64,000 nt of DNA from Bacteroidota bacterium. GTDB lineage: Bacteria; Bacteroidota; Bacteroidia; Flavobacteriales; Flavobacteriaceae. The notes below the pieces were generated by a model. That model was not told the origin of the DNA, searched no databases, and saw nothing but the letters and a program-made list of their open reading frames with translations. The position numbers and the translations under genes were made by a program. Below are positions 1 through 64,000 of the stretch, piece after piece. The stretch's first letter is position 1; each line of letters begins with the position of its first letter. The stretch is taken from NCBI GenBank assembly GCA_018267095.1, contig JAFDZC010000005.1:1-64000 (forward strand), read 5' to 3'.

Positions 1-1967
1 CCTGAAAAAGAACCCGTAACGCCTGTGGGCAAGTTCGATGCGGTGACATTCGTTACACCATTAGCCGTATTGTAAACAATCGGAGCAATTGCAGTGTTGA
101 CACAAAGAACTTGGTTGTCATTGCTTGATGCTGAAAGTACCATCGTAACTGCATCTATAACAGTTATAGTTGTTGTAGCTGTACAAACATCAACTCCTGA
201 CGTTGCCTCAACGGTAAAGTTATATACACCTGCTACAGTTGGCACTCCTGACAGAGTATAAGTTCCTGAAGCTAAATTTCCTGTAATACCCGCAGGTAAT
301 GTCCCTAGTATATTAACCGAGTCGATACCGGCTGTCGTGGTGTAGGTAATAGGAGATAAAATAGTATTTATACATCGGGTTTGCGAACTAGTTGAGGCTA
401 TTACCGAACAAGTACAAGCCTGAATATCTACTTGTGCCGTCGTTGTATACGCTGGACAAGTAGCTGTCGCGGGAATTTCATAAGTTACCGTATAAGTATT
501 AACAGTACTTCCATATGGTGTAATCGCTCCGGTATTTGGATCAATAATTAATCCGGCCGGTGAAGCAGAATAAGTACCTCCAAAAGACAAAGAATGTTCT
601 GTAACCGGCTGAGGCGACGTTATATTATTACAATACGGATTCGCATCATATGAAATAGTTCCTGACGGCGCTGTTCCGTCAATAACAAATGGTCGAACAT
701 TGAAACAACCTGTGGAAACCAAATCTTCCATACGAACATAAATCGTCGTAGGAACAGAATTTACCTGAAATGTGGCGAGGTCTGCGTCAGAGACAAAATT
801 GATATTTGTAGGAGCATCATTGACTGCATCAGTTGGATCTGTATAATACTTGATGGAATAATCTGTAGGATTGGATATTCCGTTGAATATATGGGCATTC
901 TGATCAATATTAACCGTATATGGCGGAGCACCTGTTGTACAAATATCAATATTTTGCGGACTTAAAACCGGCAATGGTGGCGCTATATCTACAGAGATGC
1001 TTTCTTCAGCAGAAAAATGGCTACCATCTGGATTCGTATATTCAACAACCGCTTTGTATGTAGCTGGGCCGGTCGGACAAACGTTTAAAGGATTTTCATT
1101 CAGTGTACCATATGGAGCACCATCTTTGAACCAATTCAAGGTAACCGGAACAGTAGCTGGTGATGAAGGTGTAAATTGGTATGACTGATTAGTTGAAGAC
1201 CAGCATCCGCCTCCGTTGTGTCCGGCAATCGGAGTAGCTACCGTACCTGTTGAGTTGATGGTTCCGATTATACCGTTTCCTCCGTTCCAACCTGCGCAAC
1301 AAGTTCTGTCTTTGACAATTACCTCAATAATATTGGTTCCTTCGTGAAGCACAATTTGTGAAGTTTGCAAACCTGCTCCTGATCCACATTGAAATTGCGG
1401 AAGTTGATTCCAATTCGCGACAAAAACACGGTTAGGTGCCGCATTTACACCAGTATCTAATACATAATAGTTTACGTTCTGAACCAAAGGATTTGTTACC
1501 GGAGGAGATGCAATATTGGTGTCTTGATAAACCCCAAAAATAGCATTGCGTATCGGACACGCAGCATTAGGAATCACTCCTGTGTATGCCCAAGGGCAAA
1601 ATCCACCGGCATTGGTGATGTCAAAACTAATCACGCCGTTGGAACCAATAATAACTTTGTTGTAAGTGTTTCCATAGAAAACAAAGTTAAACGGTAAATT
1701 GAAAACAGGTGACCAAACATCGTCAGCAGATGCATTCAAAACAAAGCCGCCGGTAAACGGATAATTAGGCGCATAAGTAACCTGTGTAGCCGTATAGGTA
1801 GTCGTTTGGTGTAAATTCGGGAATACCGCCGTTAAGCTAGTACAATCACCCGTATTACATGCCGGAGAGGGTGTAGGAAGGCTTACTTCAATGGTAGGTA
1901 CTTGTCCAAATGCATTCAACCAGAAAGTAAGGGTCAACAACCCAGTTAATAGGTAGTTCTTTTTCAT
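1..1967 (-). CDS. Large secreted surface protein with Ig-like repeats (N-terminal part)
   Basis: An open frame runs from an ATG at 1965-1967 on the minus strand to the window edge (655 codons, no stop), so the C-terminus lies outside. The protein starts with a signal peptide (MKKNYLLTGLLTLTFWLNAFGQ-like, ending in a typical AFGQ cleavage region). Residues about 70-240 contain the pattern 'FNLPFNFVFYGN...IGSNGVISFD', common at the start of long Flavobacterium surface proteins, and several cysteines. From about residue 290 there are Ig/PKD-like repeats; two copies near residues 520 and 610 share 'C(I/V)NT.(L/I)(S/A)PI.Y.T..G(I/V)..V' and 'LP.G(I/V)TG'. Proteins of this build are usually type IX secretion substrates that end in a gliding-type or type A/B sorting domain, but that end is not visible here. 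Role inferred: adhesin or surface matrix protein. No specific function can be assigned. Confidence 0.85.
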   Translation of the reverse strand, partial: MKKNYLLTGLLTLTFWLNAFGQVPTIEVSLPTPSPACNTGDCTSLTAVFPNLHQTTTYTATQVTYAPNYPFTGGFVLNASADDVWSPVFNLPFNFVFYGNTYNKVIIGSNGVISFDITNAGGFCPWAYTGVIPNAACPIRNAIFGVYQDTNIASPPVTNPLVQNVNYYVLDTGVNAAPNRVFVANWNQLPQFQCGSGAGLQTSQIVLHEGTNIIEVIVKDRTCCAGWNGGNGIIGTINSTGTVATPIAGHNGGGCWSSTNQSYQFTPSSPATVPVTLNWFKDGAPYGTLNENPLNVCPTGPATYKAVVEYTNPDGSHFSAEESISVDIAPPLPVLSPQNIDICTTGAPPYTVNIDQNAHIFNGISNPTDYSIKYYTDPTDAVNDAPTNINFVSDADLATFQVNSVPTTIYVRMEDLVSTGCFNVRPFVIDGTAPSGTISYDANPYCNNITSPQPVTEHSLSFGGTYSASPAGLIIDPNTGAITPYGSTVNTYTVTYEIPATATCPAYTTTAQVDIQACTCSVIASTSSQTRCINTILSPITYTTTAGIDSVNILGTLPAGITGNLASGTYTLSGVPTVAGVYNFTVEATSGVDVCTATTTITVIDAVTMVLSASSNDNQVLCVNTAIAPIVYNTANGVTNVTASNLPTGVTGSFS

Positions 1968-2129
1968 TTCTTTTTTTTGACGGGAAATTTACGAATTTTT
2001 TAATCTATTTTTCACTTATGTTTAAATAAAATTGATAAACAAACCGCATATCTTGCCGCCACCTTTAAAATCAGTAGAAAAACACTAACCTAGGCGAGAA
2101 GAAATTTAATGATGCTCGAATATTATTTT

Positions 2130-2137
2130 TATCTTTG
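2130..2137 (+). promoter_or_regulatory. Candidate -7 box upstream of folE
   Basis: TATCTTTG matches the Bacteroidota -7 consensus TAnnTTTG and lies 26 nt upstream of the folE ATG. I find no clear TTG/TTTG at the usual -33 distance, so only half of the promoter is supported. Confidence 0.4.
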
Positions 2138-2162
2138 ACGCCTGAAAATCTTTACACCTATC

Positions 2163-2834
2163 ATGACAAACCCAAACGAGTTTCACGACGAAATCGGAGA
2201 CGACCACCACTTTTCACAGGCTATGAATCCAGTCCGAAAAGACGCTTTTGATTTAAGTGACGAACAAAAAATTGAATCCATCAAAAAAGACGTTGAAAGC
2301 ATTTTAAACACTTTGGGTATGGACCTCACAGATGACAGTCTGAAAGGAACTCCCAATCGAGTGGCCAAAATGTTTGTCAAAGAAATATTCGGAGGCCTGA
2401 ATCCCAACAAAAAACCAGGATCGTCCACCTTTGACAATCAATATAAATACGGCGAAATGCTGGTTGAAAAAAACATAACGCTGTACTCAACTTGTGAACA
2501 TCATTTGTTGCCGATTATAGGCCGCGCGCACGTAGCTTACGTTTCGACCGGCAAAGTAATTGGCCTTTCAAAAATGAACCGAATCGTTGATTATTACGCC
2601 AAAAGACCACAAGTTCAAGAGCGTTTGACGATGCAAATTGTACAAGAATTACAACGCGTGCTCAATACTGAAGATGTTGCTTGCGTGATTGATGCCAAAC
2701 ATTTATGCGTAAATTCACGCGGGATTCGCGATATTGAAAGCAGCACTGTTACGGCTGAATACGGCGGTATTTTTAAAGACGAAAACAAACGCAAAGAGTT
2801 CTTAGAATACATTAAACTCGAAACCAAATTTTAA
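2163..2834 (+). CDS. folE: GTP cyclohydrolase I
   Basis: FolE converts GTP to 7,8-dihydroneopterin triphosphate, the first step of folate/pterin synthesis; it is a cytosolic toroidal enzyme with one zinc per subunit. The 223 residues match the family length. The zinc ligands are visible as Cys111 and His114 in 'TCEHHLLP' and Cys182 in 'HLCVNSRGIRD'. 'KGTPNRVAKM' (about 61-70) and 'IGLSKMNRIVDYYAKRPQ' (about 133-150) are strongly family-specific. The N-terminal 35 residues are polar and poorly conserved, which is usual. The gene stands alone behind a -7 box, and a hairpin repeat begins 16 nt after its stop. Identification is secure. Confidence 0.97.
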   Translation: MTNPNEFHDEIGDDHHFSQAMNPVRKDAFDLSDEQKIESIKKDVESILNTLGMDLTDDSLKGTPNRVAKMFVKEIFGGLNPNKKPGSSTFDNQYKYGEMLVEKNITLYSTCEHHLLPIIGRAHVAYVSTGKVIGLSKMNRIVDYYAKRPQVQERLTMQIVQELQRVLNTEDVACVIDAKHLCVNSRGIRDIESSTVTAEYGGIFKDENKRKEFLEYIKLETKF

Positions 2835-2849
2835 TAGAATTCGCAAACC

Positions 2850-2916
2850 CCTAGCCCCGATTGAGCCGGCATCCTCCCGAGCCATTGGGAGATATAGGCG
2901 AAAGCGGGAAATAGCT
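2850..2916 (+). repeat. Interspersed hairpin repeat, copy 1
   Basis: This 67-nt element begins with CTAGCCCCGATTGA and ends with AAAGCGGGAAATAGCT. Between these is a hairpin with arms CTCCC (2873-2877) and GGGAG (2887-2891). The same two end blocks occur at 10922-10994 on the minus strand around a different hairpin. It lies between folE and cysS in the sense direction, 15 nt after the folE stop. No T-tract follows, so it is not a standard terminator. Confidence 0.75.
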
Positions 2917-2930
2917 TGAAACAAAAATCA

Positions 2931-4421
2931 ATGACACCACTCTACCCTAGCCAAACGTTGAGAATTTACAATTCGCTTTCGGGCGAAAAAGAAGTATTCA
3001 CCCCGATGCATACGGGCAATATTGGGATGTATGTGTGTGGACCGACTGTGTACAGCAATGTCCATTTGGGCAATGTGCGTACGTTTATGTCATTTGATAT
3101 GATTTATCGCTATTTGTTGCATTTGGGATACAAAGTACGCTATGTTCGAAACATTACCGATGCCGGGCATTTGACTGATGACGGGAATGTAGAAAATGAC
3201 CGTTTTGTCAAACAATCGCGCTTAGAAAAACTCGAACCGATGGAAGTGGTTCAGAAATATACCGTTGATTTCAGAAAAGTATTAGATGAATTCAACTTCT
3301 TGCCTCCGACCATTGAACCGACCGCTACCGGTCATATTGTCGAGCAAATTGAACTGACTCAAAAACTCATCGATACCGGATTTGCCTATGAAAGCCAAGG
3401 TTCGGTGTATTTTGATGTGTTAGAATACAACAAACGCGGACTTAATTACGGTGAACTCAACAACCGAAACATCGAAGATTTGATGGCCAATACCCGCGAT
3501 TTAGACGGTCAGAACGAAAAGAAAAACCCGCAAGATTTTGCACTTTGGAAAAAAGCTTCGCCGGCGCACATCATGCGTTGGAACTCACCGTGGGGCGAAG
3601 GTTTTCCGGGTTGGCATTTAGAGTGTACTGCGATGAGCACCAAATATCTCGGGCAACAATTTGACATCCATGGCGGTGGTATGGATTTGAAATTTCCGCA
3701 CCACGAATGCGAAATCGCACAAGGAAAAGCCTGCAACGGACACACTCCTGTAAATTATTGGATGCACACCAACATGCTCACCATGAATGGACTCCGCATG
3801 AGTAAGTCGACCGGAAATTATATTTTACCGATGGAACTCGTGAACGGCAACAATGACTTTTTTGAAAAAGAATTTCATTCAAGCATCGTTCGTTTTTGCT
3901 TTATGCAAGCGCATTATCGCAGCGTTTTGGACATTTCAAACGACGCGATGATGGCCAGCGAAAAAGGGTTCAACCGTTTGATGGAAGCGATGGATAAACT
4001 CAAATCATTGCCAACATCCGCTAGTTCATCACTCGACATTAGTTCATGGAAAAACGCTTGTTACGAAGCCATGAACGACGACTTCAATACGCCGATCTTG
4101 ATTTCGCATTTGTTTGAAGGTGTGCGATTCATCAACATCGTCAACGACGGAACCGCTTCACTCAACGCTACTGATTTGACCATACTTGAACAAACCATGC
4201 ATACATTTGTATATGATGTTTTGGGATTGGTCAATGAAAAAGAAAGCGGTAGTCAAGGCCATGTCAAAAAACTCGAAGGCACGGTTGAGCTACTGATTCA
4301 GATGCGCAATCAAGCAAGAGCAAACAAAAACTTTGCTTTGTCAGATGAAATTCGCGATCAGCTGTTGGCGTTGGGCATTCAACTCAAAGACGGAAAAGAA
4401 GGAACCACCTTCACCCTATAA
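2931..4421 (+). CDS. cysS: Cysteinyl-tRNA synthetase
   Basis: Class I aminoacyl-tRNA synthetase that charges tRNA-Cys. I chose the ATG at 2931 (496 residues), since the only upstream in-frame start is a TTG at 2916 that overlaps the end of the hairpin repeat; homologues also begin close to this point. The HIGH-type motif is 'HLGN' within '[16 protein letters not shown]' (about residues 36-51). Zinc ligands are expected at the Cys of 'CGPTV', the Cys of 'WHLECTAMS', and the His/Glu of 'FPHHECE'. The KMSKS loop reads '[11 protein letters not shown]' near residue 290. The C-terminal DALR-type and anticodon region ends in '[12 protein letters not shown]'. A strong hairpin terminator follows directly after the stop. 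Confidence 0.97.
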
Positions 4422-4427
4422 AAGCAG

Positions 4428-4450
4428 GCCGGTTTCAAGACCGGCTTTTT
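4428..4450 (+). terminator. Rho-independent terminator after cysS
   Basis: Stem GCCGGT/ACCGGC with a 6-nt loop is followed by TTTTTG, starting 6 nt after the cysS stop. The T-tract runs almost into the yidD start, so yidD probably relies on read-through or a start inside this short gap. Confidence 0.8.
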
Positions 4451-4454
4451 GTTT

Positions 4455-4712
4455 ATGAAAACTTTTGTATCACATATATTCCGCAAACCGTTTATTGCTT
4501 TGATTCGGTTTTATCAATTCGGAATCTCGCCGTTTACGCCTGCAGCTTGTCGATTTGAGCCGACTTGTTCGCAGTATTCGATCGAGGCGATTCAAACACA
4601 TGGTTTGCGCAAAGGCGGATGGCTGGCACTCAGAAGAATCGGCCGATGTCATCCTTGGGGCGGTTCGGGTTATGATCCGGTGCCAACCAAAAAAAGCCCA
4701 CACAACCACTGA
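4455..4712 (+). CDS. yidD: Membrane protein insertion efficiency factor YidD
   Basis: Small 85-residue YidD family protein, thought to help YidC-dependent insertion of inner-membrane proteins. The family signature is plain: '[27 protein letters not shown]' region (about 17-43) with three conserved cysteines, then '[29 protein letters not shown]' (about 50-79). The N-terminus is a short amphipathic, positively charged segment, as usual. I chose the ATG at 4455; a TTG two codons earlier (4449) would lie in the cysS terminator T-tract. In many bacteria yidD sits next to rpmH, rnpA and yidC, but here it lies between cysS and lgt. Confidence in the family is high; the function is taken from homologues. 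Confidence 0.95.
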
Positions 4713-4767
4713 GCGTTCAGGCTAATTTTTATATTTTTACACTTTAACAACCCAAAACCTAACCACT

Positions 4768-5700
4768 ATGAGCAAAACTTTGTCGATTATCTGGAACCCA
4801 ACCGAAGGTATTGATCTTGGTTTTTTTGTCATCCGCTATTACAGCTTGATGTTTGTGATTGCTTTTGGTTTGGGCTGGTACATTATGAAGCGCATCTTTG
4901 AGCGCGAAAACGAATCTTTGGAAAAACTCGATTCGCTCTTTATATGGACAGTGCTTGCGACTTTGTTGGGTGCGCGTTTGGGGCATGTGTTTTTTTACGA
5001 TTGGGAATATTACAGCAATCATTTATCTGAAATTTTACTTCCGTTTAAATTTTCACCGAGTTTTGAATTTACCGGATTTCAAGGATTAGCGAGTCACGGT
5101 GCGGCAATTGCGATCATTGCATCGATGTATTTCTTTAGCAAAAATGTCATGAAACGCCCGCTGCTCTGGGTGTTGGATCGCGTGGTGATTCCGGTGGCCA
5201 GCGGTGCCATTTTTGTGCGCATCGGCAACTTTTTCAACTCTGAAATTATCGGACATACGACTGATTCAGCTTTGGGAATTCGATTTGTGCGTGACCAATT
5301 CTCAGCGCGTGAAGCGATGATTAAAACCCAAATGAGCAACGCCAATGATGCTTATCATGCCATTGTTCACGACCCGAAATTCTCTGCTCTTTTACAAGAA
5401 GTTCCGGCGCGTCATCCGGCTCAGTTATACGAATCGGCTTGCTATATTTTTGTGTTTGCGATTTTGTTTTACTTATACTGGAGAACCAACGTTCGCGAGC
5501 GTTTGGGCTTTTTATTCGGGCTGTTCTTGATTCTTTTGTGGTCGGTGCGATTTGCTGTAGAATATGTCAAAGAAAGCCAAGGCGGATTTGAAGAATATTT
5601 AGGTTTGTTTTCGACCGGACAATGGCTCAGTATTCCGTTTATATTGATTGGTTTTTACTTTGTGATTACCGCTGACAAACCTGTTGAAGGTGAAGAATGA
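4768..5700 (+). CDS. lgt: Prolipoprotein diacylglyceryl transferase
   Basis: Lgt moves diacylglycerol from phosphatidylglycerol to the lipobox cysteine of prolipoproteins, the first step of lipoprotein maturation, in the inner membrane. The 310 residues contain about seven hydrophobic segments. Conserved motifs are 'GLASHGAAIAII' (about 108-119, with the family His-Gly), 'VRIGNFFNSEIIG' (about 150-162, the Lgt signature), 'RHPAQLYES' (about 212-220) and 'RFAVEYVKE' near 270. Typical Lgt proteins are 260-300 residues; this one carries a soluble insertion between about 170 and 212, which is common in Bacteroidota. Several lipoproteins in this window (M28 peptidase, SodC, beta-helix protein) would be its substrates. 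The stop overlaps the next gene by 4 nt (ATGA). Confidence 0.96.
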   Translation: MSKTLSIIWNPTEGIDLGFFVIRYYSLMFVIAFGLGWYIMKRIFERENESLEKLDSLFIWTVLATLLGARLGHVFFYDWEYYSNHLSEILLPFKFSPSFEFTGFQGLASHGAAIAIIASMYFFSKNVMKRPLLWVLDRVVIPVASGAIFVRIGNFFNSEIIGHTTDSALGIRFVRDQFSAREAMIKTQMSNANDAYHAIVHDPKFSALLQEVPARHPAQLYESACYIFVFAILFYLYWRTNVRERLGFLFGLFLILLWSVRFAVEYVKESQGGFEEYLGLFSTGQWLSIPFILIGFYFVITADKPVEGEE

Positions 5701-6434
5701 AAGACCGATTCTCAATAGGTTCTGAGCAATATGCGGCATTCCGACCGTTATATCCGCAAGCCTTTTTTGAATACCTCAAAACCATCATCCCAAACCCTGA
5801 GACTGCTTGGGATTGCGGCACCGGAAACGGGCAAGTTGCGGTGGCCTTATCTGTTTTTTTTAAGCGCGTTGAAGCCACGGATATCAGTGAAAAGCAATTG
5901 CAGCAAGCCGTGCAAAAAGACAACATTCACTACAGTATTCAACCTGCTGAACGCACTACTTTTCAGGACAACACTTTTGATTTAATCATCGCTGCGCAAT
6001 CCATTCATTGGTTTGACTTTGAAGCGTTTTATGACGAAGTAAATCGAACGGGCAAAAACGGCGCATTGATCATTGCTTTGGGCTACGGATTGTTTGAAAG
6101 TATTCCCGAAATAGACCGTATCATCAGAACTTTTTATCAAACTGAAATCGGGCCGTATTGGGACGCTGAGCGCCGATATGTAGATGAAAACTATAAGACC
6201 ATTCCGTTTGGGTTTGAAGAAATGCAAGCGCCCACTTTTGCTATGCATTACCGCTGGAACTACGAGCATTTAATGGGTTATCTGAATACTTGGTCGGCGG
6301 TAAAAAACTACGAAAAAACCAACGGTATCAATCCGGTGACGCTGATCAAAGACGAACTCAAAACGCTCATGCAAGACCGAACCTATGACATTCATTTTCC
6401 GGTTTTGCTCAGAATAGGCAGGATTTTAAAGTAA
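5697..6434 (+). CDS. Class I SAM-dependent methyltransferase
   Basis: A 245-residue protein of the Methyltransf_11/25 type. Motif I 'DCGTGNGQVAVALS' (about 40-53) binds the methyl donor, followed by an acidic residue at the end of strand 2 ('VEATDIS') and a post-motif 'FDLIIAAQSIHWFD' (about 97-110). The end of the protein 'FPVLLRIGRILK' is typical of the family of unassigned methyltransferases related to yeast Tmt1/trans-aconitate methyltransferase. The substrate is not predictable from sequence. The start overlaps the lgt stop by 4 nt, so it is translated from the same mRNA, though a link to lipoprotein maturation is not established. Confidence 0.88.
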   Translation: MKDRFSIGSEQYAAFRPLYPQAFFEYLKTIIPNPETAWDCGTGNGQVAVALSVFFKRVEATDISEKQLQQAVQKDNIHYSIQPAERTTFQDNTFDLIIAAQSIHWFDFEAFYDEVNRTGKNGALIIALGYGLFESIPEIDRIIRTFYQTEIGPYWDAERRYVDENYKTIPFGFEEMQAPTFAMHYRWNYEHLMGYLNTWSAVKNYEKTNGINPVTLIKDELKTLMQDRTYDIHFPVLLRIGRILK

Positions 6435-6690
6435 CACGACTGCCCTAGCCCTTTGATATTAAGAGGAGGAAGTCCAGTGGACTTCAGGTATTAAATTTAT
6501 GATTTGAAACTCAAGTTTAAACCTAGTAGAATTCCTAGCTCTGATTACTTTACCCATATTTGTTATCGATTTAAGATGAAAATGATGCATTTTAAGCGGT
6601 ATCGTTTTGAACCTGCCAGGTTTTGTAAACTTTGTAGGTTTAAAAAAGCAGGTTCCCGGCTTCTAAAAAAATCAGTAGCTCAGTAGCACC
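6435..6690. repeat. Non-coding region with repeat remnants
   Basis: No convincing gene lies between the methyltransferase stop and the secDF terminator. It holds three kinds of repeat-like sequence: a short CCCTAGCCC block at about 6443-6451 that matches the left end of the hairpin repeat; an inverted repeat AAGTCC-AGT-GGACTT at 6470-6484; and GAACCTGC (6609-6616) paired with GCAGGTTC (6648-6655), with further AGGTTT/AACCT-like arms between them. The 60-codon frame here has no family resemblance and unusual codons. Confidence 0.6.
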
Positions 6691-6719
6691 AAAAAAAAGC
6701 CCGATATCACTACCGGGCT
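6691..6719 (-). terminator. Rho-independent terminator after secDF
   Basis: On the minus strand the stem AGCCCG/CGGGCT (6698-6703 and 6714-6719) is followed by a run of eight T residues. It lies 23 nt past the secDF stop. Confidence 0.8.
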
Positions 6720-6741
6720 TTGATTTATTATCGAACTAGAA

Positions 6742-9723
6742 TTAGTCTCTGTTGTGCTCTTCTTCGATGCGTTGGTGCTCTTCTTTTGAAATCGTGTCGC
6801 ACAATACTGGCGTTGCGATAAAGAGTGAGGAATACGTTCCGACAACGATACCAATCAACATGGCAAAGATAAATCCGCGGATAGACTCACCCCCAAAGAT
6901 GAACATGATGAGCAATACCAAAATCATCGTGAGTGAGGTATTGATGGTTCTGGACATGGTTGAGTTGATTGATTGGTTGACAATTTGGTTGAAGTTCCCT
7001 TTGGCTTTACCGGCCAAGTACTCACGTACACGGTCAAATACAATTACGGTATCGTTCATTGAGTAACCAATTACGGTCAGGATCGCAGCGATGAAGTGCT
7101 GATCGATTTCCATGCCGAATGGCATGTATTTCCAAAGCAATGAGTACATACCCAATACAAAGATAACGTCGTGCGCCACCGCAGCCAAAGCTCCTAAGCT
7201 GTATTGCCATTTTCTAAACGAGATTACTAAGTACAAGCAAACAATCAACATTGCTCCGAGTACCGCCCAATAGGAGTTGGTTTTGATATCGTCAGAAACT
7301 GATGCGCTTACTTTGTATCCGTGCAATACTCCGTATTTTTTACCATCGTAAATATTGACAAATTTGTCATACGTCATGTTGGCATCAAAGTGTTTTTTAA
7401 GCGTATTGTATAAGATTTCGTTTACTTGGTGATCTACCTCAGTACCTGATTCGTTAACGCGGTACTTAGTAGTAATTTTTAATTGGTTGTCTTTACCAAA
7501 GATTTTGGCTTCAGCGCTTCCGTCAAATACCGGCAACAATTCAGCTTTTACATCTTCGGCAGAAACCGGTTTTTCAAAACGAACTTCAAAAGTACGTCCA
7601 CCTTCAAAGTCAACTCCGTAGTTCAAACCATGGGTTGCCAATGAAACCACACTCACCACACAAACTACCAATGAAAAAATGTAGGTGTATTTTTTGATTC
7701 CCAAGAAATCAAAGTGGAAGTTGGTAAAGAAGTTTTTAGAGAAATTGGTTGTAAAGGTCAATTTATTGCCTTTGCTCAAGCTCCAGTCTAAAAGTATTCT
7801 TGAAATAAAAATCGAAGTAAATAATGAAGTGGCGATACCAATCAACAAAGTAGTCGCAAATCCTTGGATCGGACCTGTACCGAAAATCAACAATACCGCA
7901 CCGGTTAATACGTGGGTAACGTTGGCATCCACAATCGAACGCATCGCACCTTTCCAACCGAATGAAGCTTTGATGGCCTCATCAATGGCTTTGCCGGCAC
8001 GTAATTCTTCTTTGGCGCGTTCATAGATAATGATGTTCGCATCAACCGCCGTACCCATGGTGAGCACGATACCCGCAATACCCGGCAAGGTCAATACTGC
8101 ACCTAAGCTGGCCAAAATACCAAACAAGAACAATAAGTTCACAAGCAAAGCCAAGTTGGCATACCAACCTGATTTTCCGTAATACACAAGCATCCACAAA
8201 GCAACGATCAATAAACCGATGATGGATGAAGTGGTTCCGTTGTCAATCGCTTCTTGACCCAATGATGGACCAACCACTTCTGATTGAACAATCTCGGCAG
8301 CCGCTGGCAATTTACCGGCGCGCAATACGTTGGCTAAATCTTTGGTTTCAGTAACATCAAAAACACCTGAGATTTCAGAACGTCCACCAGAAATCGGTCC
8401 GCTGGTAACTCCAGGCGCTGAATATACAATATCATCAAGTACAATGGCAATATAACCTTTGGTGCTGTAAGCTTTACCGGTTAATTCTTCCCAAGCTTTG
8501 GCACCGGCACCGTTCATTTGCATGGTTACCGATGGTTTGCCTAATTGGTCGAATGAATCCTTGGCATCGGTTACCACACCACCGCTCATATTTGCTTGGT
8601 TGTTGCGATTTCCTTTTAAGGCGTACAAACCAACTGTAGTTACTTCTTTTTTGGTTTTTTCATCTACATCAGTGGATGGTTTTCCCCAGACGAATTTTGC
8701 ATAACGCTTATCAGCAGGCAATAAAGCTCTGATGTCGGTACGTTTGAAATAACCGTTCACCGCTGCTGTATCTTTCGGATCAAACAAAGCCAAAACCGGT
8801 CCGCCACCTTGACCAACCATTTTGTCAATCAAAGGATTGTTGCCTTTTTTAGTTGCTGTTGAATCTTTTACTTTGTCATCGGTCAACAATTTGTTGATGG
8901 AATCATTCACTGCAGTTTTGGTTTCTTGGGCAGGCGCTGCTTTTTCAGTAGCTTTCAATGCGTTGTTGGCCGCCATCAAGAAGTTGCCTAAATCGTCAAT
9001 TTTATAAGTTTCCCAAAACTCTAACTGAGCGGTACTTTGCAACAATCTTTTGATACGATCTACATCTTTAGCACCCGGAAGCTCTACTAAGATTCTTCCA
9101 GATTGTCCTAATTTTTGAATGTTCGGTTGGGTAACCCCAAATTTATCGATACGTTTTCTGAGTACTTCAAAAGCACTTTCGATTGACTCAGCCACTTTTC
9201 TGCGAATGACTTTTTTAGCTTCGTCATCAGACATTTTAAAGTTGATTTCATCGCCCATGTTTTTGTTGGCGAAGATATCCGGAGAGGCTAACTTAGTGGT
9301 TCCTTTAGCTGCAGCTTCGAATTCTTTAAAAAACACATCGAGATAATCTTCATTACCTTGTCTGTTTTTGGTGGCATTCGCTAAAGCCTCGTTGAAAACC
9401 GGGTTTTTAGAATTGTTGGCCAAACCTTTGATGATGTCTTTTACCGACACCTGAAGCTGTACGTTGATACCGCCCTCAAGGTCCAAACCTTTATTGATTT
9501 TCTTTTCTTTTACCTCATTATACGTGAAATCGGTAAAGCCCAAATTGAACACTTTTACCTTCCCGATGGAATCAAGATATTTCACTTCTTTTTCGGTGTT
9601 CCCTTTCGCATAAATCTTCGCGTCGTTTTCTACATTTTGCGCAACGAAGGTGAAAGTGAGCTGGTAAATACTTACCAATGCAAATAAAATTGCAAAGAAT
9701 TTAACGAGTCCTCTATTCTGCAT
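6742..9723 (-). CDS. secDF: Fused protein translocase subunit SecDF
   Basis: SecD and SecF help SecYEG export proteins by using the proton motive force at the inner membrane. Here both are one 993-residue chain, as in Bacteroidota and Firmicutes. The N-terminal membrane segment (about 8-30) is followed by a large periplasmic P1 domain ('GLDLEGGINVQLQV' near 78-91; 'VLRKRIDKFGVTQPNIQKLG' near 187-206), then a SecD membrane bundle with 'LTMGTAVDANIIIYERAKEE' (about 550-570). The SecF half starts near 670 with 'GVDFEGGRTFEVRF' and contains 'IGYSMNDTVIVFDRVRE' (about 885-901). The P1 domain has a low-complexity Ala/Lys insertion around 255-300. A candidate promoter lies at 9850-9880 and a terminator at 6691-6719, so it appears to be a single-gene unit. 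Confidence 0.97.
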   Translation of the reverse strand: MQNRGLVKFFAILFALVSIYQLTFTFVAQNVENDAKIYAKGNTEKEVKYLDSIGKVKVFNLGFTDFTYNEVKEKKINKGLDLEGGINVQLQVSVKDIIKGLANNSKNPVFNEALANATKNRQGNEDYLDVFFKEFEAAAKGTTKLASPDIFANKNMGDEINFKMSDDEAKKVIRRKVAESIESAFEVLRKRIDKFGVTQPNIQKLGQSGRILVELPGAKDVDRIKRLLQSTAQLEFWETYKIDDLGNFLMAANNALKATEKAAPAQETKTAVNDSINKLLTDDKVKDSTATKKGNNPLIDKMVGQGGGPVLALFDPKDTAAVNGYFKRTDIRALLPADKRYAKFVWGKPSTDVDEKTKKEVTTVGLYALKGNRNNQANMSGGVVTDAKDSFDQLGKPSVTMQMNGAGAKAWEELTGKAYSTKGYIAIVLDDIVYSAPGVTSGPISGGRSEISGVFDVTETKDLANVLRAGKLPAAAEIVQSEVVGPSLGQEAIDNGTTSSIIGLLIVALWMLVYYGKSGWYANLALLVNLLFLFGILASLGAVLTLPGIAGIVLTMGTAVDANIIIYERAKEELRAGKAIDEAIKASFGWKGAMRSIVDANVTHVLTGAVLLIFGTGPIQGFATTLLIGIATSLFTSIFISRILLDWSLSKGNKLTFTTNFSKNFFTNFHFDFLGIKKYTYIFSLVVCVVSVVSLATHGLNYGVDFEGGRTFEVRFEKPVSAEDVKAELLPVFDGSAEAKIFGKDNQLKITTKYRVNESGTEVDHQVNEILYNTLKKHFDANMTYDKFVNIYDGKKYGVLHGYKVSASVSDDIKTNSYWAVLGAMLIVCLYLVISFRKWQYSLGALAAVAHDVIFVLGMYSLLWKYMPFGMEIDQHFIAAILTVIGYSMNDTVIVFDRVREYLAGKAKGNFNQIVNQSINSTMSRTINTSLTMILVLLIMFIFGGESIRGFIFAMLIGIVVGTYSSLFIATPVLCDTISKEEHQRIEEEHNRD

Positions 9724-9849
9724 TATTACTAATAATTAATTAATTTCTGTTTGTAATATGAAACGTAATTGTTAAAACAACTATTGAATTTTAAAATATT
9801 TTCAAAAAATATCAAAAAACCCAATAAAGGCTGTTTTTTATAAACCGAG

Positions 9850-9880
9850 CAAATATATAATTTACCAAAAGATTAACCAA
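9850..9880 (-). promoter_or_regulatory. Candidate secDF promoter
   Basis: On the minus strand TTG (9880-9878), a 20-nt spacer and TATATTTG (9857-9850) fit the Bacteroidota TTG-N17-23-TAnnTTTG form. It would give a 5' leader of about 120 nt ahead of the secDF ATG. Confidence 0.5.
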
Positions 9881-9899
9881 TTTATTTGCACAATTAATA

Positions 9900-9925
9900 T
9901 AAAAAAAGACTGCAAAAATGCAGTC
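9900..9925 (-). terminator. Rho-independent terminator after mdh
   Basis: Minus-strand stem GACTGC/GCAGTC (9908-9913 and 9920-9925) followed by a seven-T run. It lies about 25 nt past the mdh stop. Confidence 0.8.
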
Positions 9926-9949
9926 CTTTATATAATAGGTATATGATTT

Positions 9950-10885
9950 TTATCCTAAAACTGATTTCAAATCAGCGTTCATTGCACGAACGGCATCAGC
10001 ACTTTTGGCCAAAGCTGCTTTTTCAGTATCGTTTAAGTTGATATCCAGGATTTGCTCAACACCGTTTTTACCGATGATACAAGGCACACCGATACAAATG
10101 TCATTGAGTCCGTATTCGCCTTCTAAAAACACCGAACAAGCAATCATTTTCTTTTGGTCGTTCAAAATACTGTCCACCAAATAAGCTACCGAAGCACCTG
10201 GCGCATACCAAGCCGAAGTCCCCAACAATCCGGTAAGGGTAGCACCTCCGACCATCGTGTCAGCTGCTACTTTATCTAAGGCTTCTTGCGACAAGAATTG
10301 CGAAACCGGAATCCCGTTGTAGGCTGCCAAACGCGTGAGTGGAATCATGGTCGTATCACCATGACCGCCAATCACCATCGCTGAAATATCATTGATCGGC
10401 TTGTCTAAAGCTTTTGACAAATAATATTTAAATCGAGAGCTATCAAGCGCACCGCCCATACCGATGATTCTGTTTTTAGGCAAACCGGTTGATTTCAAAG
10501 CCAAATAAGTCATCGTATCCATTGGATTTGAAACCACGACCATAATGGCATTCGGTGAATGTTTGAGTAAGTTTTCAGCCACGCCTTTTACAATACCGGC
10601 ATTGATTCCGATGAGTTCTTCGCGTGTCATACCCGGTTTTCTCGGAATTCCCGAAGTAATCACCACCACATCACTATTAGCGGTCTTAGCGTAATCATTA
10701 GTAACGCCGGTCACTCTTGTATTAAATCCTGTATTCGAAGTACATTGCGAGATATCCATGGCTTTGCCTTCAGCAAAACCTTCTTTGATATCGAGTACTA
10801 CAATTTCACTGGCAATCCCGCGATAAGCCATTACATCAGCGCAGGTCGCTCCTACGTTGCCTGCTCCTACTATGGTAACTTTCAT
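9950..10885 (-). CDS. mdh: Malate dehydrogenase (LDH-like type)
   Basis: NAD-dependent malate dehydrogenase of the TCA cycle, 311 residues, cytosolic. The dinucleotide-binding loop is 'VGAGNVGATCADVMAYR' (about 5-21). 'TSGIPRKPGMTREEL' (about 77-91) carries the substrate arginines on the mobile loop, 'VSNPMDTMTYLALKSTG' (about 118-134) and 'GMGGALDSSRFKYYL' (about 142-156) contain the Asp-Arg pair, and 'MVIGGHGDTTMIPL' (about 171-184) holds the catalytic His. The Arg at the specificity loop and the length favour malate over lactate. Mdh of this LDH-like class is the usual form in Bacteroidota. The upstream region contains the second copy of the hairpin repeat. Confidence 0.96.
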   Translation of the reverse strand: MKVTIVGAGNVGATCADVMAYRGIASEIVVLDIKEGFAEGKAMDISQCTSNTGFNTRVTGVTNDYAKTANSDVVVITSGIPRKPGMTREELIGINAGIVKGVAENLLKHSPNAIMVVVSNPMDTMTYLALKSTGLPKNRIIGMGGALDSSRFKYYLSKALDKPINDISAMVIGGHGDTTMIPLTRLAAYNGIPVSQFLSQEALDKVAADTMVGGATLTGLLGTSAWYAPGASVAYLVDSILNDQKKMIACSVFLEGEYGLNDICIGVPCIIGKNGVEQILDINLNDTEKAALAKSADAVRAMNADLKSVLG

Positions 10886-10921
10886 TTTTGAAATATTTAT
10901 ATAAGTTGTTGTTTTATTTGT

Positions 10922-10994
10922 AGCTATTCCCGCTTTCCATTTTATCTTTTGCCCGAACGCCAGCGCAAAAGGATATCATTTCAATCGGGGCTAG
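10922..10994 (-). repeat. Interspersed hairpin repeat, copy 2
   Basis: Read on the minus strand this 73-nt element starts CTAGCCCCGATTGA and ends GGAAAGCGGGAATAGCT, like copy 1 at 2850-2916. The internal hairpin differs: arms CTTTTGC and GCAAAAG. It lies 49 nt after the gyrB stop and before mdh, again in the sense direction of the upstream gene. Confidence 0.75.
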
Positions 10995-11043
10995 AAATTC
11001 AGTTTCCAATTCATTAAATCAAGCCAACTGAATCTTTCGTGGT

Positions 11044-13080
<2,037 letters not shown>

Positions 13081-13102
13081 TTATCAACAAAATGTTGATG
13101 TT

Positions 13103-14122
13103 TTACGGCTTGATTTGAACCCCGGTTCCGGCTGTTTGCGCATAGCAAATTTGTCCTGCTTCAAATCGAACTCCATCGGCTACATCTCGAGCCAAAAGCA
13201 AAGCTCCGTCGGCATCGATATAATCCAACAATGGAGCAAGTTGACACAAACCTGAAATCCCGACAGTAGATTCGGTCATGCAGCCCGCCATGACTTTTAA
13301 ACCGAGTTTTCGAGCCTGTGAAATCATCCGCAAAGCTGGTGTAATTCCACCGCATTTCATGAGCTTGATGTTGATGCCGTGAAAACCTTCAGAACACAAA
13401 ATAACATCGTCTTCGCGTTGACAGCTTTCATCGGCCAAAACCGGTAATGCAGCATGTTGTTTGACCCACTTCATTCCTTCAGTATCTTCAGCTTTGAGTG
13501 GTTGCTCAATAAATTCAACGTTGAGTTCTTTTAAAATGGGCGCATAAGCCACGGTTTGCTCGGCTGTCCAAGCGCAATTGGCATCAATTCTAAAAATGGA
13601 ATCGGTAACCAAGCGCAAACTTTTGATCAATGCAATATCATTCGCTGTTCCAAGTTTGATTTTGTAAATCGGCCAAGGTTGTTCGAGGATTTTTTGCTGC
13701 ATCACTTCTGTCGAATCAATCCCGATGGTGTACGAAGTCAACGGAGTTTTCGCTGCATCAACAGACCAATAACTGCGCAGAGTTCTTTGATTTTTGCGCG
13801 CATAATAATCCCAATAAGCCATATCAACCGCACAAAGCGCAAAATAATCCTCGCCTACGAGCGGATGCAATTTTGACCATAAATCTTCGGGCGCAATCAG
13901 CTCAGAAGCATCCACGATGGGTTTTAAAAGCGATAAGGTTTGTTGCAATCGCTCTTGTGTGCTGTGGTAATAAGGATTAGCCGTTGCTTCGCCATAACCT
14001 GAAATCGTTCCGTCCGAAATGCAAACGACTACCGTTTTTTGAACATGGACGGTATATCGCGAAATAGTAAACGGATGTTTGAGCGGTAAGTCGTAAAATT
14101 GAAAAGAAAGCGTAAAACTCAT
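13103..14122 (-). CDS. Dipeptide epimerase (enolase superfamily)
   Basis: A 339-residue muconate-lactonizing subgroup member, most like L-Ala-D/L-Glu epimerases that recycle murein peptides. The enolase-superfamily catalytic set is visible: 'YKIKLG' (KxK, about 148-153), the metal ligands in 'RIDANCAW' (Asp), 'VEFIEQPL' (Glu) and 'LADESC' (Asp), and the opposite-face Lys in 'NIKLMKCGG'. The substrate-loop region at the N-terminus ('FYDLPLKHPFTISRY') also fits dipeptide epimerases. I chose the ATG at 14122; an upstream in-frame ATG at 14146 lies inside the loop of the asnB terminator. Exact dipeptide specificity cannot be read from sequence. Confidence 0.85.
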   Translation of the reverse strand: MSFTLSFQFYDLPLKHPFTISRYTVHVQKTVVVCISDGTISGYGEATANPYYHSTQERLQQTLSLLKPIVDASELIAPEDLWSKLHPLVGEDYFALCAVDMAYWDYYARKNQRTLRSYWSVDAAKTPLTSYTIGIDSTEVMQQKILEQPWPIYKIKLGTANDIALIKSLRLVTDSIFRIDANCAWTAEQTVAYAPILKELNVEFIEQPLKAEDTEGMKWVKQHAALPVLADESCQREDDVILCSEGFHGINIKLMKCGGITPALRMISQARKLGLKVMAGCMTESTVGISGLCQLAPLLDYIDADGALLLARDVADGVRFEAGQICYAQTAGTGVQIKP

Positions 14123-14157
14123 AAAAAAAGCGCCGAAACCAATCATTCCGACGCTTT
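14123..14157 (-). terminator. Rho-independent terminator after asnB, overlapping the epimerase start
   Basis: Minus strand: AAAGCG-T-CGGAA, 7-nt loop, TTTCG-G-CGCTTT, then a T-tract that runs straight into the ATG of the next gene at 14122. The hairpin arms are 14127-14132 and 14152-14157. It would hide any ribosome site for the epimerase. Confidence 0.75.
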
Positions 14158-14205
14158 AAAATTACTAACTAATAACACTTAAACCAATTTTTATCTAACT
14201 CAATT

Positions 14206-15879
14206 TTATTCTTTTACATAAGCATCATCGTGCACGTTGGCCACAGCCCGACCCGACGGATCATTGAGGTTTTTAAAAGCCTCGTCCCATTCAAGGGCAA
14301 TTTTGGTACTGCAAGCCACACTGGCTTCTTGCGGCACACACAAGGCTGCGGTATCACTCGGGAAATGCTCATGAAAAATAGAACGATAGTAATACTCTTC
14401 TTTGGAGGTGGGCGTTTGCAACGGAAATTTATATTTCGCATTGGCCAGTTGTTCGTCTGAGATTTCACGGGCTACGGTAGCTTTGAGTGTATCAATCCAA
14501 CTGTAGCCAACGCCGTCGCTGAACTGTTCTTTCTGACGCCATGCAACACTCTCGGGCAACATATCTTCAAAGGCTTTTCTAAGCACCCATTTTTCCATAC
14601 GACCCGGACCAACCATTTTGTCTTTTGGATTCAATCGCATGGCCACATCCATGAATTCTTTGTCTAAAAACGGAACGCGTCCTTCGATGCCCCAAGCCGC
14701 TAAACTCTTGTTGGCACGCAAGCAATCATACATGTGCAATTTGCTCAATTTGCGGACGGTTTCTTCGTGAAATTCTCGGGCATTCGGCGCTTTGTGAAAA
14801 TACAAATAACCGCCAAACAACTCATCTGAGCCTTCTCCGGATAGCACCATTTTGATGCCCATCGACTTAATGACGCGCGCCATCAAATACATCGGAGTCG
14901 AAGCGCGAACCGTAGTAACATCGTAAGTTTCGAGGTTGTAAATCACATCGCGAACGGCATCCAATCCTTCTTGAATGGTGAATTTAATTTCGTGGTGAAT
15001 GGTTCCCAAATGATCGGCTACTTTTCGAGCGGCAGCCAAATCAGGCGAGCCTTCGAGTCCCACCGCAAATGAATGTAATTGCGGATACCAAGCCTCTGAT
15101 TGATCGTCGGTTTCAATGCGTTTTTGCGCAAATTTCTTGGCGATGGCCGATGTAATCGATGAATCGAGTCCGCCCGAAAGCAAAACGCCATACGGAACAT
15201 CGCTCATCAATTGACGATGAACAGCTGCTTCTAAAGCTTCTCTGAGTTCATCTATACTGGTTGAATTGTCTTTGACGGCATCATATTCGGTCCATTCGCG
15301 TTGATACCATTGAACCAGCTCGCCCTCTTTACTTGACAAATAATGACCCGGTGGAAACAACTCGATTTTGGTGCATTGTCCTTCTAAAGCTTTGAGCTCT
15401 GAAGCCACGTAAAAAGTGCCGTTTTGATCCCAACCCATATACAGCGGAATGATGCCCATGTGGTCACGCGCCACAAAGTATTCATCGTTTTCGGCATCGT
15501 AAATGGCAAAGCCAAAAATCCCGTTGAGTTCATCGACAAAGTCTACACCTTTTTCGCGGTACAAAGCCAAAATCACCTCACAATCTGATTGGGTTTGAAA
15601 AGTATATTTTCCGTCGAATTGTTTGCGCAAAGCGCGATGGTTATAGATTTCGCCATTGGCAGCCAAAATAAGTTTTTTGTCTTCGCTAAAAAGCGGTTGT
15701 TTGCCCGAAGCCGGGTCGACAATTGCCAATCGCTCGTGGGCTAAAATGGCTTTATCATCGCTGTAAATTCCGCTCCAATCCGGACCGCGGTGACGAATGA
15801 TTTTGGCCATCTCAAGTACTTTCGGACGCAAGGTTTCTGATTTTTGTTTTAGGTCAAAGGCGCAAACAATTCCGCACAT
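14206..15879 (-). CDS. asnB: Asparagine synthase B (glutamine-hydrolysing)
   Basis: Makes asparagine from aspartate, ATP and glutamine. The start must be the ATG at 15879, giving Met-Cys-Gly-Ile-Val, since Cys2 becomes the N-terminal nucleophile of the class II glutaminase domain; upstream in-frame starts would bury it. The glutaminase half includes 'RHRGPDWSGIY' (about 30-40) and 'LAANGEIYNHRALR' (about 71-84). The synthetase half has the PP-loop 'LLSGGLDSSITSAIA' (about 233-247) and 'VLSGEGSDELFGGYLYFHKAP' region (about 345-365). The length (557) is near E. coli AsnB. A terminator follows the gene. Confidence 0.97.
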   Translation of the reverse strand: MCGIVCAFDLKQKSETLRPKVLEMAKIIRHRGPDWSGIYSDDKAILAHERLAIVDPASGKQPLFSEDKKLILAANGEIYNHRALRKQFDGKYTFQTQSDCEVILALYREKGVDFVDELNGIFGFAIYDAENDEYFVARDHMGIIPLYMGWDQNGTFYVASELKALEGQCTKIELFPPGHYLSSKEGELVQWYQREWTEYDAVKDNSTSIDELREALEAAVHRQLMSDVPYGVLLSGGLDSSITSAIAKKFAQKRIETDDQSEAWYPQLHSFAVGLEGSPDLAAARKVADHLGTIHHEIKFTIQEGLDAVRDVIYNLETYDVTTVRASTPMYLMARVIKSMGIKMVLSGEGSDELFGGYLYFHKAPNAREFHEETVRKLSKLHMYDCLRANKSLAAWGIEGRVPFLDKEFMDVAMRLNPKDKMVGPGRMEKWVLRKAFEDMLPESVAWRQKEQFSDGVGYSWIDTLKATVAREISDEQLANAKYKFPLQTPTSKEEYYYRSIFHEHFPSDTAALCVPQEASVACSTKIALEWDEAFKNLNDPSGRAVANVHDDAYVKE

Positions 15880-16012
15880 AATATTCTGTTTTAATTTTCG
15901 TAAGGCAAAAATGAAGTTTATGTTTAATATGTAAAACAAAAAACAAATATTAATTACATATCAAAACCAAAACAAGAAAATAAAAGAGAGAATGAAATTA
16001 AAATCAATATAA

Positions 16013-16043
16013 AAATAAATACCGCTTACAATTCATAAACGGC
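16013..16043 (-). terminator. Possible terminator after the GreA-like gene
   Basis: Minus-strand imperfect stem GCCGTTTA/TAAGCGGT (16021-16042) followed by the T-rich TATTTATTTTTATATT. Stem pairing has one mismatch. Confidence 0.45.
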
Positions 16044-16076
16044 ATCTGCAAGTATTGCTTTATTTAAGTCGCTTGA

Positions 16077-16526
16077 TTACTGACAATCTTCAATCAGATA
16101 TTGTGTTTTGTTGATTTCAAATGAAAATCCAATAGTTTGTCCGAGCAGAGCTTGTCCGAGTGGCGACTGCAGCGAAACGGCAATTACTGTTTTTTCATCA
16201 ACAATAATTTTAGGAAGCGCCGCAGATAAAAACAGCCACATTTTATTGGCTTGAACCAAACTCCCCAACGTAATTCGGTCAGAGGAAAATTCTGGGTTTA
16301 TTTTGTCTAGAAGTGCCTTTTGAGTGATGTATTCCGCCAGTTTTGCATTGAGTTTTTCTTGCTCAAGTTGCATCATCGACAAGGCGGTTTCATGTTTGTC
16401 TCCGGCTGAACTTTTTGCATCGTTTTGTGCATCGAGTGCCAATTCGGCTATTCGGTCGCGAAACACGTCAATTTTGTCTTGAATCAGTTGTTGATGTTGT
16501 GTGAGAACCTTCTGTTTAAAAGTCAT
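16077..16526 (-). CDS. GreA/GreB-like C-terminal domain protein
   Basis: A 149-residue cytosolic protein with a helical, probably coiled-coil N-terminal half ('KIDVFRDRIAELALDAQNDA', 'LEQEKLNAKLAEYITQKALL', about 18-90) and a C-terminal beta domain ending 'VIAVSLQSPLGQALLGQTIGFSFEINKTQYLIEDC'-like. The Ser-Pro-Leu-Gly-(Q/K)-Ala-Leu-Leu-Gly pattern is the GreA/GreB C-terminal (FKBP-like) signature. It lacks the acidic tip sequence of true Gre factors, so anti-pausing activity is doubtful. Related proteins in Flavobacteria have at times been labelled '3-oxoacyl-ACP synthase', which the sequence does not support. It starts 17 nt after the barrel gene stop, so it likely ends the TPR-barrel operon. 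Its role is unknown. Confidence 0.75.
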   Translation of the reverse strand: MTFKQKVLTQHQQLIQDKIDVFRDRIAELALDAQNDAKSSAGDKHETALSMMQLEQEKLNAKLAEYITQKALLDKINPEFSSDRITLGSLVQANKMWLFLSAALPKIIVDEKTVIAVSLQSPLGQALLGQTIGFSFEINKTQYLIEDCQ

Positions 16527-16543
16527 AGCAGGCTACTGAAGGA

Positions 16544-18295
16544 TCAAAAATCAAACTTATAATTCGCGCCTAATAAAATCTGAAATGATTGCACCGGATA
16601 ATTGAGCCATTTTTGATAAGCTTGATTTCCGAGGTTGTTCAAACGCAAAAAAGCAGTCAAGCGATCGCTGTATTTGTATCCTACATGAGCGTTGGCGTCA
16701 AAGTATGCTTTAACCGTTTTCACATTGTCAGTTGCGACAATCGGCAGCACATCTAAATTGGTTTGACGATCTTTGCGATCCCCTACAAAAAACACTTTAG
16801 TTCCAGCATACCATTTCTGAGTAATATTCACATCAAGATTGGCAGCAAGCTCAATTTGTGGTAAGTTCCAAGGTTCAGCCTCATAATCCATGGTGTATTG
16901 ATTAAAAGTTCCGTTGACACCGAATGAAATGTTTTTGGTAAAATCAGCTCTGAGTTCGCCAAACAACCGTAAAGTGCGCACTAAATCATAGGTTACTCCA
17001 AATGAGTTTCCGTATTGATACATTTCTTTAATCACCGGAATATCGTGAAAATCATTGGCTACAAAAAGCGGTTTGTTTTTCTCATTGAGCAAAGCGCCTT
17101 TGACGTTATAACTGATGTTACTGGCCAGTTTACCTTTGAGTCCGGCATAAACTTCATATTGGCGATCGGTCGGAGCTACAATCAAGGTTGGAGAAACATA
17201 GAGATTTTCGTTGGCAAAATTGCGGTAAGAATTCTGCTCCAATCCACCGTCAATTCCAGTGTAGAACATCATGTATTGATCGACAATTTTGAGCGTGGCA
17301 TTGGCCCGCGGATAAAAGAAAAGTTCACTGTCGCTGTGTTCGCTGTCGATTCCGTAAACCAAAGCCGCTCCGATGCTGAATGACCAAGCGTCTTTTTTCA
17401 TACCGAAACTCGGGTAAACACCAATGTTGGTATACGAATACTTAAAACCATCAGCTCCGCTGTAATCTTGATTAAATGAACCCGAAAGATGATCTACGGA
17501 AAATTCAGTAGTCACATGTTTGTTGAGCATATCAAAGTTCAAAGTCGGCTTCAAAACAAAACGATTCTCGGCAGATTTGAAGGCATCCCAAAAACGATTG
17601 TATTTCAAATCAACACCATTAAAAATACTTTCTTTGAATTTGAGTTTTCCGCCTAATGAAAAATTGTTGTACGACTGCATTTGGTCAATATTCCCTATGG
17701 CTTGATTAATTTCAGCCGGTGTTAAAGCTTGTCCGAATTCATCCGGTAAGCCATACCAATATTGACGTTGCATCTGATAACCCAAATCGGCATTCCAAGA
17801 GTAGTTTTTTTGACGACTTCCGTAGGTCAAATCGAGTGCAGTATTTGAAAACTTGCTGTCGAGTTTTGATTCTTTAATATCCGAAAATGACGATAAATGT
17901 TTGAACATTCCCGCGGCGTAATCAGTATCGTTGATGTCATGGGTCACGTATAATTCACCTAAAACATTCAAAAAACTACCCACACCACCAGTCACATAAT
18001 TGCGATACAATCGCTGTTTTTGTTCTTGATCCACATTGGCAGCTTTTCCTTTAGAAGGTACAAAAGTCGAAGCCACCGGAAAAGAATAAATCGAATATGT
18101 TATGGTTTCTTTCTTGGTATTGTCTTCGTCCTCGAGCGGCGGGTTTTCTTTTACTTTAAAAGCATCTGAAATAGTTGGCGTATATGGTTTGACCACATTG
18201 ACCACTTCGGTTCCGATGTTCTCGTCTTTTTTCTGGGCCGACAACTGATTGACCACAAACAAAGTCAGTAAGATATGTTGAATCTTGATTTTCAT
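16544..18295 (-). CDS. Outer-membrane beta-barrel protein, TonB-receptor-like without plug
   Basis: A 583-residue protein starting at the ATG 18295 with a signal peptide ('KIQHILLTLFVVNQLSAQK'). Mature residues about 25-60 hold 'TEVVNVVKPYTPTISDAFKV', then a long series of alternating amphipathic strands rich in Tyr, Phe and Asn with many 'Y..(N/G).F' turns. It ends 'QILLGANYKFDF', a terminal-Phe beta signal for BAM insertion. Late strands ('KYSDRLTAFLRLNNLGNQAYQKWLNYPVQ') resemble the end of TonB-dependent receptors ('N(L/I)..(K/Q)...'), but I find no TonB box or plug domain. It follows the TPR gene by 86 nt and probably shares its mRNA. It may form an outer-membrane complex with it; cargo and ligand are unknown. 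Confidence 0.75.
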   Translation of the reverse strand: MKIKIQHILLTLFVVNQLSAQKKDENIGTEVVNVVKPYTPTISDAFKVKENPPLEDEDNTKKETITYSIYSFPVASTFVPSKGKAANVDQEQKQRLYRNYVTGGVGSFLNVLGELYVTHDINDTDYAAGMFKHLSSFSDIKESKLDSKFSNTALDLTYGSRQKNYSWNADLGYQMQRQYWYGLPDEFGQALTPAEINQAIGNIDQMQSYNNFSLGGKLKFKESIFNGVDLKYNRFWDAFKSAENRFVLKPTLNFDMLNKHVTTEFSVDHLSGSFNQDYSGADGFKYSYTNIGVYPSFGMKKDAWSFSIGAALVYGIDSEHSDSELFFYPRANATLKIVDQYMMFYTGIDGGLEQNSYRNFANENLYVSPTLIVAPTDRQYEVYAGLKGKLASNISYNVKGALLNEKNKPLFVANDFHDIPVIKEMYQYGNSFGVTYDLVRTLRLFGELRADFTKNISFGVNGTFNQYTMDYEAEPWNLPQIELAANLDVNITQKWYAGTKVFFVGDRKDRQTNLDVLPIVATDNVKTVKAYFDANAHVGYKYSDRLTAFLRLNNLGNQAYQKWLNYPVQSFQILLGANYKFDF

Positions 18296-18381
18296 AATTT
18301 TTATTTTAGTTGCTGAGCGGCTGGGCAAACAAGCTTCTGAGTTTCATTTCAGGTACTCAGTAACGCTTCAACTTAGTAGCT

Positions 18382-21300
18382 TTAGTTTTGAATAGATGAA
18401 TTGGTTTGTGCCTCTTGGGCTTTAATGGTTGAAAGTTCGGTTTGTGCTTCGGCAACAATTTCCGAGAAAGCCGTAAAATTCTTGATTACGCTGTCTAATA
18501 TATAGGTAGCTTGAAAACTGTCTTTGAGGCCGTAAAAATTCTTGGCCATCACAATCAAACCTTTGGCTCCAAAATATTTATATCCCGAATAATCTTTTGA
18601 AAGCTTTTGAACCGCGGTGTTAGAAGCTTCAAACTTGCCGTCTTTGTTCTTGAAATAAGCGTCGTAATACAAAGCTTCAGCGGCCAATTCACCACGGGCA
18701 ATAGTTTGTAATTTGGCATAAGCAGCACGCGCTTTCACTTCATCACCGGTCTGAATCGCCGCACGCGCCACAATGATTTGGGCATCTGATTTTACCTTGT
18801 TATCGGTTTTAGGATTGGCCATTACTTTTTCGGCATAAATTACCGCATTCGAAAAATCCTTGGTTTCATAATAAGTTTTCATCAAATTAGATTGCGCAAA
18901 AGTGATGTTCTGCGGAAAATCAGCTTCAGATTCTAAACGTTTTAGCGTGCTGATTGTTTTTTCAGAGTTGTCCTTTTTAAGATAAATTTCAGCCAAACGC
19001 GCGAGCGATGGTTCGGTAAATTCGTTGCGCGGTTTACCTACAACATATTCGTAATGTGACACTGATTTATCGGGATTTCCATCGGCAAAATACGATTGCG
19101 CCAAATAGAAATTCGTTTTGAGCGCATGCACTCCATTCGGGAATTTCGACACATATCCGCTCAAATTCGAAATCGCTTGTTTGGTATTGTTTTGCAGATA
19201 TTGTTTTTCGGCTGCTTCAAAAGTATCGTTGTCGAGTTCGGCATCGGTCACCGCAACAAAATCCAAAGTTTTAACCCAACTGGCGTATTCGTCGATTTTG
19301 CCGTTGTCGAGGTAAATCAAACGAGCCGTCGCCACAGCTTCAACTGCTTCAGGGCTTTTTGGATATTCAGCGGCTAGTTTTTTGAATTTTGTTAATGCTT
19401 GCCCATCATTCTCGGCATTGTAATATACCAAGCCTTGACGCAAAATGGCTTTAGAAGCGTAGTTTCCGGTTTTAGATTCGGCCAACAATTGGTCGTAAGT
19501 TCTGATGGCTTCGTCGTTTTTCTTCTCGGTTACATAAGTGTTTCCGAGTTCAAACATGGCATCGTCGCGGTATTGCGATTTTGGGTAATTGGCAATTACT
19601 TTTTTAAGATCTTCAATCTTTTTGTCATTGCGCGCTACAAATCCGTAGCTGATGGCTTTTTGAAAAGCAGCGTAATCCGCATCGACACTTTTGAGCTCGA
19701 CCACTTTGTTATAGGCTTCCATCGCCGGCCAGTATTTAGCCATGACAAATCGGCAATCAGCCAAACGCAAATAAGCATCGTTCAAGCGAACTTTATCGTC
19801 TTTAGCTCGGTCAACATACAACTGAAATTCGTTTCCGGCCTCGTCGTATTGTTTGAGTTTGAAATACGCATAAGCCATGTTGTAATTAATATTCTTGAAC
19901 TCCGGTGTGTCTTTGGCTTCGGCATATCCTACAAACTGTTTGAAGCTTGCCAGCGATTCTGAAAAATTATCCAAACCATATTCGGTTTCGCCTTTCCAAA
20001 ACGAAGCGCGCGCCGAGAAACGGGCATCAACCGGTTGCGCCAACGATTTTTTAAACATCGCCAAAGCTTCGGTGTAATTGCCATCGGTGTATAATTCTAA
20101 GCCGCGATACAACGTAACTTTTTGATAAGCCGATTTGTTTTGGGCTGAAGTTTTGTTTTTCTCGAGCAAATCGAGCGCACCTTTGTAGTTTTTTGAAGTG
20201 ATGTACGAATTAATCAGCAAAGTTTCGATTTCATTTTTGCTCGGTGAATTCGGATATTTTTGAATAAACGCAAACAAAACATCCGGAACCGGTTGGTATG
20301 AATTACCGATTTCGTAACTGATTTTGGCGTAATTCAAATGCGCGTCTTCTTGAATTTTCAAATCAAAATTCATCTCGGAAGCGTTTTTAAAAGCATTGAG
20401 TGCTTGTTGCTTTTTGTTGGTTTTGAAATAGCTTTCACCCAAGTGATAATAAGCATTTTGCGCTACAGCATCTTTTCCGTCGATGATTTTATTGAACTGG
20501 GCAATGGCGTTTTCGTAATCGCCTTTTTGGTAATACACATAACCGAGTTGGTAAAAATCGGTATTGCTCCACTTGCCTTTTTTGCCTTTGTATTCGTTCA
20601 AATACGGCAAGGCTTTGTTGAAATCTTTGAGGTTGAAATAACTTTCACCGATGATTTTATTGAGTTCTGATTTTTCTTGCGCGTTAGATTTAGGCAAAGC
20701 TTTTACGCCGAGTTCAATGGCTTTTTGAAAATTGCCCGATTTAAAAGCCATATCTGCTTTAAAATAGGAGAGTTTTTCTTCGTATTTTTCTTCACCTTCA
20801 ACAGCTTCAAAATATTTGGATGCTTCTTTGTAATCATTGCCTTCATAGGCCATAAAGCCCAAATAATACTTGGCTTGCGATCCATAATCGCGTGAATTGA
20901 TTACTTTGTTGAAAAAACCAGAAGCTTCTTTTTTCTTTCCGGCGCTAAACAAACAATAGCCTTTTTGAAAGTAAAAGCGGTCTTGATCTTCATAATCCAA
21001 GGTGTTTTCATTGACTTTTTCTGACCATTCGAGCGCTTGAGGAAATTTACCTTGATTAAAATAGTAACGCGAAACGCCTAAATAAGCCTCGTTTTGTTTG
21101 GGACTTGTCGGATAATCGCGTACAAAACGTTCGATTTGTTCATCTGCATCGGGTTGCTCTAGATGGATTCCGCAATTGGCGCTGTAAAAAGCACAATCGG
21201 CTAGAATTTCGGCATCTTTGGATTCTGATTTTACGCGATCAAAAATAATTTGGGCAGACTGATATTGTGCCGCTTTGTACAAAGCTACCGCGCGATCAAA

Positions 21301-21402
21301 ATCTTCTGAAGGATAAGTATAAATAGCCGATTTTTGAGCTGAAACCGAACCGATTCCCATCCATAATAAACCGATAAATAAAAGGGATTTTTTGCGCATC
21401 AT
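18382..21402 (-). CDS. Large periplasmic tetratricopeptide-repeat protein
   Basis: A 1006-residue protein with a clear signal peptide (about 1-22, ending 'GIGSVSAQ'). The rest is built almost wholly of TPR-like helical pairs, for example 'YYLGFMAYEGNDYKEASKYF' (about 180-199), 'YYHLGESYFKTNKKQQALNAF' (about 315-335) and 'AMFELGNTYVTEKKNDEAIRTY' (about 620-641). I count at least twelve units. No enzyme motif, lipobox or membrane segment is visible past the signal, so the protein is probably periplasmic. Homologues in Flavobacteria are annotated only as TPR proteins. It is the first gene of a set with the barrel protein and the GreA-like protein. A scaffold role in outer-membrane assembly is inference. 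Confidence 0.85.
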   Translation of the reverse strand: MMRKKSLLFIGLLWMGIGSVSAQKSAIYTYPSEDFDRAVALYKAAQYQSAQIIFDRVKSESKDAEILADCAFYSANCGIHLEQPDADEQIERFVRDYPTSPKQNEAYLGVSRYYFNQGKFPQALEWSEKVNENTLDYEDQDRFYFQKGYCLFSAGKKKEASGFFNKVINSRDYGSQAKYYLGFMAYEGNDYKEASKYFEAVEGEEKYEEKLSYFKADMAFKSGNFQKAIELGVKALPKSNAQEKSELNKIIGESYFNLKDFNKALPYLNEYKGKKGKWSNTDFYQLGYVYYQKGDYENAIAQFNKIIDGKDAVAQNAYYHLGESYFKTNKKQQALNAFKNASEMNFDLKIQEDAHLNYAKISYEIGNSYQPVPDVLFAFIQKYPNSPSKNEIETLLINSYITSKNYKGALDLLEKNKTSAQNKSAYQKVTLYRGLELYTDGNYTEALAMFKKSLAQPVDARFSARASFWKGETEYGLDNFSESLASFKQFVGYAEAKDTPEFKNINYNMAYAYFKLKQYDEAGNEFQLYVDRAKDDKVRLNDAYLRLADCRFVMAKYWPAMEAYNKVVELKSVDADYAAFQKAISYGFVARNDKKIEDLKKVIANYPKSQYRDDAMFELGNTYVTEKKNDEAIRTYDQLLAESKTGNYASKAILRQGLVYYNAENDGQALTKFKKLAAEYPKSPEAVEAVATARLIYLDNGKIDEYASWVKTLDFVAVTDAELDNDTFEAAEKQYLQNNTKQAISNLSGYVSKFPNGVHALKTNFYLAQSYFADGNPDKSVSHYEYVVGKPRNEFTEPSLARLAEIYLKKDNSEKTISTLKRLESEADFPQNITFAQSNLMKTYYETKDFSNAVIYAEKVMANPKTDNKVKSDAQIIVARAAIQTGDEVKARAAYAKLQTIARGELAAEALYYDAYFKNKDGKFEASNTAVQKLSKDYSGYKYFGAKGLIVMAKNFYGLKDSFQATYILDSVIKNFTAFSEIVAEAQTELSTIKAQEAQTNSSIQN

Positions 21403-21421
21403 GCAAGTTTGTTTAGAAGTC

Positions 21422-21429
21422 CAAATGTA
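21422..21429 (-). promoter_or_regulatory. Candidate -7 box of the TPR gene
   Basis: Minus-strand TACATTTG matches TAnnTTTG and lies 19 nt before the TPR start. A TTG occurs 26 nt upstream, farther than usual. Confidence 0.35.
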
Positions 21430-21570
21430 TTGTATTCACTGAGCTATAACGAAGTCAATTTTGCTTTTATTATAAACATTTTTTTTAACAAGACGCTTTT
21501 TAAAAATGTGGGTTGCGGAAATTACATACATTTACACAAGACTCAACCCAATTAAATCAAGCAAAATCAG

Positions 21571-22725
21571 GTGAAAAAAGAAATCTCCATTGTGATGCCT
21601 TGCCTCAACGAAGCCGAAACTTTGGCCGTTTGCATTGAAAAAGCACGCGGTTTTCTGGATAAAAATCAAATTCAAGGCGAAATCATCGTTGCCGACAACG
21701 GCAGTCAAGACGGTTCGCAGAGCATAGCTGTCAACAGTGGAGCCATTCTGACTGAAGCTTCAAAAAAAGGATACGGTGAAGCGCTCAAAGTCGGATTCGA
21801 AAAAGCTTCGGGACAATATATCATCATGGGTGATGCTGATAATAGTTATGATTTTAGCGCCTTAGACGAGTTTGTTCAAAAAATGCGCTCGGGTAATGAT
21901 TTGGTCATTGGCAACCGATTCAAAGGCGGTATTCAAAAAAATGCCATGCCTTTTTTGCATCAATATGTTGGCAATCCGGTTTTGTCATTTTTGGGAAGGC
22001 TTTTTTTTAAATCAACCATCGGTGATTTTCATTGTGGACTCAGAGCCATTTCTGCCGAAGCATATCAAAAATTGAATTTGAATACTTCAGGCATGGAATT
22101 CGCCTCTGAGATGATTGTTAAAGCGCATTTGATAAACCTCAAAATCACTGAAGTTCCAACGATTCTTTATCCCGATGGTCGCAGCCGAAAACCCCATCTA
22201 AAAACCTGGAGCGACGGTTGGCGACATTTGCGTTTTTTGCTGTTGTATAGTCCGAATTGGTTGTTTTTATTTCCGGGTGTATTGCTCATAAGCATTGGTT
22301 TGGGGCTTTCTGTTGCATTGTTGTTTGGGCCGATACATTTGTCCAAAATCACTTTTGATATACACACCCTTTTGTATGCGTGCGCTTTTGTAATTAGCGG
22401 ATTTCAGTTTGTACTGTTTTACGGACTTACAAAAGTTTTTGCCGTAACTCAGGGCTTGCTTTTGAAAAGCCAACGATACACTTCTTTTTTTAAAATAATC
22501 AACCTTGAACGCGGATTAATTTTAGGTTTTTTGATGACCAGCTTAGGCATTGGTTTGAGTGTTTATGGGTTTTCAATTTGGTCTGCAAAGGGCTTCGGCA
22601 ACTTAGAATCAAGCCAAACGCTGCGCATCGTTATTCCGGCTGTAACCATCAGTATACTGGGGCTTCAAACTGTATTATTCAGCTTTTTCTTTAGTATTTT
22701 GGGGTTAAAAGATAACCCTCGATGA
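21571..22725 (+). CDS. Family 2 glycosyltransferase with C-terminal membrane segments
   Basis: A 384-residue GtrB/dolichyl-phosphate-mannose-synthase-like enzyme that would transfer sugar from a nucleotide donor to a polyprenyl-phosphate carrier on the inner membrane. It starts with GTG at 21571. The GT-A domain shows 'IVMPCLNEAETL' (about 6-17), 'VADNGSQDGSQSIA' (about 40-53), the metal site 'MGDADNSYDF' (about 90-99), 'IGNRFKGG' (about 115-122) and 'FHCGLRAI' (about 153-160). About four hydrophobic segments follow residue 225. This layout, GT-A plus 2-4 membrane spans, is usual for lipid-linked sugar donors. Donor sugar is not predictable. It opens the glycosyltransferase cluster. Confidence 0.9.
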   Translation: MKKEISIVMPCLNEAETLAVCIEKARGFLDKNQIQGEIIVADNGSQDGSQSIAVNSGAILTEASKKGYGEALKVGFEKASGQYIIMGDADNSYDFSALDEFVQKMRSGNDLVIGNRFKGGIQKNAMPFLHQYVGNPVLSFLGRLFFKSTIGDFHCGLRAISAEAYQKLNLNTSGMEFASEMIVKAHLINLKITEVPTILYPDGRSRKPHLKTWSDGWRHLRFLLLYSPNWLFLFPGVLLISIGLGLSVALLFGPIHLSKITFDIHTLLYACAFVISGFQFVLFYGLTKVFAVTQGLLLKSQRYTSFFKIINLERGLILGFLMTSLGIGLSVYGFSIWSAKGFGNLESSQTLRIVIPAVTISILGLQTVLFSFFFSILGLKDNPR

Positions 22726-22894
22726 TTTTTTCTTACCTGGCATTTTGTATAGGCTCATAAGAATTGGCTCAAGAAAAACGTTTTGAACACAAATCAAGTA
22801 TTTTGTCAACCATAAAAAATGAATCGAAAATACAGCGCAATTATTTTTGATTCCTGTCATAACTTATTACATTTACCGCACTAACCAAAAGCAT

Positions 22895-23578
22895 ATGTCA
22901 ACTCCAGTTTTATCGCTAAAAAACGTCAACATCTATCAAACCGGAAAGGTTATTCTTTCAAATGTCAACCTCGAAATCGAGCAAGGTGAATTTTTATACA
23001 TCATCGGAAAAACCGGTACCGGAAAAAGTAGTCTGATGCGTACTTTATATGCTGATTTACCTTTAGCTGAGGGCCAAGGAAGTGTTGTAGGCTTTGATTT
23101 AGCAACCCTGAAAGACGATCAAATTCCATTTTTAAGAAGAAAACTCGGAATCGTTTTTCAAGATTTTAGATTGCTTCCCGACAGAACAGTCAAAGAGAAT
23201 ATGCTTTTTGTGCTCAAAGCTACCGGTTGGAACAACGCCCAAGAAATGCAAGCCAAAATTGACGAAGTACTCGAAAAAGTTGACTTGCGTGCCGTGGCCG
23301 AAAAAATGCCACATCAACTCTCCGGTGGTGAACAACAACGCGTAGGTATTGCGCGCGCACTACTGAATGATCCGGATTTGATTTTGGCCGATGAACCTAC
23401 CGGAAATCTAGATCCGCAAACCAGTGTCGAGGTGATGGAAGTGCTCCGAAAAATTAATGCCAACGGAAAAACCATCATCATGGCCACCCATGACTATGCC
23501 CTTTTGTTAAAATATCCTTCAAAAACACTCAAATGCGAAGACAATCAAGTGTTTGAAGTGATTCAACGATCGGTTTAA
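22895..23578 (+). CDS. ftsE: FtsE-like ABC transporter ATPase
   Basis: A 227-residue ATPase from the ATG at 22895; the in-frame extension upstream is a hydrophobic, unlikely N-terminus. Walker A is 'GKTGTGKSSLMRTL' (about 37-50), the Q-loop 'VFQDFRLLPDRTVKEN' (about 87-102), the ABC signature 'LSGGEQQRVGIARALL' (about 142-157) with Walker B 'LILADEPTGNLDP' (about 162-174) and the H-loop 'MATHDY'. The 'FQDFRLLPDRTV.EN' form is typical of FtsE, which pairs with FtsX to activate cell-wall hydrolases at the septum. No ftsX is adjacent: the neighbour, overlapping by 1 nt, is a glycosyltransferase. In Flavobacteria ftsX is usually elsewhere. A LolD/MacB-type ATPase is the alternative. Confidence 0.85.
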   Translation: MSTPVLSLKNVNIYQTGKVILSNVNLEIEQGEFLYIIGKTGTGKSSLMRTLYADLPLAEGQGSVVGFDLATLKDDQIPFLRRKLGIVFQDFRLLPDRTVKENMLFVLKATGWNNAQEMQAKIDEVLEKVDLRAVAEKMPHQLSGGEQQRVGIARALLNDPDLILADEPTGNLDPQTSVEVMEVLRKINANGKTIIMATHDYALLLKYPSKTLKCEDNQVFEVIQRSV

Positions 23579-24471
23579 TGCTCTCTGTATTAATTCCGAC
23601 ATATAATTATTACACTTTACCGCTGGTGCAAGTCATTCAAAGACAAGCACAACTTGAAGCCATCGACTACGAAATTCTGGTTTTTGACGATGCTTCGCCA
23701 GACACCCAAATTATTGAGCAAAATCAAGCCATCAATGATTTAGCATATTGTTGCTACAAAGTTCATGAGCATAATTTGGGTCGTGCTGAAAATCGAAATC
23801 AGTTGGCTCTGAAAGCACAATATGATTGGCTTTTGTTTTTGGATTGCGATACTCAGCCAACTTCAGCTGACTTAATTAAAAACTATCTGACTTTTATTAA
23901 AAATTCAACGCATAATATTTGTTTTGGAGGATTGGCTTATCAGAAAACCCCGCCGCCCGCTGACGAGTTACTGCGCTGGATTTATGGTCAAAAACGCGAG
24001 GCATTGCCGGTTGATGTTCGATGTAAAAATCCATATCAATCAGCACTTGTATCAAATATATTAATCAAAAGAGATTTGGTCTTAAAACATCCTTTTGACA
24101 ACAAGCTCAAAAAATATGGCTTTGAAGATTTTGCATTCTTGGATCAGCTCAAAAAACAACAACTTGAAATAGCCCACCTAGCCAATCCGGTTTTTCATTT
24201 AAACCTAGAAAAATCATCTATTTTCTTGCAAAAACACCTCGAAGCTTTAAAACATTTACACGAACTCATCAAGCAAGATATTATCAAGCCAGAGGCAACC
24301 TCTATCGGCAAGTGGACAACGCTTCTTGAAAAATTTAAACTTGATTTATTGGTGTCGTTTTTTCACCGTTTTTGGGCACCTATCATCAAACAAAATCTCT
24401 TGTCAAAAAAGCCTTCCATGCTTTTATTTGACTTGTATAAATTAGGTTATTTTTGTTCTATTAAAACATAG
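23578..24471 (+). CDS. Family 2 glycosyltransferase
   Basis: A 297-residue GT-A glycosyltransferase. The nucleotide-sugar site is 'VLIPTYNYYTLPLV' (about 4-17) and 'VFDDASPDTQII' (about 39-50); 'NLGRAENRNQLA' (about 66-77) and the DxD-like 'LFLDCDTQPTSADLI' (about 90-104) follow. The acceptor half contains 'KYGFEDFAFLDQLKK' (about 177-191), where the Glu-Asp is a probable catalytic base. No membrane segment is evident. The ATG overlaps the ftsE stop by 1 nt (TAATG), so translation is probably coupled. The sugar and acceptor are unknown; surface polysaccharide or a lipid-linked glycan is likely from context. Confidence 0.85.
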   Translation: MLSVLIPTYNYYTLPLVQVIQRQAQLEAIDYEILVFDDASPDTQIIEQNQAINDLAYCCYKVHEHNLGRAENRNQLALKAQYDWLLFLDCDTQPTSADLIKNYLTFIKNSTHNICFGGLAYQKTPPPADELLRWIYGQKREALPVDVRCKNPYQSALVSNILIKRDLVLKHPFDNKLKKYGFEDFAFLDQLKKQQLEIAHLANPVFHLNLEKSSIFLQKHLEALKHLHELIKQDIIKPEATSIGKWTTLLEKFKLDLLVSFFHRFWAPIIKQNLLSKKPSMLLFDLYKLGYFCSIKT

Positions 24472-24474
24472 CCA

Positions 24475-25398
24475 ATGCCGTTTTTTTCAGTTATCATACC
24501 GGTTTACAACAAAGCAGCTTTTATTGAAAACACCATTAAAAGTGTACTCGAACAAGGTTTTGACAACTTTGAATTGATACTGATCAATGACGGTTCAACT
24601 GATGAAAGTGAAAAAGTCATCCAACAATTTTCTGATCCGCGCATCAGGTATTATTTTAAAAAAAACGAAGGCGTTTCATCGGCCAGAAACTTTGGAATTG
24701 AACTTTCAACGGCGCCTTATATTGCTTTTTTAGATGCCGACGATTATTGGTATCCTGATTTTTTAGCGCAAATGAAAAGGGCCATTGAGCTACATCCGCA
24801 ACACCAGATTTTTTCGGCGGCTTATGAAAATGAAATTCCGGGCAAAATATTTCCTGCAACTTATTCAATAGCCAAAACCGGAGCTTACCAAATTGTCGAT
24901 TATTTTGAAGCCAGCATGAAAACATCTGTTTTGTGGACTTCAAGCGCAGTTTTTGACAAAAAAGTTTTTGAACAAGTCGGCGTTTTTGACACCCAAATCA
25001 AAAGTGGCCAAGATACTGATTTGTGGATGCGACTGGGCTTCCACTATTCCATTGTTTTTATGTGGAAAATATTGGCTCGCTATATTTATGACGGCAATAG
25101 TCTCTCGAAACAAAAAGAGTTTTTGAATCAAAAAATGGATTTTGAAAAGTTCAAAGAAGCTGAGAAAACCAATCCGAAACTTAAAAAGTTCATCGATCAA
25201 AATTTGTTCTCGTTTGCTATCAGAAGTAAACTCAGCCGAGATTATCACCATTTTAATCTTCACAAACAACGCATCAACCCGGCAAATCTATCGCTCAAAA
25301 AAAAGATTCTTTTGCAATTACCCAGCTTTGTATTGCACAGATTGATCAAAGTAAATTGGTTGCTGGTTCGCTTAGGTCTTCAAAAATCAATATTCTAA
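24475..25398 (+). CDS. Family 2 glycosyltransferase
   Basis: A 307-residue GT-A enzyme of the WcaA/EpsJ class. Motifs are 'VIIPVYNKAAFIENTIKSVL' (about 6-25), 'LINDGSTDESEKV' (about 37-49), 'GVSSARNFGIELS' (about 66-78) and the DxD 'FLDADDYWYPDFL' (about 85-97). A later 'SGQDTDLWMRLG' (about 178-189) carries the conserved acidic catalytic residues. It lies 3 nt after the previous gene and overlaps the convergent GT4 gene by 4 nt at the 3' end. It is probably cytosolic or membrane-associated and adds a sugar to a surface glycan; specificity is not readable. Confidence 0.88.
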   Translation: MPFFSVIIPVYNKAAFIENTIKSVLEQGFDNFELILINDGSTDESEKVIQQFSDPRIRYYFKKNEGVSSARNFGIELSTAPYIAFLDADDYWYPDFLAQMKRAIELHPQHQIFSAAYENEIPGKIFPATYSIAKTGAYQIVDYFEASMKTSVLWTSSAVFDKKVFEQVGVFDTQIKSGQDTDLWMRLGFHYSIVFMWKILARYIYDGNSLSKQKEFLNQKMDFEKFKEAEKTNPKLKKFIDQNLFSFAIRSKLSRDYHHFNLHKQRINPANLSLKKKILLQLPSFVLHRLIKVNWLLVRLGLQKSIF

Positions 25399-26477
25399 CG
25401 CTCGAGCAACGCACGCCATTGTTGTGCAATATTTTGCATTGACAAATGGGCGACACTTTGCCGTGCATTGGCTTTGCAATTTTCGAGCAAATCAGGCTCC
25501 GTAGCCATTCTCCTGAAAGCCAAACCCAAAGCAGTAGTGTCGTTATTTTGAACCAGCAAACCGTTGTACTGGTTTTGAATGACCTCGTTTGGCCCTGAAA
25601 GACAATCAACCGAAACCACAGGAATTCCCAATGAAAGCGACTCAATGACCGACATCGGGAAACCTTCGTATCGACTAGTCAAAGCGGTAAATTTTGCATT
25701 TTGTACATACGCAAATGGTTTTTTGACAAACGGAATTAACTGAACCGAATGCGTCAAATCCAGTTTTTGAATGGTTTGTACCAAATATTCTCGGTCAGGC
25801 CCATCGCCAAGAATGAGCAATTGATATCCGATTTTACTGATTTCAGAAGCTTTAAAAGCCTCGAGCATCAGGCTAATGTTTTTTACTTTTTCATCGAGTC
25901 TTCCGTAAAAAAGAACATATTTTTCAGGCAATCCTTCAGGAGTATTTCCAGGCTGTATTTCATGAATTGGATTGTAAATAGTGGCGACATTTTGCAAACC
26001 GTATTGCTCAACTATTCGGGATTGAATCGCTTTTGAAACACAAATAATTTGGTTGGCCTTTTGATATAAAAATCTGCCCAGAAAAGCCTGAGCCGGCAAA
26101 TAATTCAAAAGATTGTAGCTGTGCACCATGTAATAAGTAGCGCGCTTATGGTAAATCAAAACCGTACTGAGTTCACGCCAAAAACTATTGCGCGTTCGAT
26201 TGTCTATAACTATTGAAATGTTATTTTGCTTGAGATAAGCCGATAGCAAAAAACCTTTCTTTAATTTCTTAACAACGCCAACAGCTGTTTTACTTTCTTG
26301 CTCGAGGTTGTACAATTTTCCGCAGTAGGGATAATCCACAGAATTGTTGACAATAATGTTGTGCACTTCATAACCGAGAGCGTCTAACATAAAACTAAGC
26401 GTTCCTGCAAATCGTTCAGCCCCGCCCACGCCGAGTGAATGCGATACAATAGCAATTTTAGTTTTGGTGTTATCCAT
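25395..26477 (-). CDS. Family 4 glycosyltransferase
   Basis: A 360-residue GT-B, retaining family 4 enzyme. The N-terminal fold has 'IVSHSLGVGGAERFAGTLS' (about 9-27). The C-terminal donor domain shows 'FYGRLDEKVKNISLMLEAF' (about 193-211), 'LLILGDGPDREYLVQ' (about 221-235), and the E-x7-E type region 'SRYEGFPMSVIESLSLGIPVVS' (about 272-293), whose two glutamates bind the nucleotide sugar. It converges with the preceding GT2 gene (4-nt overlap) and shares a short upstream region with the divergent next glycosyltransferase. Specificity is unknown. Confidence 0.9.
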   Translation of the reverse strand: MDNTKTKIAIVSHSLGVGGAERFAGTLSFMLDALGYEVHNIIVNNSVDYPYCGKLYNLEQESKTAVGVVKKLKKGFLLSAYLKQNNISIVIDNRTRNSFWRELSTVLIYHKRATYYMVHSYNLLNYLPAQAFLGRFLYQKANQIICVSKAIQSRIVEQYGLQNVATIYNPIHEIQPGNTPEGLPEKYVLFYGRLDEKVKNISLMLEAFKASEISKIGYQLLILGDGPDREYLVQTIQKLDLTHSVQLIPFVKKPFAYVQNAKFTALTSRYEGFPMSVIESLSLGIPVVSVDCLSGPNEVIQNQYNGLLVQNNDTTALGLAFRRMATEPDLLENCKANARQSVAHLSMQNIAQQWRALLER

Positions 26478-26495
26478 TAATTGTCAAATAGTGAA

Positions 26496-26512
26496 TATCT
26501 TTGTCAAATATA
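26496..26512. promoter_or_regulatory. Overlapping opposed -7 boxes
   Basis: TATCTTTG on the plus strand (26496-26503) precedes the gene at 26535; TATATTTG on the minus strand (26512-26505) precedes the gene starting at 26477. The two boxes are one base apart, in a 57-nt gap. Clear -33 elements are not seen for either. Confidence 0.4.
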
Positions 26513-26534
26513 GCAATATCTGTTTTAAGGTTCC

Positions 26535-27683
26535 ATGAAGATTTTACTCGTAGGTGAATATAGCAGACTGCACAACTCGCTCAAAGAAGGTTTGGTGCAA
26601 TTGGGTCACGAGGTGGTTATTGTGGGCTTTAAAGACGGGTTTAAAAATTTCCCGGTTGATTTGCCGCTATATCAGAATTGGAGCGGAAAATTTAGCGGAA
26701 AAATCAAAAATCTACTGTATCGATTGACCGGTTTTGATTTGAATTCCTACGGGACTTATTTGCAAATCAAACGTTACCATCGAAAACTTCACGGTTTTGA
26801 CATTGTTCAACTCATTAACGAAAATACTTTTTACTGCACGCCTTTTTTTGAGAAAAAAATTCTAAACTTCCTCTTTAAAAACAATGCAAAAACCTTTTTG
26901 CTTTGTTGCGGTACCGATTATCCGACCATCAATTATTACTACAATCATCCGGAATTTAAATCGCTTTTGAATCCTTATTTGGCCGGAAAAATTGACGATA
27001 TTTCTTTTCAAAATGTACTCAAATATCGACGTGAAGAGTTTAAAAAATTGCACGATTACATCTATAAACACATTTCTGGAGTTATTGCCTCTGACATTGA
27101 TTATCATCTGCCAATGCAAGGACATAATAAATATTTAGGAATGATCCCCAATCCAGTAAATATTGAAAAACTATCATATCACGCTCCTGACATCAAAGAT
27201 AAAATCATTATCTACCACGGAATCAATACCGCCAATTACTACAAAAAAGGAAATGATTTTTTTGAGAAAGCCTTAGAAATCATCAGCGAAAAATATGGCG
27301 ACCGAGTCGAGATTGAAACCACGCGCAGCGTTCCGTATGCCACTTATATCAACTTATATCAACGCGCGCACATTTTGCTCGATATGGTTTATTCGCACGA
27401 TCAAGGTTATCATGCGCTCGAGGCCATGGCACAAGGCAAAGTAGTTTTTACCGGAGCTGAAAAAGAGTTCTACGACTATTATCATTTAACCGAAAAAGTC
27501 AACATCAATGCATGTCCCGATGTCGGTTATTTGGTCGAGCAATTGTCTTGGCTGATTGAAAACCCAACTGAAATTGAAGCTATTAGCCAAAGGGCACGCG
27601 CTTTTGTTGAACGCGAACACAACTACATCAACGTTGCCAAACAATACCTGAAAGTTTGGTCCGAAACTGCCAAAAATCAATAA
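26535..27683 (+). CDS. Glycosyltransferase (GT-B, family 1/4-like)
   Basis: A 382-residue GT-B type protein. The N-terminus 'MKILLVGEYSRLHNSLKEGL' followed by 'LGHEVVIVG' (about 23-31) is a Rossmann start common to GT-B enzymes. The donor half contains 'NPVNIEKLSYH', 'IIIYHGINTANYYKKGNDFF' (about 225-244), 'LYQRAHILLDMVYSHDQGYHALEAMAQGKVVFTG' region (about 275-308), where the 'G.HALEAMA.GK' motif is the equivalent of E-x7-E. No membrane segment is evident. It is divergent from the previous GT4 gene. A polysaccharide or glycoprotein role is inferred from the cluster. Confidence 0.8.
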   Translation: MKILLVGEYSRLHNSLKEGLVQLGHEVVIVGFKDGFKNFPVDLPLYQNWSGKFSGKIKNLLYRLTGFDLNSYGTYLQIKRYHRKLHGFDIVQLINENTFYCTPFFEKKILNFLFKNNAKTFLLCCGTDYPTINYYYNHPEFKSLLNPYLAGKIDDISFQNVLKYRREEFKKLHDYIYKHISGVIASDIDYHLPMQGHNKYLGMIPNPVNIEKLSYHAPDIKDKIIIYHGINTANYYKKGNDFFEKALEIISEKYGDRVEIETTRSVPYATYINLYQRAHILLDMVYSHDQGYHALEAMAQGKVVFTGAEKEFYDYYHLTEKVNINACPDVGYLVEQLSWLIENPTEIEAISQRARAFVEREHNYINVAKQYLKVWSETAKNQ

Positions 27684-27835
27684 TATTTTTAACGTTTTTA
27701 GCCGAAAATGGCCGTGAATGTTAAATTTCCGTGTCGTTCATCGGGTATTTTTTTGTAGCTAAAACCTTATTGGTAACTTCGCCTCACCTACCACAATTTA
27801 ATCCCAATAATGAATCTTAACCTAAAAACTATGTT

Positions 27836-28408
27836 ATGGAAAATGCTCATAAATTCTCCGAAGAGCATTCGGAGGAAAACACACCCAATTTAAAGCAACC
27901 TAAGAATCGCTTTGACGGAGCGACGGGTTTGCGCGAACTGATGCTTTTGGAACTTCAGGCTTTGTATTTTACTGAAAAAATGTTGGTCAAAGCTTTCCCG
28001 AAGATGATTAAAAACGCATGCTCGTTTGATCTGATTGAAACCATCAGCCAACATGCCGAGGTAACCAAAAAGCAAATTATTCGCATCGAAGATACTTTTG
28101 AACAATTGATCGAAAAGCCGCTGATGCAACGTTGTGAGGCGATTGAAACCATGCTCGACGAAATTGAGCAAATCATTGAAGCTACCAAATTTGGAATTGT
28201 TCGCGACGCCGGAATTGTCTTGAGTTTACACAAAATTGAACACTACGAAATTGCCGCGTACAGCATTTTAGAAACCTATGCCGAAAACCTGCGTGAAGAA
28301 CAAATTCAGCAATGGATTCACTTATCACTCAACGAAGAAAAAATTGCGCAAATGCGACTGGCCAAAATTGCCACGACGCTCAGATATTATCATGAAAACA
28401 ATGGCTAG
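27836..28408 (+). CDS. DUF892 ferritin-like protein (YciE/YciF type)
   Basis: A 190-residue four-helix protein. After a polar N-terminal 30 residues, 'GLRELMLLELQALYFTEKMLVKAFPKM' region (about 29-56) and 'HAEVTKKQIIRIEDTFEQL' (about 72-90) match DUF892, whose members have a di-metal ferritin-like bundle and are induced under stress (YciE/YciF in E. coli). 'KIEHYEIAAYSILETYAENL' (about 131-150) supplies the C-terminal metal ligand pair (Glu, His). The start at 27836 follows a Flavobacterium-type spacer. The exact role is unknown. It is convergent with the next gene, with a 4-nt overlap. Confidence 0.85.
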   Translation: MENAHKFSEEHSEENTPNLKQPKNRFDGATGLRELMLLELQALYFTEKMLVKAFPKMIKNACSFDLIETISQHAEVTKKQIIRIEDTFEQLIEKPLMQRCEAIETMLDEIEQIIEATKFGIVRDAGIVLSLHKIEHYEIAAYSILETYAENLREEQIQQWIHLSLNEEKIAQMRLAKIATTLRYYHENNG

Positions 28409-28863
28409 CTTTTGGTAAAAGCACTTTCGTAGCAATCAATCCAATCTTGAACCGTCATTTTACCAGCCAACTCGGCAATGAGTTCATAAGGTATATCACT
28501 TACTTTTTTGAAGCGGATACAACTTTTGCCCATGTCGAGTTTGGTTTTGCAATGCTTGGGATATTCGGCAACAAACCACTCGTACAAATCTTTTTTGGCG
28601 TAGATACCCATGTGGTACAGTGCTATAAAATTCTTTTGTGAAGCCACCGATAGAAAAGGAAGCGGAAGTTTCGGATCGCAATGATAGCCTTTCGGATACA
28701 GCGAATGCGGAACCACGTAGCCCAGCATTCCGTAGGTCATTTGCTCTTGAAAACCATCGGGTAAATTTTGCTTAATGGCCGAGCAAATTTGTTCTAAAGC
28801 TTGTTTTCGGTCAGGTTCAAGACCGTTGAGATATTCTTGAGGTGTAGCTGCTTTTGATTGCAT
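28405..28863 (-). CDS. DUF1801 domain protein
   Basis: A 152-residue cytosolic protein. It matches the DUF1801 (YdhG-like) build: 'YLNGLEPDRKQALEQICSAI' (about 11-30), 'EQMTYGMLGYVVP' (about 39-51), 'LPLPFLSVASQKNFIALYHMGI' (about 65-86) and 'CIRFKKVSDIPYELIAELAG' (about 115-134). Relatives are small iron-chaperone-like (frataxin-like) proteins; their action is not well defined. It has no clear operon partner; it faces the DUF892 gene and is divergent from the DUF3667 gene. Confidence 0.85.
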   Translation of the reverse strand: MQSKAATPQEYLNGLEPDRKQALEQICSAIKQNLPDGFQEQMTYGMLGYVVPHSLYPKGYHCDPKLPLPFLSVASQKNFIALYHMGIYAKKDLYEWFVAEYPKHCKTKLDMGKSCIRFKKVSDIPYELIAELAGKMTVQDWIDCYESAFTKS

Positions 28864-28954
28864 AGTGGCTGGTTTAAAAGTGCGCCCAAGTTAAGAATTT
28901 AGTGTCAATTCGAAATTAAATTTATATTTTTATCGGGCTAATTTGCGAAACCTT

Positions 28955-30037
28955 ATGAGCCACAAAAATCCGTTGCGCACCGATAAAACTTGTCTGAACT
29001 GTCGATATGTTGTTCAAGACCGATTTTGTCCGAATTGCGGTCAGGAGAACATCGATAGCCGAAAAACATTTCACGAACTCTTCTTGCATTTCTTTGAAGA
29101 TTTAACCCATTATGAGAATGCTTTTTGGCGAACCATTAAAAACCTGATTTTCAAACCTTCAGCACTTACTAAAGAATATTTATCAGGCAAACGCTTGTCA
29201 TATTTAGCACCGGTTCGATTGTATATCTTTATCAGTTTTGTGACCTTTTTGGCTTTTGCTATTATTCCTAAACCGTCTGATAAATCAGAAAATGAGATTC
29301 TCAAAATCAATGAAGCGGGAAAAAAAGAAATAGAAAATGAAAAAAATGCCGATTACCAACGTCGGGTAAAGAAGGTAGAAAAAATGGTCGAAATGGGCGT
29401 TTTGAATGAAAAAGAAGCCGATTCGATGAAAAAAGAAATCGCAGAAGTTTCTAGAAAAAGAGCGCACAGAATGTTTTTAAATTTCGGATATAAATCGGTT
29501 GAAGAAATTGACTCGCTTTATAAATATGGCAAAGGCGATGACGAAATGTCTGACTTTGAATACAAAATAGCGCGCAAAGCACAAATAGTCAATGAGCGCA
29601 ACACAGGCGAAGAAATCGGGAACAAATTCAAAGAATCGTTCATACACAACTTTCCGAAAGTGCTCTTTATTTACATGCCTGTTTTTGCATTTTTCTTGTG
29701 GTTATTCCACAGCAAAAAACGTTGGTATTACTTTGATCACGGCATTTTTACACTGCATTATTTTTCGTTTTTACTCTTGATTGCTCTGATATTGTTCATC
29801 ATTAACCGTTTGTTGTCGTTTGTTTTGGTTGAAAATGCTGAAGGAATTATATCAACCTTATATTTTGTTGGTTTTCTCTGGATGTTCTACTATTTCTTTC
29901 CGGCGCATCATCGTTTTTACGGAGAATCGAGAATCAAATCGTTCGTCAAAAGCTCCATTTTATTTGTGATTAATTCAATTTTCATCACAGTCTTTTTGAT
30001 ATTATTTATGATTTATACGTTTATTAACCTTGAATAA
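28955..30037 (+). CDS. DUF3667 membrane protein with N-terminal zinc ribbon
   Basis: A 360-residue inner-membrane protein from the ATG at 28955 (a TTG 12 nt upstream is less likely). The N-terminus has a zinc ribbon, 'CLNCRYVVQDRFCPNCGQ' (about 13-30), followed by 'FHELFLHFFEDLTHYENAFWRT' (about 40-61) and 'LSGKRLSYLAPVRLYIFISF' (about 76-95), the DUF3667 signature. A long charged helical loop (about 105-225) is followed by four hydrophobic segments between about 230 and 360. The function is unknown. Its stop touches the start of the next gene (TAAATG), so it is cotranscribed with the M28 peptidase. Confidence 0.85.
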   Translation: MSHKNPLRTDKTCLNCRYVVQDRFCPNCGQENIDSRKTFHELFLHFFEDLTHYENAFWRTIKNLIFKPSALTKEYLSGKRLSYLAPVRLYIFISFVTFLAFAIIPKPSDKSENEILKINEAGKKEIENEKNADYQRRVKKVEKMVEMGVLNEKEADSMKKEIAEVSRKRAHRMFLNFGYKSVEEIDSLYKYGKGDDEMSDFEYKIARKAQIVNERNTGEEIGNKFKESFIHNFPKVLFIYMPVFAFFLWLFHSKKRWYYFDHGIFTLHYFSFLLLIALILFIINRLLSFVLVENAEGIISTLYFVGFLWMFYYFFPAHHRFYGESRIKSFVKSSILFVINSIFITVFLILFMIYTFINLE

Positions 30038-31054
30038 ATGCCTATGAAAAAAGTCCTGATTTGTGCAAGCGCCCTATTTTTATTTGGATGCGGCGTTCAC
30101 AATAAAAAAACCGATTATGCACGGCAATACATGCAAACCATCACCTCGGATGAACTCAAAACGCTATTGACAGTGGTTGCATCAGATGAAATGGAAGGTC
30201 GTGAAACCGGTAGCGAAGGCCAGAAAAAAGCCGGACGTTACTTGATTGAACAGTACAAAAACAGTCAAATTCCTTTTCCGAAAGGTGCTGACAGCTATTA
30301 TCAACCTATTCCGGCGGCCTATTTGAATGCCAAATACAAAGAAAACCTACCAGATTCAGAGAATATTTGGGCCTTTATTGAAGGTTCTGAAAAACCCGAG
30401 GAAATTGTCGTGGTTTCGGCGCATTACGATCATGTCGGTGTCAAAGACGGAGCAATATACAACGGTGCCGATGACGATGGTTCTGGAACGGTTTCACTCG
30501 TTGAAATTGCGCGCGCCTTTGCTCAAGCCAAAAAAGAAGGTCATGGACCGAAGCGTTCAGTGTTGATTCTGCATGTAACCGGGGAAGAACACGGTTTGCA
30601 CGGCTCGCGTTATTATTCAGAAAATCCGCTGTTCCCAATCGCCAATACGGTTTGCGATGTCAATATTGATATGATTGGCCGTCATGATGAATTTCACAAC
30701 AACAGCAATAAATATGTCTATGTAATTGGCTCGGATTATCTTTCGAGTGATCTGCATAACATCTGCGAAAGCGCTAATCAAAAATTCACCCAACTTAAAC
30801 TTGATTACAAATACAACGATCGTCAAGATCCGAATCGATTTTACTATCGTTCCGATCATTACAATTTTGCCAAAAACGGAATTCCGTCGGTGTTTTTATT
30901 CAGCGGAACCCACGCCGATTACCACAAACCCGGCGATGATGTAGATAAAATTGAATTCGATGCGCTGACCAAACGAGCACAATACGCTTTTGCCATTGCT
31001 TGGGAAGTTGCCAACAGACCTGGACGTTTGATTGTTGATAAAGACGGAAAATAA
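30038..31054 (+). CDS. M28 family peptidase, lipoprotein
   Basis: A 338-residue zinc aminopeptidase-like enzyme. The N-terminus 'KKVLICASALFLFGCG' has a lipobox (LFGC, about 14-17). The two-zinc site is visible: His in 'SAHYDHVG' (about 129-136), Asp in 'YNGADDDGSGTVSLVEIA' (about 141-158), the Glu-Glu in 'HVTGEEHGLHGSRYY' (about 177-191), Asp in 'NIDMIGRHD' (about 208-216) and His in 'ADYHKPGDD' (about 292-300). It probably cleaves peptides at the cell surface or periplasm. It begins right at the DUF3667 stop and is followed 2 nt later by a hydrolase. A second Met two codons in (30044) is an alternative start. Confidence 0.9.
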   Translation: MPMKKVLICASALFLFGCGVHNKKTDYARQYMQTITSDELKTLLTVVASDEMEGRETGSEGQKKAGRYLIEQYKNSQIPFPKGADSYYQPIPAAYLNAKYKENLPDSENIWAFIEGSEKPEEIVVVSAHYDHVGVKDGAIYNGADDDGSGTVSLVEIARAFAQAKKEGHGPKRSVLILHVTGEEHGLHGSRYYSENPLFPIANTVCDVNIDMIGRHDEFHNNSNKYVYVIGSDYLSSDLHNICESANQKFTQLKLDYKYNDRQDPNRFYYRSDHYNFAKNGIPSVFLFSGTHADYHKPGDDVDKIEFDALTKRAQYAFAIAWEVANRPGRLIVDKDGK

Positions 31055-31056
31055 AA

Positions 31057-31986
31057 ATGAAAAAACTAATTCTTTTTTTAGGGTTGTTTGCTCTTGCAGT
31101 TTCTGTAAAAGCGCAAGATTTATACAGTAAAGCCTACGGAGAGGCCAAAAATCCGGCGATGATTTTCTTACACGGCGGCCCCGGATATAGCAGCGCGGGC
31201 TTTGAAATTACCACGGCAAAAAAATTAGCCGACAAAGGTTTTTATGTGATTGTTTATGACCGACGCGGCGAAGGAAAATCGGGCGAACTCAAATCAAAAT
31301 ATGTATTCTCAGAAATTTTTGAAGACTTGAATTCGTTGTACAGTAAATATCAAATTACCCAAGCTACTTTGCTTGGCCACAGTTTTGGCGGAGTGGTAGC
31401 GACTTTATTTGCTGAAAAAAATCCGCAAAAAGTTAACGCGGTGGTTTTGATTGATGCTCCGGTAGACATTCAACAAACCTTTAAAACCATCTTGAATTCA
31501 TCGAGAAAAATCTATCAAGCCAACAACGATAAAACCAATTTAGCTTGGTTGGATAAAATTGAAAAAATGGATCCAAAGTTTGAAGAATACGCTACTTATA
31601 CCTTTGCTCATGCCATGCTCAACGGATTTTACACGCCCAAAAACATGAGCAATGAAGCAAAAAAACTCTATGCCGAAGCTTCAAAAAATCCTGATTTTAG
31701 ATATATGACCGAAATGAATCCGGAAGCGCCGCGCGGTTATCTCAAAAGTGAGCGATATACTTCGGTGGATATAACCAAAAACCTGCATACTGTATTAGCC
31801 AACAAAATAAAAGTGTACGGAATTTACGGTCAAGAAGACGGATTGTTTTCACCGGAACAAATCAAAACACTCGAAGCGATTATCGGCGCAGAAAACGTCT
31901 ATTATGTGCCAGAAGCTTCGCACAATGTGTTCATTGATCAGCAGACGTTGTTCTTGAATTATCTGAAAAACAAATTCAAAAAATAA
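31057..31986 (+). CDS. Secreted alpha/beta hydrolase
   Basis: A 309-residue hydrolase with an N-terminal signal peptide (about 1-19, 'FLGLFALAVSVKAQ'). The oxyanion region is 'LHGGPGYSS' (about 38-46), the nucleophile elbow 'LLGHSFGGVVAT' (Ser about 110), the acidic residue in 'YGQEDGLFSPEQ' (about 256-267) and the His in 'PEASHNVFID' (about 284-293). 'HGGPG' is frequent in proline iminopeptidase-like enzymes, but specificity is not settled. It lies 2 nt after the M28 peptidase and likely shares the transcript. A bidirectional terminator follows. Confidence 0.85.
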   Translation: MKKLILFLGLFALAVSVKAQDLYSKAYGEAKNPAMIFLHGGPGYSSAGFEITTAKKLADKGFYVIVYDRRGEGKSGELKSKYVFSEIFEDLNSLYSKYQITQATLLGHSFGGVVATLFAEKNPQKVNAVVLIDAPVDIQQTFKTILNSSRKIYQANNDKTNLAWLDKIEKMDPKFEEYATYTFAHAMLNGFYTPKNMSNEAKKLYAEASKNPDFRYMTEMNPEAPRGYLKSERYTSVDITKNLHTVLANKIKVYGIYGQEDGLFSPEQIKTLEAIIGAENVYYVPEASHNVFIDQQTLFLNYLKNKFKK

Positions 31987-31989
31987 CCA

Positions 31990-32025
31990 ACAAAAAAAGC
32001 CTCGGAATTCACCGAGGCTTTTATT
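31990..32025. terminator. Bidirectional terminator
   Basis: Stem AAGCCTCGG/CCGAGGCTT (31997-32005 and 32012-32020) with a 6-nt loop, A-tract on one side and T-tract on the other. It ends the hydrolase transcript on the plus strand and the tRNA-His transcript on the minus strand. Confidence 0.85.
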
Positions 32026-32028
32026 TTG

Positions 32029-32103
32029 GGTGGCTGACCGGGTTCGAACCGGCGACCCGCGGCACCACAAACCGCTACTCTAACCAGCTGAGCTACAACC
32101 ACC
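32029..32103 (-). tRNA. tRNA-His (GTG)
   Basis: On the minus strand the sequence folds as a cloverleaf: acceptor GTGGTTG/CAGCCAC, D stem with GCTC, anticodon loop TTGTGGT with anticodon GTG, T loop GGTTCGAACC. The extra 5' G (position -1 at 32103), needed for histidine tRNA identity, is encoded and faces a C at position 73. The 3' CCA is not encoded. It stands alone and ends at the bidirectional terminator. Confidence 0.95.
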
Positions 32104-32163
32104 ATTTAGACGAGCGCAAATGTATTGTAAAAGTTTTATTTTGCAAAGAAATAATCAGAAAAA

Positions 32164-32880
32164 TTACAGCAAATCTGCTAAACTATTGACCGCCAAATAT
32201 CTCTCAGCAGTAAAGCCCTCAGCATAATCAGTTCCGATAAGTCTACCGAAGTCTCTAACGCGATAATTCAGGCTTTCTAAAAAGTTTTTGGTAGCGATCG
32301 GCGTTTCAGGTTCGTTGCTGTTCGGATTATAAAACTGCGAACCATAGGCCAAAATTGACTCGATTCTTTTTTCATTAAATCCGGTAATGTCTACGACAAA
32401 ATCGGGCTCAATATTCTTCCATTGAATGTAATGATACACTTGTTTTGGGCGCCAAGCTGATTGCTGCTGACCGTTATCAAAAGTTTCAATCTTGATCAAC
32501 CCAGACAAAAAACAAGCGTCTGACACCAATTTACTTCCTTTGGCGTGGTCAATATGACGATCGTCAATCGCGTTGCAAATAACAATTTCAGGTCGATATT
32601 TTCGAATCATTTGAATCACCAACAATTGATGCGCTTCATCGTTCACAAAAAAACCATCGCGCATTTGTAAATTCTCGCGTACGGTTACGCCCAAAATTTG
32701 CGCAGCTGCCATCGCCTCTTGATCGCGCAATTCGGCAGTTCCGCGGGTTCCGAGTTCACCGCGGGTCAAATCAACAATGCCTACTTTCTTACCTAAAGAA
32801 ACTTCTTTGGCAATAGTTCCGCCACAACCCAATTCTACATCATCCGGATGGGCGCCAAAGGCTAAAATATCTAGTTTCAT
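32164..32880 (-). CDS. bshB1: Bacillithiol biosynthesis deacetylase BshB1
   Basis: A 238-residue zinc deacetylase of the LmbE/PIG-L family. 'AFGAHPDDVELGCGGTI' (about 7-23) holds the metal ligands (His, Asp, Asp), 'VDLTRGELGTRGT' (about 36-48) is a BshB1-type segment, and 'NAIDDRHIDHAKGS' (about 103-116) supplies the second His pair. BshB1 removes the acetyl group from GlcNAc-malate, the second step of bacillithiol synthesis; bacillithiol is the low-molecular-weight thiol of Bacillota and Bacteroidota. The length and motifs fit BshB1 more than BshB2. It lies 30 nt downstream of the isochorismate synthase gene, probably in the same transcript. Other bsh genes are not in this window. Confidence 0.92.
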   Translation of the reverse strand: MKLDILAFGAHPDDVELGCGGTIAKEVSLGKKVGIVDLTRGELGTRGTAELRDQEAMAAAQILGVTVRENLQMRDGFFVNDEAHQLLVIQMIRKYRPEIVICNAIDDRHIDHAKGSKLVSDACFLSGLIKIETFDNGQQQSAWRPKQVYHYIQWKNIEPDFVVDITGFNEKRIESILAYGSQFYNPNSNEPETPIATKNFLESLNYRVRDFGRLIGTDYAEGFTAERYLAVNSLADLL

Positions 32881-32910
32881 AACTTAAATTTGGTTCAAAA
32901 ATAAAGAATC

Positions 32911-33957
32911 CTACAACACCATTTTCATGGTTTGCGCTTTGTGCACGGTTTCTTGCCATTCTTTTTCAGGATTACTGTCGGCAGTGATACCGCCGCCAAC
33001 ATACAAAACCACTTGATGCCTATCAACTACTTGCATACAACGCAGATTCACAAACAAATCAGTGCTTTGGTCCATGTTCAGTTCTCCTAAAAATCCGGCA
33101 TAATAAGCACGGTCATAATCTTCATTTTCTAAAATAAATTTATGCGCGGATGCTTTTGGAAAACCACAAACTGCCGGTGTCGGATGCAAAAATTCAATGA
33201 TATTTTTGAGTTGATTTTCTTCAATTTGTGCTTGAATGTCAGTTCTGATGTGCCACAATCGACCGGCTGAAACAGAATACGGCGCCGATTGCTCTATTTT
33301 GGAACTGTATTTTCGCAATCCATCTAAAATAAAGTCCGTCACCAATTGTTGCTCTTGTTTTTCTTTTTCACCCCAAACTGGATCAACATTTTCTTGAAAA
33401 AGTTGCGTTCCGGCCACTGCCATCGTATTTAACTGGCCCTTTGAATAGCGAACAAGTTGTTCACCAAAAGCGCCGAGCCACATACCTACTTTCGGATGAT
33501 AGAAGCAATAAGCAAAAGCCGTTGGATACAAATCAAGCATGCTAAAAAAAACATCTGTCCAATCAAAACTTTCTATTTCAATCATCTCAGCACGCGACAA
33601 AACTACTTTTTCAAAAGCGCCAGATTCAATCGCAGCAATTCCTTTGGTCACAAGTTGTTCATGCAAAATCTTCGCAGACTCATTTACGGTATAAGCTACA
33701 CTTGAATTCTGAAGTTGTTTTTCAGTAGTATATTCCGCAGAAAGAGAAGTTGCTTTATCCAGCGGAATCAAAACCGGCATTCCGCTATAAGGAGCCATCA
33801 CAAAGCCCGATTCTGAATAATCATTAACCTGATACAAAACATCATTTTGTTGTAAAAGCGCTTCTATAGAAGAGCACTGCGGTTTGCGGTAAATAACAAA
33901 TGGCAACGATTGCTCAAATTGAGTTTTGAGTTGCTGGATAAGTGAGGTCAGAATCAT
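32911..33957 (-). CDS. menF: Isochorismate synthase
   Basis: A 348-residue chorismate-using enzyme of the MenF/EntC family, from the ATG at 33957, which overlaps the upstream gene's stop by 4 nt. C-terminal motifs are diagnostic: 'LHPTPAVCGFPKASA' (about 245-259), 'ENEDYDRAYYAGFLGEL' (about 264-280) and 'LYVGGGITADSNPEKEWQETVHKAQTM' region (about 313-340), with the magnesium-binding glutamates. It converts chorismate to isochorismate for menaquinone or siderophores. Its coupling to a hotdog thioesterase points to menaquinone. The N-terminal 90 residues are weakly conserved, as in other MenF proteins. Confidence 0.9.
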   Translation of the reverse strand: MILTSLIQQLKTQFEQSLPFVIYRKPQCSSIEALLQQNDVLYQVNDYSESGFVMAPYSGMPVLIPLDKATSLSAEYTTEKQLQNSSVAYTVNESAKILHEQLVTKGIAAIESGAFEKVVLSRAEMIEIESFDWTDVFFSMLDLYPTAFAYCFYHPKVGMWLGAFGEQLVRYSKGQLNTMAVAGTQLFQENVDPVWGEKEKQEQQLVTDFILDGLRKYSSKIEQSAPYSVSAGRLWHIRTDIQAQIEENQLKNIIEFLHPTPAVCGFPKASAHKFILENEDYDRAYYAGFLGELNMDQSTDLFVNLRCMQVVDRHQVVLYVGGGITADSNPEKEWQETVHKAQTMKMVL

Positions 33958-34382
33958 GCTTTGCGTTTGGGTAAAACCATGTTGGTGAGTTTGCAAAGTG
34001 AGATGAGATCACCTTTTTCGTCGGTGATTTTGATTTCCCAGAGGTGAATACTACGCCCTTTGTGAACAATGCGCGCCGTTCCGGTAACCATGCCTTCGCG
34101 TTTGGCTTTGAGGTGATTTGCAGCAATTTCAATTCCGCGTACTTCGCTGACTTCGTTGTTAATGAACAACATCGAGGCTGCACTTCCGACACTTTCGGCC
34201 AAGGCTACACTCGCGCCGCCGTGCAGCAATCCCATCGGCTGATGCACTCTAGAATTCACAGGCATTTGCGCCACTAAAAAATCTTCTCCGGCATCGGTAA
34301 ATTCAATTTGCAAGGTTTCCATCAAACTGTTTTTGCCAAACGAATTGCACAAGGCAAGCATTTCATCTCGTGATAAAGCCAT
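33954..34382 (-). CDS. Hotdog-fold thioesterase (PaaI/MenI-like)
   Basis: A 142-residue hotdog thioesterase from the ATG at 34382 (a TTG six codons upstream is weak). The family signature 'QPMGLLHGGASVALAESVGSAAS' region (about 48-70) contains the catalytic Gly-Gly and Glu. 'GIEIAANHLKAKREGMVTGTA' (about 83-103) is the second conserved strand. This subclass includes DHNA-CoA thioesterases (MenI), which release 1,4-dihydroxy-2-naphthoate in menaquinone synthesis. The 4-nt overlap with menF supports that reading, though the substrate is not proven. It is probably the first gene of the operon. Confidence 0.85.
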   Translation of the reverse strand: MALSRDEMLALCNSFGKNSLMETLQIEFTDAGEDFLVAQMPVNSRVHQPMGLLHGGASVALAESVGSAASMLFINNEVSEVRGIEIAANHLKAKREGMVTGTARIVHKGRSIHLWEIKITDEKGDLISLCKLTNMVLPKRKA

Positions 34383-34521
34383 CTTATTTTTTTGTTGCAA
34401 AATTATAGGTTCTGTTGGTCTAAGCGAAAAGTAAAATCAGAAAGATATCATAAAATTACTTTTTGTTCGTTGTTGTTTGATATTGCAAATTAAAACTTAT
34501 TTTTACCCAAAATACTTTTCA

Positions 34522-36111
34522 ATGCGTCAACTCATTTGTTTACTTTTTGTAGGTTTTATGCTCTCATTGAGCTCATGCCGTAAAGATTTTGACACAGTTC
34601 CCAGCGATGGCAATTTAGCTTTTTCAAAAGACACCGTATATCTTGATACTGTTTTTACTTCCATCGGATCGAGTACTTATACACTCAAAGTTTATAACAA
34701 CAGCGATGATGATATCAACATCCCTAGTATTAAACTAAAAAATATAGATTCTAGATACCGCATGATGGTTGATGGAATGTCCGGAGTTGATGAAGACGGA
34801 AACGGTGTGGGCGACGGACGCAGATTCAACAATGTAGAACTTTTGGCCAACGACAGTTTGTATATTTTTATTGAAACCACTGCCAAAATCAACGAATTGG
34901 CCAACAACAATCCAACCCAGTTTTTATATACCGACGACATTGTTTTTGATTCCGGAAGTAAAGAACAAAAAGTCAATTTGGTGACCTTGATTAAAGATGC
35001 CTATTTTCTATATCCACACAGGGATGATGCGGGAATCAAAGAAAGTTTGCTCATTGGCACTGATGATAATGGCGATGAAATCCGCATCAATGGTTTTGAA
35101 CTAGATCACAGCGATCCGGCCAATGGCGATGAGTTTCATTTCAACAATACAAAACCTTATGTCATATACGGATATGCCGGAGTTCCGAGTGGAGAAACAC
35201 TGACTATAGACCCCGGAGCGCGCGTGTATTTCCATGCCGAATCGGGAATTGTCGTTCAGCCTGGCGGTAGTTTGCATGTCAACGGAGCTATTTCTCCTGA
35301 CCCGACCAATCCACAACAAAACGAAGTTACTTTTGAAGGCGATCGACTCGAACCGATGTTTGAAGATGTTCCCGGACAATGGGGCACAATTTGGCTCCGA
35401 CAAGGGAGCGTGAACAACCGTGTCAATCATTTAACACTTAAAAATGCTTTGTTGGGATTTTTGGTCGAAAATTGCCCACTTGAAATCAACAACACGCAAA
35501 TTTACAATTCAGCCAACTACGGAATACTCGCACGAGCGGCCGGCATTACCTCAGAAAATCTCGTCATTAATTTGGCCGGACAAGCCTCGCTCGCTTGTAG
35601 TTTAGGAGGTGATTATGAGTTCAAACACGCAACGTTCAACAACAATTGGGTAGGCTCGAACCCGCTGGCGGTCTGGATCAGCAATTACGAAGAACAAGCC
35701 GATGGCAGCAAACCAAGCAATCCGTTGGTGCGCGCTAATTTTTACAATTGTATCATTTACGGAAGCAACAATATTGAACTGTACTTAGACGATATTGATT
35801 TAAACAACAACGATGTGGCGTTTAACTACGATTTTCAGAATTGTTTGATTAAATTCAGAGACAACGGAACTTCACTGCAAAACAACCATCCGGAATACGA
35901 CTTTATTCGAAACCAAACGGGCGGAAACATCAAAAATCAAGACCCGAAATTTTATGATGTAAATGCGAATAAACTCAATATTGATGATACCTCGGCTGCT
36001 TTCCAAAAGGGAAGCTTAAGCTTTTTGGTTCCGATAGATATTCTCGGACGACCGCGCACTTCGAACCCGCCGGATATGGGCGCGTATCAAAGTTTTCCTT
36101 TTCCCGAATAA
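34522..36111 (+). CDS. Lipoprotein with parallel beta-helix repeats
   Basis: A 529-residue lipoprotein from the ATG at 34522. The lipobox 'LSLSSCRKDF' (Cys about 18) is followed by Asp. The N-terminal half (about 40-210) has 'VYLDTVFTSIGSSTYTLKVYNNS', an Ig-like strand pattern. The C-terminal half has repeated turns with Asn stacks ('LVENCPLEINNTQIYNSANYG', 'FYNCIIYGSNNIELYLDDID') typical of right-handed beta helices, and ends 'RPRTSNPPDMGAYQ', a pattern common at the end of the choice-of-anchor Q family. No catalytic residues are recognisable. A carbohydrate-binding or structural surface role is only inference. Confidence 0.8.
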   Translation: MRQLICLLFVGFMLSLSSCRKDFDTVPSDGNLAFSKDTVYLDTVFTSIGSSTYTLKVYNNSDDDINIPSIKLKNIDSRYRMMVDGMSGVDEDGNGVGDGRRFNNVELLANDSLYIFIETTAKINELANNNPTQFLYTDDIVFDSGSKEQKVNLVTLIKDAYFLYPHRDDAGIKESLLIGTDDNGDEIRINGFELDHSDPANGDEFHFNNTKPYVIYGYAGVPSGETLTIDPGARVYFHAESGIVVQPGGSLHVNGAISPDPTNPQQNEVTFEGDRLEPMFEDVPGQWGTIWLRQGSVNNRVNHLTLKNALLGFLVENCPLEINNTQIYNSANYGILARAAGITSENLVINLAGQASLACSLGGDYEFKHATFNNNWVGSNPLAVWISNYEEQADGSKPSNPLVRANFYNCIIYGSNNIELYLDDIDLNNNDVAFNYDFQNCLIKFRDNGTSLQNNHPEYDFIRNQTGGNIKNQDPKFYDVNANKLNIDDTSAAFQKGSLSFLVPIDILGRPRTSNPPDMGAYQSFPFPE

Positions 36112-36148
36112 TTGTTCAAAAGTCAAAGCAATTGTAGATAAAGTTTAG

Positions 36149-36179
36149 TTGTGCCCTGCGTTTTTTTGGGCTACCTTTG
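36149..36179 (+). promoter_or_regulatory. purL promoter
   Basis: TTG (36149-36151), 20 nt, TACCTTTG (36172-36179) is a full match to the Bacteroidota promoter form. It would start the transcript about 24 nt ahead of the purL ATG. The spacer carries a T-run. Confidence 0.6.
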
Positions 36180-36209
36180 CCGCAACAACAACGACTAATA
36201 CTAACTACA

Positions 36210-39200
36210 ATGATTCATTTCTTCGGAAACGAAAACAGCACTGTTTTTGCCGTTCAGACGCAAAACGAACTTTCGGCCGCGCACATCAATCAACTCAACT
36301 GGCTTTTTGGCAATACAAAAAAAATAGAAAAATCCGTGCTCGCGGATTTTTTTGTGGGCCCACGTGCCGCCATGATTACACCTTGGAGCACCAATGCGAT
36401 TGAAATCACCCAAAACATGGGTATTTCAGGCATTATACGCATCGAAGAATTTCATAAAGTTGCGGCTGATTTTACCGCTTTTGATCCGATGCTTTCGCAA
36501 AAATACGCTGCGTTAAATCAAAATATTTTTAAGATTGACATAACTCCCGAGCCGATTCAACACATCGAAAATATCGCGGCATACAACCAACAAGAAGGTT
36601 TGGCGCTCAGCGAAGATGAAATCGAATACCTCGAAGAATTAGCCCAAAAACTTGGACGATCACTCACCGATTCTGAAGTTTTTGGATTTTCGCAAGTTAA
36701 CTCAGAGCATTGTCGCCACAAAATTTTCAACGGAACCTTTGTCATTGACGGCATTGAACAACCCTCATCCTTGTTTCAACTGATCAAAAAAACTTCAGCT
36801 GAACATCCCAACCAAATTGTATCGGCTTATAAAGACAACGTCGCTTTTATCAAAGGGCCACAAGTCACGCAATTTGCGCCGGCTTCTGGGGACAAAGCCG
36901 ATTTTTTCAACAATAAACCCTTTGATTCGGTTTTATCACTTAAAGCCGAAACCCATAATTTTCCCACAACAGTAGAACCTTTTAACGGCGCAGCCACCGG
37001 ATCAGGCGGAGAAATTCGCGACCGATTGGCCGGCGGTCAAGGTTCTTTGCCGCTCGCCGGAACTGCTGTTTACATGACGGCTTATCCGCGTTTGTCACAA
37101 AATCGTTGGGCCGAAAAAAACACCCAAGCCCGAAAATGGCTCTATCAAACACCATTGGATATTTTAATCAAAGCTTCCAACGGAGCTTCTGATTTTGGCA
37201 ATAAATTCGGACAACCACTCATTTCCGGTTCACTGTTAACTTTTGAACATCAGGAAGCCGGACGCATGCTCGGTTACGATAAAGTCATCATGCAAGCCGG
37301 TGGAATAGGTTACGGAAAACACGAACAATCAAAGAAAAAACAACCCAAAAAAGGCGATAAAATTGTGGTTTTAGGCGGAGAAAACTACCGAATCGGTATG
37401 GGCGGAGCTGCCGTTTCTTCAGCCGACACCGGCGCTTTTAGTTCAGGAATTGAACTTAATGCAGTTCAACGTTCGAATCCGGAAATGCAAAAAAGAGCCG
37501 CCAACGCCATCCGCGCGATGGTGGAAAGTGACCACAATCCGATTGTTTCTATCCACGATCACGGAGCCGGCGGGCATTTGAACTGTCTGTCTGAGTTGGT
37601 CGAAGCTACCGGCGGAACCATTTCGCTCGACGCTTTACCAGTGGGCGATCCTACTCTTTCAGTCAAAGAAATCATCGGCAACGAATCGCAAGAACGCATG
37701 GGCTTGGTGATTGGCTCTAAAGATGTAGCACAACTTCAAAGAATAGCCGAGCGCGAGCGAGCGCCAATGTACGTCGTGGGCGAAATAACAGACGATCATC
37801 GCTTTGTATTTACCTCTGAAAAAACGGACGAAAAACCGATGAATTTTGCTTTAGAAGATTTGTTCGGCAGCTCGCCAAAAACCATCATTAAAGACCAAAC
37901 CGTTGTTTATCAATACGAAGACATAACCTACGAAACTTCTAAAATTCCGGAGTATGTGCGCGAACTTTTAAAACTCGAAGCCGTGGCCTGTAAAGATTGG
38001 CTCACCAACAAAGTAGATCGCTGCGTAGGCGGAAAAGTGGCCAAACAACAATGCGCCGGGCCGTTGCAATTACCGCTCAATAATGTGGGGGTGATGGCGC
38101 TGGATTTTACGAGTAAAAATGGCATTGCTACTTCAATCGGACACGCACCTTTATCGGCTTTGATTGATCCGGAAGCGGGCAGTCGGAATGCTATTGGTGA
38201 AGCTTTGAGCAACCTTATTTGGGCACCGATTCACAACGGAATCAGCGGCGTTTCACTGTCGGCCAACTGGATGTGGGCTTGTAAAAACAAAGGCGAAGAT
38301 GCGCGATTATATCAGGCCGTGCAAGCTTGCTCGGACTTTGCCATTGAACTCGGCATCAATATTCCAACCGGGAAAGATTCGCTGTCTATGAAGCAAAAAT
38401 ATCCCGATCAGGAAGTGATTGCTCCGGGCACTGTAATTATATCTGCTGTTGGTCATTGTACTGATATTACGCGTGTGGTTGAACCGGTTTTGCAGAAAAA
38501 TGGAGGTTCTATTTATTATCTCAATATGTCGCAAGACGATTTTAAATTGGGCGGAAGTTCGTTTGCACAATTACTCAATAAAATCGGAAACAAAACGCCT
38601 ACCATTTGCGATGCAGGGTATTTTAAAAGCGTTTTTAATGCCATCCAAAAGCTCATTGCCGATGGACAAATTTGTGCCGGACACGACATTGGCAGCGGCG
38701 GACTCATCACCACTTTACTCGAAATGTGTTTTGCCGATACTGATTTGGGCGCTCACATCGACTTGACAAGTTTGCATGAATCTGATTTAGTCAAAATATT
38801 ATTTGCAGAAAACATTGGCATCGTCATCCAACCCAAAGAGGACACAATTTTTGAAAAGACATTAAATCAAGAAGGTATTGCTTATTTCAAAATTGGAACG
38901 GTGACTTCAACCGAAAATCTGCAACTCACAACCAACAATTCACAACCAACCACCCTCAACTTCTCAATTCCAGAATATCGCGATGTTTGGTTTGAAACTT
39001 CGTATTTGCTCGATCAACATCAAACAGCCAATAATTGTGCAAAATCGCGTTTTGACAATTACAAAAATCAACCATTGGCCTATACTTATCCGAAACATTT
39101 TGACGGAAAATTACAAATTCATCAAGGCAACAGACCCAAAGCTGCTGTCATTCGCGAAAAAGGAAGCAATTCTGAACGCGAAATGGCCCACGCCATGTAT

Positions 39201-39884
39201 CTGGCCGGATTTGACGTCAAAGATGTACACATGACTGATTTGATTTCTGGTCGTGAAGATTTGAGCGATGTGCAGTTCATCGGCGCTGTGGGCGGCTTCT
39301 CGAATTCAGATGTTTTGGGCAGCGCCAAAGGTTGGGCCGGCGCATTTTTATACAACGAAAAAGCCAAAAAGGCACTCGATAATTTCATGGCGCGCCCCGA
39401 TACTTTGTCGGTAGGGATATGCAACGGTTGCCAACTCATGATGGAACTGGAGCTTATTTATCCAGAGCATGAAATCCACGGAAAAATGAAGCACAACGAC
39501 AGCCACAAACACGAAAGCATTTTTACTTCGGTAAGCATACAAGACAATCATTCGGTGATGTTATCGTCTTTGGCAGGAAGTACTTTGGGCGTTTGGGTTT
39601 CACACGGCGAAGGAAAATTCAGTTTACCTTACGAAGAAAGTCGATACCACATTGTCGGGAAATACGGTTATGAAACTTATCCGGCTAATCCGAACAATTC
39701 TGATTACAATACGGCCATGATGTGTGATGCCAGCGGTCGTCATTTGGTCATGATGCCGCACATTGAACGCTCTATTTTTAGTTGGAATTGGGCACATTAT
39801 CCAAAAGACCGAACCGACGAGGTTTCACCTTGGTTAGAAGCTTTCGTCAATGCAAGAAAATGGATTGAGCAACAGGGCAATTAG
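36210..39884 (+). CDS. purL: Phosphoribosylformylglycinamidine synthase (large single-chain form)
   Basis: Turns FGAR, glutamine and ATP into FGAM in purine synthesis. This 1224-residue protein is the long single-chain PurL with an N-terminal synthetase, a middle linker and a C-terminal glutaminase. The ATG at 36210 ([10 protein letters not shown]) is favoured over upstream non-ATG starts. Motifs are '[16 protein letters not shown]' (about 165-180), '[17 protein letters not shown]' (about 238-254), the ATP-site '[20 protein letters not shown]' (about 256-275) and, in the glutaminase domain, '[12 protein letters not shown]' (about 1070) with its Cys nucleophile and a His/Glu near the end. A short low-complexity segment around 904-918 is odd (see findings). 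Confidence 0.96.
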
Positions 39885-39903
39885 TTAAATTTAACATGGC
39901 CAT

Positions 39904-39933
39904 TTTGAAGCTTCAGTCAAAGTTCTATCTTTG
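39904..39933 (+). promoter_or_regulatory. Promoter of the M14 carboxypeptidase
   Basis: TTTG (39904-39907), 18 nt, TATCTTTG (39926-39933) fits the Bacteroidota consensus closely and lies 21 nt before the ATG. Confidence 0.6.
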
Positions 39934-39953
39934 AGCTGTTTAAAAATTGCTCC

Positions 39954-42332
39954 ATGAAGAAATTACATATGCTTTGGCTGTGTTTGTTGGCCATCAGTTT
40001 TGCTTCGGCACAAAATCAAAAATATCATCGTGCCAAAATCATCTATGAAACCGCTGAGAACCTCAAAAAATTACAACAAGCCGGTATTGCAACCGATCAT
40101 GGTTTGCATAAAAAAGGCTATTCACTCACCTGTGATTTCTCGGATGCCGAACTAGAAAAAGCGCGAAATCTGGGTCTCAAAGTTGAAATTGAGATTGAAG
40201 ATGTTCAGCAATATTACGTAGATCAAAACAAAAAAAAAGCGCCGCAAAGAAGCATCCTAAACGCCGGATTCGATTGCATAACGCAAGGCATTGAATATAC
40301 CATTCCAACCAACTTCAACTTAGGCAGCATGGGCGGTTATCTGACTTACGACCAGATGTTGCAAGAACTGGACGATATGCACACCCAATTCCCTAATCTG
40401 ATCTCGGCCAGAGAAAATGTGAGCAGCTTTTTGACCTCAGAAGGCCGCGCTTTACAATGGGTCAAAATCACCCAAAATCCTGAATTGATGAATGCTCGCC
40501 CGCAAGTTTTATACACCGCGGTTCATCATGCGCGCGAACCGATTTCGTTGTCAGAAACCATTTTTTATATGTGGTATTTGCTCGAGAATTATGCGAGTAA
40601 TGATGAAATCAAAGACATTGTCGACAATACCGAATTGTATTTTATTCCGGTGGTCAATCCGGACGGTTACATTTATAACCAAACCACCAATCCGAGTGGT
40701 GGTGGAATGTGGCGCAAAAACAGACGCAATTTTAACGACGGAACTTTTGGGGTTGATAACAACCGTAATTATGATTATTGGATCAATGGTGATGCTGGTC
40801 AAAGTGTCTGGAATACGACCGGAATTTCGGCCGATGCTACCGGTGAAACTTATCCCGGAACTGCGCCTTTTTCAGAACCAGAAACCCAAGCGGTTCAGTA
40901 TTTTGTAGAAAATCACCATTTTAAATTGGCGCTCAATGCACATACTTATTCAGATTTATTGCTCTATCCATACGGTTATGAATTAAATGTTCCGAGTCCG
41001 GACCATGCCTATTTTGGAAAAATATCATCGCTGATGGTTTCCAACAATAATCTGGTCAATGAAATTGCTTCAGCTTTATATGCTGCTTCGGGTGACTCGG
41101 ATGATTTTATGTACGGACAAACCATGAACCACGACAAGATTTTTGCTTTTACACCAGAAATTGGTCAGTCATTTTGGCCGGCGACCACCGAAATCATTCC
41201 GCTTTGTCAAAAAATGATGTTTACCAATTTGACCACGGCTCAACTTGTTCGCGAATATGCTTCACTGACCGATTTGACACCAAAGTTCATCGGGAACCAA
41301 GCGATTTTTCAGGCACAATTTGAGTTGACCAAATTAGGATTGGGCGGCAGCGGAAATTATACGGTGAGCATCAATCCATTGTCCTCAAACATCACCTCAG
41401 TCGGACCGGCTTTTACGGTTTCGGGTTTGGATGTTTCACAAAGTGTCAACGCACAAATTGCGATTGGTCTTGCCAACGGAACCGCCAGTAACGATGATAT
41501 TGTTTATGAATACGTAATTGACAATGGCCAAAACATCGAGCGAAAACAAGTGACCAAAAAATTCGGGCAACTCCAAAATACATTGACCGATAACGGCTCG
41601 GCATTGGCTCCCACTTGGACCAACAACAACTGGGGCTTATCGACGACCACTTTTGTGTCTCCGTCTTCGTCCATTACGGATTCGCCCAACGGCACCTACA
41701 GCAACAGCCAAAACAAAAGAATTACCTTGACCAATCCGATTAATTTAGCGGGTATTAACAACGCAACGGTTTCTTTTGCGGCGAAGTGGGAACTCGAAAA
41801 CGGCTATGATTTTGTGGCTTTTGAAGTTTCGACTGACAACGGTTTGACTTGGACCGAGCAATGCGGAAAATACACCAAAAGCATTACACCCAATACTGCT
41901 GAAGGAACCATTCCGGCCTATAGCGGAACACAATCTGATTGGATCAATGAAGAAATCAGTTTGAGCGATTATGCCGGTCAATCCATCAAAGTGCGCTTTC
42001 GATTGTCAACGGATGTGGGGACGAATTTAGACGGATTTTACTTCGATGATTTTAAAGTGAATTTGTTGCAAAATTCGGTTTTGTTGGCCACAGAAAACAA
42101 TCAGGTTTTGCCTTTTAGAATATATCCGAATCCCGTGCAAGATGTTTTGCGCATTCATACGGAAGTTTCAGCTTATGAAGTTGAAATTTACAACCTGCAA
42201 TCGCAACTTATTTTATCCCTAAAAGCGGGTCAAACCACCGATGTTGATTTGAGTCAATTGGCACAAGGAGCTTATTTGGTTCGAATAAAATCCCAGCAAA
42301 CAACACAAACCGAGAAAATTATCAAGCAATAA
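39954..42332 (+). CDS. M14 zinc carboxypeptidase, T9SS cargo
   Basis: A 792-residue secreted enzyme with a signal peptide (about 1-19). The M14 zinc site is 'VHHAREPISLSE' (HxxE, about 187-198), later His in 'LNAHTYSDLLLYPYG' (about 322-336), and the catalytic Glu in 'AFTPEIGQSFWP' (about 398-409); 'NPDGYIYN' and 'NRNYDYW' are also typical substrate-site segments. A beta-sandwich (MAM/discoidin-like, 'WELENGYDFVAFEVSTDNG') fills about 610-700. The C-terminal 75 residues ('FRIYPNPVQDVLRI' to 'KIIKQ') are a type A T9SS sorting domain, so it is secreted or held at the cell surface after cleavage. A full promoter lies directly upstream. Confidence 0.93.
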   Translation: MKKLHMLWLCLLAISFASAQNQKYHRAKIIYETAENLKKLQQAGIATDHGLHKKGYSLTCDFSDAELEKARNLGLKVEIEIEDVQQYYVDQNKKKAPQRSILNAGFDCITQGIEYTIPTNFNLGSMGGYLTYDQMLQELDDMHTQFPNLISARENVSSFLTSEGRALQWVKITQNPELMNARPQVLYTAVHHAREPISLSETIFYMWYLLENYASNDEIKDIVDNTELYFIPVVNPDGYIYNQTTNPSGGGMWRKNRRNFNDGTFGVDNNRNYDYWINGDAGQSVWNTTGISADATGETYPGTAPFSEPETQAVQYFVENHHFKLALNAHTYSDLLLYPYGYELNVPSPDHAYFGKISSLMVSNNNLVNEIASALYAASGDSDDFMYGQTMNHDKIFAFTPEIGQSFWPATTEIIPLCQKMMFTNLTTAQLVREYASLTDLTPKFIGNQAIFQAQFELTKLGLGGSGNYTVSINPLSSNITSVGPAFTVSGLDVSQSVNAQIAIGLANGTASNDDIVYEYVIDNGQNIERKQVTKKFGQLQNTLTDNGSALAPTWTNNNWGLSTTTFVSPSSSITDSPNGTYSNSQNKRITLTNPINLAGINNATVSFAAKWELENGYDFVAFEVSTDNGLTWTEQCGKYTKSITPNTAEGTIPAYSGTQSDWINEEISLSDYAGQSIKVRFRLSTDVGTNLDGFYFDDFKVNLLQNSVLLATENNQVLPFRIYPNPVQDVLRIHTEVSAYEVEIYNLQSQLILSLKAGQTTDVDLSQLAQGAYLVRIKSQQTTQTEKIIKQ

Positions 42333-42923
42333 TTATTTCTTTTCGGCAGCTAATTGCTTACGGCTTTTGTAGGCTTTTAAGTATTCACCTTTGGGCGTTC
42401 CGTCGTCAAACGAACTGAATTTAATCATCGTGCGAACACCTTGACGCGCTTGTTCGTTGGTGAATCCTTCGTATTCGATTCGGTATAAGGCAGAGTACAT
42501 TTCGGCACGACCGACTCCGTGATAACAGTGAATCAAAACCGGATAATTATCGGGATTGTCCATGATTTGAAAAAACGTATCCAAATTCTTTTGATTGGGC
42601 ACCTGATCTGAACCGTTGTTGAAATAGTTCACGCCCGGAATTTTGGCGACGGCTTCTTTCTCAGCGGTGAGTTCCTCGGGAATTTCAGGATTGTTGACCA
42701 AATCAGCGGTTCCGGGAAAACGCAAATCCACGATTGATTTGATGTGATATTTCTGCACATAATCTTTGATTTCATCGGGCGGAATTACGCCAGATTTATA
42801 GACTTTGCCTTCAGAAATTGTTTCAAAATTGTGGTTGATGTTCATATCGTATACGTATTTTCCGACGCCCATCAGCACAATAGAAAATACAATTCCGAGG
42901 ATAATTTTGGTTGATTTTTTCAT
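42333..42923 (-). CDS. Membrane-anchored tyrosine/dual-specificity phosphatase
   Basis: A 196-residue protein. An N-terminal hydrophobic segment (about 6-24, followed by 'DMNINHNF') looks like a signal anchor. The phosphatase signature Cys-x5-Arg is 'HCYHGVGR' (about 129-136), and the general-acid region 'SIVDLRFPGTADLV' (about 63-76) fits the Siw14/dual-specificity type. The catalytic domain would therefore lie in the periplasm. It follows the LtaS-like sulfatase by 1 nt, so both are on one transcript. The substrate may be a sugar phosphate, lipid phosphate or protein. Confidence 0.82.
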   Translation of the reverse strand: MKKSTKIILGIVFSIVLMGVGKYVYDMNINHNFETISEGKVYKSGVIPPDEIKDYVQKYHIKSIVDLRFPGTADLVNNPEIPEELTAEKEAVAKIPGVNYFNNGSDQVPNQKNLDTFFQIMDNPDNYPVLIHCYHGVGRAEMYSALYRIEYEGFTNEQARQGVRTMIKFSSFDDGTPKGEYLKAYKSRKQLAAEKK

Positions 42924-42924
42924 C

Positions 42925-44868
42925 TTATTTTGTATTGAGCGGATCGAGTTTTTGCCCGACCACGCGATCCATATAATCTTGAATAAAGGCTTTACAACGC
43001 AGTTCTAAATCATTCATTGCGGCGTTGCGTTGTCCAATTAAATTGTGTTGCAAAGCTTTGTCGTTTTTATCGTAAAAGCCCAGCGATTTCTTTCCGTCAA
43101 AAATACAGATATAATCGCCTTTGGAGAACTGATACAAACTTCCGGTGGAATTGATCACAAAAGGTTCTTGCGTTTTTTTATCGAGTAAACTTCTGCCCCA
43201 ACTTCTAAACGGTTTCGGGTAACCGATCATGTCCAAAATCGTCGGATATATATCGATTTGTTGTGCCAAATCTTCATCTACGCCTACATATTCGCTGTCG
43301 GGTTTAAAAATCATAATCGGAATGGCAAAGCGCTCAATCGGACGGCGATATTCTTTATAAAAAGTGGTATTGCCGTGGTCAGCTACCATTACAAAAATGG
43401 TGTTTTTGTACCAAGGTGACTTTTTGGCTTCTTGAAAAAATCGCTTGAGTGAATAATCGGTGTATTCAATGCATTTGTGAATCGGCACATCGCCTTCCTT
43501 AAATTTGCCTTTGTATTTTTCTGGGATATTGTACGGTTCATGCGATGAAACGGTAAATACCGAAGAGAAAAACGGTTGCTTTTGCCCATCGAGTTTTTGT
43601 TTCATAAACTGCAAAAACGGTTCGTCCCAAATGCCCCAAAATCCATCGAATTGGCTGTCATCGTTGAATTCGGTTCTTCCGTAATATTGGTCAATGCCCA
43701 GGATGTTTGAGAAACCCAAAAAACCCATCGATCCATTGGCAGCTCCGTGAAAAAAAGAGCTGTTGTATCCGATGCCTTCTAAAGTGGAAACAATCGATTC
43801 AATTTTTTGTTTCGGATAAGGTGAAGAAGTAAACGCATCTTTAAACGACGGAATCCCAGCCAATATTGAGGACATTCCGTGAATAGACTGACGACCGTTG
43901 GTATAAGCATTGGTAAAAATCATGCTGTGATTCGCGAGTGAATCTAAAAACGGGGTATGCGATTTAAAATCTTTGATGTTGGCTTTTTTGTTGAAAGCTC
44001 CATAGTATTCGCGCCCATTGCTCTCGAGAATAAAAATCACCACATTTGGTTTGGTGAACGGATGGTTGTGGTATTGTTTGATGGGCATTACTTTTTCAAG
44101 AATCACTTGCGCATTTACCCCGGGATAATTGGTCTTGGCAAAGCTGTTGCTAAACATGGTTCGGATGAGCGCAAATGGCGTGTTGAGTACAATATCCGAA
44201 TGCACAATATTCTTGACATGACGGCTGGCATCGAGCAAATTAATCGGTCGCGTAGACTTTTTAAAATCGCCTCCGCGGATACCACCCACAATCAGAGCCG
44301 CTATGAGCAAAAAGCCAGCAGTTGAAAATCCGTAATAATGCAAATTCTTTGAAGTGTATGGCTTAAAGTCAACTCTGATGCGCTTGTAGGCCCAAATCCA
44401 CAAACCGGCAAAAACAAAAAACAACACAAAAACATACCAAAAATCAACCACAAAACTCAACATCAATTGAGCCATGTTGTTCTCGTGTTCAATAACATTC
44501 ATGACCGCTGCCGTGGTGCGCGCATAGGTATATTTGTAGTAAATTAAATCGATAAAGTTGGTTGCATACGCCAGTAAATTTGTGGCAAAATACAAATAGA
44601 ATAAAAACTTCTGATAACTGACAGTCGTGGCTTTTTTAACGGGAATAATCGAGCAAACAATAAACAGCATATTGACATACAAAATGGCTGTGGTGTCAAA
44701 TGGAATTCCGTAATAGCACAAACGTGCAAACTCTGCCAACGATGGAACTTTAAGCAGTCCGGCATTGAATACATAAAACAAAACCCGAGCGAAAAAATAA
44801 AACAAATACGCCAGTAATATCCTGTATAACAATACTTTGTATTCAGAAAGTCGCCAGTGTTTGAGCAT
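42925..44868 (-). CDS. LTA synthase-like sulfatase family membrane protein
   Basis: A 647-residue protein with about five membrane spans in the first 220 residues and a C-terminal alkaline-phosphatase/sulfatase domain. The domain has 'NVVIFILESNGREYYG' (about 274-289, metal Glu), 'NGRQSIHGMSSILAGIPS' (about 316-333), 'SHEPYNIPEKYKGKF' (about 420-434), and the late metal-binding 'FVMVADHGNT' (about 473-482). In LtaS the nucleophile is Thr; here a Ser of 'RQSIHG' is the likely match. Such proteins move phosphoglycerol or phosphoethanolamine groups to surface glycolipids. It probably modifies lipopolysaccharide or another outer-membrane glycolipid; no teichoic acid is expected in this phylum. 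Confidence 0.85.
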   Translation of the reverse strand: MLKHWRLSEYKVLLYRILLAYLFYFFARVLFYVFNAGLLKVPSLAEFARLCYYGIPFDTTAILYVNMLFIVCSIIPVKKATTVSYQKFLFYLYFATNLLAYATNFIDLIYYKYTYARTTAAVMNVIEHENNMAQLMLSFVVDFWYVFVLFFVFAGLWIWAYKRIRVDFKPYTSKNLHYYGFSTAGFLLIAALIVGGIRGGDFKKSTRPINLLDASRHVKNIVHSDIVLNTPFALIRTMFSNSFAKTNYPGVNAQVILEKVMPIKQYHNHPFTKPNVVIFILESNGREYYGAFNKKANIKDFKSHTPFLDSLANHSMIFTNAYTNGRQSIHGMSSILAGIPSFKDAFTSSPYPKQKIESIVSTLEGIGYNSSFFHGAANGSMGFLGFSNILGIDQYYGRTEFNDDSQFDGFWGIWDEPFLQFMKQKLDGQKQPFFSSVFTVSSHEPYNIPEKYKGKFKEGDVPIHKCIEYTDYSLKRFFQEAKKSPWYKNTIFVMVADHGNTTFYKEYRRPIERFAIPIMIFKPDSEYVGVDEDLAQQIDIYPTILDMIGYPKPFRSWGRSLLDKKTQEPFVINSTGSLYQFSKGDYICIFDGKKSLGFYDKNDKALQHNLIGQRNAAMNDLELRCKAFIQDYMDRVVGQKLDPLNTK

Positions 44869-44955
44869 AAATCAGAAGCTTAAAAAATAAATCTGCCGCA
44901 AAGATAAAAACACTCTCGCTGTGTTGGTTGCAATTGGCTAGAAAATAACAAAAAA

Positions 44956-44985
44956 TTGTAGCGTAATTATTTATTCTTTAATTTG
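44956..44985 (+). promoter_or_regulatory. Candidate promoter of the acyl-CoA ligase
   Basis: TTG (44956-44958), 19 nt, TTAATTTG (44978-44985), one mismatch from TAnnTTTG. It lies 22 nt upstream of the ATG. Confidence 0.4.
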
Positions 44986-45007
44986 CAGAGCCTAACAACC
45001 ACCCAAA

Positions 45008-46789
45008 ATGAGCAGTATTACTCGATTATTTGATTTTCCGTACTATCAGCTATCCAAAAACAATATGCCCAAAGCATTGGTGACCAAATACAACGGTCAA
45101 TGGATGGCCACTTCAACCCAAGAATACATCGACAAAGCCAACGCGATTTCAAGAGCTTTGTTGCGATTGGGCGTTCACGTAAATGATAAAATTGCGGTCA
45201 TCAGCTCTAATAACCGCACCGAATGGAACATCCTGGACATTGGCGTGTTGCAATTAGGCGCGCAGAACGTACCGATTTATCCGACCATTTCAGAAGTAGA
45301 TTATCAGTACATCCTGAACCATTCAGAGTCGAAATATTGCTTTGTTTCTGATGTTGAAGTTTTAAGAAAAGTTAATCTGATTCGCGCAGAAGTTCCGTCG
45401 CTGATTGAAGTGTACAGTTTTGATGAAATTGATGGCTGCAAAAACTGGACAGAATTGCTTGAATTAGGCAATGATCCATCAAATCAAACTGAAGTTGAAG
45501 CCCGAAAAAACCAAGTCAAAACCGAAGATTTGGCGACCATTATTTATACTTCAGGAACCACCGGTCAGCCCAAAGGCGTGATGCTTTCGCACCAAAATAT
45601 TGTATCGAATGTCATTGATAGTTCTCCGCGTATTCCGTTTGAAGAAGGCTCGAGTGTGGCACTGAGTTTCTTGCCGATTTGCCACATTTTTGAACGGATG
45701 ATTTTGTACATCTATCAGTATTATTCGGTGTCTATTTACTTTGCCGAATCGATTGATAAACTCTCTGACAACATCAAAGAAGTCAAACCAACCGTGTTTT
45801 CGGTTGTGCCGCGTTTGCTTGAAAAAGTCTATGATAAAATTTACGCTAAAGGCTCAGAACTTACCGGAATCAAAAGAAAATTATTTTTCTGGGCCATCGA
45901 GCTCGGACTCAAATACGAACCCTACGGAGCCAACGGTTTTTGGTATGAATTTCAGCTTAAAATAGCGCGCAAACTCATTTTCAGCAAGTGGAAAGAAGGT
46001 TTGGGCGGCAACCTCAACGTTATGGTTTCCGGAAGTGCAGCATTACAACACAGACTTATTCGCGTGTTTGCAGCAGCAGGTTTACCGGTCATGGAAGGCT
46101 ACGGACTAACCGAAACTTCGCCGGTAATTTCAGTGAATTGTGAGAGAAACGGCGGTTTTAAAATTGGTTCGGTAGGCGTTCCAATCAATAACGTTGAAGT
46201 CAAAATTGCCGAAGATGGTGAGATTTTATGCAAAGGTCCGAACGTCATGATGGGCTACTACAAAGATCCCGAAAAAACAGCCGAAGCCATTCAAAATGGT
46301 TATTTTCATACGGGCGATATTGGCGAAATTGATGCTCAAGGTTTCCTGCGCATCACCGATCGCAAAAAGGAAATGTTCAAAACTTCGGGCGGAAAATACA
46401 TCGCTCCGCAACTCATCGAAAATGCCATGAAACAATCGCGCTTCATTGAGCAAATCATGGTCATTGGCGAAGGCGAGAAAATGCCGGCAGCGTTTATTCA
46501 GCCTAATTTTGAATTTGTGAAAGAATGGGCAAAAATCCATCATATTGAATTGGGCAACACCAATCAAGAAATTATTTCAAATCCAAAAGTAATAGCGCGC
46601 ATTGGCGAAGAAGTCGAAACGCTCAACGAAAAATTTGGCAATTGGGAAAAAATCAAACGCTTTGAACTCACGCCCGATGTTTGGTCTATTGATGGTGGCC
46701 ACCTCACACCTACTATGAAACTCAAACGAAAAGTGGTGATGGAAAAATACAAATCACTTTATCAACAAATCTACGGAGCAAACCAATAA
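45008..46789 (+). CDS. Long-chain fatty acid-CoA ligase (FadD15/FACL type)
   Basis: A 593-residue AMP-forming acyl-CoA synthetase that activates long-chain fatty acids. The P-loop-like motif is 'IIYTSGTTGQPKGVMLSHQN' (about 178-197), the A5 region 'GYGLTETSPVISV' (about 360-372), 'HTGDIGEIDAQGFLRITDRKKEMFKTSGGKYI' region (about 435-466) and a final Lys near the C-terminus ('TPTMKLKRK'). Its size and the 'MVSGSAALQHRLIR' segment (about 338-351) fit bacterial long-chain ligases like FadD15. It is separated from the beta-oxidation operon downstream by a small membrane gene and a terminator, but the pathway link is likely. Confidence 0.93.
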   Translation: MSSITRLFDFPYYQLSKNNMPKALVTKYNGQWMATSTQEYIDKANAISRALLRLGVHVNDKIAVISSNNRTEWNILDIGVLQLGAQNVPIYPTISEVDYQYILNHSESKYCFVSDVEVLRKVNLIRAEVPSLIEVYSFDEIDGCKNWTELLELGNDPSNQTEVEARKNQVKTEDLATIIYTSGTTGQPKGVMLSHQNIVSNVIDSSPRIPFEEGSSVALSFLPICHIFERMILYIYQYYSVSIYFAESIDKLSDNIKEVKPTVFSVVPRLLEKVYDKIYAKGSELTGIKRKLFFWAIELGLKYEPYGANGFWYEFQLKIARKLIFSKWKEGLGGNLNVMVSGSAALQHRLIRVFAAAGLPVMEGYGLTETSPVISVNCERNGGFKIGSVGVPINNVEVKIAEDGEILCKGPNVMMGYYKDPEKTAEAIQNGYFHTGDIGEIDAQGFLRITDRKKEMFKTSGGKYIAPQLIENAMKQSRFIEQIMVIGEGEKMPAAFIQPNFEFVKEWAKIHHIELGNTNQEIISNPKVIARIGEEVETLNEKFGNWEKIKRFELTPDVWSIDGGHLTPTMKLKRKVVMEKYKSLYQQIYGANQ

Positions 46790-46897
46790 AAGCAGCAGTA
46801 AAGCTTGGTTCATAAATGTTTATAATTGGTCAACAACTGTTAAATTTTCGCTCATCAGAAAATTAACTTTACGTAAACCAATTAAAACCAAACTGTT

Positions 46898-47293
46898 ATG
46901 AATGTAAAAAACTTTATTTTGGCCGGTATTACCGGTGGTATTGCAGACTTTTTATTGGGCTGGCTGTTCTACGGAATCTTATTCCACGATTATTTTGGTG
47001 GTGGCGAACCGAATTTAACTTTTATTTTCGCCGGATGTATGAGTTTCGGATTTCTGATGTCGTACATTTATAATAATCTCGCATCTATTCACAGTTTAGC
47101 AGCTGGTGCCAAAGCCGGAATCGGAATCGGAGTAATTACCGGTCTGATGGAAAACTTCTTTCGCTCATCGATGGAAGCGCAACCCAACTTTCAAATGATG
47201 GCTATGGATGTAGCAATTTGTTTGCTGATGGGCGCCGGTGTCGGTGCTGTAGTTGGAGCAACCTTAGGAGCTTTGAATAAAAAACCAGCTTAA
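46898..47293 (+). CDS. Small membrane protein of unknown function
   Basis: A 131-residue protein with about four hydrophobic helices (about 5-27, 43-60, 68-90, 105-127). It is rich in Gly, with 'GLMENFFRSSMEAQPN' in the third loop and 'GAGVGAVVGATLGAL' in the last helix. It resembles DUF1761-like membrane proteins but I cannot place it with confidence. It has its own ribosome context and ends at a strong terminator, so it is probably a single-gene unit. No signal peptide cleavage site is seen. Confidence 0.7.
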   Translation: MNVKNFILAGITGGIADFLLGWLFYGILFHDYFGGGEPNLTFIFAGCMSFGFLMSYIYNNLASIHSLAAGAKAGIGIGVITGLMENFFRSSMEAQPNFQMMAMDVAICLLMGAGVGAVVGATLGALNKKPA

Positions 47294-47311
47294 AAAAAAT
47301 TCAGTTATCCT

Positions 47312-47345
47312 AAAACTCCTCTAAAAAGAGGAGTTTTTTATTTTC
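47312..47345 (+). terminator. Rho-independent terminator
   Basis: Stem ACTCCTCT/AGAGGAGT (47315-47322 and 47327-47334) with an AAAA loop, preceded by A and followed by TTTTTTATTTT. It ends the small membrane gene and isolates the MarR operon. Confidence 0.9.
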
Positions 47346-47398
47346 AAGAATTCTCTGAAATTAAATTTGCTATAGCTACTTATTTTTTTTAAATTTAG

Positions 47399-47429
47399 TA
47401 TGCGTGCATAATATTTTTTTATAACTTTG
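47399..47429 (+). promoter_or_regulatory. marR operon promoter with palindromic operator
   Basis: TAACTTTG at 47422-47429 is a -7 box, 20 nt before the MarR ATG. A perfect inverted repeat TATGC-GT-GCATA at 47399-47410 covers the -33 region. That position would let a repressor block RNA polymerase. Confidence 0.5.
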
Positions 47430-47449
47430 AATTTCATTGACAAATAATT

Positions 47450-47893
47450 ATGAAAGATAAAACCATAGATTACGTATTGCGTGCAACATGGCAAGCAGTT
47501 TCTCGAATGTATAACGAAGAGGCTGCCAAATATAACGCTACCATGGCCACCGGTTTTGCTTTACTGAGTTTAGATAAAGAAGCCGGCACACCATCAACAA
47601 CGCTGGGTCCAAAAATGGGAATGGAAGCTACCAGTCTTACCAGAACATTAAAATCAATGGAAGAAAAAGGATTGATTTCACGACAAAAAAATCCTGAAGA
47701 TGGACGCGGTGTTTTGATTTACCTGACAGATTTTGGCAAAGAAAAAAGAGAACTCTCTAAGAATACGGTGCTCAAATTCAATGAGACCATCAAGAACCAT
47801 ATTTCTGAAGAAAAACTTCAACATTTCATGGAAGTCACCGAGATTATCTATGAATTAATTCAAGAGAAAAAAATATTTAACACCAACGAATAA
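47450..47893 (+). CDS. MarR family transcription regulator
   Basis: A 147-residue winged-helix regulator. The wing-helix region is 'GPKMGMEATSLTRTLKSMEEKGLISRQKNPEDGRGVLIYLTDFGK' in parts (about 52-100); 'TSLTRTLKSMEEKGLI' is the recognition helix, and 'DGRGVLIYLT' is the MarR DxRxxxxxLT wing. It is the first gene of a run with fadN-like, thiolase and acyl-CoA dehydrogenase genes, and starts 2 nt upstream of the next start. It likely represses this operon in response to a fatty acid or acyl-CoA ligand, through the palindrome at 47399-47410. Confidence 0.9.
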   Translation: MKDKTIDYVLRATWQAVSRMYNEEAAKYNATMATGFALLSLDKEAGTPSTTLGPKMGMEATSLTRTLKSMEEKGLISRQKNPEDGRGVLIYLTDFGKEKRELSKNTVLKFNETIKNHISEEKLQHFMEVTEIIYELIQEKKIFNTNE

Positions 47894-47894
47894 C

Positions 47895-50285
47895 ATGAAA
47901 CGCACCATCAAAAAAGTGGCAGTAGTCGGCTCTGGAATCATGGGTTCCGGAATTGCTTGTCATTTGGCCAACATCGGTTTGGAAGTTTTATTATTAGACA
48001 TCGCACCCAATGCACTAACGCCTATTGAAGAAAAGAAAGGTCTGACATTAGAGAGCAAAATTGTGCGCAACCGAATTGTCAATGAACATTTGGCCAATGC
48101 GCTCAAATCAAACCCCTCGCCTATTTACAGTCAGAAATTCGCTGCTAGAATTACCACCGGAAACACCACCGATGATATGACGAAAATCGCTACTTGTGAT
48201 TGGGTCATTGAAGTGGTTGTTGAGCGGTTGGACATCAAAAAATTGGTTTTTGAACAAATTGATCGTTTCCGCAAACCCGGAACATTGGTCACTTCAAACA
48301 CTTCAGGTATTCCGATTCAATTTATGAGCGAAGGCCGAAGCGAAGATTTCCAACAACACTTTTGCGGAACGCACTTTTTTAATCCGGCGCGTTACTTGAA
48401 ACTATTCGAGATAATTCCCGGACCAAAAACCCAACCTGAAGTCATTGATTTCTTGTTTGATTACGGATCAAAATTCCTCGGAAAAACTTCAGTCGTCGCC
48501 AAAGATACACCGGCCTTTATCGGAAACCGCATCGGTATTTTCGGGATCATGAGCTTGTTTCACCAAGTCAAAGAAATGGGCTTAACCATTGAAGAAGTAG
48601 ACAAACTCACCGGTCCGGTGATTGGCAGACCAAAATCAGCCACCTTCAGAACGGTTGATGTAGTCGGCTTGGACACTTTGGTGCATGTGGCCAACGGTTT
48701 ATATGAAAATTGCCCTGATGATGAAGCGCATGAATTGTTCAAATTGCCTGAATTCATTCAAAAAATGATCGAAAATCAATGGCTGGGCAGCAAAACCAAA
48801 CAAGGATTTTACAAAAAAGTCGACAAAGATATTCTTTCATTAGACCTCAATACTTTAGAATATCGTCCGAATAAAAAAGCATCATTCGCCACTTTAGAAC
48901 TCACCAAAACCATTGACAAACCTATTGATCGCTTTAAAGTTCTAGTCAAAGGAAAAGACAAAGCCGGTGATTTTTACCGCAAGAATTTTGCAGCCATGTT
49001 TGCTTATGTCTCGAATCGCATTCCTGAAATCTCAGACGAACTTTACAAAATTGACGATGCCATGAAAGCCGGTTTCGGTTGGGAAAATGGCCCATTTGAA
49101 ATTTGGGATGCCATCGGTGTTGAAAAAGCCATCGAGATGATGAAAAACGAAGGCTACACACCTGCGACTTGGGTAACTGAAATGCTATCCGGCGGCGTTT
49201 CATCCTTCTATTCTGTCAAAAACGGAGCGACTCATTTTTATGATATTTCTTCAAAATCATACGCTAAAAAACCAGGGCAAGACAGCTTTATTATACTCGA
49301 TAATATCCGCGAAACGCAAAAAGTTTGGGGCAATAGCGATTGCAGTTTATTCCACTTGGGCGATGGCATTTTAAATCTGGAATTCCATTCAAAAATGAAT
49401 ACCATCGGTGGCGGCGTGCTCACCGGTATCAACAAAGCCATTGATTTGGCCGAAAAAGAATACCACGGATTGGTCATCGGAAACCAAGGAGCCAACTTCT
49501 CGGTCGGAGCCAACATCGGTATGATTTTCATGATGGCTGTTGAACAAGAATACGACGAACTCAATATGGCCATCAGAATGTTCCAAAACACGATGATGCG
49601 TTGCCGTTATTCCTCGATTCCGGTGGTGGTAGCTCCACACGGAATGACTTTGGGTGGTGGCTGCGAAATGACGATGCATGCCGATCGCGTAGTGGCCGCC
49701 GCTGAAACGTATATTGGCTTGGTAGAATTTGGCGTAGGCGTGATTCCCGGCGGTGGCGGTTCAAAAGAAATGACTTTGCGCGCCTCAGATTTATTCCGCA
49801 AAAATGATGTTGAACTCAATGTACTTCAAGAATATTTCTTAACTATTGGAATGGCCAAAGTCGCGACTTCTGCTTATGAAGCTTTTGATTTAGGCGTGCT
49901 CCAAAAAGGAAAAGACATTGTCGTGGTCAACCGCGATCAACAAATAGCCACGGCCAAACAAATCGCTTTGCAGATGGCCGAACAAGGCTATACGCAACCG
50001 ATGCAGCGAAACGACGTGAAGGTTTTGGGCAAACAAGCTTTGGGAATGTTTTTGGTGGGCACCGACCAAATGGTGGCCGGACAATACATTTCAGAACACG
50101 ACCGAAAAATCGCCAATAAACTCGCTTATGTCATGGCCGGAGGCGATTTATCTGAACCAACACTCGTTTCGGAACAATATTTATTAGACATCGAACGCGA
50201 GGCTTTCTTGAGTTTGTGTACCGAACGCAAAACGCTCGAGCGCATTCAGTTTATGTTAACCAAAGGAAAACCACTCAGAAACTAA
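47895..50285 (+). CDS. fadN: 3-Hydroxyacyl-CoA dehydrogenase/enoyl-CoA hydratase (FadN type)
   Basis: A 796-residue bifunctional beta-oxidation enzyme. The order is dehydrogenase first, hydratase last: NAD site 'VAVVGSGIMGSGIACHLA' (about 8-25), 'SNTSGIPIQFMSEG' (about 135-148), C-terminal dehydrogenase parts with 'IGNRIGIFGIM' (about 211-221), then the crotonase segment with 'GNQGANFSVGANIGMI' (about 530-545) and 'GGGCEMTMHADRVVAA' (about 590-605). The last helix region holds 'VEFGVGVIPGGGGSKEM'. This order matches Bacillus FadN rather than E. coli FadB, which begins with the hydratase. It lies 1 nt after the MarR gene and 4 nt before the thiolase. Confidence 0.93.
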   Translation: MKRTIKKVAVVGSGIMGSGIACHLANIGLEVLLLDIAPNALTPIEEKKGLTLESKIVRNRIVNEHLANALKSNPSPIYSQKFAARITTGNTTDDMTKIATCDWVIEVVVERLDIKKLVFEQIDRFRKPGTLVTSNTSGIPIQFMSEGRSEDFQQHFCGTHFFNPARYLKLFEIIPGPKTQPEVIDFLFDYGSKFLGKTSVVAKDTPAFIGNRIGIFGIMSLFHQVKEMGLTIEEVDKLTGPVIGRPKSATFRTVDVVGLDTLVHVANGLYENCPDDEAHELFKLPEFIQKMIENQWLGSKTKQGFYKKVDKDILSLDLNTLEYRPNKKASFATLELTKTIDKPIDRFKVLVKGKDKAGDFYRKNFAAMFAYVSNRIPEISDELYKIDDAMKAGFGWENGPFEIWDAIGVEKAIEMMKNEGYTPATWVTEMLSGGVSSFYSVKNGATHFYDISSKSYAKKPGQDSFIILDNIRETQKVWGNSDCSLFHLGDGILNLEFHSKMNTIGGGVLTGINKAIDLAEKEYHGLVIGNQGANFSVGANIGMIFMMAVEQEYDELNMAIRMFQNTMMRCRYSSIPVVVAPHGMTLGGGCEMTMHADRVVAAAETYIGLVEFGVGVIPGGGGSKEMTLRASDLFRKNDVELNVLQEYFLTIGMAKVATSAYEAFDLGVLQKGKDIVVVNRDQQIATAKQIALQMAEQGYTQPMQRNDVKVLGKQALGMFLVGTDQMVAGQYISEHDRKIANKLAYVMAGGDLSEPTLVSEQYLLDIEREAFLSLCTERKTLERIQFMLTKGKPLRN

Positions 50286-50289
50286 AATT

Positions 50290-51471
50290 ATGAAAACAGC
50301 ATATATCGTAAAAGGTTACCGAACTGCCGTGGGCAAAGCGCCCAAAGGATTGTTTCGATTCAAACGCCCCGATGAATTGGCCGCTGAAACCATAGAATAC
50401 CTCATGCAACAATTACCTGATTTTGATCGATCGCGTATTGATGATGTGATGGTCGGAAATGCCATGCCAGAGGCCGAACAAGGTTTGAACATGGGTCGTT
50501 TGATATCGCTCATGGGCTTAAAAGTAACTGATGTGCCCGGAGTTACAGTGAATCGCTATTGTGCTTCCGGCATTGAAACCATCAGCATGGCCGTAGCCAA
50601 AATTCAAAGTGGCATGGCCGATTGCATTATTGCCGGTGGTGCCGAAAGTATGAGCTACATTCCGATGGGCGGATACAAACCCACGCCTGATTACAAAGTA
50701 GCTGCAGCCGGTCACGAAGATTATTATTGGGGCATGGGACTCACCGCCGAGGCTGTGGCCAAACAGTTCAACGTATCACGCGAAGATCAAGATGCATTTG
50801 CGTTTGCTTCGCATCAAAAAGCATTGAAAGCCCAAGCCGAAGGTAAATTTGACGCGCAAATTGTACCAATTTCGGTGGAGCATACCTTTATCAACGAAAG
50901 CGGCAAAAAAGAAACCAAAAACTACACGGTCAACAAAGACGAAGGCCCAAGAGCCGATACCAATCTCGAAGCGCTCGGAAAACTAAAACCTGTTTTTGCA
51001 GCTGACGGAAGCGTTACGGCTGGAAATTCATCGCAAATGAGTGACGGAGCTGCATTTGTCATGATTATGAGCGAAGACATGGTCAAAGAATTGAATCTGC
51101 AGCCGATGGCCCGAATGGTGAGTTATGCCGCAGCCGGAGTGGAGCCGCGCATTATGGGCATTGGCCCGGTCAAAGCGATTCCGAAAGCTTTGCAACAAGC
51201 CGGATTACAACTCAAAGACATCGATTTGATTGAGCTCAACGAAGCTTTTGCCTCGCAATCTTTGGCGGTGGTGCGCGAATTGGGCATCAACCCTGAAATC
51301 GTGAATGTCAATGGTGGCGCCATTGCTTTAGGCCATCCGCTGGGCTGTACAGGCGCTAAACTGTCAGTACAACTCTTTGACGAAATGAAACGACGCAGCA
51401 GCAAATACGGAATTGTTTCGATGTGTGTCGGAACCGGGCAAGGCGCTGCCGGAATTTTTGAATTACTATAA
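50290..51471 (+). CDS. fadA: Acetyl-CoA acyltransferase (thiolase)
   Basis: A 393-residue thiolase that cleaves 3-ketoacyl-CoA. The active-site Cys is in 'VNRYCASGIETISMA' (about 87-101), the late His in 'NVNGGAIALGHPLGCTGA' (about 338-355) and the second Cys in 'SMCVGTGQGAAGIF' (about 378-391). 'NEAFASQSLAVV' (about 317-328) is the thiolase loop. The context (FadN-like before, acyl-CoA dehydrogenase after) supports a degradative role over acetoacetyl-CoA synthesis. Confidence 0.95.
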   Translation: MKTAYIVKGYRTAVGKAPKGLFRFKRPDELAAETIEYLMQQLPDFDRSRIDDVMVGNAMPEAEQGLNMGRLISLMGLKVTDVPGVTVNRYCASGIETISMAVAKIQSGMADCIIAGGAESMSYIPMGGYKPTPDYKVAAAGHEDYYWGMGLTAEAVAKQFNVSREDQDAFAFASHQKALKAQAEGKFDAQIVPISVEHTFINESGKKETKNYTVNKDEGPRADTNLEALGKLKPVFAADGSVTAGNSSQMSDGAAFVMIMSEDMVKELNLQPMARMVSYAAAGVEPRIMGIGPVKAIPKALQQAGLQLKDIDLIELNEAFASQSLAVVRELGINPEIVNVNGGAIALGHPLGCTGAKLSVQLFDEMKRRSSKYGIVSMCVGTGQGAAGIFELL

Positions 51472-51492
51472 AACAACATAAACATCCTAATT

Positions 51493-53283
51493 ATGGAAGA
51501 TATAACACGTGGCGGACAATTTTTGGTCAAAGAAACCAAATGCGAAAACATCTTTACACCCGAAGATTTTTCGGAAGAACAAATCATGATGCGCGATTCT
51601 GTCAAAGAATTTGTCGACAAAGAAATCTGGCCCAACAAAGACCGATTCGAACACAAAGACTATGCTTTTACCGAAGAAATGATGCGCAAAGCTGCAGAAA
51701 TGGGCTTCTTAAGCGTAGCCGTTCCTGAAGCTTACGGCGGTATGGGCATGGGCTTTGTCGATACTTGTTTGGTCTGTGATTACATCTCAGGAGCTACGGG
51801 CTCGTTCTCAACAGCATTTGGCGCACACACCGGAATTGGTACCATGCCGATTACTTTATACGGAACTGAAGAACAAAAACAAAAATACGTTCCCAAATTG
51901 GCCTCCGGTGAATGGTTTGGCGCTTATTGCTTGACCGAGCCGGGTGCAGGCTCTGATGCCAACTCCGGAAAAACCAAAGCCGTTTTGTCTGAAGATGGAA
52001 CGCATTACAAAATCAGCGGTCAGAAAATGTGGATTTCCAATGCCGGATTTTGCTCTTTGTTTATTGTATTCGCGCGCATTGAAGACGACAAAAACATTAC
52101 CGGATTTATTGTAGAAAATGATCCCAACAACGGAATTACTTTGGGCGAAGAAGAACACAAACTAGGCATCCGCGCTTCATCAACACGCCAAGTATTCTTT
52201 AACGATACCCAAGTTCCGGTTGAGAATATGTTGGCTGGTCGTGGCGAAGGTTTTAAAATTGCCATGAACGCACTCAATGTGGGACGCATCAAATTGGCAG
52301 CCGCTTGTTTGGATGCACAGCGTAGAGTGACTACCAACGCGATTCATTACGCCAACGAGCGCGTACAATTCAATACCCCGATTTCAAGTTTTGGTGCCAT
52401 TCGCTACAAATTGGCCGAAATGGCGACCTCGGCATATGCCGGTGAAAGTGCTACGTATCGCGCGGCTAAAGACATAGAAACCCGCATCAAATTACGCGAA
52501 GCCGACGGAGCTTCGCATCAAGAAGCCGAACTCAAAGGCGTGGAAGAATTTGCCATTGAATGTTCGATTTTAAAAGTGGCGGTTTCTGAAGATGTACAAA
52601 ATTGTGCCGACGAAGGAATTCAAATCTACGGCGGTATGGGATTTTCTGAAGACACACCGATGGAAAGCGCTTGGCGAGATGCCCGTATTGCCAGAATTTA
52701 CGAGGGAACCAACGAAATCAACCGCATGTTATCGGTAGGCATGTTGGTCAAAAAAGCCATGAAAGGCCACGTAGATTTATTGGGACCGGCGATGAAAGTT
52801 CAAGAAGAATTGATGGGCATTCCGTCGTTTGATATCCCGGATTATTCAGAATTGCTTTCAGAAGAAAAAGAAATGATCAGCAAACTCAAAAAAGCTTTTT
52901 TAATGGTGGCCGGAGCAGCAGCGCAAAAATACGGCGCGGAACTCGATTCGCACCAACAATTACTGACTGCAGCGGCCGATATGCTCATTGAAATTTATAT
53001 GGCTGAAAGCACGCTTCTTCGCACCGAAAAAATGGCCAAAAACAAAGGGGAACAAGCCGTAAAAGAGCAAATCGCTATGGCCAAATTATATTTGTATAAA
53101 GCCGTGGATATTGTCACCCAAAAAGGAAAAGAAAGCATTATATCCTTTGCTGAGGGTGATGAACAACGCATGATGCTCATGGGCTTGCGCCGATTCACCA
53201 AATACACCAACATGCCTAACATTGTTGGGTTACGCGAAACTATTACTGCCAAATTAGTAGCAGAAAATCAATATTGTTTTTAA
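51493..53283 (+). CDS. Acyl-CoA dehydrogenase
   Basis: A 596-residue FAD enzyme that oxidises acyl-CoA to enoyl-CoA. 'YCLTEPGAGSDANSGKTKA' (about 139-157) and 'QKMWISNAGFCSLF' (about 176-189) are the FAD-binding segments; 'IQIYGGMGFSEDTPMESAWRDARIARIYEGTNEINRML' (about 375-412, partial quote) holds the catalytic Glu of 'YEGTNEI'. It has a C-terminal extension of about 190 residues, usual in this larger ACAD class (like Bacillus FadE). An electron-transfer flavoprotein would be the acceptor; none is in this window. A terminator follows. Confidence 0.95.
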   Translation: MEDITRGGQFLVKETKCENIFTPEDFSEEQIMMRDSVKEFVDKEIWPNKDRFEHKDYAFTEEMMRKAAEMGFLSVAVPEAYGGMGMGFVDTCLVCDYISGATGSFSTAFGAHTGIGTMPITLYGTEEQKQKYVPKLASGEWFGAYCLTEPGAGSDANSGKTKAVLSEDGTHYKISGQKMWISNAGFCSLFIVFARIEDDKNITGFIVENDPNNGITLGEEEHKLGIRASSTRQVFFNDTQVPVENMLAGRGEGFKIAMNALNVGRIKLAAACLDAQRRVTTNAIHYANERVQFNTPISSFGAIRYKLAEMATSAYAGESATYRAAKDIETRIKLREADGASHQEAELKGVEEFAIECSILKVAVSEDVQNCADEGIQIYGGMGFSEDTPMESAWRDARIARIYEGTNEINRMLSVGMLVKKAMKGHVDLLGPAMKVQEELMGIPSFDIPDYSELLSEEKEMISKLKKAFLMVAGAAAQKYGAELDSHQQLLTAAADMLIEIYMAESTLLRTEKMAKNKGEQAVKEQIAMAKLYLYKAVDIVTQKGKESIISFAEGDEQRMMLMGLRRFTKYTNMPNIVGLRETITAKLVAENQYCF

Positions 53284-53311
53284 TCTATTTTTGGTTAATT
53301 AATTTGTTGGT

Positions 53312-53340
53312 AAGCCGGTTCAAAAGACCGGCTTTTTTTA
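53312..53340 (+). terminator. Terminator of the beta-oxidation operon
   Basis: Stem AAGCCGGT/ACCGGCTT (53312-53319 and 53327-53334) with a 7-nt loop and a seven-T run. It lies 29 nt after the acyl-CoA dehydrogenase stop. Confidence 0.9.
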
Positions 53341-53375
53341 TGAGAAAAATTTTATTTTGGTCAAAAATTATTACC

Positions 53376-53903
53376 ATGAAAATACTCGGAATCGGATCTA
53401 GAATTGAGCATCCGGAATACGGAAAAGGCGTTGTTACGAACGTTTCATCTAAAGAATATTGGGTGACTTTTATCGAAAACGGACTCGAAACCATTGACAT
53501 TGACAGTGAATTTAAAGTGATAGATGCCGCTGAAAACGAAGTGGACACCGTGAGTTTTTACGATGTTGAACAAAGTCTTTTGAGCATCCTCAAAAAATGG
53601 AACGGACTCGGAGAACCCGTGGCTATTGATGACAAATGGAAAGGCGGCAAAATGATTCTGGAGCCCGGAAGAGCCGGACTGGCCTCGAAAGAAGTTCCGG
53701 TAGACACTTTTTTTCACAAAATTGTCATGTTGCGCGATCGTCTGCGCGTGATGGAACAAAAAATCAACGCGAGTAACTTAGAAGAAATCGAAAAAGTTGA
53801 ATTGCAGCAATATATTACGCGTATCTATGGAAGTTTAACGACATTCAATGTGTTGTTCAAATCGCCGAACGATGTTTTTGTCGGTGAGAAATCGGCGAAA
53901 TAA
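53376..53903 (+). CDS. Uncharacterised protein with UvrD-C/CarD-like small domain
   Basis: A 175-residue protein. I take the ATG at 53376, since the longer frame overlaps the terminator. The N-terminal part 'MKILGIGSRIEHPEYGKGVVTNVSSKEYWVTFIENG' (about 1-36, partial) is a small beta-barrel like the Tudor-type C-terminal domain of UvrD/PcrA ('G..V.HP.FG.G.V'), a module that binds RNA polymerase or DNA-associated proteins. The middle (about 55-110) is helical and the C-terminus (about 115-160) has a coiled-coil feel ('VMLRDRLRVMEQKINASNLEEIEKVELQQY' in part). No enzyme motif is seen. Function unknown. Confidence 0.65.
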   Translation: MKILGIGSRIEHPEYGKGVVTNVSSKEYWVTFIENGLETIDIDSEFKVIDAAENEVDTVSFYDVEQSLLSILKKWNGLGEPVAIDDKWKGGKMILEPGRAGLASKEVPVDTFFHKIVMLRDRLRVMEQKINASNLEEIEKVELQQYITRIYGSLTTFNVLFKSPNDVFVGEKSAK

Positions 53904-53973
53904 GTATCCGTTAAATTTTCTTTTTTATTGGGTTTAATACGTACATTTAAACTCAATTTCAACGCAACAAATC

Positions 53974-54501
53974 ATGAAAAAAATATGCTTATCTGGCTTA
54001 GTTTTACTGGCCATCATTATTGGCTGTAAATCGGGAAGTTCATCGGGCAACGCCCAAAAATTGACACTTTCGTTTGAGTCAAAAAGTAAAAGTTCCGTAA
54101 CTGGGACAGCCATTTTTATCGAGAAAAAAGGCGAGGTTACTTTTACAGCCAATTTATCCGGACTCAAACCCGGCCCACATGCGATTCATATTCACGAGAA
54201 ATCTGACTGTTCTGCAGCAGATGCTTCTTCGGCAGGCGGTCATTGGAATCCTACCTTTAAAAAACACGGAAAATGGGGCGTGGGAGAATACCACAAAGGC
54301 GACATTGGCAACTTTACGGCCGATGCCAACGGAAACGGAACCATCACACTGACAACCAATGAATGGTGTATCGGTTGTGGCGATCCGACCAAAGATATTT
54401 TAGGCAAAGGGCTCATTGTGCATGAAGGCAGCGACGATTTTACTTCGCAACCTTCGGGAAATGCCGGAGCGCGCGTTGCTTGTTCTGCCATCATTAAATA
54501 A
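53974..54501 (+). CDS. sodC: Cu/Zn superoxide dismutase family lipoprotein
   Basis: A 175-residue superoxide dismutase with a lipobox (Cys 18 in 'IIIGCKSG'). Copper and zinc ligands are visible: His residues in 'GPHAIHIHEKSDC' (about 68-80), 'GGHWNPTFKKHG' (about 89-100), 'YHKGDIGNF' (about 107-115) and 'GLIVHEGSDDF' (about 147-157), and the disulfide Cys residues in 'DCSAA' and 'ARVACSAII'. It would remove superoxide at the envelope. It stands next to the YdeI-like gene, 7 nt between stop and start. Confidence 0.92.
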   Translation: MKKICLSGLVLLAIIIGCKSGSSSGNAQKLTLSFESKSKSSVTGTAIFIEKKGEVTFTANLSGLKPGPHAIHIHEKSDCSAADASSAGGHWNPTFKKHGKWGVGEYHKGDIGNFTADANGNGTITLTTNEWCIGCGDPTKDILGKGLIVHEGSDDFTSQPSGNAGARVACSAIIK

Positions 54502-54508
54502 TTTAAAG

Positions 54509-55078
54509 TTGACCGAAAAACCGCTTTTATATTTTAAAAATGCCCAAGAGTGGCGCGATTGGTTGCATGATCATCATCGTGTTTATTCGGGTGTTGAACT
54601 TATTTTTTACAAAGTAGACAGCGGCTTTGAAAGTATGCGCTGGGAAGAAGCAGTTCAAGTGGCCATTTGTTATGGCTGGATTGATTCAACAGTACGCAAA
54701 CTCGACGAGCATGGACGCAAACAAGTATTTACCCCGCGCAAACCCAAAAGTGTTTGGAGCAAAGTCAACAAAAACTATATCGAACAATTATTGCGCGACG
54801 GATTGATGCATGAAAGCGGTTTGGCTGTAATTGAAATTGCCAAGAAAAATGGTTCTTGGGAAAGCTTAGATCAGGTGGAGGATTTAAAAGTTCCGGACGA
54901 TTTACAAGCTGCCTTTGACCAAAATCCAGTGGCATCTGATAACTTTCACAATTTTAGTAAAACCTACAGAAAAAGTTATCTCTATTGGCTCAACCATGCC
55001 AAACGCGAAGAAACCCGGAAAAACCGCATCGAAGAAATTGTTCGTTTGTGCGCCCAAAACATCAAGTCTCGTCAGTAA
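54509..55078 (+). CDS. YdeI/OmpD-associated family protein
   Basis: A 189-residue protein starting from TTG at 54509, 7 nt after the sodC stop. The protein begins 'LTEKPLLYFKNAQEWRDWL', which is the usual start of the family; earlier in-frame Met codons lie inside sodC. 'ICYGWIDSTVRKLD' (about 55-68) and 'RKPKSVWSKVNKNYIEQLL' (about 80-98) are the YdeI-type core, and 'RKSYLYWLNHAKREETRKNRIEEIV' (about 155-179) is the C-terminal signature. Members are linked to antimicrobial-peptide resistance in some bacteria, but the mechanism is unclear. Confidence 0.8.
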   Translation: MTEKPLLYFKNAQEWRDWLHDHHRVYSGVELIFYKVDSGFESMRWEEAVQVAICYGWIDSTVRKLDEHGRKQVFTPRKPKSVWSKVNKNYIEQLLRDGLMHESGLAVIEIAKKNGSWESLDQVEDLKVPDDLQAAFDQNPVASDNFHNFSKTYRKSYLYWLNHAKREETRKNRIEEIVRLCAQNIKSRQ

Positions 55079-55106
55079 TTTAATCTTAAATTAAAACTGT
55101 TCACAC

Positions 55107-55134
55107 TTTGGCAAATCAAAATCTATTAGCTTTG
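55107..55134 (+). promoter_or_regulatory. Candidate promoter of the LETM1-related gene
   Basis: TTTG (55107-55110), 16 nt, TAGCTTTG (55127-55134), 14 nt before the ATG. The spacer is slightly short. Confidence 0.45.
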
Positions 55135-55148
55135 CCTTGAATTTTTAA

Positions 55149-56354
55149 GTGATGATAAACCCATCGGTACACGGCTGGATTGACAAGTTTTTTATCGAGT
55201 TCAAAGCGGCTCACAGCAAACCTATGCTCGATGCGAACGCCTTTTATTTAAACATCCGAAAAACCGGATTTATTTATGGGCATATTGTATCGTTTGGGTC
55301 GGATATAAAAATTGATACTTCGGGTTGGCTCAGCGATGAAGTTTCAAAACTGGCTTTGCTTCACGGTTTGTTTGAAATGTATCGATTGCATACCGTCCAA
55401 ACCAATCCAGAACACTTTATCAAACAAGCGGTTTCGTTTTACAATCAGATGAATACTTCGCGTTTTAATCTGATTAAAAAAGTCTGGCCGACCTCGCCTA
55501 CTGCCTCTTCACTCGAAGATTTAATTGACAATCGGGTTCAGACCAACGACAACATCATCAGCAAAAACTTTTCGCACATCGTAACCAACGCCTTGTTGTT
55601 TGTTGATTTACTGGCTTTTCAACACTTTCTGACCGAAGAAAAAATTCCCGAGAAATATTTACACAAAATTGAAGATACCATCGTGAGTGTGGTTGCGTTT
55701 TCACTGCGCACCAAAACCAACAAATCGGCACATGATGATTTATTGATCAAACTCTTTGAAGCTTCGGTGCGTTATACCAAATTTTCAAAAGTCAATATTC
55801 AAAACCTCGAAGCGCTTGAACTGGATTACTACCAAAACGCGCTCGAAAAATATTACTTAATTGATATGGCCGGTTTGGCGCTGTGGAGCGATGGCCAAAT
55901 TGAAAACGAAGAAGCGTATTTCTTGCACACTTTGGCTTCGCTGATGCACGTTTCGGACGATTTTGTCACGCAAAGCATTCGCGAAACCGACGCTTTTATA
56001 GCGCAATATAAAAGTGAAATTCCGTATTTTAATTATTCAAATCCGGTGAAACATTTTTACGACCAAACCACACAATTGGTCGTTACACTCATCAATCGCA
56101 ACCGCAAACGATTGGTCAAAGAAATCTCTGAGAGCAAAGAACTGATGGTGCTTTTGGCGCATTCTACCCAACGCGATTTGAACAAAGACGAGAAAAAGAA
56201 AATCAAAAAACAATTGCTTGATATTTGCAAATCGGTTCCGTCGCTGACCATTTTCTTGATTCCGGGTGGCAGTTTGCTTTTGCCGATTTTGATTAAGTTT
56301 ATTCCACAACTCTTGCCTTCTTCATTCAACGAAAACCTCGAAGATACCGAATAA
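55149..56354 (+). CDS. LETM1-related protein
   Basis: A 401-residue protein that fits Flavobacterial 'LETM1-related, biofilm-associated' proteins. The bulk (about 20-330) is helical with a TerB-like region ('DMAGLALWSDGQIENEEAYFLHTLASLMH' in part, about 240-268). Near the C-terminus 'SVPSLTIFLIPGGSLLLPILIKFIPQLLPSSF' (about 363-394, partial) is one hydrophobic helix with the LETM1-like 'P.GGS..LP......P.LLPS.F' pattern. LETM1 in mitochondria handles K+/H+ exchange; the bacterial role is unknown. It is the last gene before the carbonic anhydrases, which face it. Confidence 0.8.
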   Translation: MMINPSVHGWIDKFFIEFKAAHSKPMLDANAFYLNIRKTGFIYGHIVSFGSDIKIDTSGWLSDEVSKLALLHGLFEMYRLHTVQTNPEHFIKQAVSFYNQMNTSRFNLIKKVWPTSPTASSLEDLIDNRVQTNDNIISKNFSHIVTNALLFVDLLAFQHFLTEEKIPEKYLHKIEDTIVSVVAFSLRTKTNKSAHDDLLIKLFEASVRYTKFSKVNIQNLEALELDYYQNALEKYYLIDMAGLALWSDGQIENEEAYFLHTLASLMHVSDDFVTQSIRETDAFIAQYKSEIPYFNYSNPVKHFYDQTTQLVVTLINRNRKRLVKEISESKELMVLLAHSTQRDLNKDEKKKIKKQLLDICKSVPSLTIFLIPGGSLLLPILIKFIPQLLPSSFNENLEDTE

Positions 56355-56375
56355 AAAAACCGCTCTTTCAGGCGG
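56355..56375 (-). terminator. Terminator after the first carbonic anhydrase gene
   Basis: Minus-strand stem CCGC/GCGG (56360-56363 and 56372-56375) with an 8-nt loop, followed by TTTTTTT. It lies 8 nt past the carbonic anhydrase stop; the stem is short. Confidence 0.6.
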
Positions 56376-56382
56376 CTTCCTA

Positions 56383-57018
56383 TCAAAATTTCAGTTGATA
56401 AACCAAATCCAAATCTTTCTCTGAACTGATGTTGACGTTTAAATCGGTGACATAACCCGAGTTCAATCCATACACCCAACCGTGCAATGTCAAATCTTGA
56501 CCATTTTTCCAGGCTTCTTGCACTATGGAAGTTTTGGCCAAATCAAACACTTGCTCCTTCACATTGAGTTCAACAAAAGCGTTGAATCGGTCTTCTTCAT
56601 TAATAATTGAATCTAGATAAGTATGATGCAAACGATAAACATCTTTGATATGGCGAATCCAATTGTCAATCAGCCCAATTGATTGATTGCCCATCGCGGC
56701 TTTGATTCCACCGCAACCGTAATGTCCGCAAACAATCACGTGTTTTACTTTGAGTACGCTCACGGCATAATCGAGCACGCTGAGCATATTCATGTCTGAA
56801 TGTACAACCATATTGGCAATGTTTCTATGAACAAATACTTCACCGGGTTTAGCTCCGATAATTTCGTTGGCCGGAACACGACTGTCAGAACAGCCTATCC
56901 ACAAAAGCGGCGGAGTTTGTCCTTGGGCCAAATGTTCAAAATAATTCGGATCTAAAGCCAAAGATTGCTCAACCCATTGTTTGTTGTTGTCTAGTATCTT
57001 TTTATAAAAATCGCTCAT
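56383..57018 (-). CDS. can: Beta-carbonic anhydrase
   Basis: A 211-residue beta-class carbonic anhydrase (CO2 + water to bicarbonate). Zinc ligands are visible in 'WIGCSDSRVPANEIIGAKPGEVFVHRNIANMV' in part (Cys and Asp-Arg, about 41-72) and 'VIVCGHYGCGGIKAAM' (His, Cys, about 93-108). The protein is close in size and form to E. coli Can. It is 72 nt downstream of a second, more divergent carbonic anhydrase gene. A -7 box lies at 57044-57051, so it may have its own promoter. Confidence 0.95.
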   Translation of the reverse strand: MSDFYKKILDNNKQWVEQSLALDPNYFEHLAQGQTPPLLWIGCSDSRVPANEIIGAKPGEVFVHRNIANMVVHSDMNMLSVLDYAVSVLKVKHVIVCGHYGCGGIKAAMGNQSIGLIDNWIRHIKDVYRLHHTYLDSIINEEDRFNAFVELNVKEQVFDLAKTSIVQEAWKNGQDLTLHGWVYGLNSGYVTDLNVNISSEKDLDLVYQLKF

Positions 57019-57043
57019 AATGGTTGTGTTGCACAGAACTTTT

Positions 57044-57051
57044 CAAATATA
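57044..57051 (-). promoter_or_regulatory. Candidate -7 box of the can gene
   Basis: Minus-strand TATATTTG, 26 nt before the can ATG. No clean -33 element is seen. Confidence 0.4.
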
Positions 57052-57090
57052 GTCAAAAAATGAAGTGAACTGTAGTTGATCAATGGCTTG

Positions 57091-57771
57091 TTATCGCAAA
57101 TCGTCTAGTGAAAAATTCGGATTCAATTCGTCTTTGATAAAAGTAACATCGTCATAAAAAGTCACTTCGCCGGTTTCGATATTGTGCATTGCACCCACGA
57201 TTCCGATTTGTCCGTTTTGCAACATTTGCTCCAGCACATTGCTGCGTTCGATGATGTTTTTGACACTGCGTTTTACGTTGATCTCGGCTACATTTTCAAC
57301 AAAAACGGCATTCGAAGCGTTTCGGTCAGATGTTGTGCTGGTTTCTTGATAAACCGCCGGTTGAATCTTAGAAAGCAACTCCGTTAAATTGCCCATTTCA
57401 ACATGATCACAAGCGCCTTTTACGGCCCCGCATTTGCTGTGCCCCAAAACGACGATGAGTTTTGAACCGGCCACTTTACAGGCAAATTCCATGCTGCCTA
57501 AAATATCGGTATTGACAATATTTCCGGCAATGCGCACCGAGAAAACATCGCCCAAACCTTGATCAAAAATAAGTTCGGCAGAGGTTCGGCTATCAATACA
57601 ACTCAAAATCGTGGCAAACGGCCATTGACCATCGCGCGTTTCGTTGACTTGTTCAAGCAAATCGCGATGCGCTTTGAGGTTGTTGATGAATCGGTTGTTT
57701 CCTTCTCTTAAAATCTCCAGCGCTTTTCGGGGCGTAATCGATGCTTGTAATTCTTTATTTAATGTCTTCAT
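57091..57771 (-). CDS. Beta-carbonic anhydrase (second copy)
   Basis: A 226-residue beta-carbonic anhydrase. 'ILSCIDSRTSAELIFDQGLGDVFSVRIAGNIV' in part (about 56-87) and 'VLGHSKCGAVKGAC' (about 112-125) give the Cys, Asp-Arg, His and Cys zinc/proton set. A C-terminal segment after about 190 matches the subclass with a tail 'VGAMHNIETGEVTFYDD'. It is 19 nt downstream of the SulP gene and is probably cotranscribed with it. Paired with that carrier it would turn imported bicarbonate or metabolic CO2. Confidence 0.94.
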   Translation of the reverse strand: MKTLNKELQASITPRKALEILREGNNRFINNLKAHRDLLEQVNETRDGQWPFATILSCIDSRTSAELIFDQGLGDVFSVRIAGNIVNTDILGSMEFACKVAGSKLIVVLGHSKCGAVKGACDHVEMGNLTELLSKIQPAVYQETSTTSDRNASNAVFVENVAEINVKRSVKNIIERSNVLEQMLQNGQIGIVGAMHNIETGEVTFYDDVTFIKDELNPNFSLDDLR

Positions 57772-57790
57772 TTTGGATATTTTAGTTTGT

Positions 57791-59392
57791 TTATTGGGAT
57801 TTTCTTTCTACAAAAACGTGTTTTTCTTCGTCTCCGCTATTGGTCAATTCATAGGCTTTTTTAAATCCGATTAATTTGACTTTGATGTTGTATTCTTTGG
57901 CTCTGTTTTTTTTGAATTCTTTGATTAAATCAAGAACATCATGCGCTATATACACCGTGTCGGCCGCATTAATCACCACTTTGGAATTTTCAGGCAAATC
58001 ATTGAGCGTTGACTTGATGGCTGCTTTGTTCAAAAACGAAACTTCCTGCGCCAGATCAATATGGATGATGTCGCCGTCAACATAGGCTTCTTTTCTGAAA
58101 CTGTATGCACGCTTGAGGTTTCCTTTTAATACGAAGATAATACTAATGAAAAGACCGAGCGCTACACCTTTGAGCAAATCCGTCAAAACAACTGCGAGTA
58201 AAGTAGCAATAAACGGAATGAACTGATATTTTCCGCGCTCCCAAAAATGCTTAAATGTAGCCGGTTTGGCCAGCTTATAACCCACCATCAAAAGAACAGA
58301 AGCCAAAGTAGCCAACGGAATTTTATTGAGCAAAGCCGGAATGGCCAACACACACAAAAGCAACAAAACTCCGTGAATAATGGTGGCCATTTTTGTCTTA
58401 GCGCCAGCGTTGTTGTTGGCTGAAGTGCGCACTACAACAGAGGTCATCGGCAAACCGCCCAATAATGAGCTTATGATGTTGCCAATGCCTTGCGCTTTGA
58501 GCTCTACATTGGTATCGGTATAGCGTTTTTGAGCGTCCATTCGGTCGGCAGCTTCGATACACAATAAAGTTTCGATGGAGGCAACCACCGCAATGGTCAA
58601 ACCAACCGTCCAAACTTTAACATTGGTAAGCGCAGTAAAATCGGGTAATACAATAATATTTTTAAAATCTTCAAGCGATTCAGGAACCGGTAAACTAACC
58701 AGATGTTGTTTTTGAATTGCCAACGAGCTTCCACTCAAAGTAAGCCATTCGTTCAAAATTACTCCCAACAAAACAGCCACCAAAGCACCGGGAACCGCCT
58801 TAAGTTTTTTAAGCATCGGAAGTTTATCCCACAAAATCAATATCGTCAAGGACATCAACGAAATCAAAATCGATCCCAATTGAACATACTGAAGCAATCC
58901 CAATAAAGATGAAAAACTGTTGCTACCATCGGTCTGCACAAAGGCTTCGTCGCCTTCAAAATCGGCATCATAACCTACTGCATGCGGCAATTGTTTGAGT
59001 ATGATGATGATTCCGATACCGGCCAACATTCCTTCAATGACGTTGGTTGGAATGTAATTTGACAAAGTTCCTGCCTTTAAAAAACCCAACAACATCTGAA
59101 CTAATCCGGCAATAAAAACGGCTGTCAAAAATATGTTGAAAGCGCCTAAATCGGTTACTGCCGTGAGCACAATCGCAGTGAGGCCGGCAGCCGGGCCAGT
59201 CACACTTAAATGTGAAGTGCTGAAATATCCGACCACGATTCCGCCGACGATTCCAGCAATGATTCCTGAAAATAATGGCGCGCCCGAAGCCATAGCAATG
59301 CCTAAACACAGCGGTAACGCAACCAAAAACACCACCAAACCTGAGGAAAAATCAGATTTGAGATGCGCTAAAAGATTGATTTTTTTAGTCAT
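57791..59392 (-). CDS. SulP family inorganic anion transporter
   Basis: A 533-residue SLC26/SulP carrier in the inner membrane, with about 10-14 hydrophobic segments in the first 420 residues. 'GLVVFLVALPLCLGIAMASG' (about 18-37) and 'VTGPAAGLTAIVL' (about 63-75) are the family signature. 'IIGSLLGGLPMTSVVVRTSAN'-like residues (about 310-330) form the late transport segment. The C-terminal STAS domain (about 440-520) includes 'SKVVINAADTVYIAHDVLDLI'. Substrates of SulP range from sulfate to bicarbonate; the two carbonic anhydrases beside it favour bicarbonate. Confidence 0.9.
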   Translation of the reverse strand: MTKKINLLAHLKSDFSSGLVVFLVALPLCLGIAMASGAPLFSGIIAGIVGGIVVGYFSTSHLSVTGPAAGLTAIVLTAVTDLGAFNIFLTAVFIAGLVQMLLGFLKAGTLSNYIPTNVIEGMLAGIGIIIILKQLPHAVGYDADFEGDEAFVQTDGSNSFSSLLGLLQYVQLGSILISLMSLTILILWDKLPMLKKLKAVPGALVAVLLGVILNEWLTLSGSSLAIQKQHLVSLPVPESLEDFKNIIVLPDFTALTNVKVWTVGLTIAVVASIETLLCIEAADRMDAQKRYTDTNVELKAQGIGNIISSLLGGLPMTSVVVRTSANNNAGAKTKMATIIHGVLLLLCVLAIPALLNKIPLATLASVLLMVGYKLAKPATFKHFWERGKYQFIPFIATLLAVVLTDLLKGVALGLFISIIFVLKGNLKRAYSFRKEAYVDGDIIHIDLAQEVSFLNKAAIKSTLNDLPENSKVVINAADTVYIAHDVLDLIKEFKKNRAKEYNIKVKLIGFKKAYELTNSGDEEKHVFVERKSQ

Positions 59393-59452
59393 AATCCCTA
59401 AAATTTAATACAAAAAATTGGTCCGGAAAACCGGTAAAATTCAAAAGTTGTA

Positions 59453-59734
59453 TTAAACCAATTCGGGAGGCGGAATAAAAATAGTGGAGGCTAAGTTATC
59501 GTGCTTGACACAATCGGGTGAAAGAATAATCTTTGAAACTCTACAAGGAAAATGCAACAAAACATAACTCAAATCAGTGTTTAAATCAGCTTTGATTTCT
59601 TTGTGCGCTTGCTCTTCTTCAGACATATTGTAAAAATAAGAAGTATTGGTATTTTTCTCAATCAAGCTTACAATGGTAGGCGTGGCCAGAAAAGTAACAA
59701 ACAAAATCAGAAAAAGTTGTGCGACGCATTTCAT
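59453..59734 (-). CDS. Small secreted protein of unknown function
   Basis: A 93-residue protein with a signal-like N-terminus (about 1-23, 'LFLILFVTFLATPTIVSL'). The mature part is acidic in the middle ('MSEEEQAHKEIKADLN', about 37-52) and has two Cys residues (about 64 and 75) that could pair. It resembles short periplasmic proteins of Bacteroidota, but no family is recognised. It lies 60 nt upstream of the SulP gene on the same strand, so it may belong to that transcript. Confidence 0.55.
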   Translation of the reverse strand: MKCVAQLFLILFVTFLATPTIVSLIEKNTNTSYFYNMSEEEQAHKEIKADLNTDLSYVLLHFPCRVSKIILSPDCVKHDNLASTIFIPPPELV

Positions 59735-59852
59735 ACAGCAAAAATAATAGTTGAAATGAGTTAGCCTAATCGAGTTTTTAACTTTATAGAAAAATTAACA
59801 AGAAAAATCTAGAAATGTTCTGCTTTCAATTCGATAGAATAAATTAATCGGT

Positions 59853-59860
59853 TTTATATT
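59853..59860 (+). promoter_or_regulatory. oxyR -7 box
   Basis: TATATTTG matches TAnnTTTG and lies 23 nt before the oxyR ATG. No TTG is found at the -33 distance, which may point to activator-dependent or weak expression. Confidence 0.5.
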
Positions 59861-59883
59861 TGCATCGAATTAGACTATTTTTT

Positions 59884-60825
59884 ATGACCATTACCCAACT
59901 TCAATATGTTCTGGCTGTAGCCGAACACCGAAATTTTACCTTAGCCGCTGAGAAATGTTTTGTAACCCAGCCAACGCTGAGCATGCAAATTCAAAAGGTG
60001 GAGGAAGAACTCAATATCCTCATTTTTGATCGCAGTAAAAAACCGATTCAACTAACTGAAATTGGTCAGAAAATAGTAAGTCAGGCCAAAAATATTGTCA
60101 ATGAAGCCAACCGAATGCAAGACATTGTGGAACAACAAAAAGGCTTTATTGGCGGTGAATTTAGATTGGGAATTATTCCGACGATTATGCCTACTCTATT
60201 GCCGATGTTCCTCAATACGTTCATTAAAAAATACCCAAAAGTAAAGTTGATCATTGAAGAGCTCAACACCGAAGAAATTATTACAAAGCTCAAAAATGGC
60301 CATTTAGATGCTGCCATTGCTGCCACGCCATTGATTGAAGAAAAAATCAAAGAAGTCGTTTTGTATTATGAACCTTTTATGGCTTATGTGCCGACTTCGC
60401 ATCAGCATTATCAAAAGACCGAATTGGAAGTAGCCGATTTAAATTTGGATGAGATTTTATTGTTGCAAGACGGGCATTGCTTTAGAGATGGTATTTTGAA
60501 TTTGTGCAAAAGCGCCAACCGAAATGAACACAGTCATTTTCAGCTGGAAAGTGGCAGTTTTGAAACGCTTGTAAAACTAGCTGACGAAGGTTTGGGGATT
60601 ACTTTATTACCCTATTTACACACTTTGGATATAGCCGAAAAAGACCGAAACAAACTCAAACACTTTACTGAACCCAAACCAGCGCGCGAGGTGAGTTTGA
60701 TTTACCCGAAAACAGAGTTGAAAATACAAATTATTGATGCTTTGCGTTCGACAATTGCCGGTGTAGTTAAAGGCGCGATAGTTTTTCAGAATGTTGAAAT
60801 TATCAGCCCGGTAACAAAAAAATAG
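59884..60825 (+). CDS. oxyR: OxyR-type LysR transcription regulator
   Basis: A 313-residue LysR-type regulator, from the ATG at 59884 (MTITQLQYVLAV); upstream starts are non-ATG. The N-terminal helix-turn-helix is 'NFTLAAEKCFVTQPTLSMQIQKVEEEL' in part (about 18-44). The redox-active cysteine pair of OxyR is present in 'QDGHCFRDGILNLCKSAN' (about 197-214), with spacing of nine residues as between Cys199 and Cys208 in E. coli OxyR. This supports peroxide sensing by disulfide formation. Targets such as katG, ahpC or dps are not in this window. It is divergent from the small secreted protein and the carrier operon. Confidence 0.93.
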   Translation: MTITQLQYVLAVAEHRNFTLAAEKCFVTQPTLSMQIQKVEEELNILIFDRSKKPIQLTEIGQKIVSQAKNIVNEANRMQDIVEQQKGFIGGEFRLGIIPTIMPTLLPMFLNTFIKKYPKVKLIIEELNTEEIITKLKNGHLDAAIAATPLIEEKIKEVVLYYEPFMAYVPTSHQHYQKTELEVADLNLDEILLLQDGHCFRDGILNLCKSANRNEHSHFQLESGSFETLVKLADEGLGITLLPYLHTLDIAEKDRNKLKHFTEPKPAREVSLIYPKTELKIQIIDALRSTIAGVVKGAIVFQNVEIISPVTKK

Positions 60826-60848
60826 GGAGCCTCTCAGCTCCCTCTTAA
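60825..60848 (+). terminator. Probable terminator after oxyR
   Basis: GGGAGC/GCTCCC (60825-60830 and 60837-60842) with a 6-nt loop begins in the oxyR stop codon and is followed by only a short CTCTT run. It also lies past the convergent small gene ending at 60858. Confidence 0.55.
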
Positions 60849-60857
60849 TATGAATAA

Positions 60858-61052
60858 TCAATTGACAATACTTATAAACTGCCTCAGTTCAGGCTTTTCG
60901 GTTGTGTAGTTTTGTAACCATTTCCTTAATTGCTCTAATTCATAAGGCAATAAGTTTTTCAACGCTTTTCGTAATTCTTTACAAAAAAGCACTGGGTCGA
61001 AGCTCACTCGCTCGAGCACCGATTTCGTGTAGTCGTAAATCATTCTAGGCAT
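60858..61052 (-). CDS. Small conserved protein, paralogue A
   Basis: A 64-residue protein with the core 'TKSVLERVSFDPVLFCKEL' (about 9-27), 'LLPYELEQLRKWL' (about 34-46) and 'EKPELRQF' (about 52-59). It has no signal peptide or membrane helix and is predicted to be helical. Its neighbour at 61195-61392 matches it at about two thirds of positions. Similar short proteins recur in Bacteroidota genomes as hypothetical proteins. Function unknown. Confidence 0.75.
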   Translation of the reverse strand: MPRMIYDYTKSVLERVSFDPVLFCKELRKALKNLLPYELEQLRKWLQNYTTEKPELRQFISIVN

Positions 61053-61194
61053 AATGGTAAGATTTAGGGGTTTATCTTGGCAGTAAATTTAAAGTAAAAA
61101 AAGTTTACCGACAAAATTATTAAACGATTAAACGCGTTAAAAATCGATGAAATACACTTTTTTTGTTAATAAAAATGTAAATTCTTACAATTTA

Positions 61195-61392
61195 TTATTT
61201 ATTAATGTAAATCAAACATTGCCTTAGTTCAGGTTTTTCAGAAGTGTATTGAAGGAGCCATTCAGTGAGTTGTTCTATTTCATACGGAAGTAAAACTCTG
61301 AGTGCTTTTTCTAGTTCTTTGCAGAACAACAGCGGATCAAAGCTTACATGTTCCAAGATACTTTTAGTAAAAACAAACATGTCGCGTTTCAT
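61195..61392 (-). CDS. Small conserved protein, paralogue B
   Basis: A 65-residue protein from the ATG at 61392. The core 'TKSILEHVSFDPLLFCKEL' (about 8-26), 'LLPYEIEQLTEWL' (about 33-45) and 'EKPELRQCL' (about 51-59) mirrors paralogue A. The two are separated by 142 nt, so each may have its own promoter. The conserved 'VSFDP.LFCKEL' with an invariant Cys is the most notable motif. Function unknown; a product of tandem duplication is the simplest account. Confidence 0.75.
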   Translation of the reverse strand: MKRDMFVFTKSILEHVSFDPLLFCKELEKALRVLLPYEIEQLTEWLLQYTSEKPELRQCLIYINK

Positions 61393-61476
61393 AATCTGAA
61401 GTTTTGATGATTGAAAATAAAAATACAATCAAAAGCTTATCGCTTCATTTAAAGAAACGTTAATTGGCAAAAAATA

Positions 61477-62136
61477 TTATGAAGCTTTGATGGCTCTGAA
61501 CATCTCGCGTTTACCGGGCGGTCCGGGCAATTTTGAAACCGTAAATCCAGAGGCTATCATGTTCTTTTTAATAATGCTACGCGCAGCATAAGTCACCAAA
61601 ATTCCTCCGGGCTTTAAAGCGCGAAACATGATTTTAAAAATCTCTTCTGACCACAATTCAGGTTGCACTCGATAGCCAAAAGCGTCAAAGTAAATTAAAT
61701 CAAAAACAGCTTCATCACTGATTTCTGAAAAAAATTGTTGGCGCTTGGTAAGATTAAAATCATCTGTAATGGAATGTGATTCATTCCAAGAGCATTGATG
61801 CATTTGCGCAAAAACAGCATCATCTATTTTCAATTCTGACGCATAGTTCATAGCCAAAACTTCTGATTCATGAATCGGATAGGCTTCAATCCCAACGTAA
61901 TTTACAGTCAAACTATAATTTGGCGCTACTTTATAAGTAATCAGCGCATTGAGCCCGGTACCGAAGCCAATTTCTAAAATATCAACCGATTGATCTGCAA
62001 ACAACGCCAATCCGTTTTTAATAAAAACATGTTGCGCTTCTTGAATAGCTCCGTGTTTTGAATGATAATGCTCATCCCAGTCCGGCAATCGTATCGTAGT
62101 CGAACCATCGGCTGTTGTGATGATCTCTCTTTGCAT
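61477..62136 (-). CDS. mnmD: tRNA (mnm5s2U34)-methyltransferase MnmD
   Basis: A 219-residue SAM-dependent methyltransferase of the MnmD/DUF752 family. Motif I is 'LEIGFGTGLNALITYKV' (about 50-66), and 'FDLIYFDAFGYRVQPELWSEEIF' in part (about 142-164) is the family signature. MnmD makes the last methyl transfer in 5-methylaminomethyl-2-thiouridine at the wobble base of certain tRNAs. In E. coli this domain is fused with MnmC1; here it is alone, as in many bacteria. It lies 3 nt after the cytochrome-like lipoprotein gene and shares its transcript. Confidence 0.9.
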   Translation of the reverse strand: MQREIITTADGSTTIRLPDWDEHYHSKHGAIQEAQHVFIKNGLALFADQSVDILEIGFGTGLNALITYKVAPNYSLTVNYVGIEAYPIHESEVLAMNYASELKIDDAVFAQMHQCSWNESHSITDDFNLTKRQQFFSEISDEAVFDLIYFDAFGYRVQPELWSEEIFKIMFRALKPGGILVTYAARSIIKKNMIASGFTVSKLPGPPGKREMFRAIKAS

Positions 62137-62139
62137 TCT

Positions 62140-62577
62140 TTAGGGAATGTATAACTTTTTGATGCGCTCGATTGGGCCGGTACATTTGGCTTCGTGGCAA
62201 TGAATGCAGGCGTCAACTCCGGCGTTGAAGTGCTTTTTGGCTTGAGCCGAATCATCGTAAATCAAATGTTGCGCGATTAAATATGCATCGGCTTGTTCTT
62301 GAAAAAAATCATCGTTTTCAGCAGGGTCGGTCATTTGCGCTTTGTGGATTTTATTGAAATGCTCCGGAAATTTCCCAACCGTTTCACCCGTCATAATTCG
62401 GCTTTTCAATCGCATATTATCGGCAAACATTTGCTCCATGAGCAAAGACATTTCAGACATTTGATACATCTTGAATTTGCTTTCTTTCTTATGCTGAATC
62501 GGGCAAGATTTTTCTTCGGCCTTTTTTTGACAAGACATCAAAACAATCAAAGCCAATAAACTCAAAAACTGTTTCAT
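62140..62577 (-). CDS. Single-heme c-type lipoprotein (cytochrome c'-like)
   Basis: A 145-residue protein. The lipobox 'LIVLMSCQKK' (Cys about 16) marks a lipoprotein. A single CxxCH heme site, 'CIHCH' (about 124-128), lies near the C-terminus, as in cytochrome c' and c556, where it ends a four-helix bundle. Met-rich helices before it ('MYQMSEMSLLMEQMFADNMRLKSRIM' in part, about 37-62) fit that fold. It may carry electrons or bind small molecules such as NO at the envelope. It overlaps the DUF4920 gene by 1 nt and is followed 3 nt later by mnmD. Confidence 0.75.
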   Translation of the reverse strand: MKQFLSLLALIVLMSCQKKAEEKSCPIQHKKESKFKMYQMSEMSLLMEQMFADNMRLKSRIMTGETVGKFPEHFNKIHKAQMTDPAENDDFFQEQADAYLIAQHLIYDDSAQAKKHFNAGVDACIHCHEAKCTGPIERIKKLYIP

Positions 62578-63065
62578 TATTCTTTGATTAAAACACCGTC
62601 AGCAATAAAGCCGAATGATTTTTCAGGCTGGGTAATACTGTCAATTGACGCTTGAGATTTTCCGGCATCTTTTGCATAATGCTTGAGTTCATCAACACTG
62701 ACAACGCTTAAGAATGCTTTTCCGTTCACCACCACTTCACTGCCTTTTGAATTGAGCGGCATGAAAAATCCGTAATCTTTGAACTTGACAAACGTTTCTT
62801 GGTCTTTGCCTAAATCAACATTCATCCAACACCCTTTTTTCTGACAAACATCGTTGATAGTTGAAGTAAACTTTACAGAAACCGTATCGCCTTCTTTTAA
62901 AGTTTCGTATTTGGCTAAAAGCGCTTCTTTGGTAATGGCTGCGTCTGGCTTTATACTATCGCCAAAAGAAGCATATTTTGCTTCGGATTTTACAGGTTCA
63001 ACATTTTTCTTTTGACAAGCTAAAGCTAATGTAAATGCAGCTAGAATAAGTATATTTTTTTTCAT
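62577..63065 (-). CDS. DUF4920 lipoprotein
   Basis: A 162-residue protein from the ATG at 63065. The N-terminus 'KNILILAAFTLALACQKKN' has a lipobox (LALAC). The core 'KYASFGDSIKPDAAITKEALLAKY' in part (about 30-53), 'DVCQKKGCWMNVDLG' (about 74-88) with two Cys, and 'KSFGFIADGVLIKE' at the end match DUF4920. The 'CQKKGCWM' Cys pair could bind a metal. Function unknown. It starts the three-gene run with the heme lipoprotein and mnmD, with a promoter directly upstream. Confidence 0.85.
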   Translation of the reverse strand: MKKNILILAAFTLALACQKKNVEPVKSEAKYASFGDSIKPDAAITKEALLAKYETLKEGDTVSVKFTSTINDVCQKKGCWMNVDLGKDQETFVKFKDYGFFMPLNSKGSEVVVNGKAFLSVVSVDELKHYAKDAGKSQASIDSITQPEKSFGFIADGVLIKE

Positions 63066-63085
63066 GGTACATGATTTTATGTTGC

Positions 63086-63119
63086 CAAAAGTAAGTGGTT
63101 CATGGCTAATAATTGGCAA
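63086..63119 (-). promoter_or_regulatory. Promoter of the DUF4920 operon
   Basis: Minus-strand TTG (63119-63117), 23 nt, TACTTTTG (63093-63086), 20 nt before the ATG. It fits the Bacteroidota promoter form at the upper end of the spacer range. Confidence 0.5.
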
Positions 63120-63351
63120 GAAAACTTAATTTTTTTGATATTGAAAAAAGAAAACTCAAAGAAAATCTCAACAAAGTAACGATTCTTAAAAAAGTCATAT
63201 TTTGTTAAATGTTTTGAGCTAATTAGTAATGCAATTTTATTATTTTAGCCGAAATTAAAATTTAAAGGTTTAACCATCTATAGTTTAGCTTTTAAATTAT
63301 TGTTTTACAACACTTTATAACTTAAAAGCAACATTACTAAACAACCTTTAA

Positions 63352-64000
63352 ATGCGTGATATTTCCAACAACGAAATCGATATCGTAACCGTTTCTAGCT
63401 CAAAAATTGATTCGGTTGATTTTGAAAACCTCTCTTTCGGAAGCATTTTTACCGATCATATGTTTGTTTGCGATTTTCGTGAAGGACAATGGCAAAAACC
63501 ACAAATCAAACCCTACGAGCCTTTTATGATTGATCCTTCGGCTAAGGTTTTCCATTACGGGCAAGCCATTTTTGAAGGCATGAAAGCTTATCGCGATGAG
63601 CACGATGATGTTTGGTTGTTCCGACCGGATCAAAACATTCATCGATTGAATAAATCGGCTGTGCGTATGGCCATGCCCGAAATTCCGGAAGAAATCTTTA
63701 TGGCTGGGCTTCAAAAGCTGATTCATCTCGAGAAGAATTGGGTTAAAAAAGGTTTAGGAAATAGTTTATACATCCGACCGTTTATGATTGCCATTGGAAG
63801 CGGTGTGATTGCCGCTCCATCAACACAATATCGTTTCATGATTATTCTATCGCCGGCTAAATCGTATTATTCCGGCGAAGTAAAAGTGCTCATTGCCGAT
63901 CATTACAGTCGGGCCGCCAACGGAGGAATCGGAGCTGCCAAAGCTGCCGGAAACTATTCTGCGCAATTTTATCCGACCAAATTGGCCAACGAAAAAGGTT
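63352..64000 (+). CDS. ilvE: Branched-chain amino acid aminotransferase (5' part)
   Basis: The frame opens at the ATG 63352 and runs off the window (216 codons, no stop). The reading begins 'MRDISNNEIDIVTVSSS' and contains 'KVFHYGQAIFEGMKAYR' (about 64-80), 'YIRPFMIAIGSGV' (about 139-151) and the PLP-lysine segment 'GGIGAAKAAGNYSA' (about 188-201), with the Lys at about 194. These are diagnostic of group II branched-chain aminotransferases, which convert Leu, Ile and Val to 2-oxo acids. It is divergent from the DUF4920 operon, over a 286-nt gap with no gene. Confidence 0.93.
   Translation, partial: MRDISNNEIDIVTVSSSKIDSVDFENLSFGSIFTDHMFVCDFREGQWQKPQIKPYEPFMIDPSAKVFHYGQAIFEGMKAYRDEHDDVWLFRPDQNIHRLNKSAVRMAMPEIPEEIFMAGLQKLIHLEKNWVKKGLGNSLYIRPFMIAIGSGVIAAPSTQYRFMIILSPAKSYYSGEVKVLIADHYSRAANGGIGAAKAAGNYSAQFYPTKLANEKG

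Follow-up and report, generated by a model that had tools for sequence, protein, structure and literature searches.

A gene for a long TPR protein and a gene for an outer-membrane barrel protein without a plug form a pair that is real and widespread in Bacteroidota. We analyzed this pair in a 64,000-nucleotide stretch of DNA (the window) from a Flavobacterium, in which the TPR gene, the barrel gene, and a weakly Gre-like gene lie consecutively on the minus strand. No description of the TPR-barrel pair was found in a full-text literature search.

The TPR-barrel pair and its conservation

The ORF coordinates confirmed the three consecutive minus-strand genes of the original prediction, with the lengths and the 17-nt gap between the barrel gene and the 149-aa gene that it had given. 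The TPR protein (18382..21402) comprises 1006 aa, matched many TPR models, and has a signal-peptide-like start without a lipobox Cys, consistent with the predicted periplasmic protein and indicating that it is probably located in the periplasm. The barrel protein (16544..18295) comprises 583 aa and ends in Phe, also as predicted; its gene was taken to start at the ATG at 18295, and the mechanical ORF begins at a TTG at 18328.

The TPR-barrel order was repeated in all 80 Flavobacterium-type loci; among 75 loci taken from other genera and families, 68 had it as well. These 75 comprised 60 barrel-selected and 15 TPR- or barrel-selected loci, with two false barrel matches that resemble ordinary TonB-dependent transporters (TBDTs) in N-terminal sequence (L106 and L109) retained in the denominator and a lone TPR paralogue (L299, genome G032) excluded. 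Because the order recurs to this extent, the pair is more than a chance arrangement. The locus also occurs in Flavobacterium johnsoniae strain CI04 (L201).

The presence of the two genes was also correlated. Among 30 genomes searched with both profiles, all 11 in which the barrel profile matched strongly (E < 1e-20) contained the TPR protein, so that the two genes were not distributed independently. Weaker barrel matches were accompanied by the TPR protein in G023, G091, and G099 and not in G021, a genome 76% complete in which the match (E 2.6e-4) lies in a 979-aa frame. Where the barrel profile was silent, in G033, G038, G079, G114, and G102, a barrel-sized gene was located directly downstream of the TPR gene. 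One locus, L068, carried the barrel with no TPR gene within its 13.7 kb. The barrel profile (A1) matched 213 of 296 phylum genomes, a figure that is not an orthologue count because many weak matches covered only C-terminal strands; full-length orthologues of the TPR protein occurred across much of the phylum. The recurring order and shared distribution uphold the prediction of a conserved envelope unit formed by the TPR protein and the barrel.

The 149-aa protein (16077..16526, minus strand) scored 19.9 bits against PF01272, below the Pfam cut-off of 26.9, over only 23 C-terminal residues, and its earlier description as GreA/B-like therefore holds weakly. Its gene was present in 78 of the 80 Flavobacterium-type loci (and in 32 loci of the genus in a separate count) and in none of the 60 loci outside the genus (L060-L119); it was therefore rejected as a unit member, contrary to the original prediction, and regarded as a genus-level neighbor. 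A PhzF-like gene, which separates the TPR and barrel genes in 48 of the 80 loci and is missing from the window, was taken to be a genus-level insertion.

Comparison of the TPR protein with known families yielded partial matches. TIGR02795 (YbgF) scored 169 bits against a cut-off of 90, as a total over eight TPR stretches, and the CpoB model PRK10803 scored 28 bits against a cut-off of 383. Identity with the T9SS protein PorW/SprE was rejected (NF052312, 98.7 bits against a cut-off of 250; the signal sequence has no Cys close to its end). TPR content by itself was uninformative. A Riemerella study includes a TPR-protein mutant (PMC7881567), which could not be linked to the window gene from the part of that article available to us.

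The barrel protein and its N-terminal tail

Searches of Pfam and NCBIfam up to E 1 placed the barrel protein in no family, and its sequence alone retrieved no PDB sequence by phmmer up to E 10. The predicted model nevertheless adopts a 22-strand TBDT fold and qualifies as a TBDT barrel, with the barrel domain at residues 97-581 (16553..18007, minus strand). In the structure comparison, model residues 96-581 aligned to BtuB 135-594; the alignment began at BtuB 135 and FhuA 160, which we take to be the positions where the barrels of those proteins begin. The Pfam search detected no plug domain (PF07715), and residues 10-93 had a pLDDT below 50, in agreement with the earlier claim that a plug is absent. 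A simple TBDT reading of the protein was rejected because it lacks the plug. Identity with BamG, the extra barrel of the Flavobacterium johnsoniae BAM complex, was also rejected: BamG is described as a 14-strand FadL-type barrel in the part of the report available to us (PMC12611786), versus 22 predicted strands here.

The best-conserved part of the barrel protein is its disordered N-terminal tail (residues 22-93; 18017..18232, minus strand), which is unfolded in the model. The tail carries the TonB-box-like segment EVVNVVK (residues 30-36; 18188..18208, minus strand) and a second conserved motif, YTPTISDAFKVK (residues 38-49; 18149..18184, minus strand). Relatives have ETVTVTK at the first site, and deep-branching orthologues have a textbook box, LPEFIVTGKE, in the same place. 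We scored the tails by using a matrix built from 21 TonB boxes of the window's genome. Of the 59 barrels, 9 scored significantly: 8 of the 11 from outside the window's class and 1 of the 48 from within it. The window barrel itself did not (p 0.78). The claim that the protein has no TonB box thus fails as worded, since EVVNVVK occupies the box site of its deep-branching orthologues; given the nonsignificant score, the Flavobacterium segment is box-like and only a candidate TonB box.

Motor and SPOR genes associated with the pair

In several families, the genes were arranged in the order TPR–barrel–SPOR/HU–ExbB–ExbD–TonB-like transducer. Among the 75 loci, SPOR-type genes were close by in 37, TonB-like genes in 25, ExbB-like genes in 21, and ExbD-like genes in 19, as counted with SPOR, ExbB, ExbD, and transducer profiles made partly from the same loci. 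The ExbB-like and ExbD-like genes were therefore near the pair in a minority of loci. Pfam confirmed the domains of the motor-linked genes in representatives. Where the TPR gene was not adjacent (four loci), the barrel, ExbB-, ExbD-, and TonB-like genes were still present, with a SPOR-type match in three cases, and all four genomes carried the TPR gene elsewhere. When the transducer profile (A5) was compared with the PDB, TonB matched in the C-terminal domain, equally strong TolA matches fell in the low-complexity linker, and RBBP4 and kinesin chains were also listed; these matches lend weak support to a TonB-like transducer. A multi-gene module of pair, motor, and SPOR protein is well supported. 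The original prediction of a TPR and barrel unit thus stands for the conserved pair and falls short elsewhere, where the pair belongs to a larger module that the window lacks.

TolQ/TolR-type motor genes within the cluster were encountered in other families only; the pair of Flavobacterium has neither motor nor SPOR genes linked to it. The best-matching motor in the window's genome is on a different contig. Its ExbB/ExbD/transducer/FolC cluster (L129) fitted the module profiles better than a second set (L130) did, with ExbB scores of 213 and 118 bits, and a transducer profile from which the genome's own row was removed matched L129 and not L130. The L129 ExbB scored 61 bits as TolQ and 33 bits as ExbB, both below the cut-off. 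The transducer gene of L129 is at 7672-8565 of that cluster, and L130 contains a TonB.

The sole HU-CCDC81 protein of the window's genome has an HU-HU-SPOR arrangement, and its gene lies near an EnvC-like M23 gene, a neighborhood seen in one genome only. An FtsE-type ABC ATPase gene (22895..23578, plus strand), one gene away from the TPR gene on the opposite strand, provides context without proven membership; ftsE was near the TPR gene in 77 of the 80 Flavobacterium-type loci. The EnvC and FtsE matches were below curated cut-offs, and the SPOR, FtsE, and EnvC links to the pair are guilt by association.

Relation to Tol-Pal and possible functions

Tol-Pal loci have been reported as unidentifiable in Bacteroidetes (PMC12204202, section 10). 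We searched 58 genomes with a full-length TolB from family f28. At E 1e-10, 41 genomes matched, 20 (all f28) over the full length and 21 over part of the propeller. Full-length TolB and the TPR protein never occurred together: the f28 genomes had TolB in 20 of 20 and the TPR protein in 0 of 20, and the 29 module genomes, selected for having the pair or the barrel plus motor, had the TPR protein in 29 of 29 and full-length TolB in 0 of 29, with partial propeller matches only (best 5e-21). Nine of the 58 genomes had neither. This pattern concerns a single family and may reflect a single event. The query had no match in the window's genome. An earlier, noisy search of 59 genomes with the Pfam TolB_N model gave seven matches (G044, G053, G108, G272, G147, G267, and G114); those in G044 and G053 were inside tol-pal clusters, and those in G108 and G272 were outside.

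Gene order, domains, the predicted barrel fold, the missing plug, the conservation of the tail, the linkage to a motor in other families, and TolB non-co-occurrence were computed here. We consider it an evenly balanced proposition that a proton-motive-force-driven, Tol-Pal-like machine has the pair as its outer-membrane and periplasmic half and the plugless TonB-dependent barrel as its force-receiving anchor; its contacts, use of force, and division role we infer. An inner-membrane ExbB/ExbD (TolQ/TolR-like) motor would drive a TonB/TolA-like transducer, whose C-terminal domain would extend to the outer membrane and bind the TonB-box-like tail of the barrel through strand addition. The long TPR protein would be a periplasmic spacer or adaptor, perhaps holding the second tail motif. 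The HU/SPOR inner-membrane protein would recruit the motor to the denuded peptidoglycan that arises at the septum under the control of FtsE/EnvC, and the outer membrane would be pulled at the division site.

The module resembles Tol-Pal (TolQ-TolR-TolA-TolB-Pal-CpoB) in its TolQ/ExbB-family motor, TonB/TolA-like transducer, TPR partner, wall-binding protein, and links to septal wall processing. It differs in having no detected TolB and a predicted 22-strand barrel embedded in the outer membrane instead, in a SPOR domain in place of the Pal peptidoglycan-binding domain, and in the length of the TPR protein, 1006 aa in the window and approximately four times that of the 256-aa CpoB-like protein of L308. 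It shares with TBDTs and ExbBD-TonB the predicted barrel fold, the TonB box of deep-branching members, and an ExbB/ExbD/TonB-like motor, and differs in the missing plug, the dedicated diverged transducer, and the TPR and SPOR partners. Somewhat more tentatively, the module may take the place of Tol-Pal in Bacteroidota as a division-site outer-membrane machine, with the plugless barrel pulled by its TonB-box tail through a dedicated motor and the TPR protein as spacer. Williams-Jones et al. (2025) proposed PorE, a CpoB-TolB-Pal-like fusion lipoprotein (PMC12204202). PorE and the pair are both candidates for the outer-membrane tethering system that has been missing from Bacteroidetes; the pair is not mentioned in the available sections of that article. 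The module is widespread and unannotated, combines a motor and a wall-binding protein with ftsE- and envC-like neighbors, and is a concrete candidate for the missing division-time outer-membrane machine; if the proposal is true, a TonB-dependent barrel would serve mechanics and not transport.

Known polysaccharide exporters combine TPR repeats with an outer-membrane barrel, as in AlgK-AlgE, BcsC, PgaA, and PelB. The pair has a similar arrangement, and it is possible, though unlikely, that it is an energized exporter, in which a plugless 22-strand pore, predicted to be wide, would be gated by the tail, fed through the TPR solenoid, and opened by the linked motor to export or surface-place a polymer, lipid, or protein. 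Six loci, from families f33 and f35, have a UDP-sugar-dehydrogenase-like gene (cluster C12, by sequence) a few genes downstream; however, no other recurring sugar-polymer gene was present among the larger neighbor clusters, and the SPOR linkage and TolB pattern indicate the wall and division.

More doubtful still is a proton-motive-force-using machine for outer-membrane biogenesis or lipid homeostasis (a TAM-, BAM-, or Lol-like accessory) with secondary division links. The wide spread of the pair through the phylum would suit such a role, as would the unusual outer-membrane biogenesis machines described for Bacteroidota in the available parts of two reports (PMC12611786, PMC12045153); against it, the extra barrel of the F. 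johnsoniae BAM, compared by description, is of a different type, as noted for BamG. A degenerate TBDT importing a common nutrient and adjoining the TPR gene by chance would explain the barrel fold and the TonB-box-like tail and is highly improbable given the missing plug, the regular TPR partner, the SPOR-type gene near 37 of 75 loci, and the broad conservation.

The Tol-Pal-like machine proposed here also has a parallel in the Myxococcus Agl-Glt system, compared by description from the available part of PMC3169522. That system serves gliding motility, and its outer-membrane candidates described there (GltA, B, and H) are small (209-275 aa), with no 22-strand TBDT barrel among them; it likewise combines a large TPR protein (GltD, 1191 aa) with a TolQ/TolR-like AglRQS motor and the TonB-like GltG.

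A conserved pair of TPR and barrel genes

We have high confidence that the module built around the TPR gene (18382-21402, minus strand) and the barrel gene (16544-18295, minus strand) is real, widespread in the phylum, and undescribed within the literature searched. The original prediction had placed three minus-strand genes in a row, and their positions were confirmed. The 1006-aa product, a TPR protein, starts with a signal-peptide-like sequence and lacks a lipobox. The 583-aa barrel protein had no family match in Pfam or NCBIfam and no phmmer match among PDB sequences. The 149-aa neighbor (16077-16526, minus strand) had been called GreA-like; the match to the GreA/GreB C-terminal domain exists but is sub-threshold. 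A gene that appears glycosyltransferase-like by its sequence (21571-22725) separates the TPR gene from ftsE on the other strand (22895-23578, plus strand).

The barrel protein used as a query yielded matches in 27 of 31 genomes, the window's own genome included. The closest relatives of the window barrel in named records are from Flavobacterium. Genome records for the best 80 of 567 relatives placed the TPR gene ahead of the barrel gene in all 80 loci (10 of them short), the Gre-like gene after it in 78, and ftsE upstream on the opposite strand in 77. In many Flavobacterium, including loci L131, L133, and L134 and 48 of these 80 loci (L137-L216), the TPR and barrel genes are separated by a gene for a PhzF-family isomerase (tested for the L131 copy), which is absent from the window.

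We then used a set of 75 loci, comprising 60 picked by barrel matches across the phylum and 15 picked by TPR or barrel matches. In 68 loci, a barrel gene lay within the next three same-strand ORFs after a TPR gene (61 recognized by profile, 6 from their size and place, and L086 assigned separately). No Gre-like gene was detected in the 60 barrel-picked loci. Among the seven loci without the pair, two resemble ordinary TBDTs, L068 carries the barrel alone, and four carry the barrel with ExbB-, ExbD-, and TonB-like genes and no adjacent TPR gene; three of these four have a SPOR-type match, and in all four genomes the TPR gene is present on another contig. Locus L299 (G032), which was excluded from the set, encodes an 839-aa TPR paralogue without a barrel neighbor.

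No description of the pair or module was found in the full-text literature searched, which is weak evidence because coverage was slim for subscription papers and nil for preprints. The main texts of the F. johnsoniae BAM (PMC12611786) and TamL (PMC12045153) papers contain no words starting with TPR or tetratricopeptide.

Linkage to a motor and a transducer

In several families, the gene order is TPR, barrel, HU/SPOR or SPOR protein, ExbB/TolQ, ExbD/TolR, and TonB-like protein, and folC lies near the motor-linked module in nine loci. Representative loci contained the Pfam domains MotA_ExbB, ExbD, SPOR, HU-CCDC81, and TonB C-terminal; the SPOR match of L086 fell under the cut-off, and the transducers of L086 and L079 had no Pfam match. 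Across the 75 loci, nearby genes were SPOR-type in 37, TonB-like in 25, ExbB-like in 21, and ExbD-like in 19. The chance of ExbB-like genes in 21 of 75 loci is p < 1e-16 if each genome holds 2 to 6 ExbB genes, a rough value given that the loci are non-independent and the profiles derive partly from the same loci. The C-terminal domains of two transducer groups aligned in a one-to-one comparison (hhalign probability 97.3, E 1.7e-11), and the first group weakly matched TonB C-terminal domains in the PDB (E about 2e-3). We class the module with a known kind, the ExbBD/TolQR-driven trans-envelope machines. Downstream of the barrel gene in L100, L103, L107, L111, L116, and L118, at a distance of a few genes, lies a recurring UDP-sugar-dehydrogenase-like gene (cluster C12, judged from its sequence).

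The module genes are split across contigs in the window's own genome. A cluster encoding ExbB, ExbD, a 297-aa transducer, and FolC (L129:5160-8565, contig C16), with the transducer on the strand opposite to exbB/exbD, is the best match to the pair-linked motor of other families. It scored 213 bits with the module's ExbB profile, versus 118 bits for a second set (L130, ExbB-ExbD-ExbD-TonB), and a transducer profile made without the own-genome row matched L129 only. The genome's sole HU-CCDC81 protein, an HU-HU-SPOR protein, is encoded on contig C11 with an EnvC-like M23 gene, one gene away, and a thioesterase-like gene (L301:3440-6266). The FtsE and EnvC assignments are best matches, both under curated cut-offs.

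The barrel tail and its TonB-box-like segment

The N-terminal tail of the barrel protein, GTEVVNVVKPYTPTISDAFKVKE, is strongly conserved. Of its 71 positions (residues 22-92) compared across 53 Flavobacterium-type sequences, 37 were at least 98% identical, whereas the barrel had 90 such positions among 491 (Fisher p 7e-9); the 20-residue windows with the least variation in the protein begin at residues 28 and 33. Deep lineages carry LPEFIVTGKE, LPEVIVTGRE, or LPDFVITG at the equivalent place. A matrix built from 21 TonB boxes of the own genome was significant (p 0.05 or better) for 9 of 59 barrels, namely 8 of 11 loci outside the window's class and 1 of 48 within it. The barrel protein of the window did not reach significance (p 0.78). 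Because the transducer is a recognizable TonB and the box is clear in L113 and L118, and neither holds in L086 and L079, we infer from these four cases that box and transducer co-diverged.

Relation to Tol-Pal

According to Williams-Jones et al. (2025), tol-pal loci are unidentifiable in Bacteroidetes, PorE is proposed, and further systems are still to be revealed (PMC12204202). One family of the phylum, f28, carries a canonical tolQ-tolR-tolA-tolB-pal-pal-cpoB cluster (L308). This family may be the Chlorobi group, to which a review assigns tol-pal (PMC7391070).

We analyzed co-occurrence in 58 hand-chosen genomes (TPR threshold E < 1e-50). All 20 f28 genomes had full-length TolB, compared with 0 of the 38 others; partial propeller matches occurred in 21 of those 38. 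The TPR protein was found in 0 of 20 f28 genomes, in all 29 genomes selected for the pair or (four) for barrel plus motor, and in 0 of 9 others; these nine (G031, G036, G041, and G045 (f23); G043, G108, G298, G027, and G028) had neither protein. This pattern fits replacement, but it could reflect one evolutionary event. The chances that the module has a Tol-Pal-like role at division appear about even.

In six f15 loci (L088, L089, L091, L095, L096, and L098), a gene upstream of the TPR gene and on the opposite strand encodes a YbgC/FadM-type thioesterase, and the two copies tested match TIGR00051; many tol-pal operons include ybgC.
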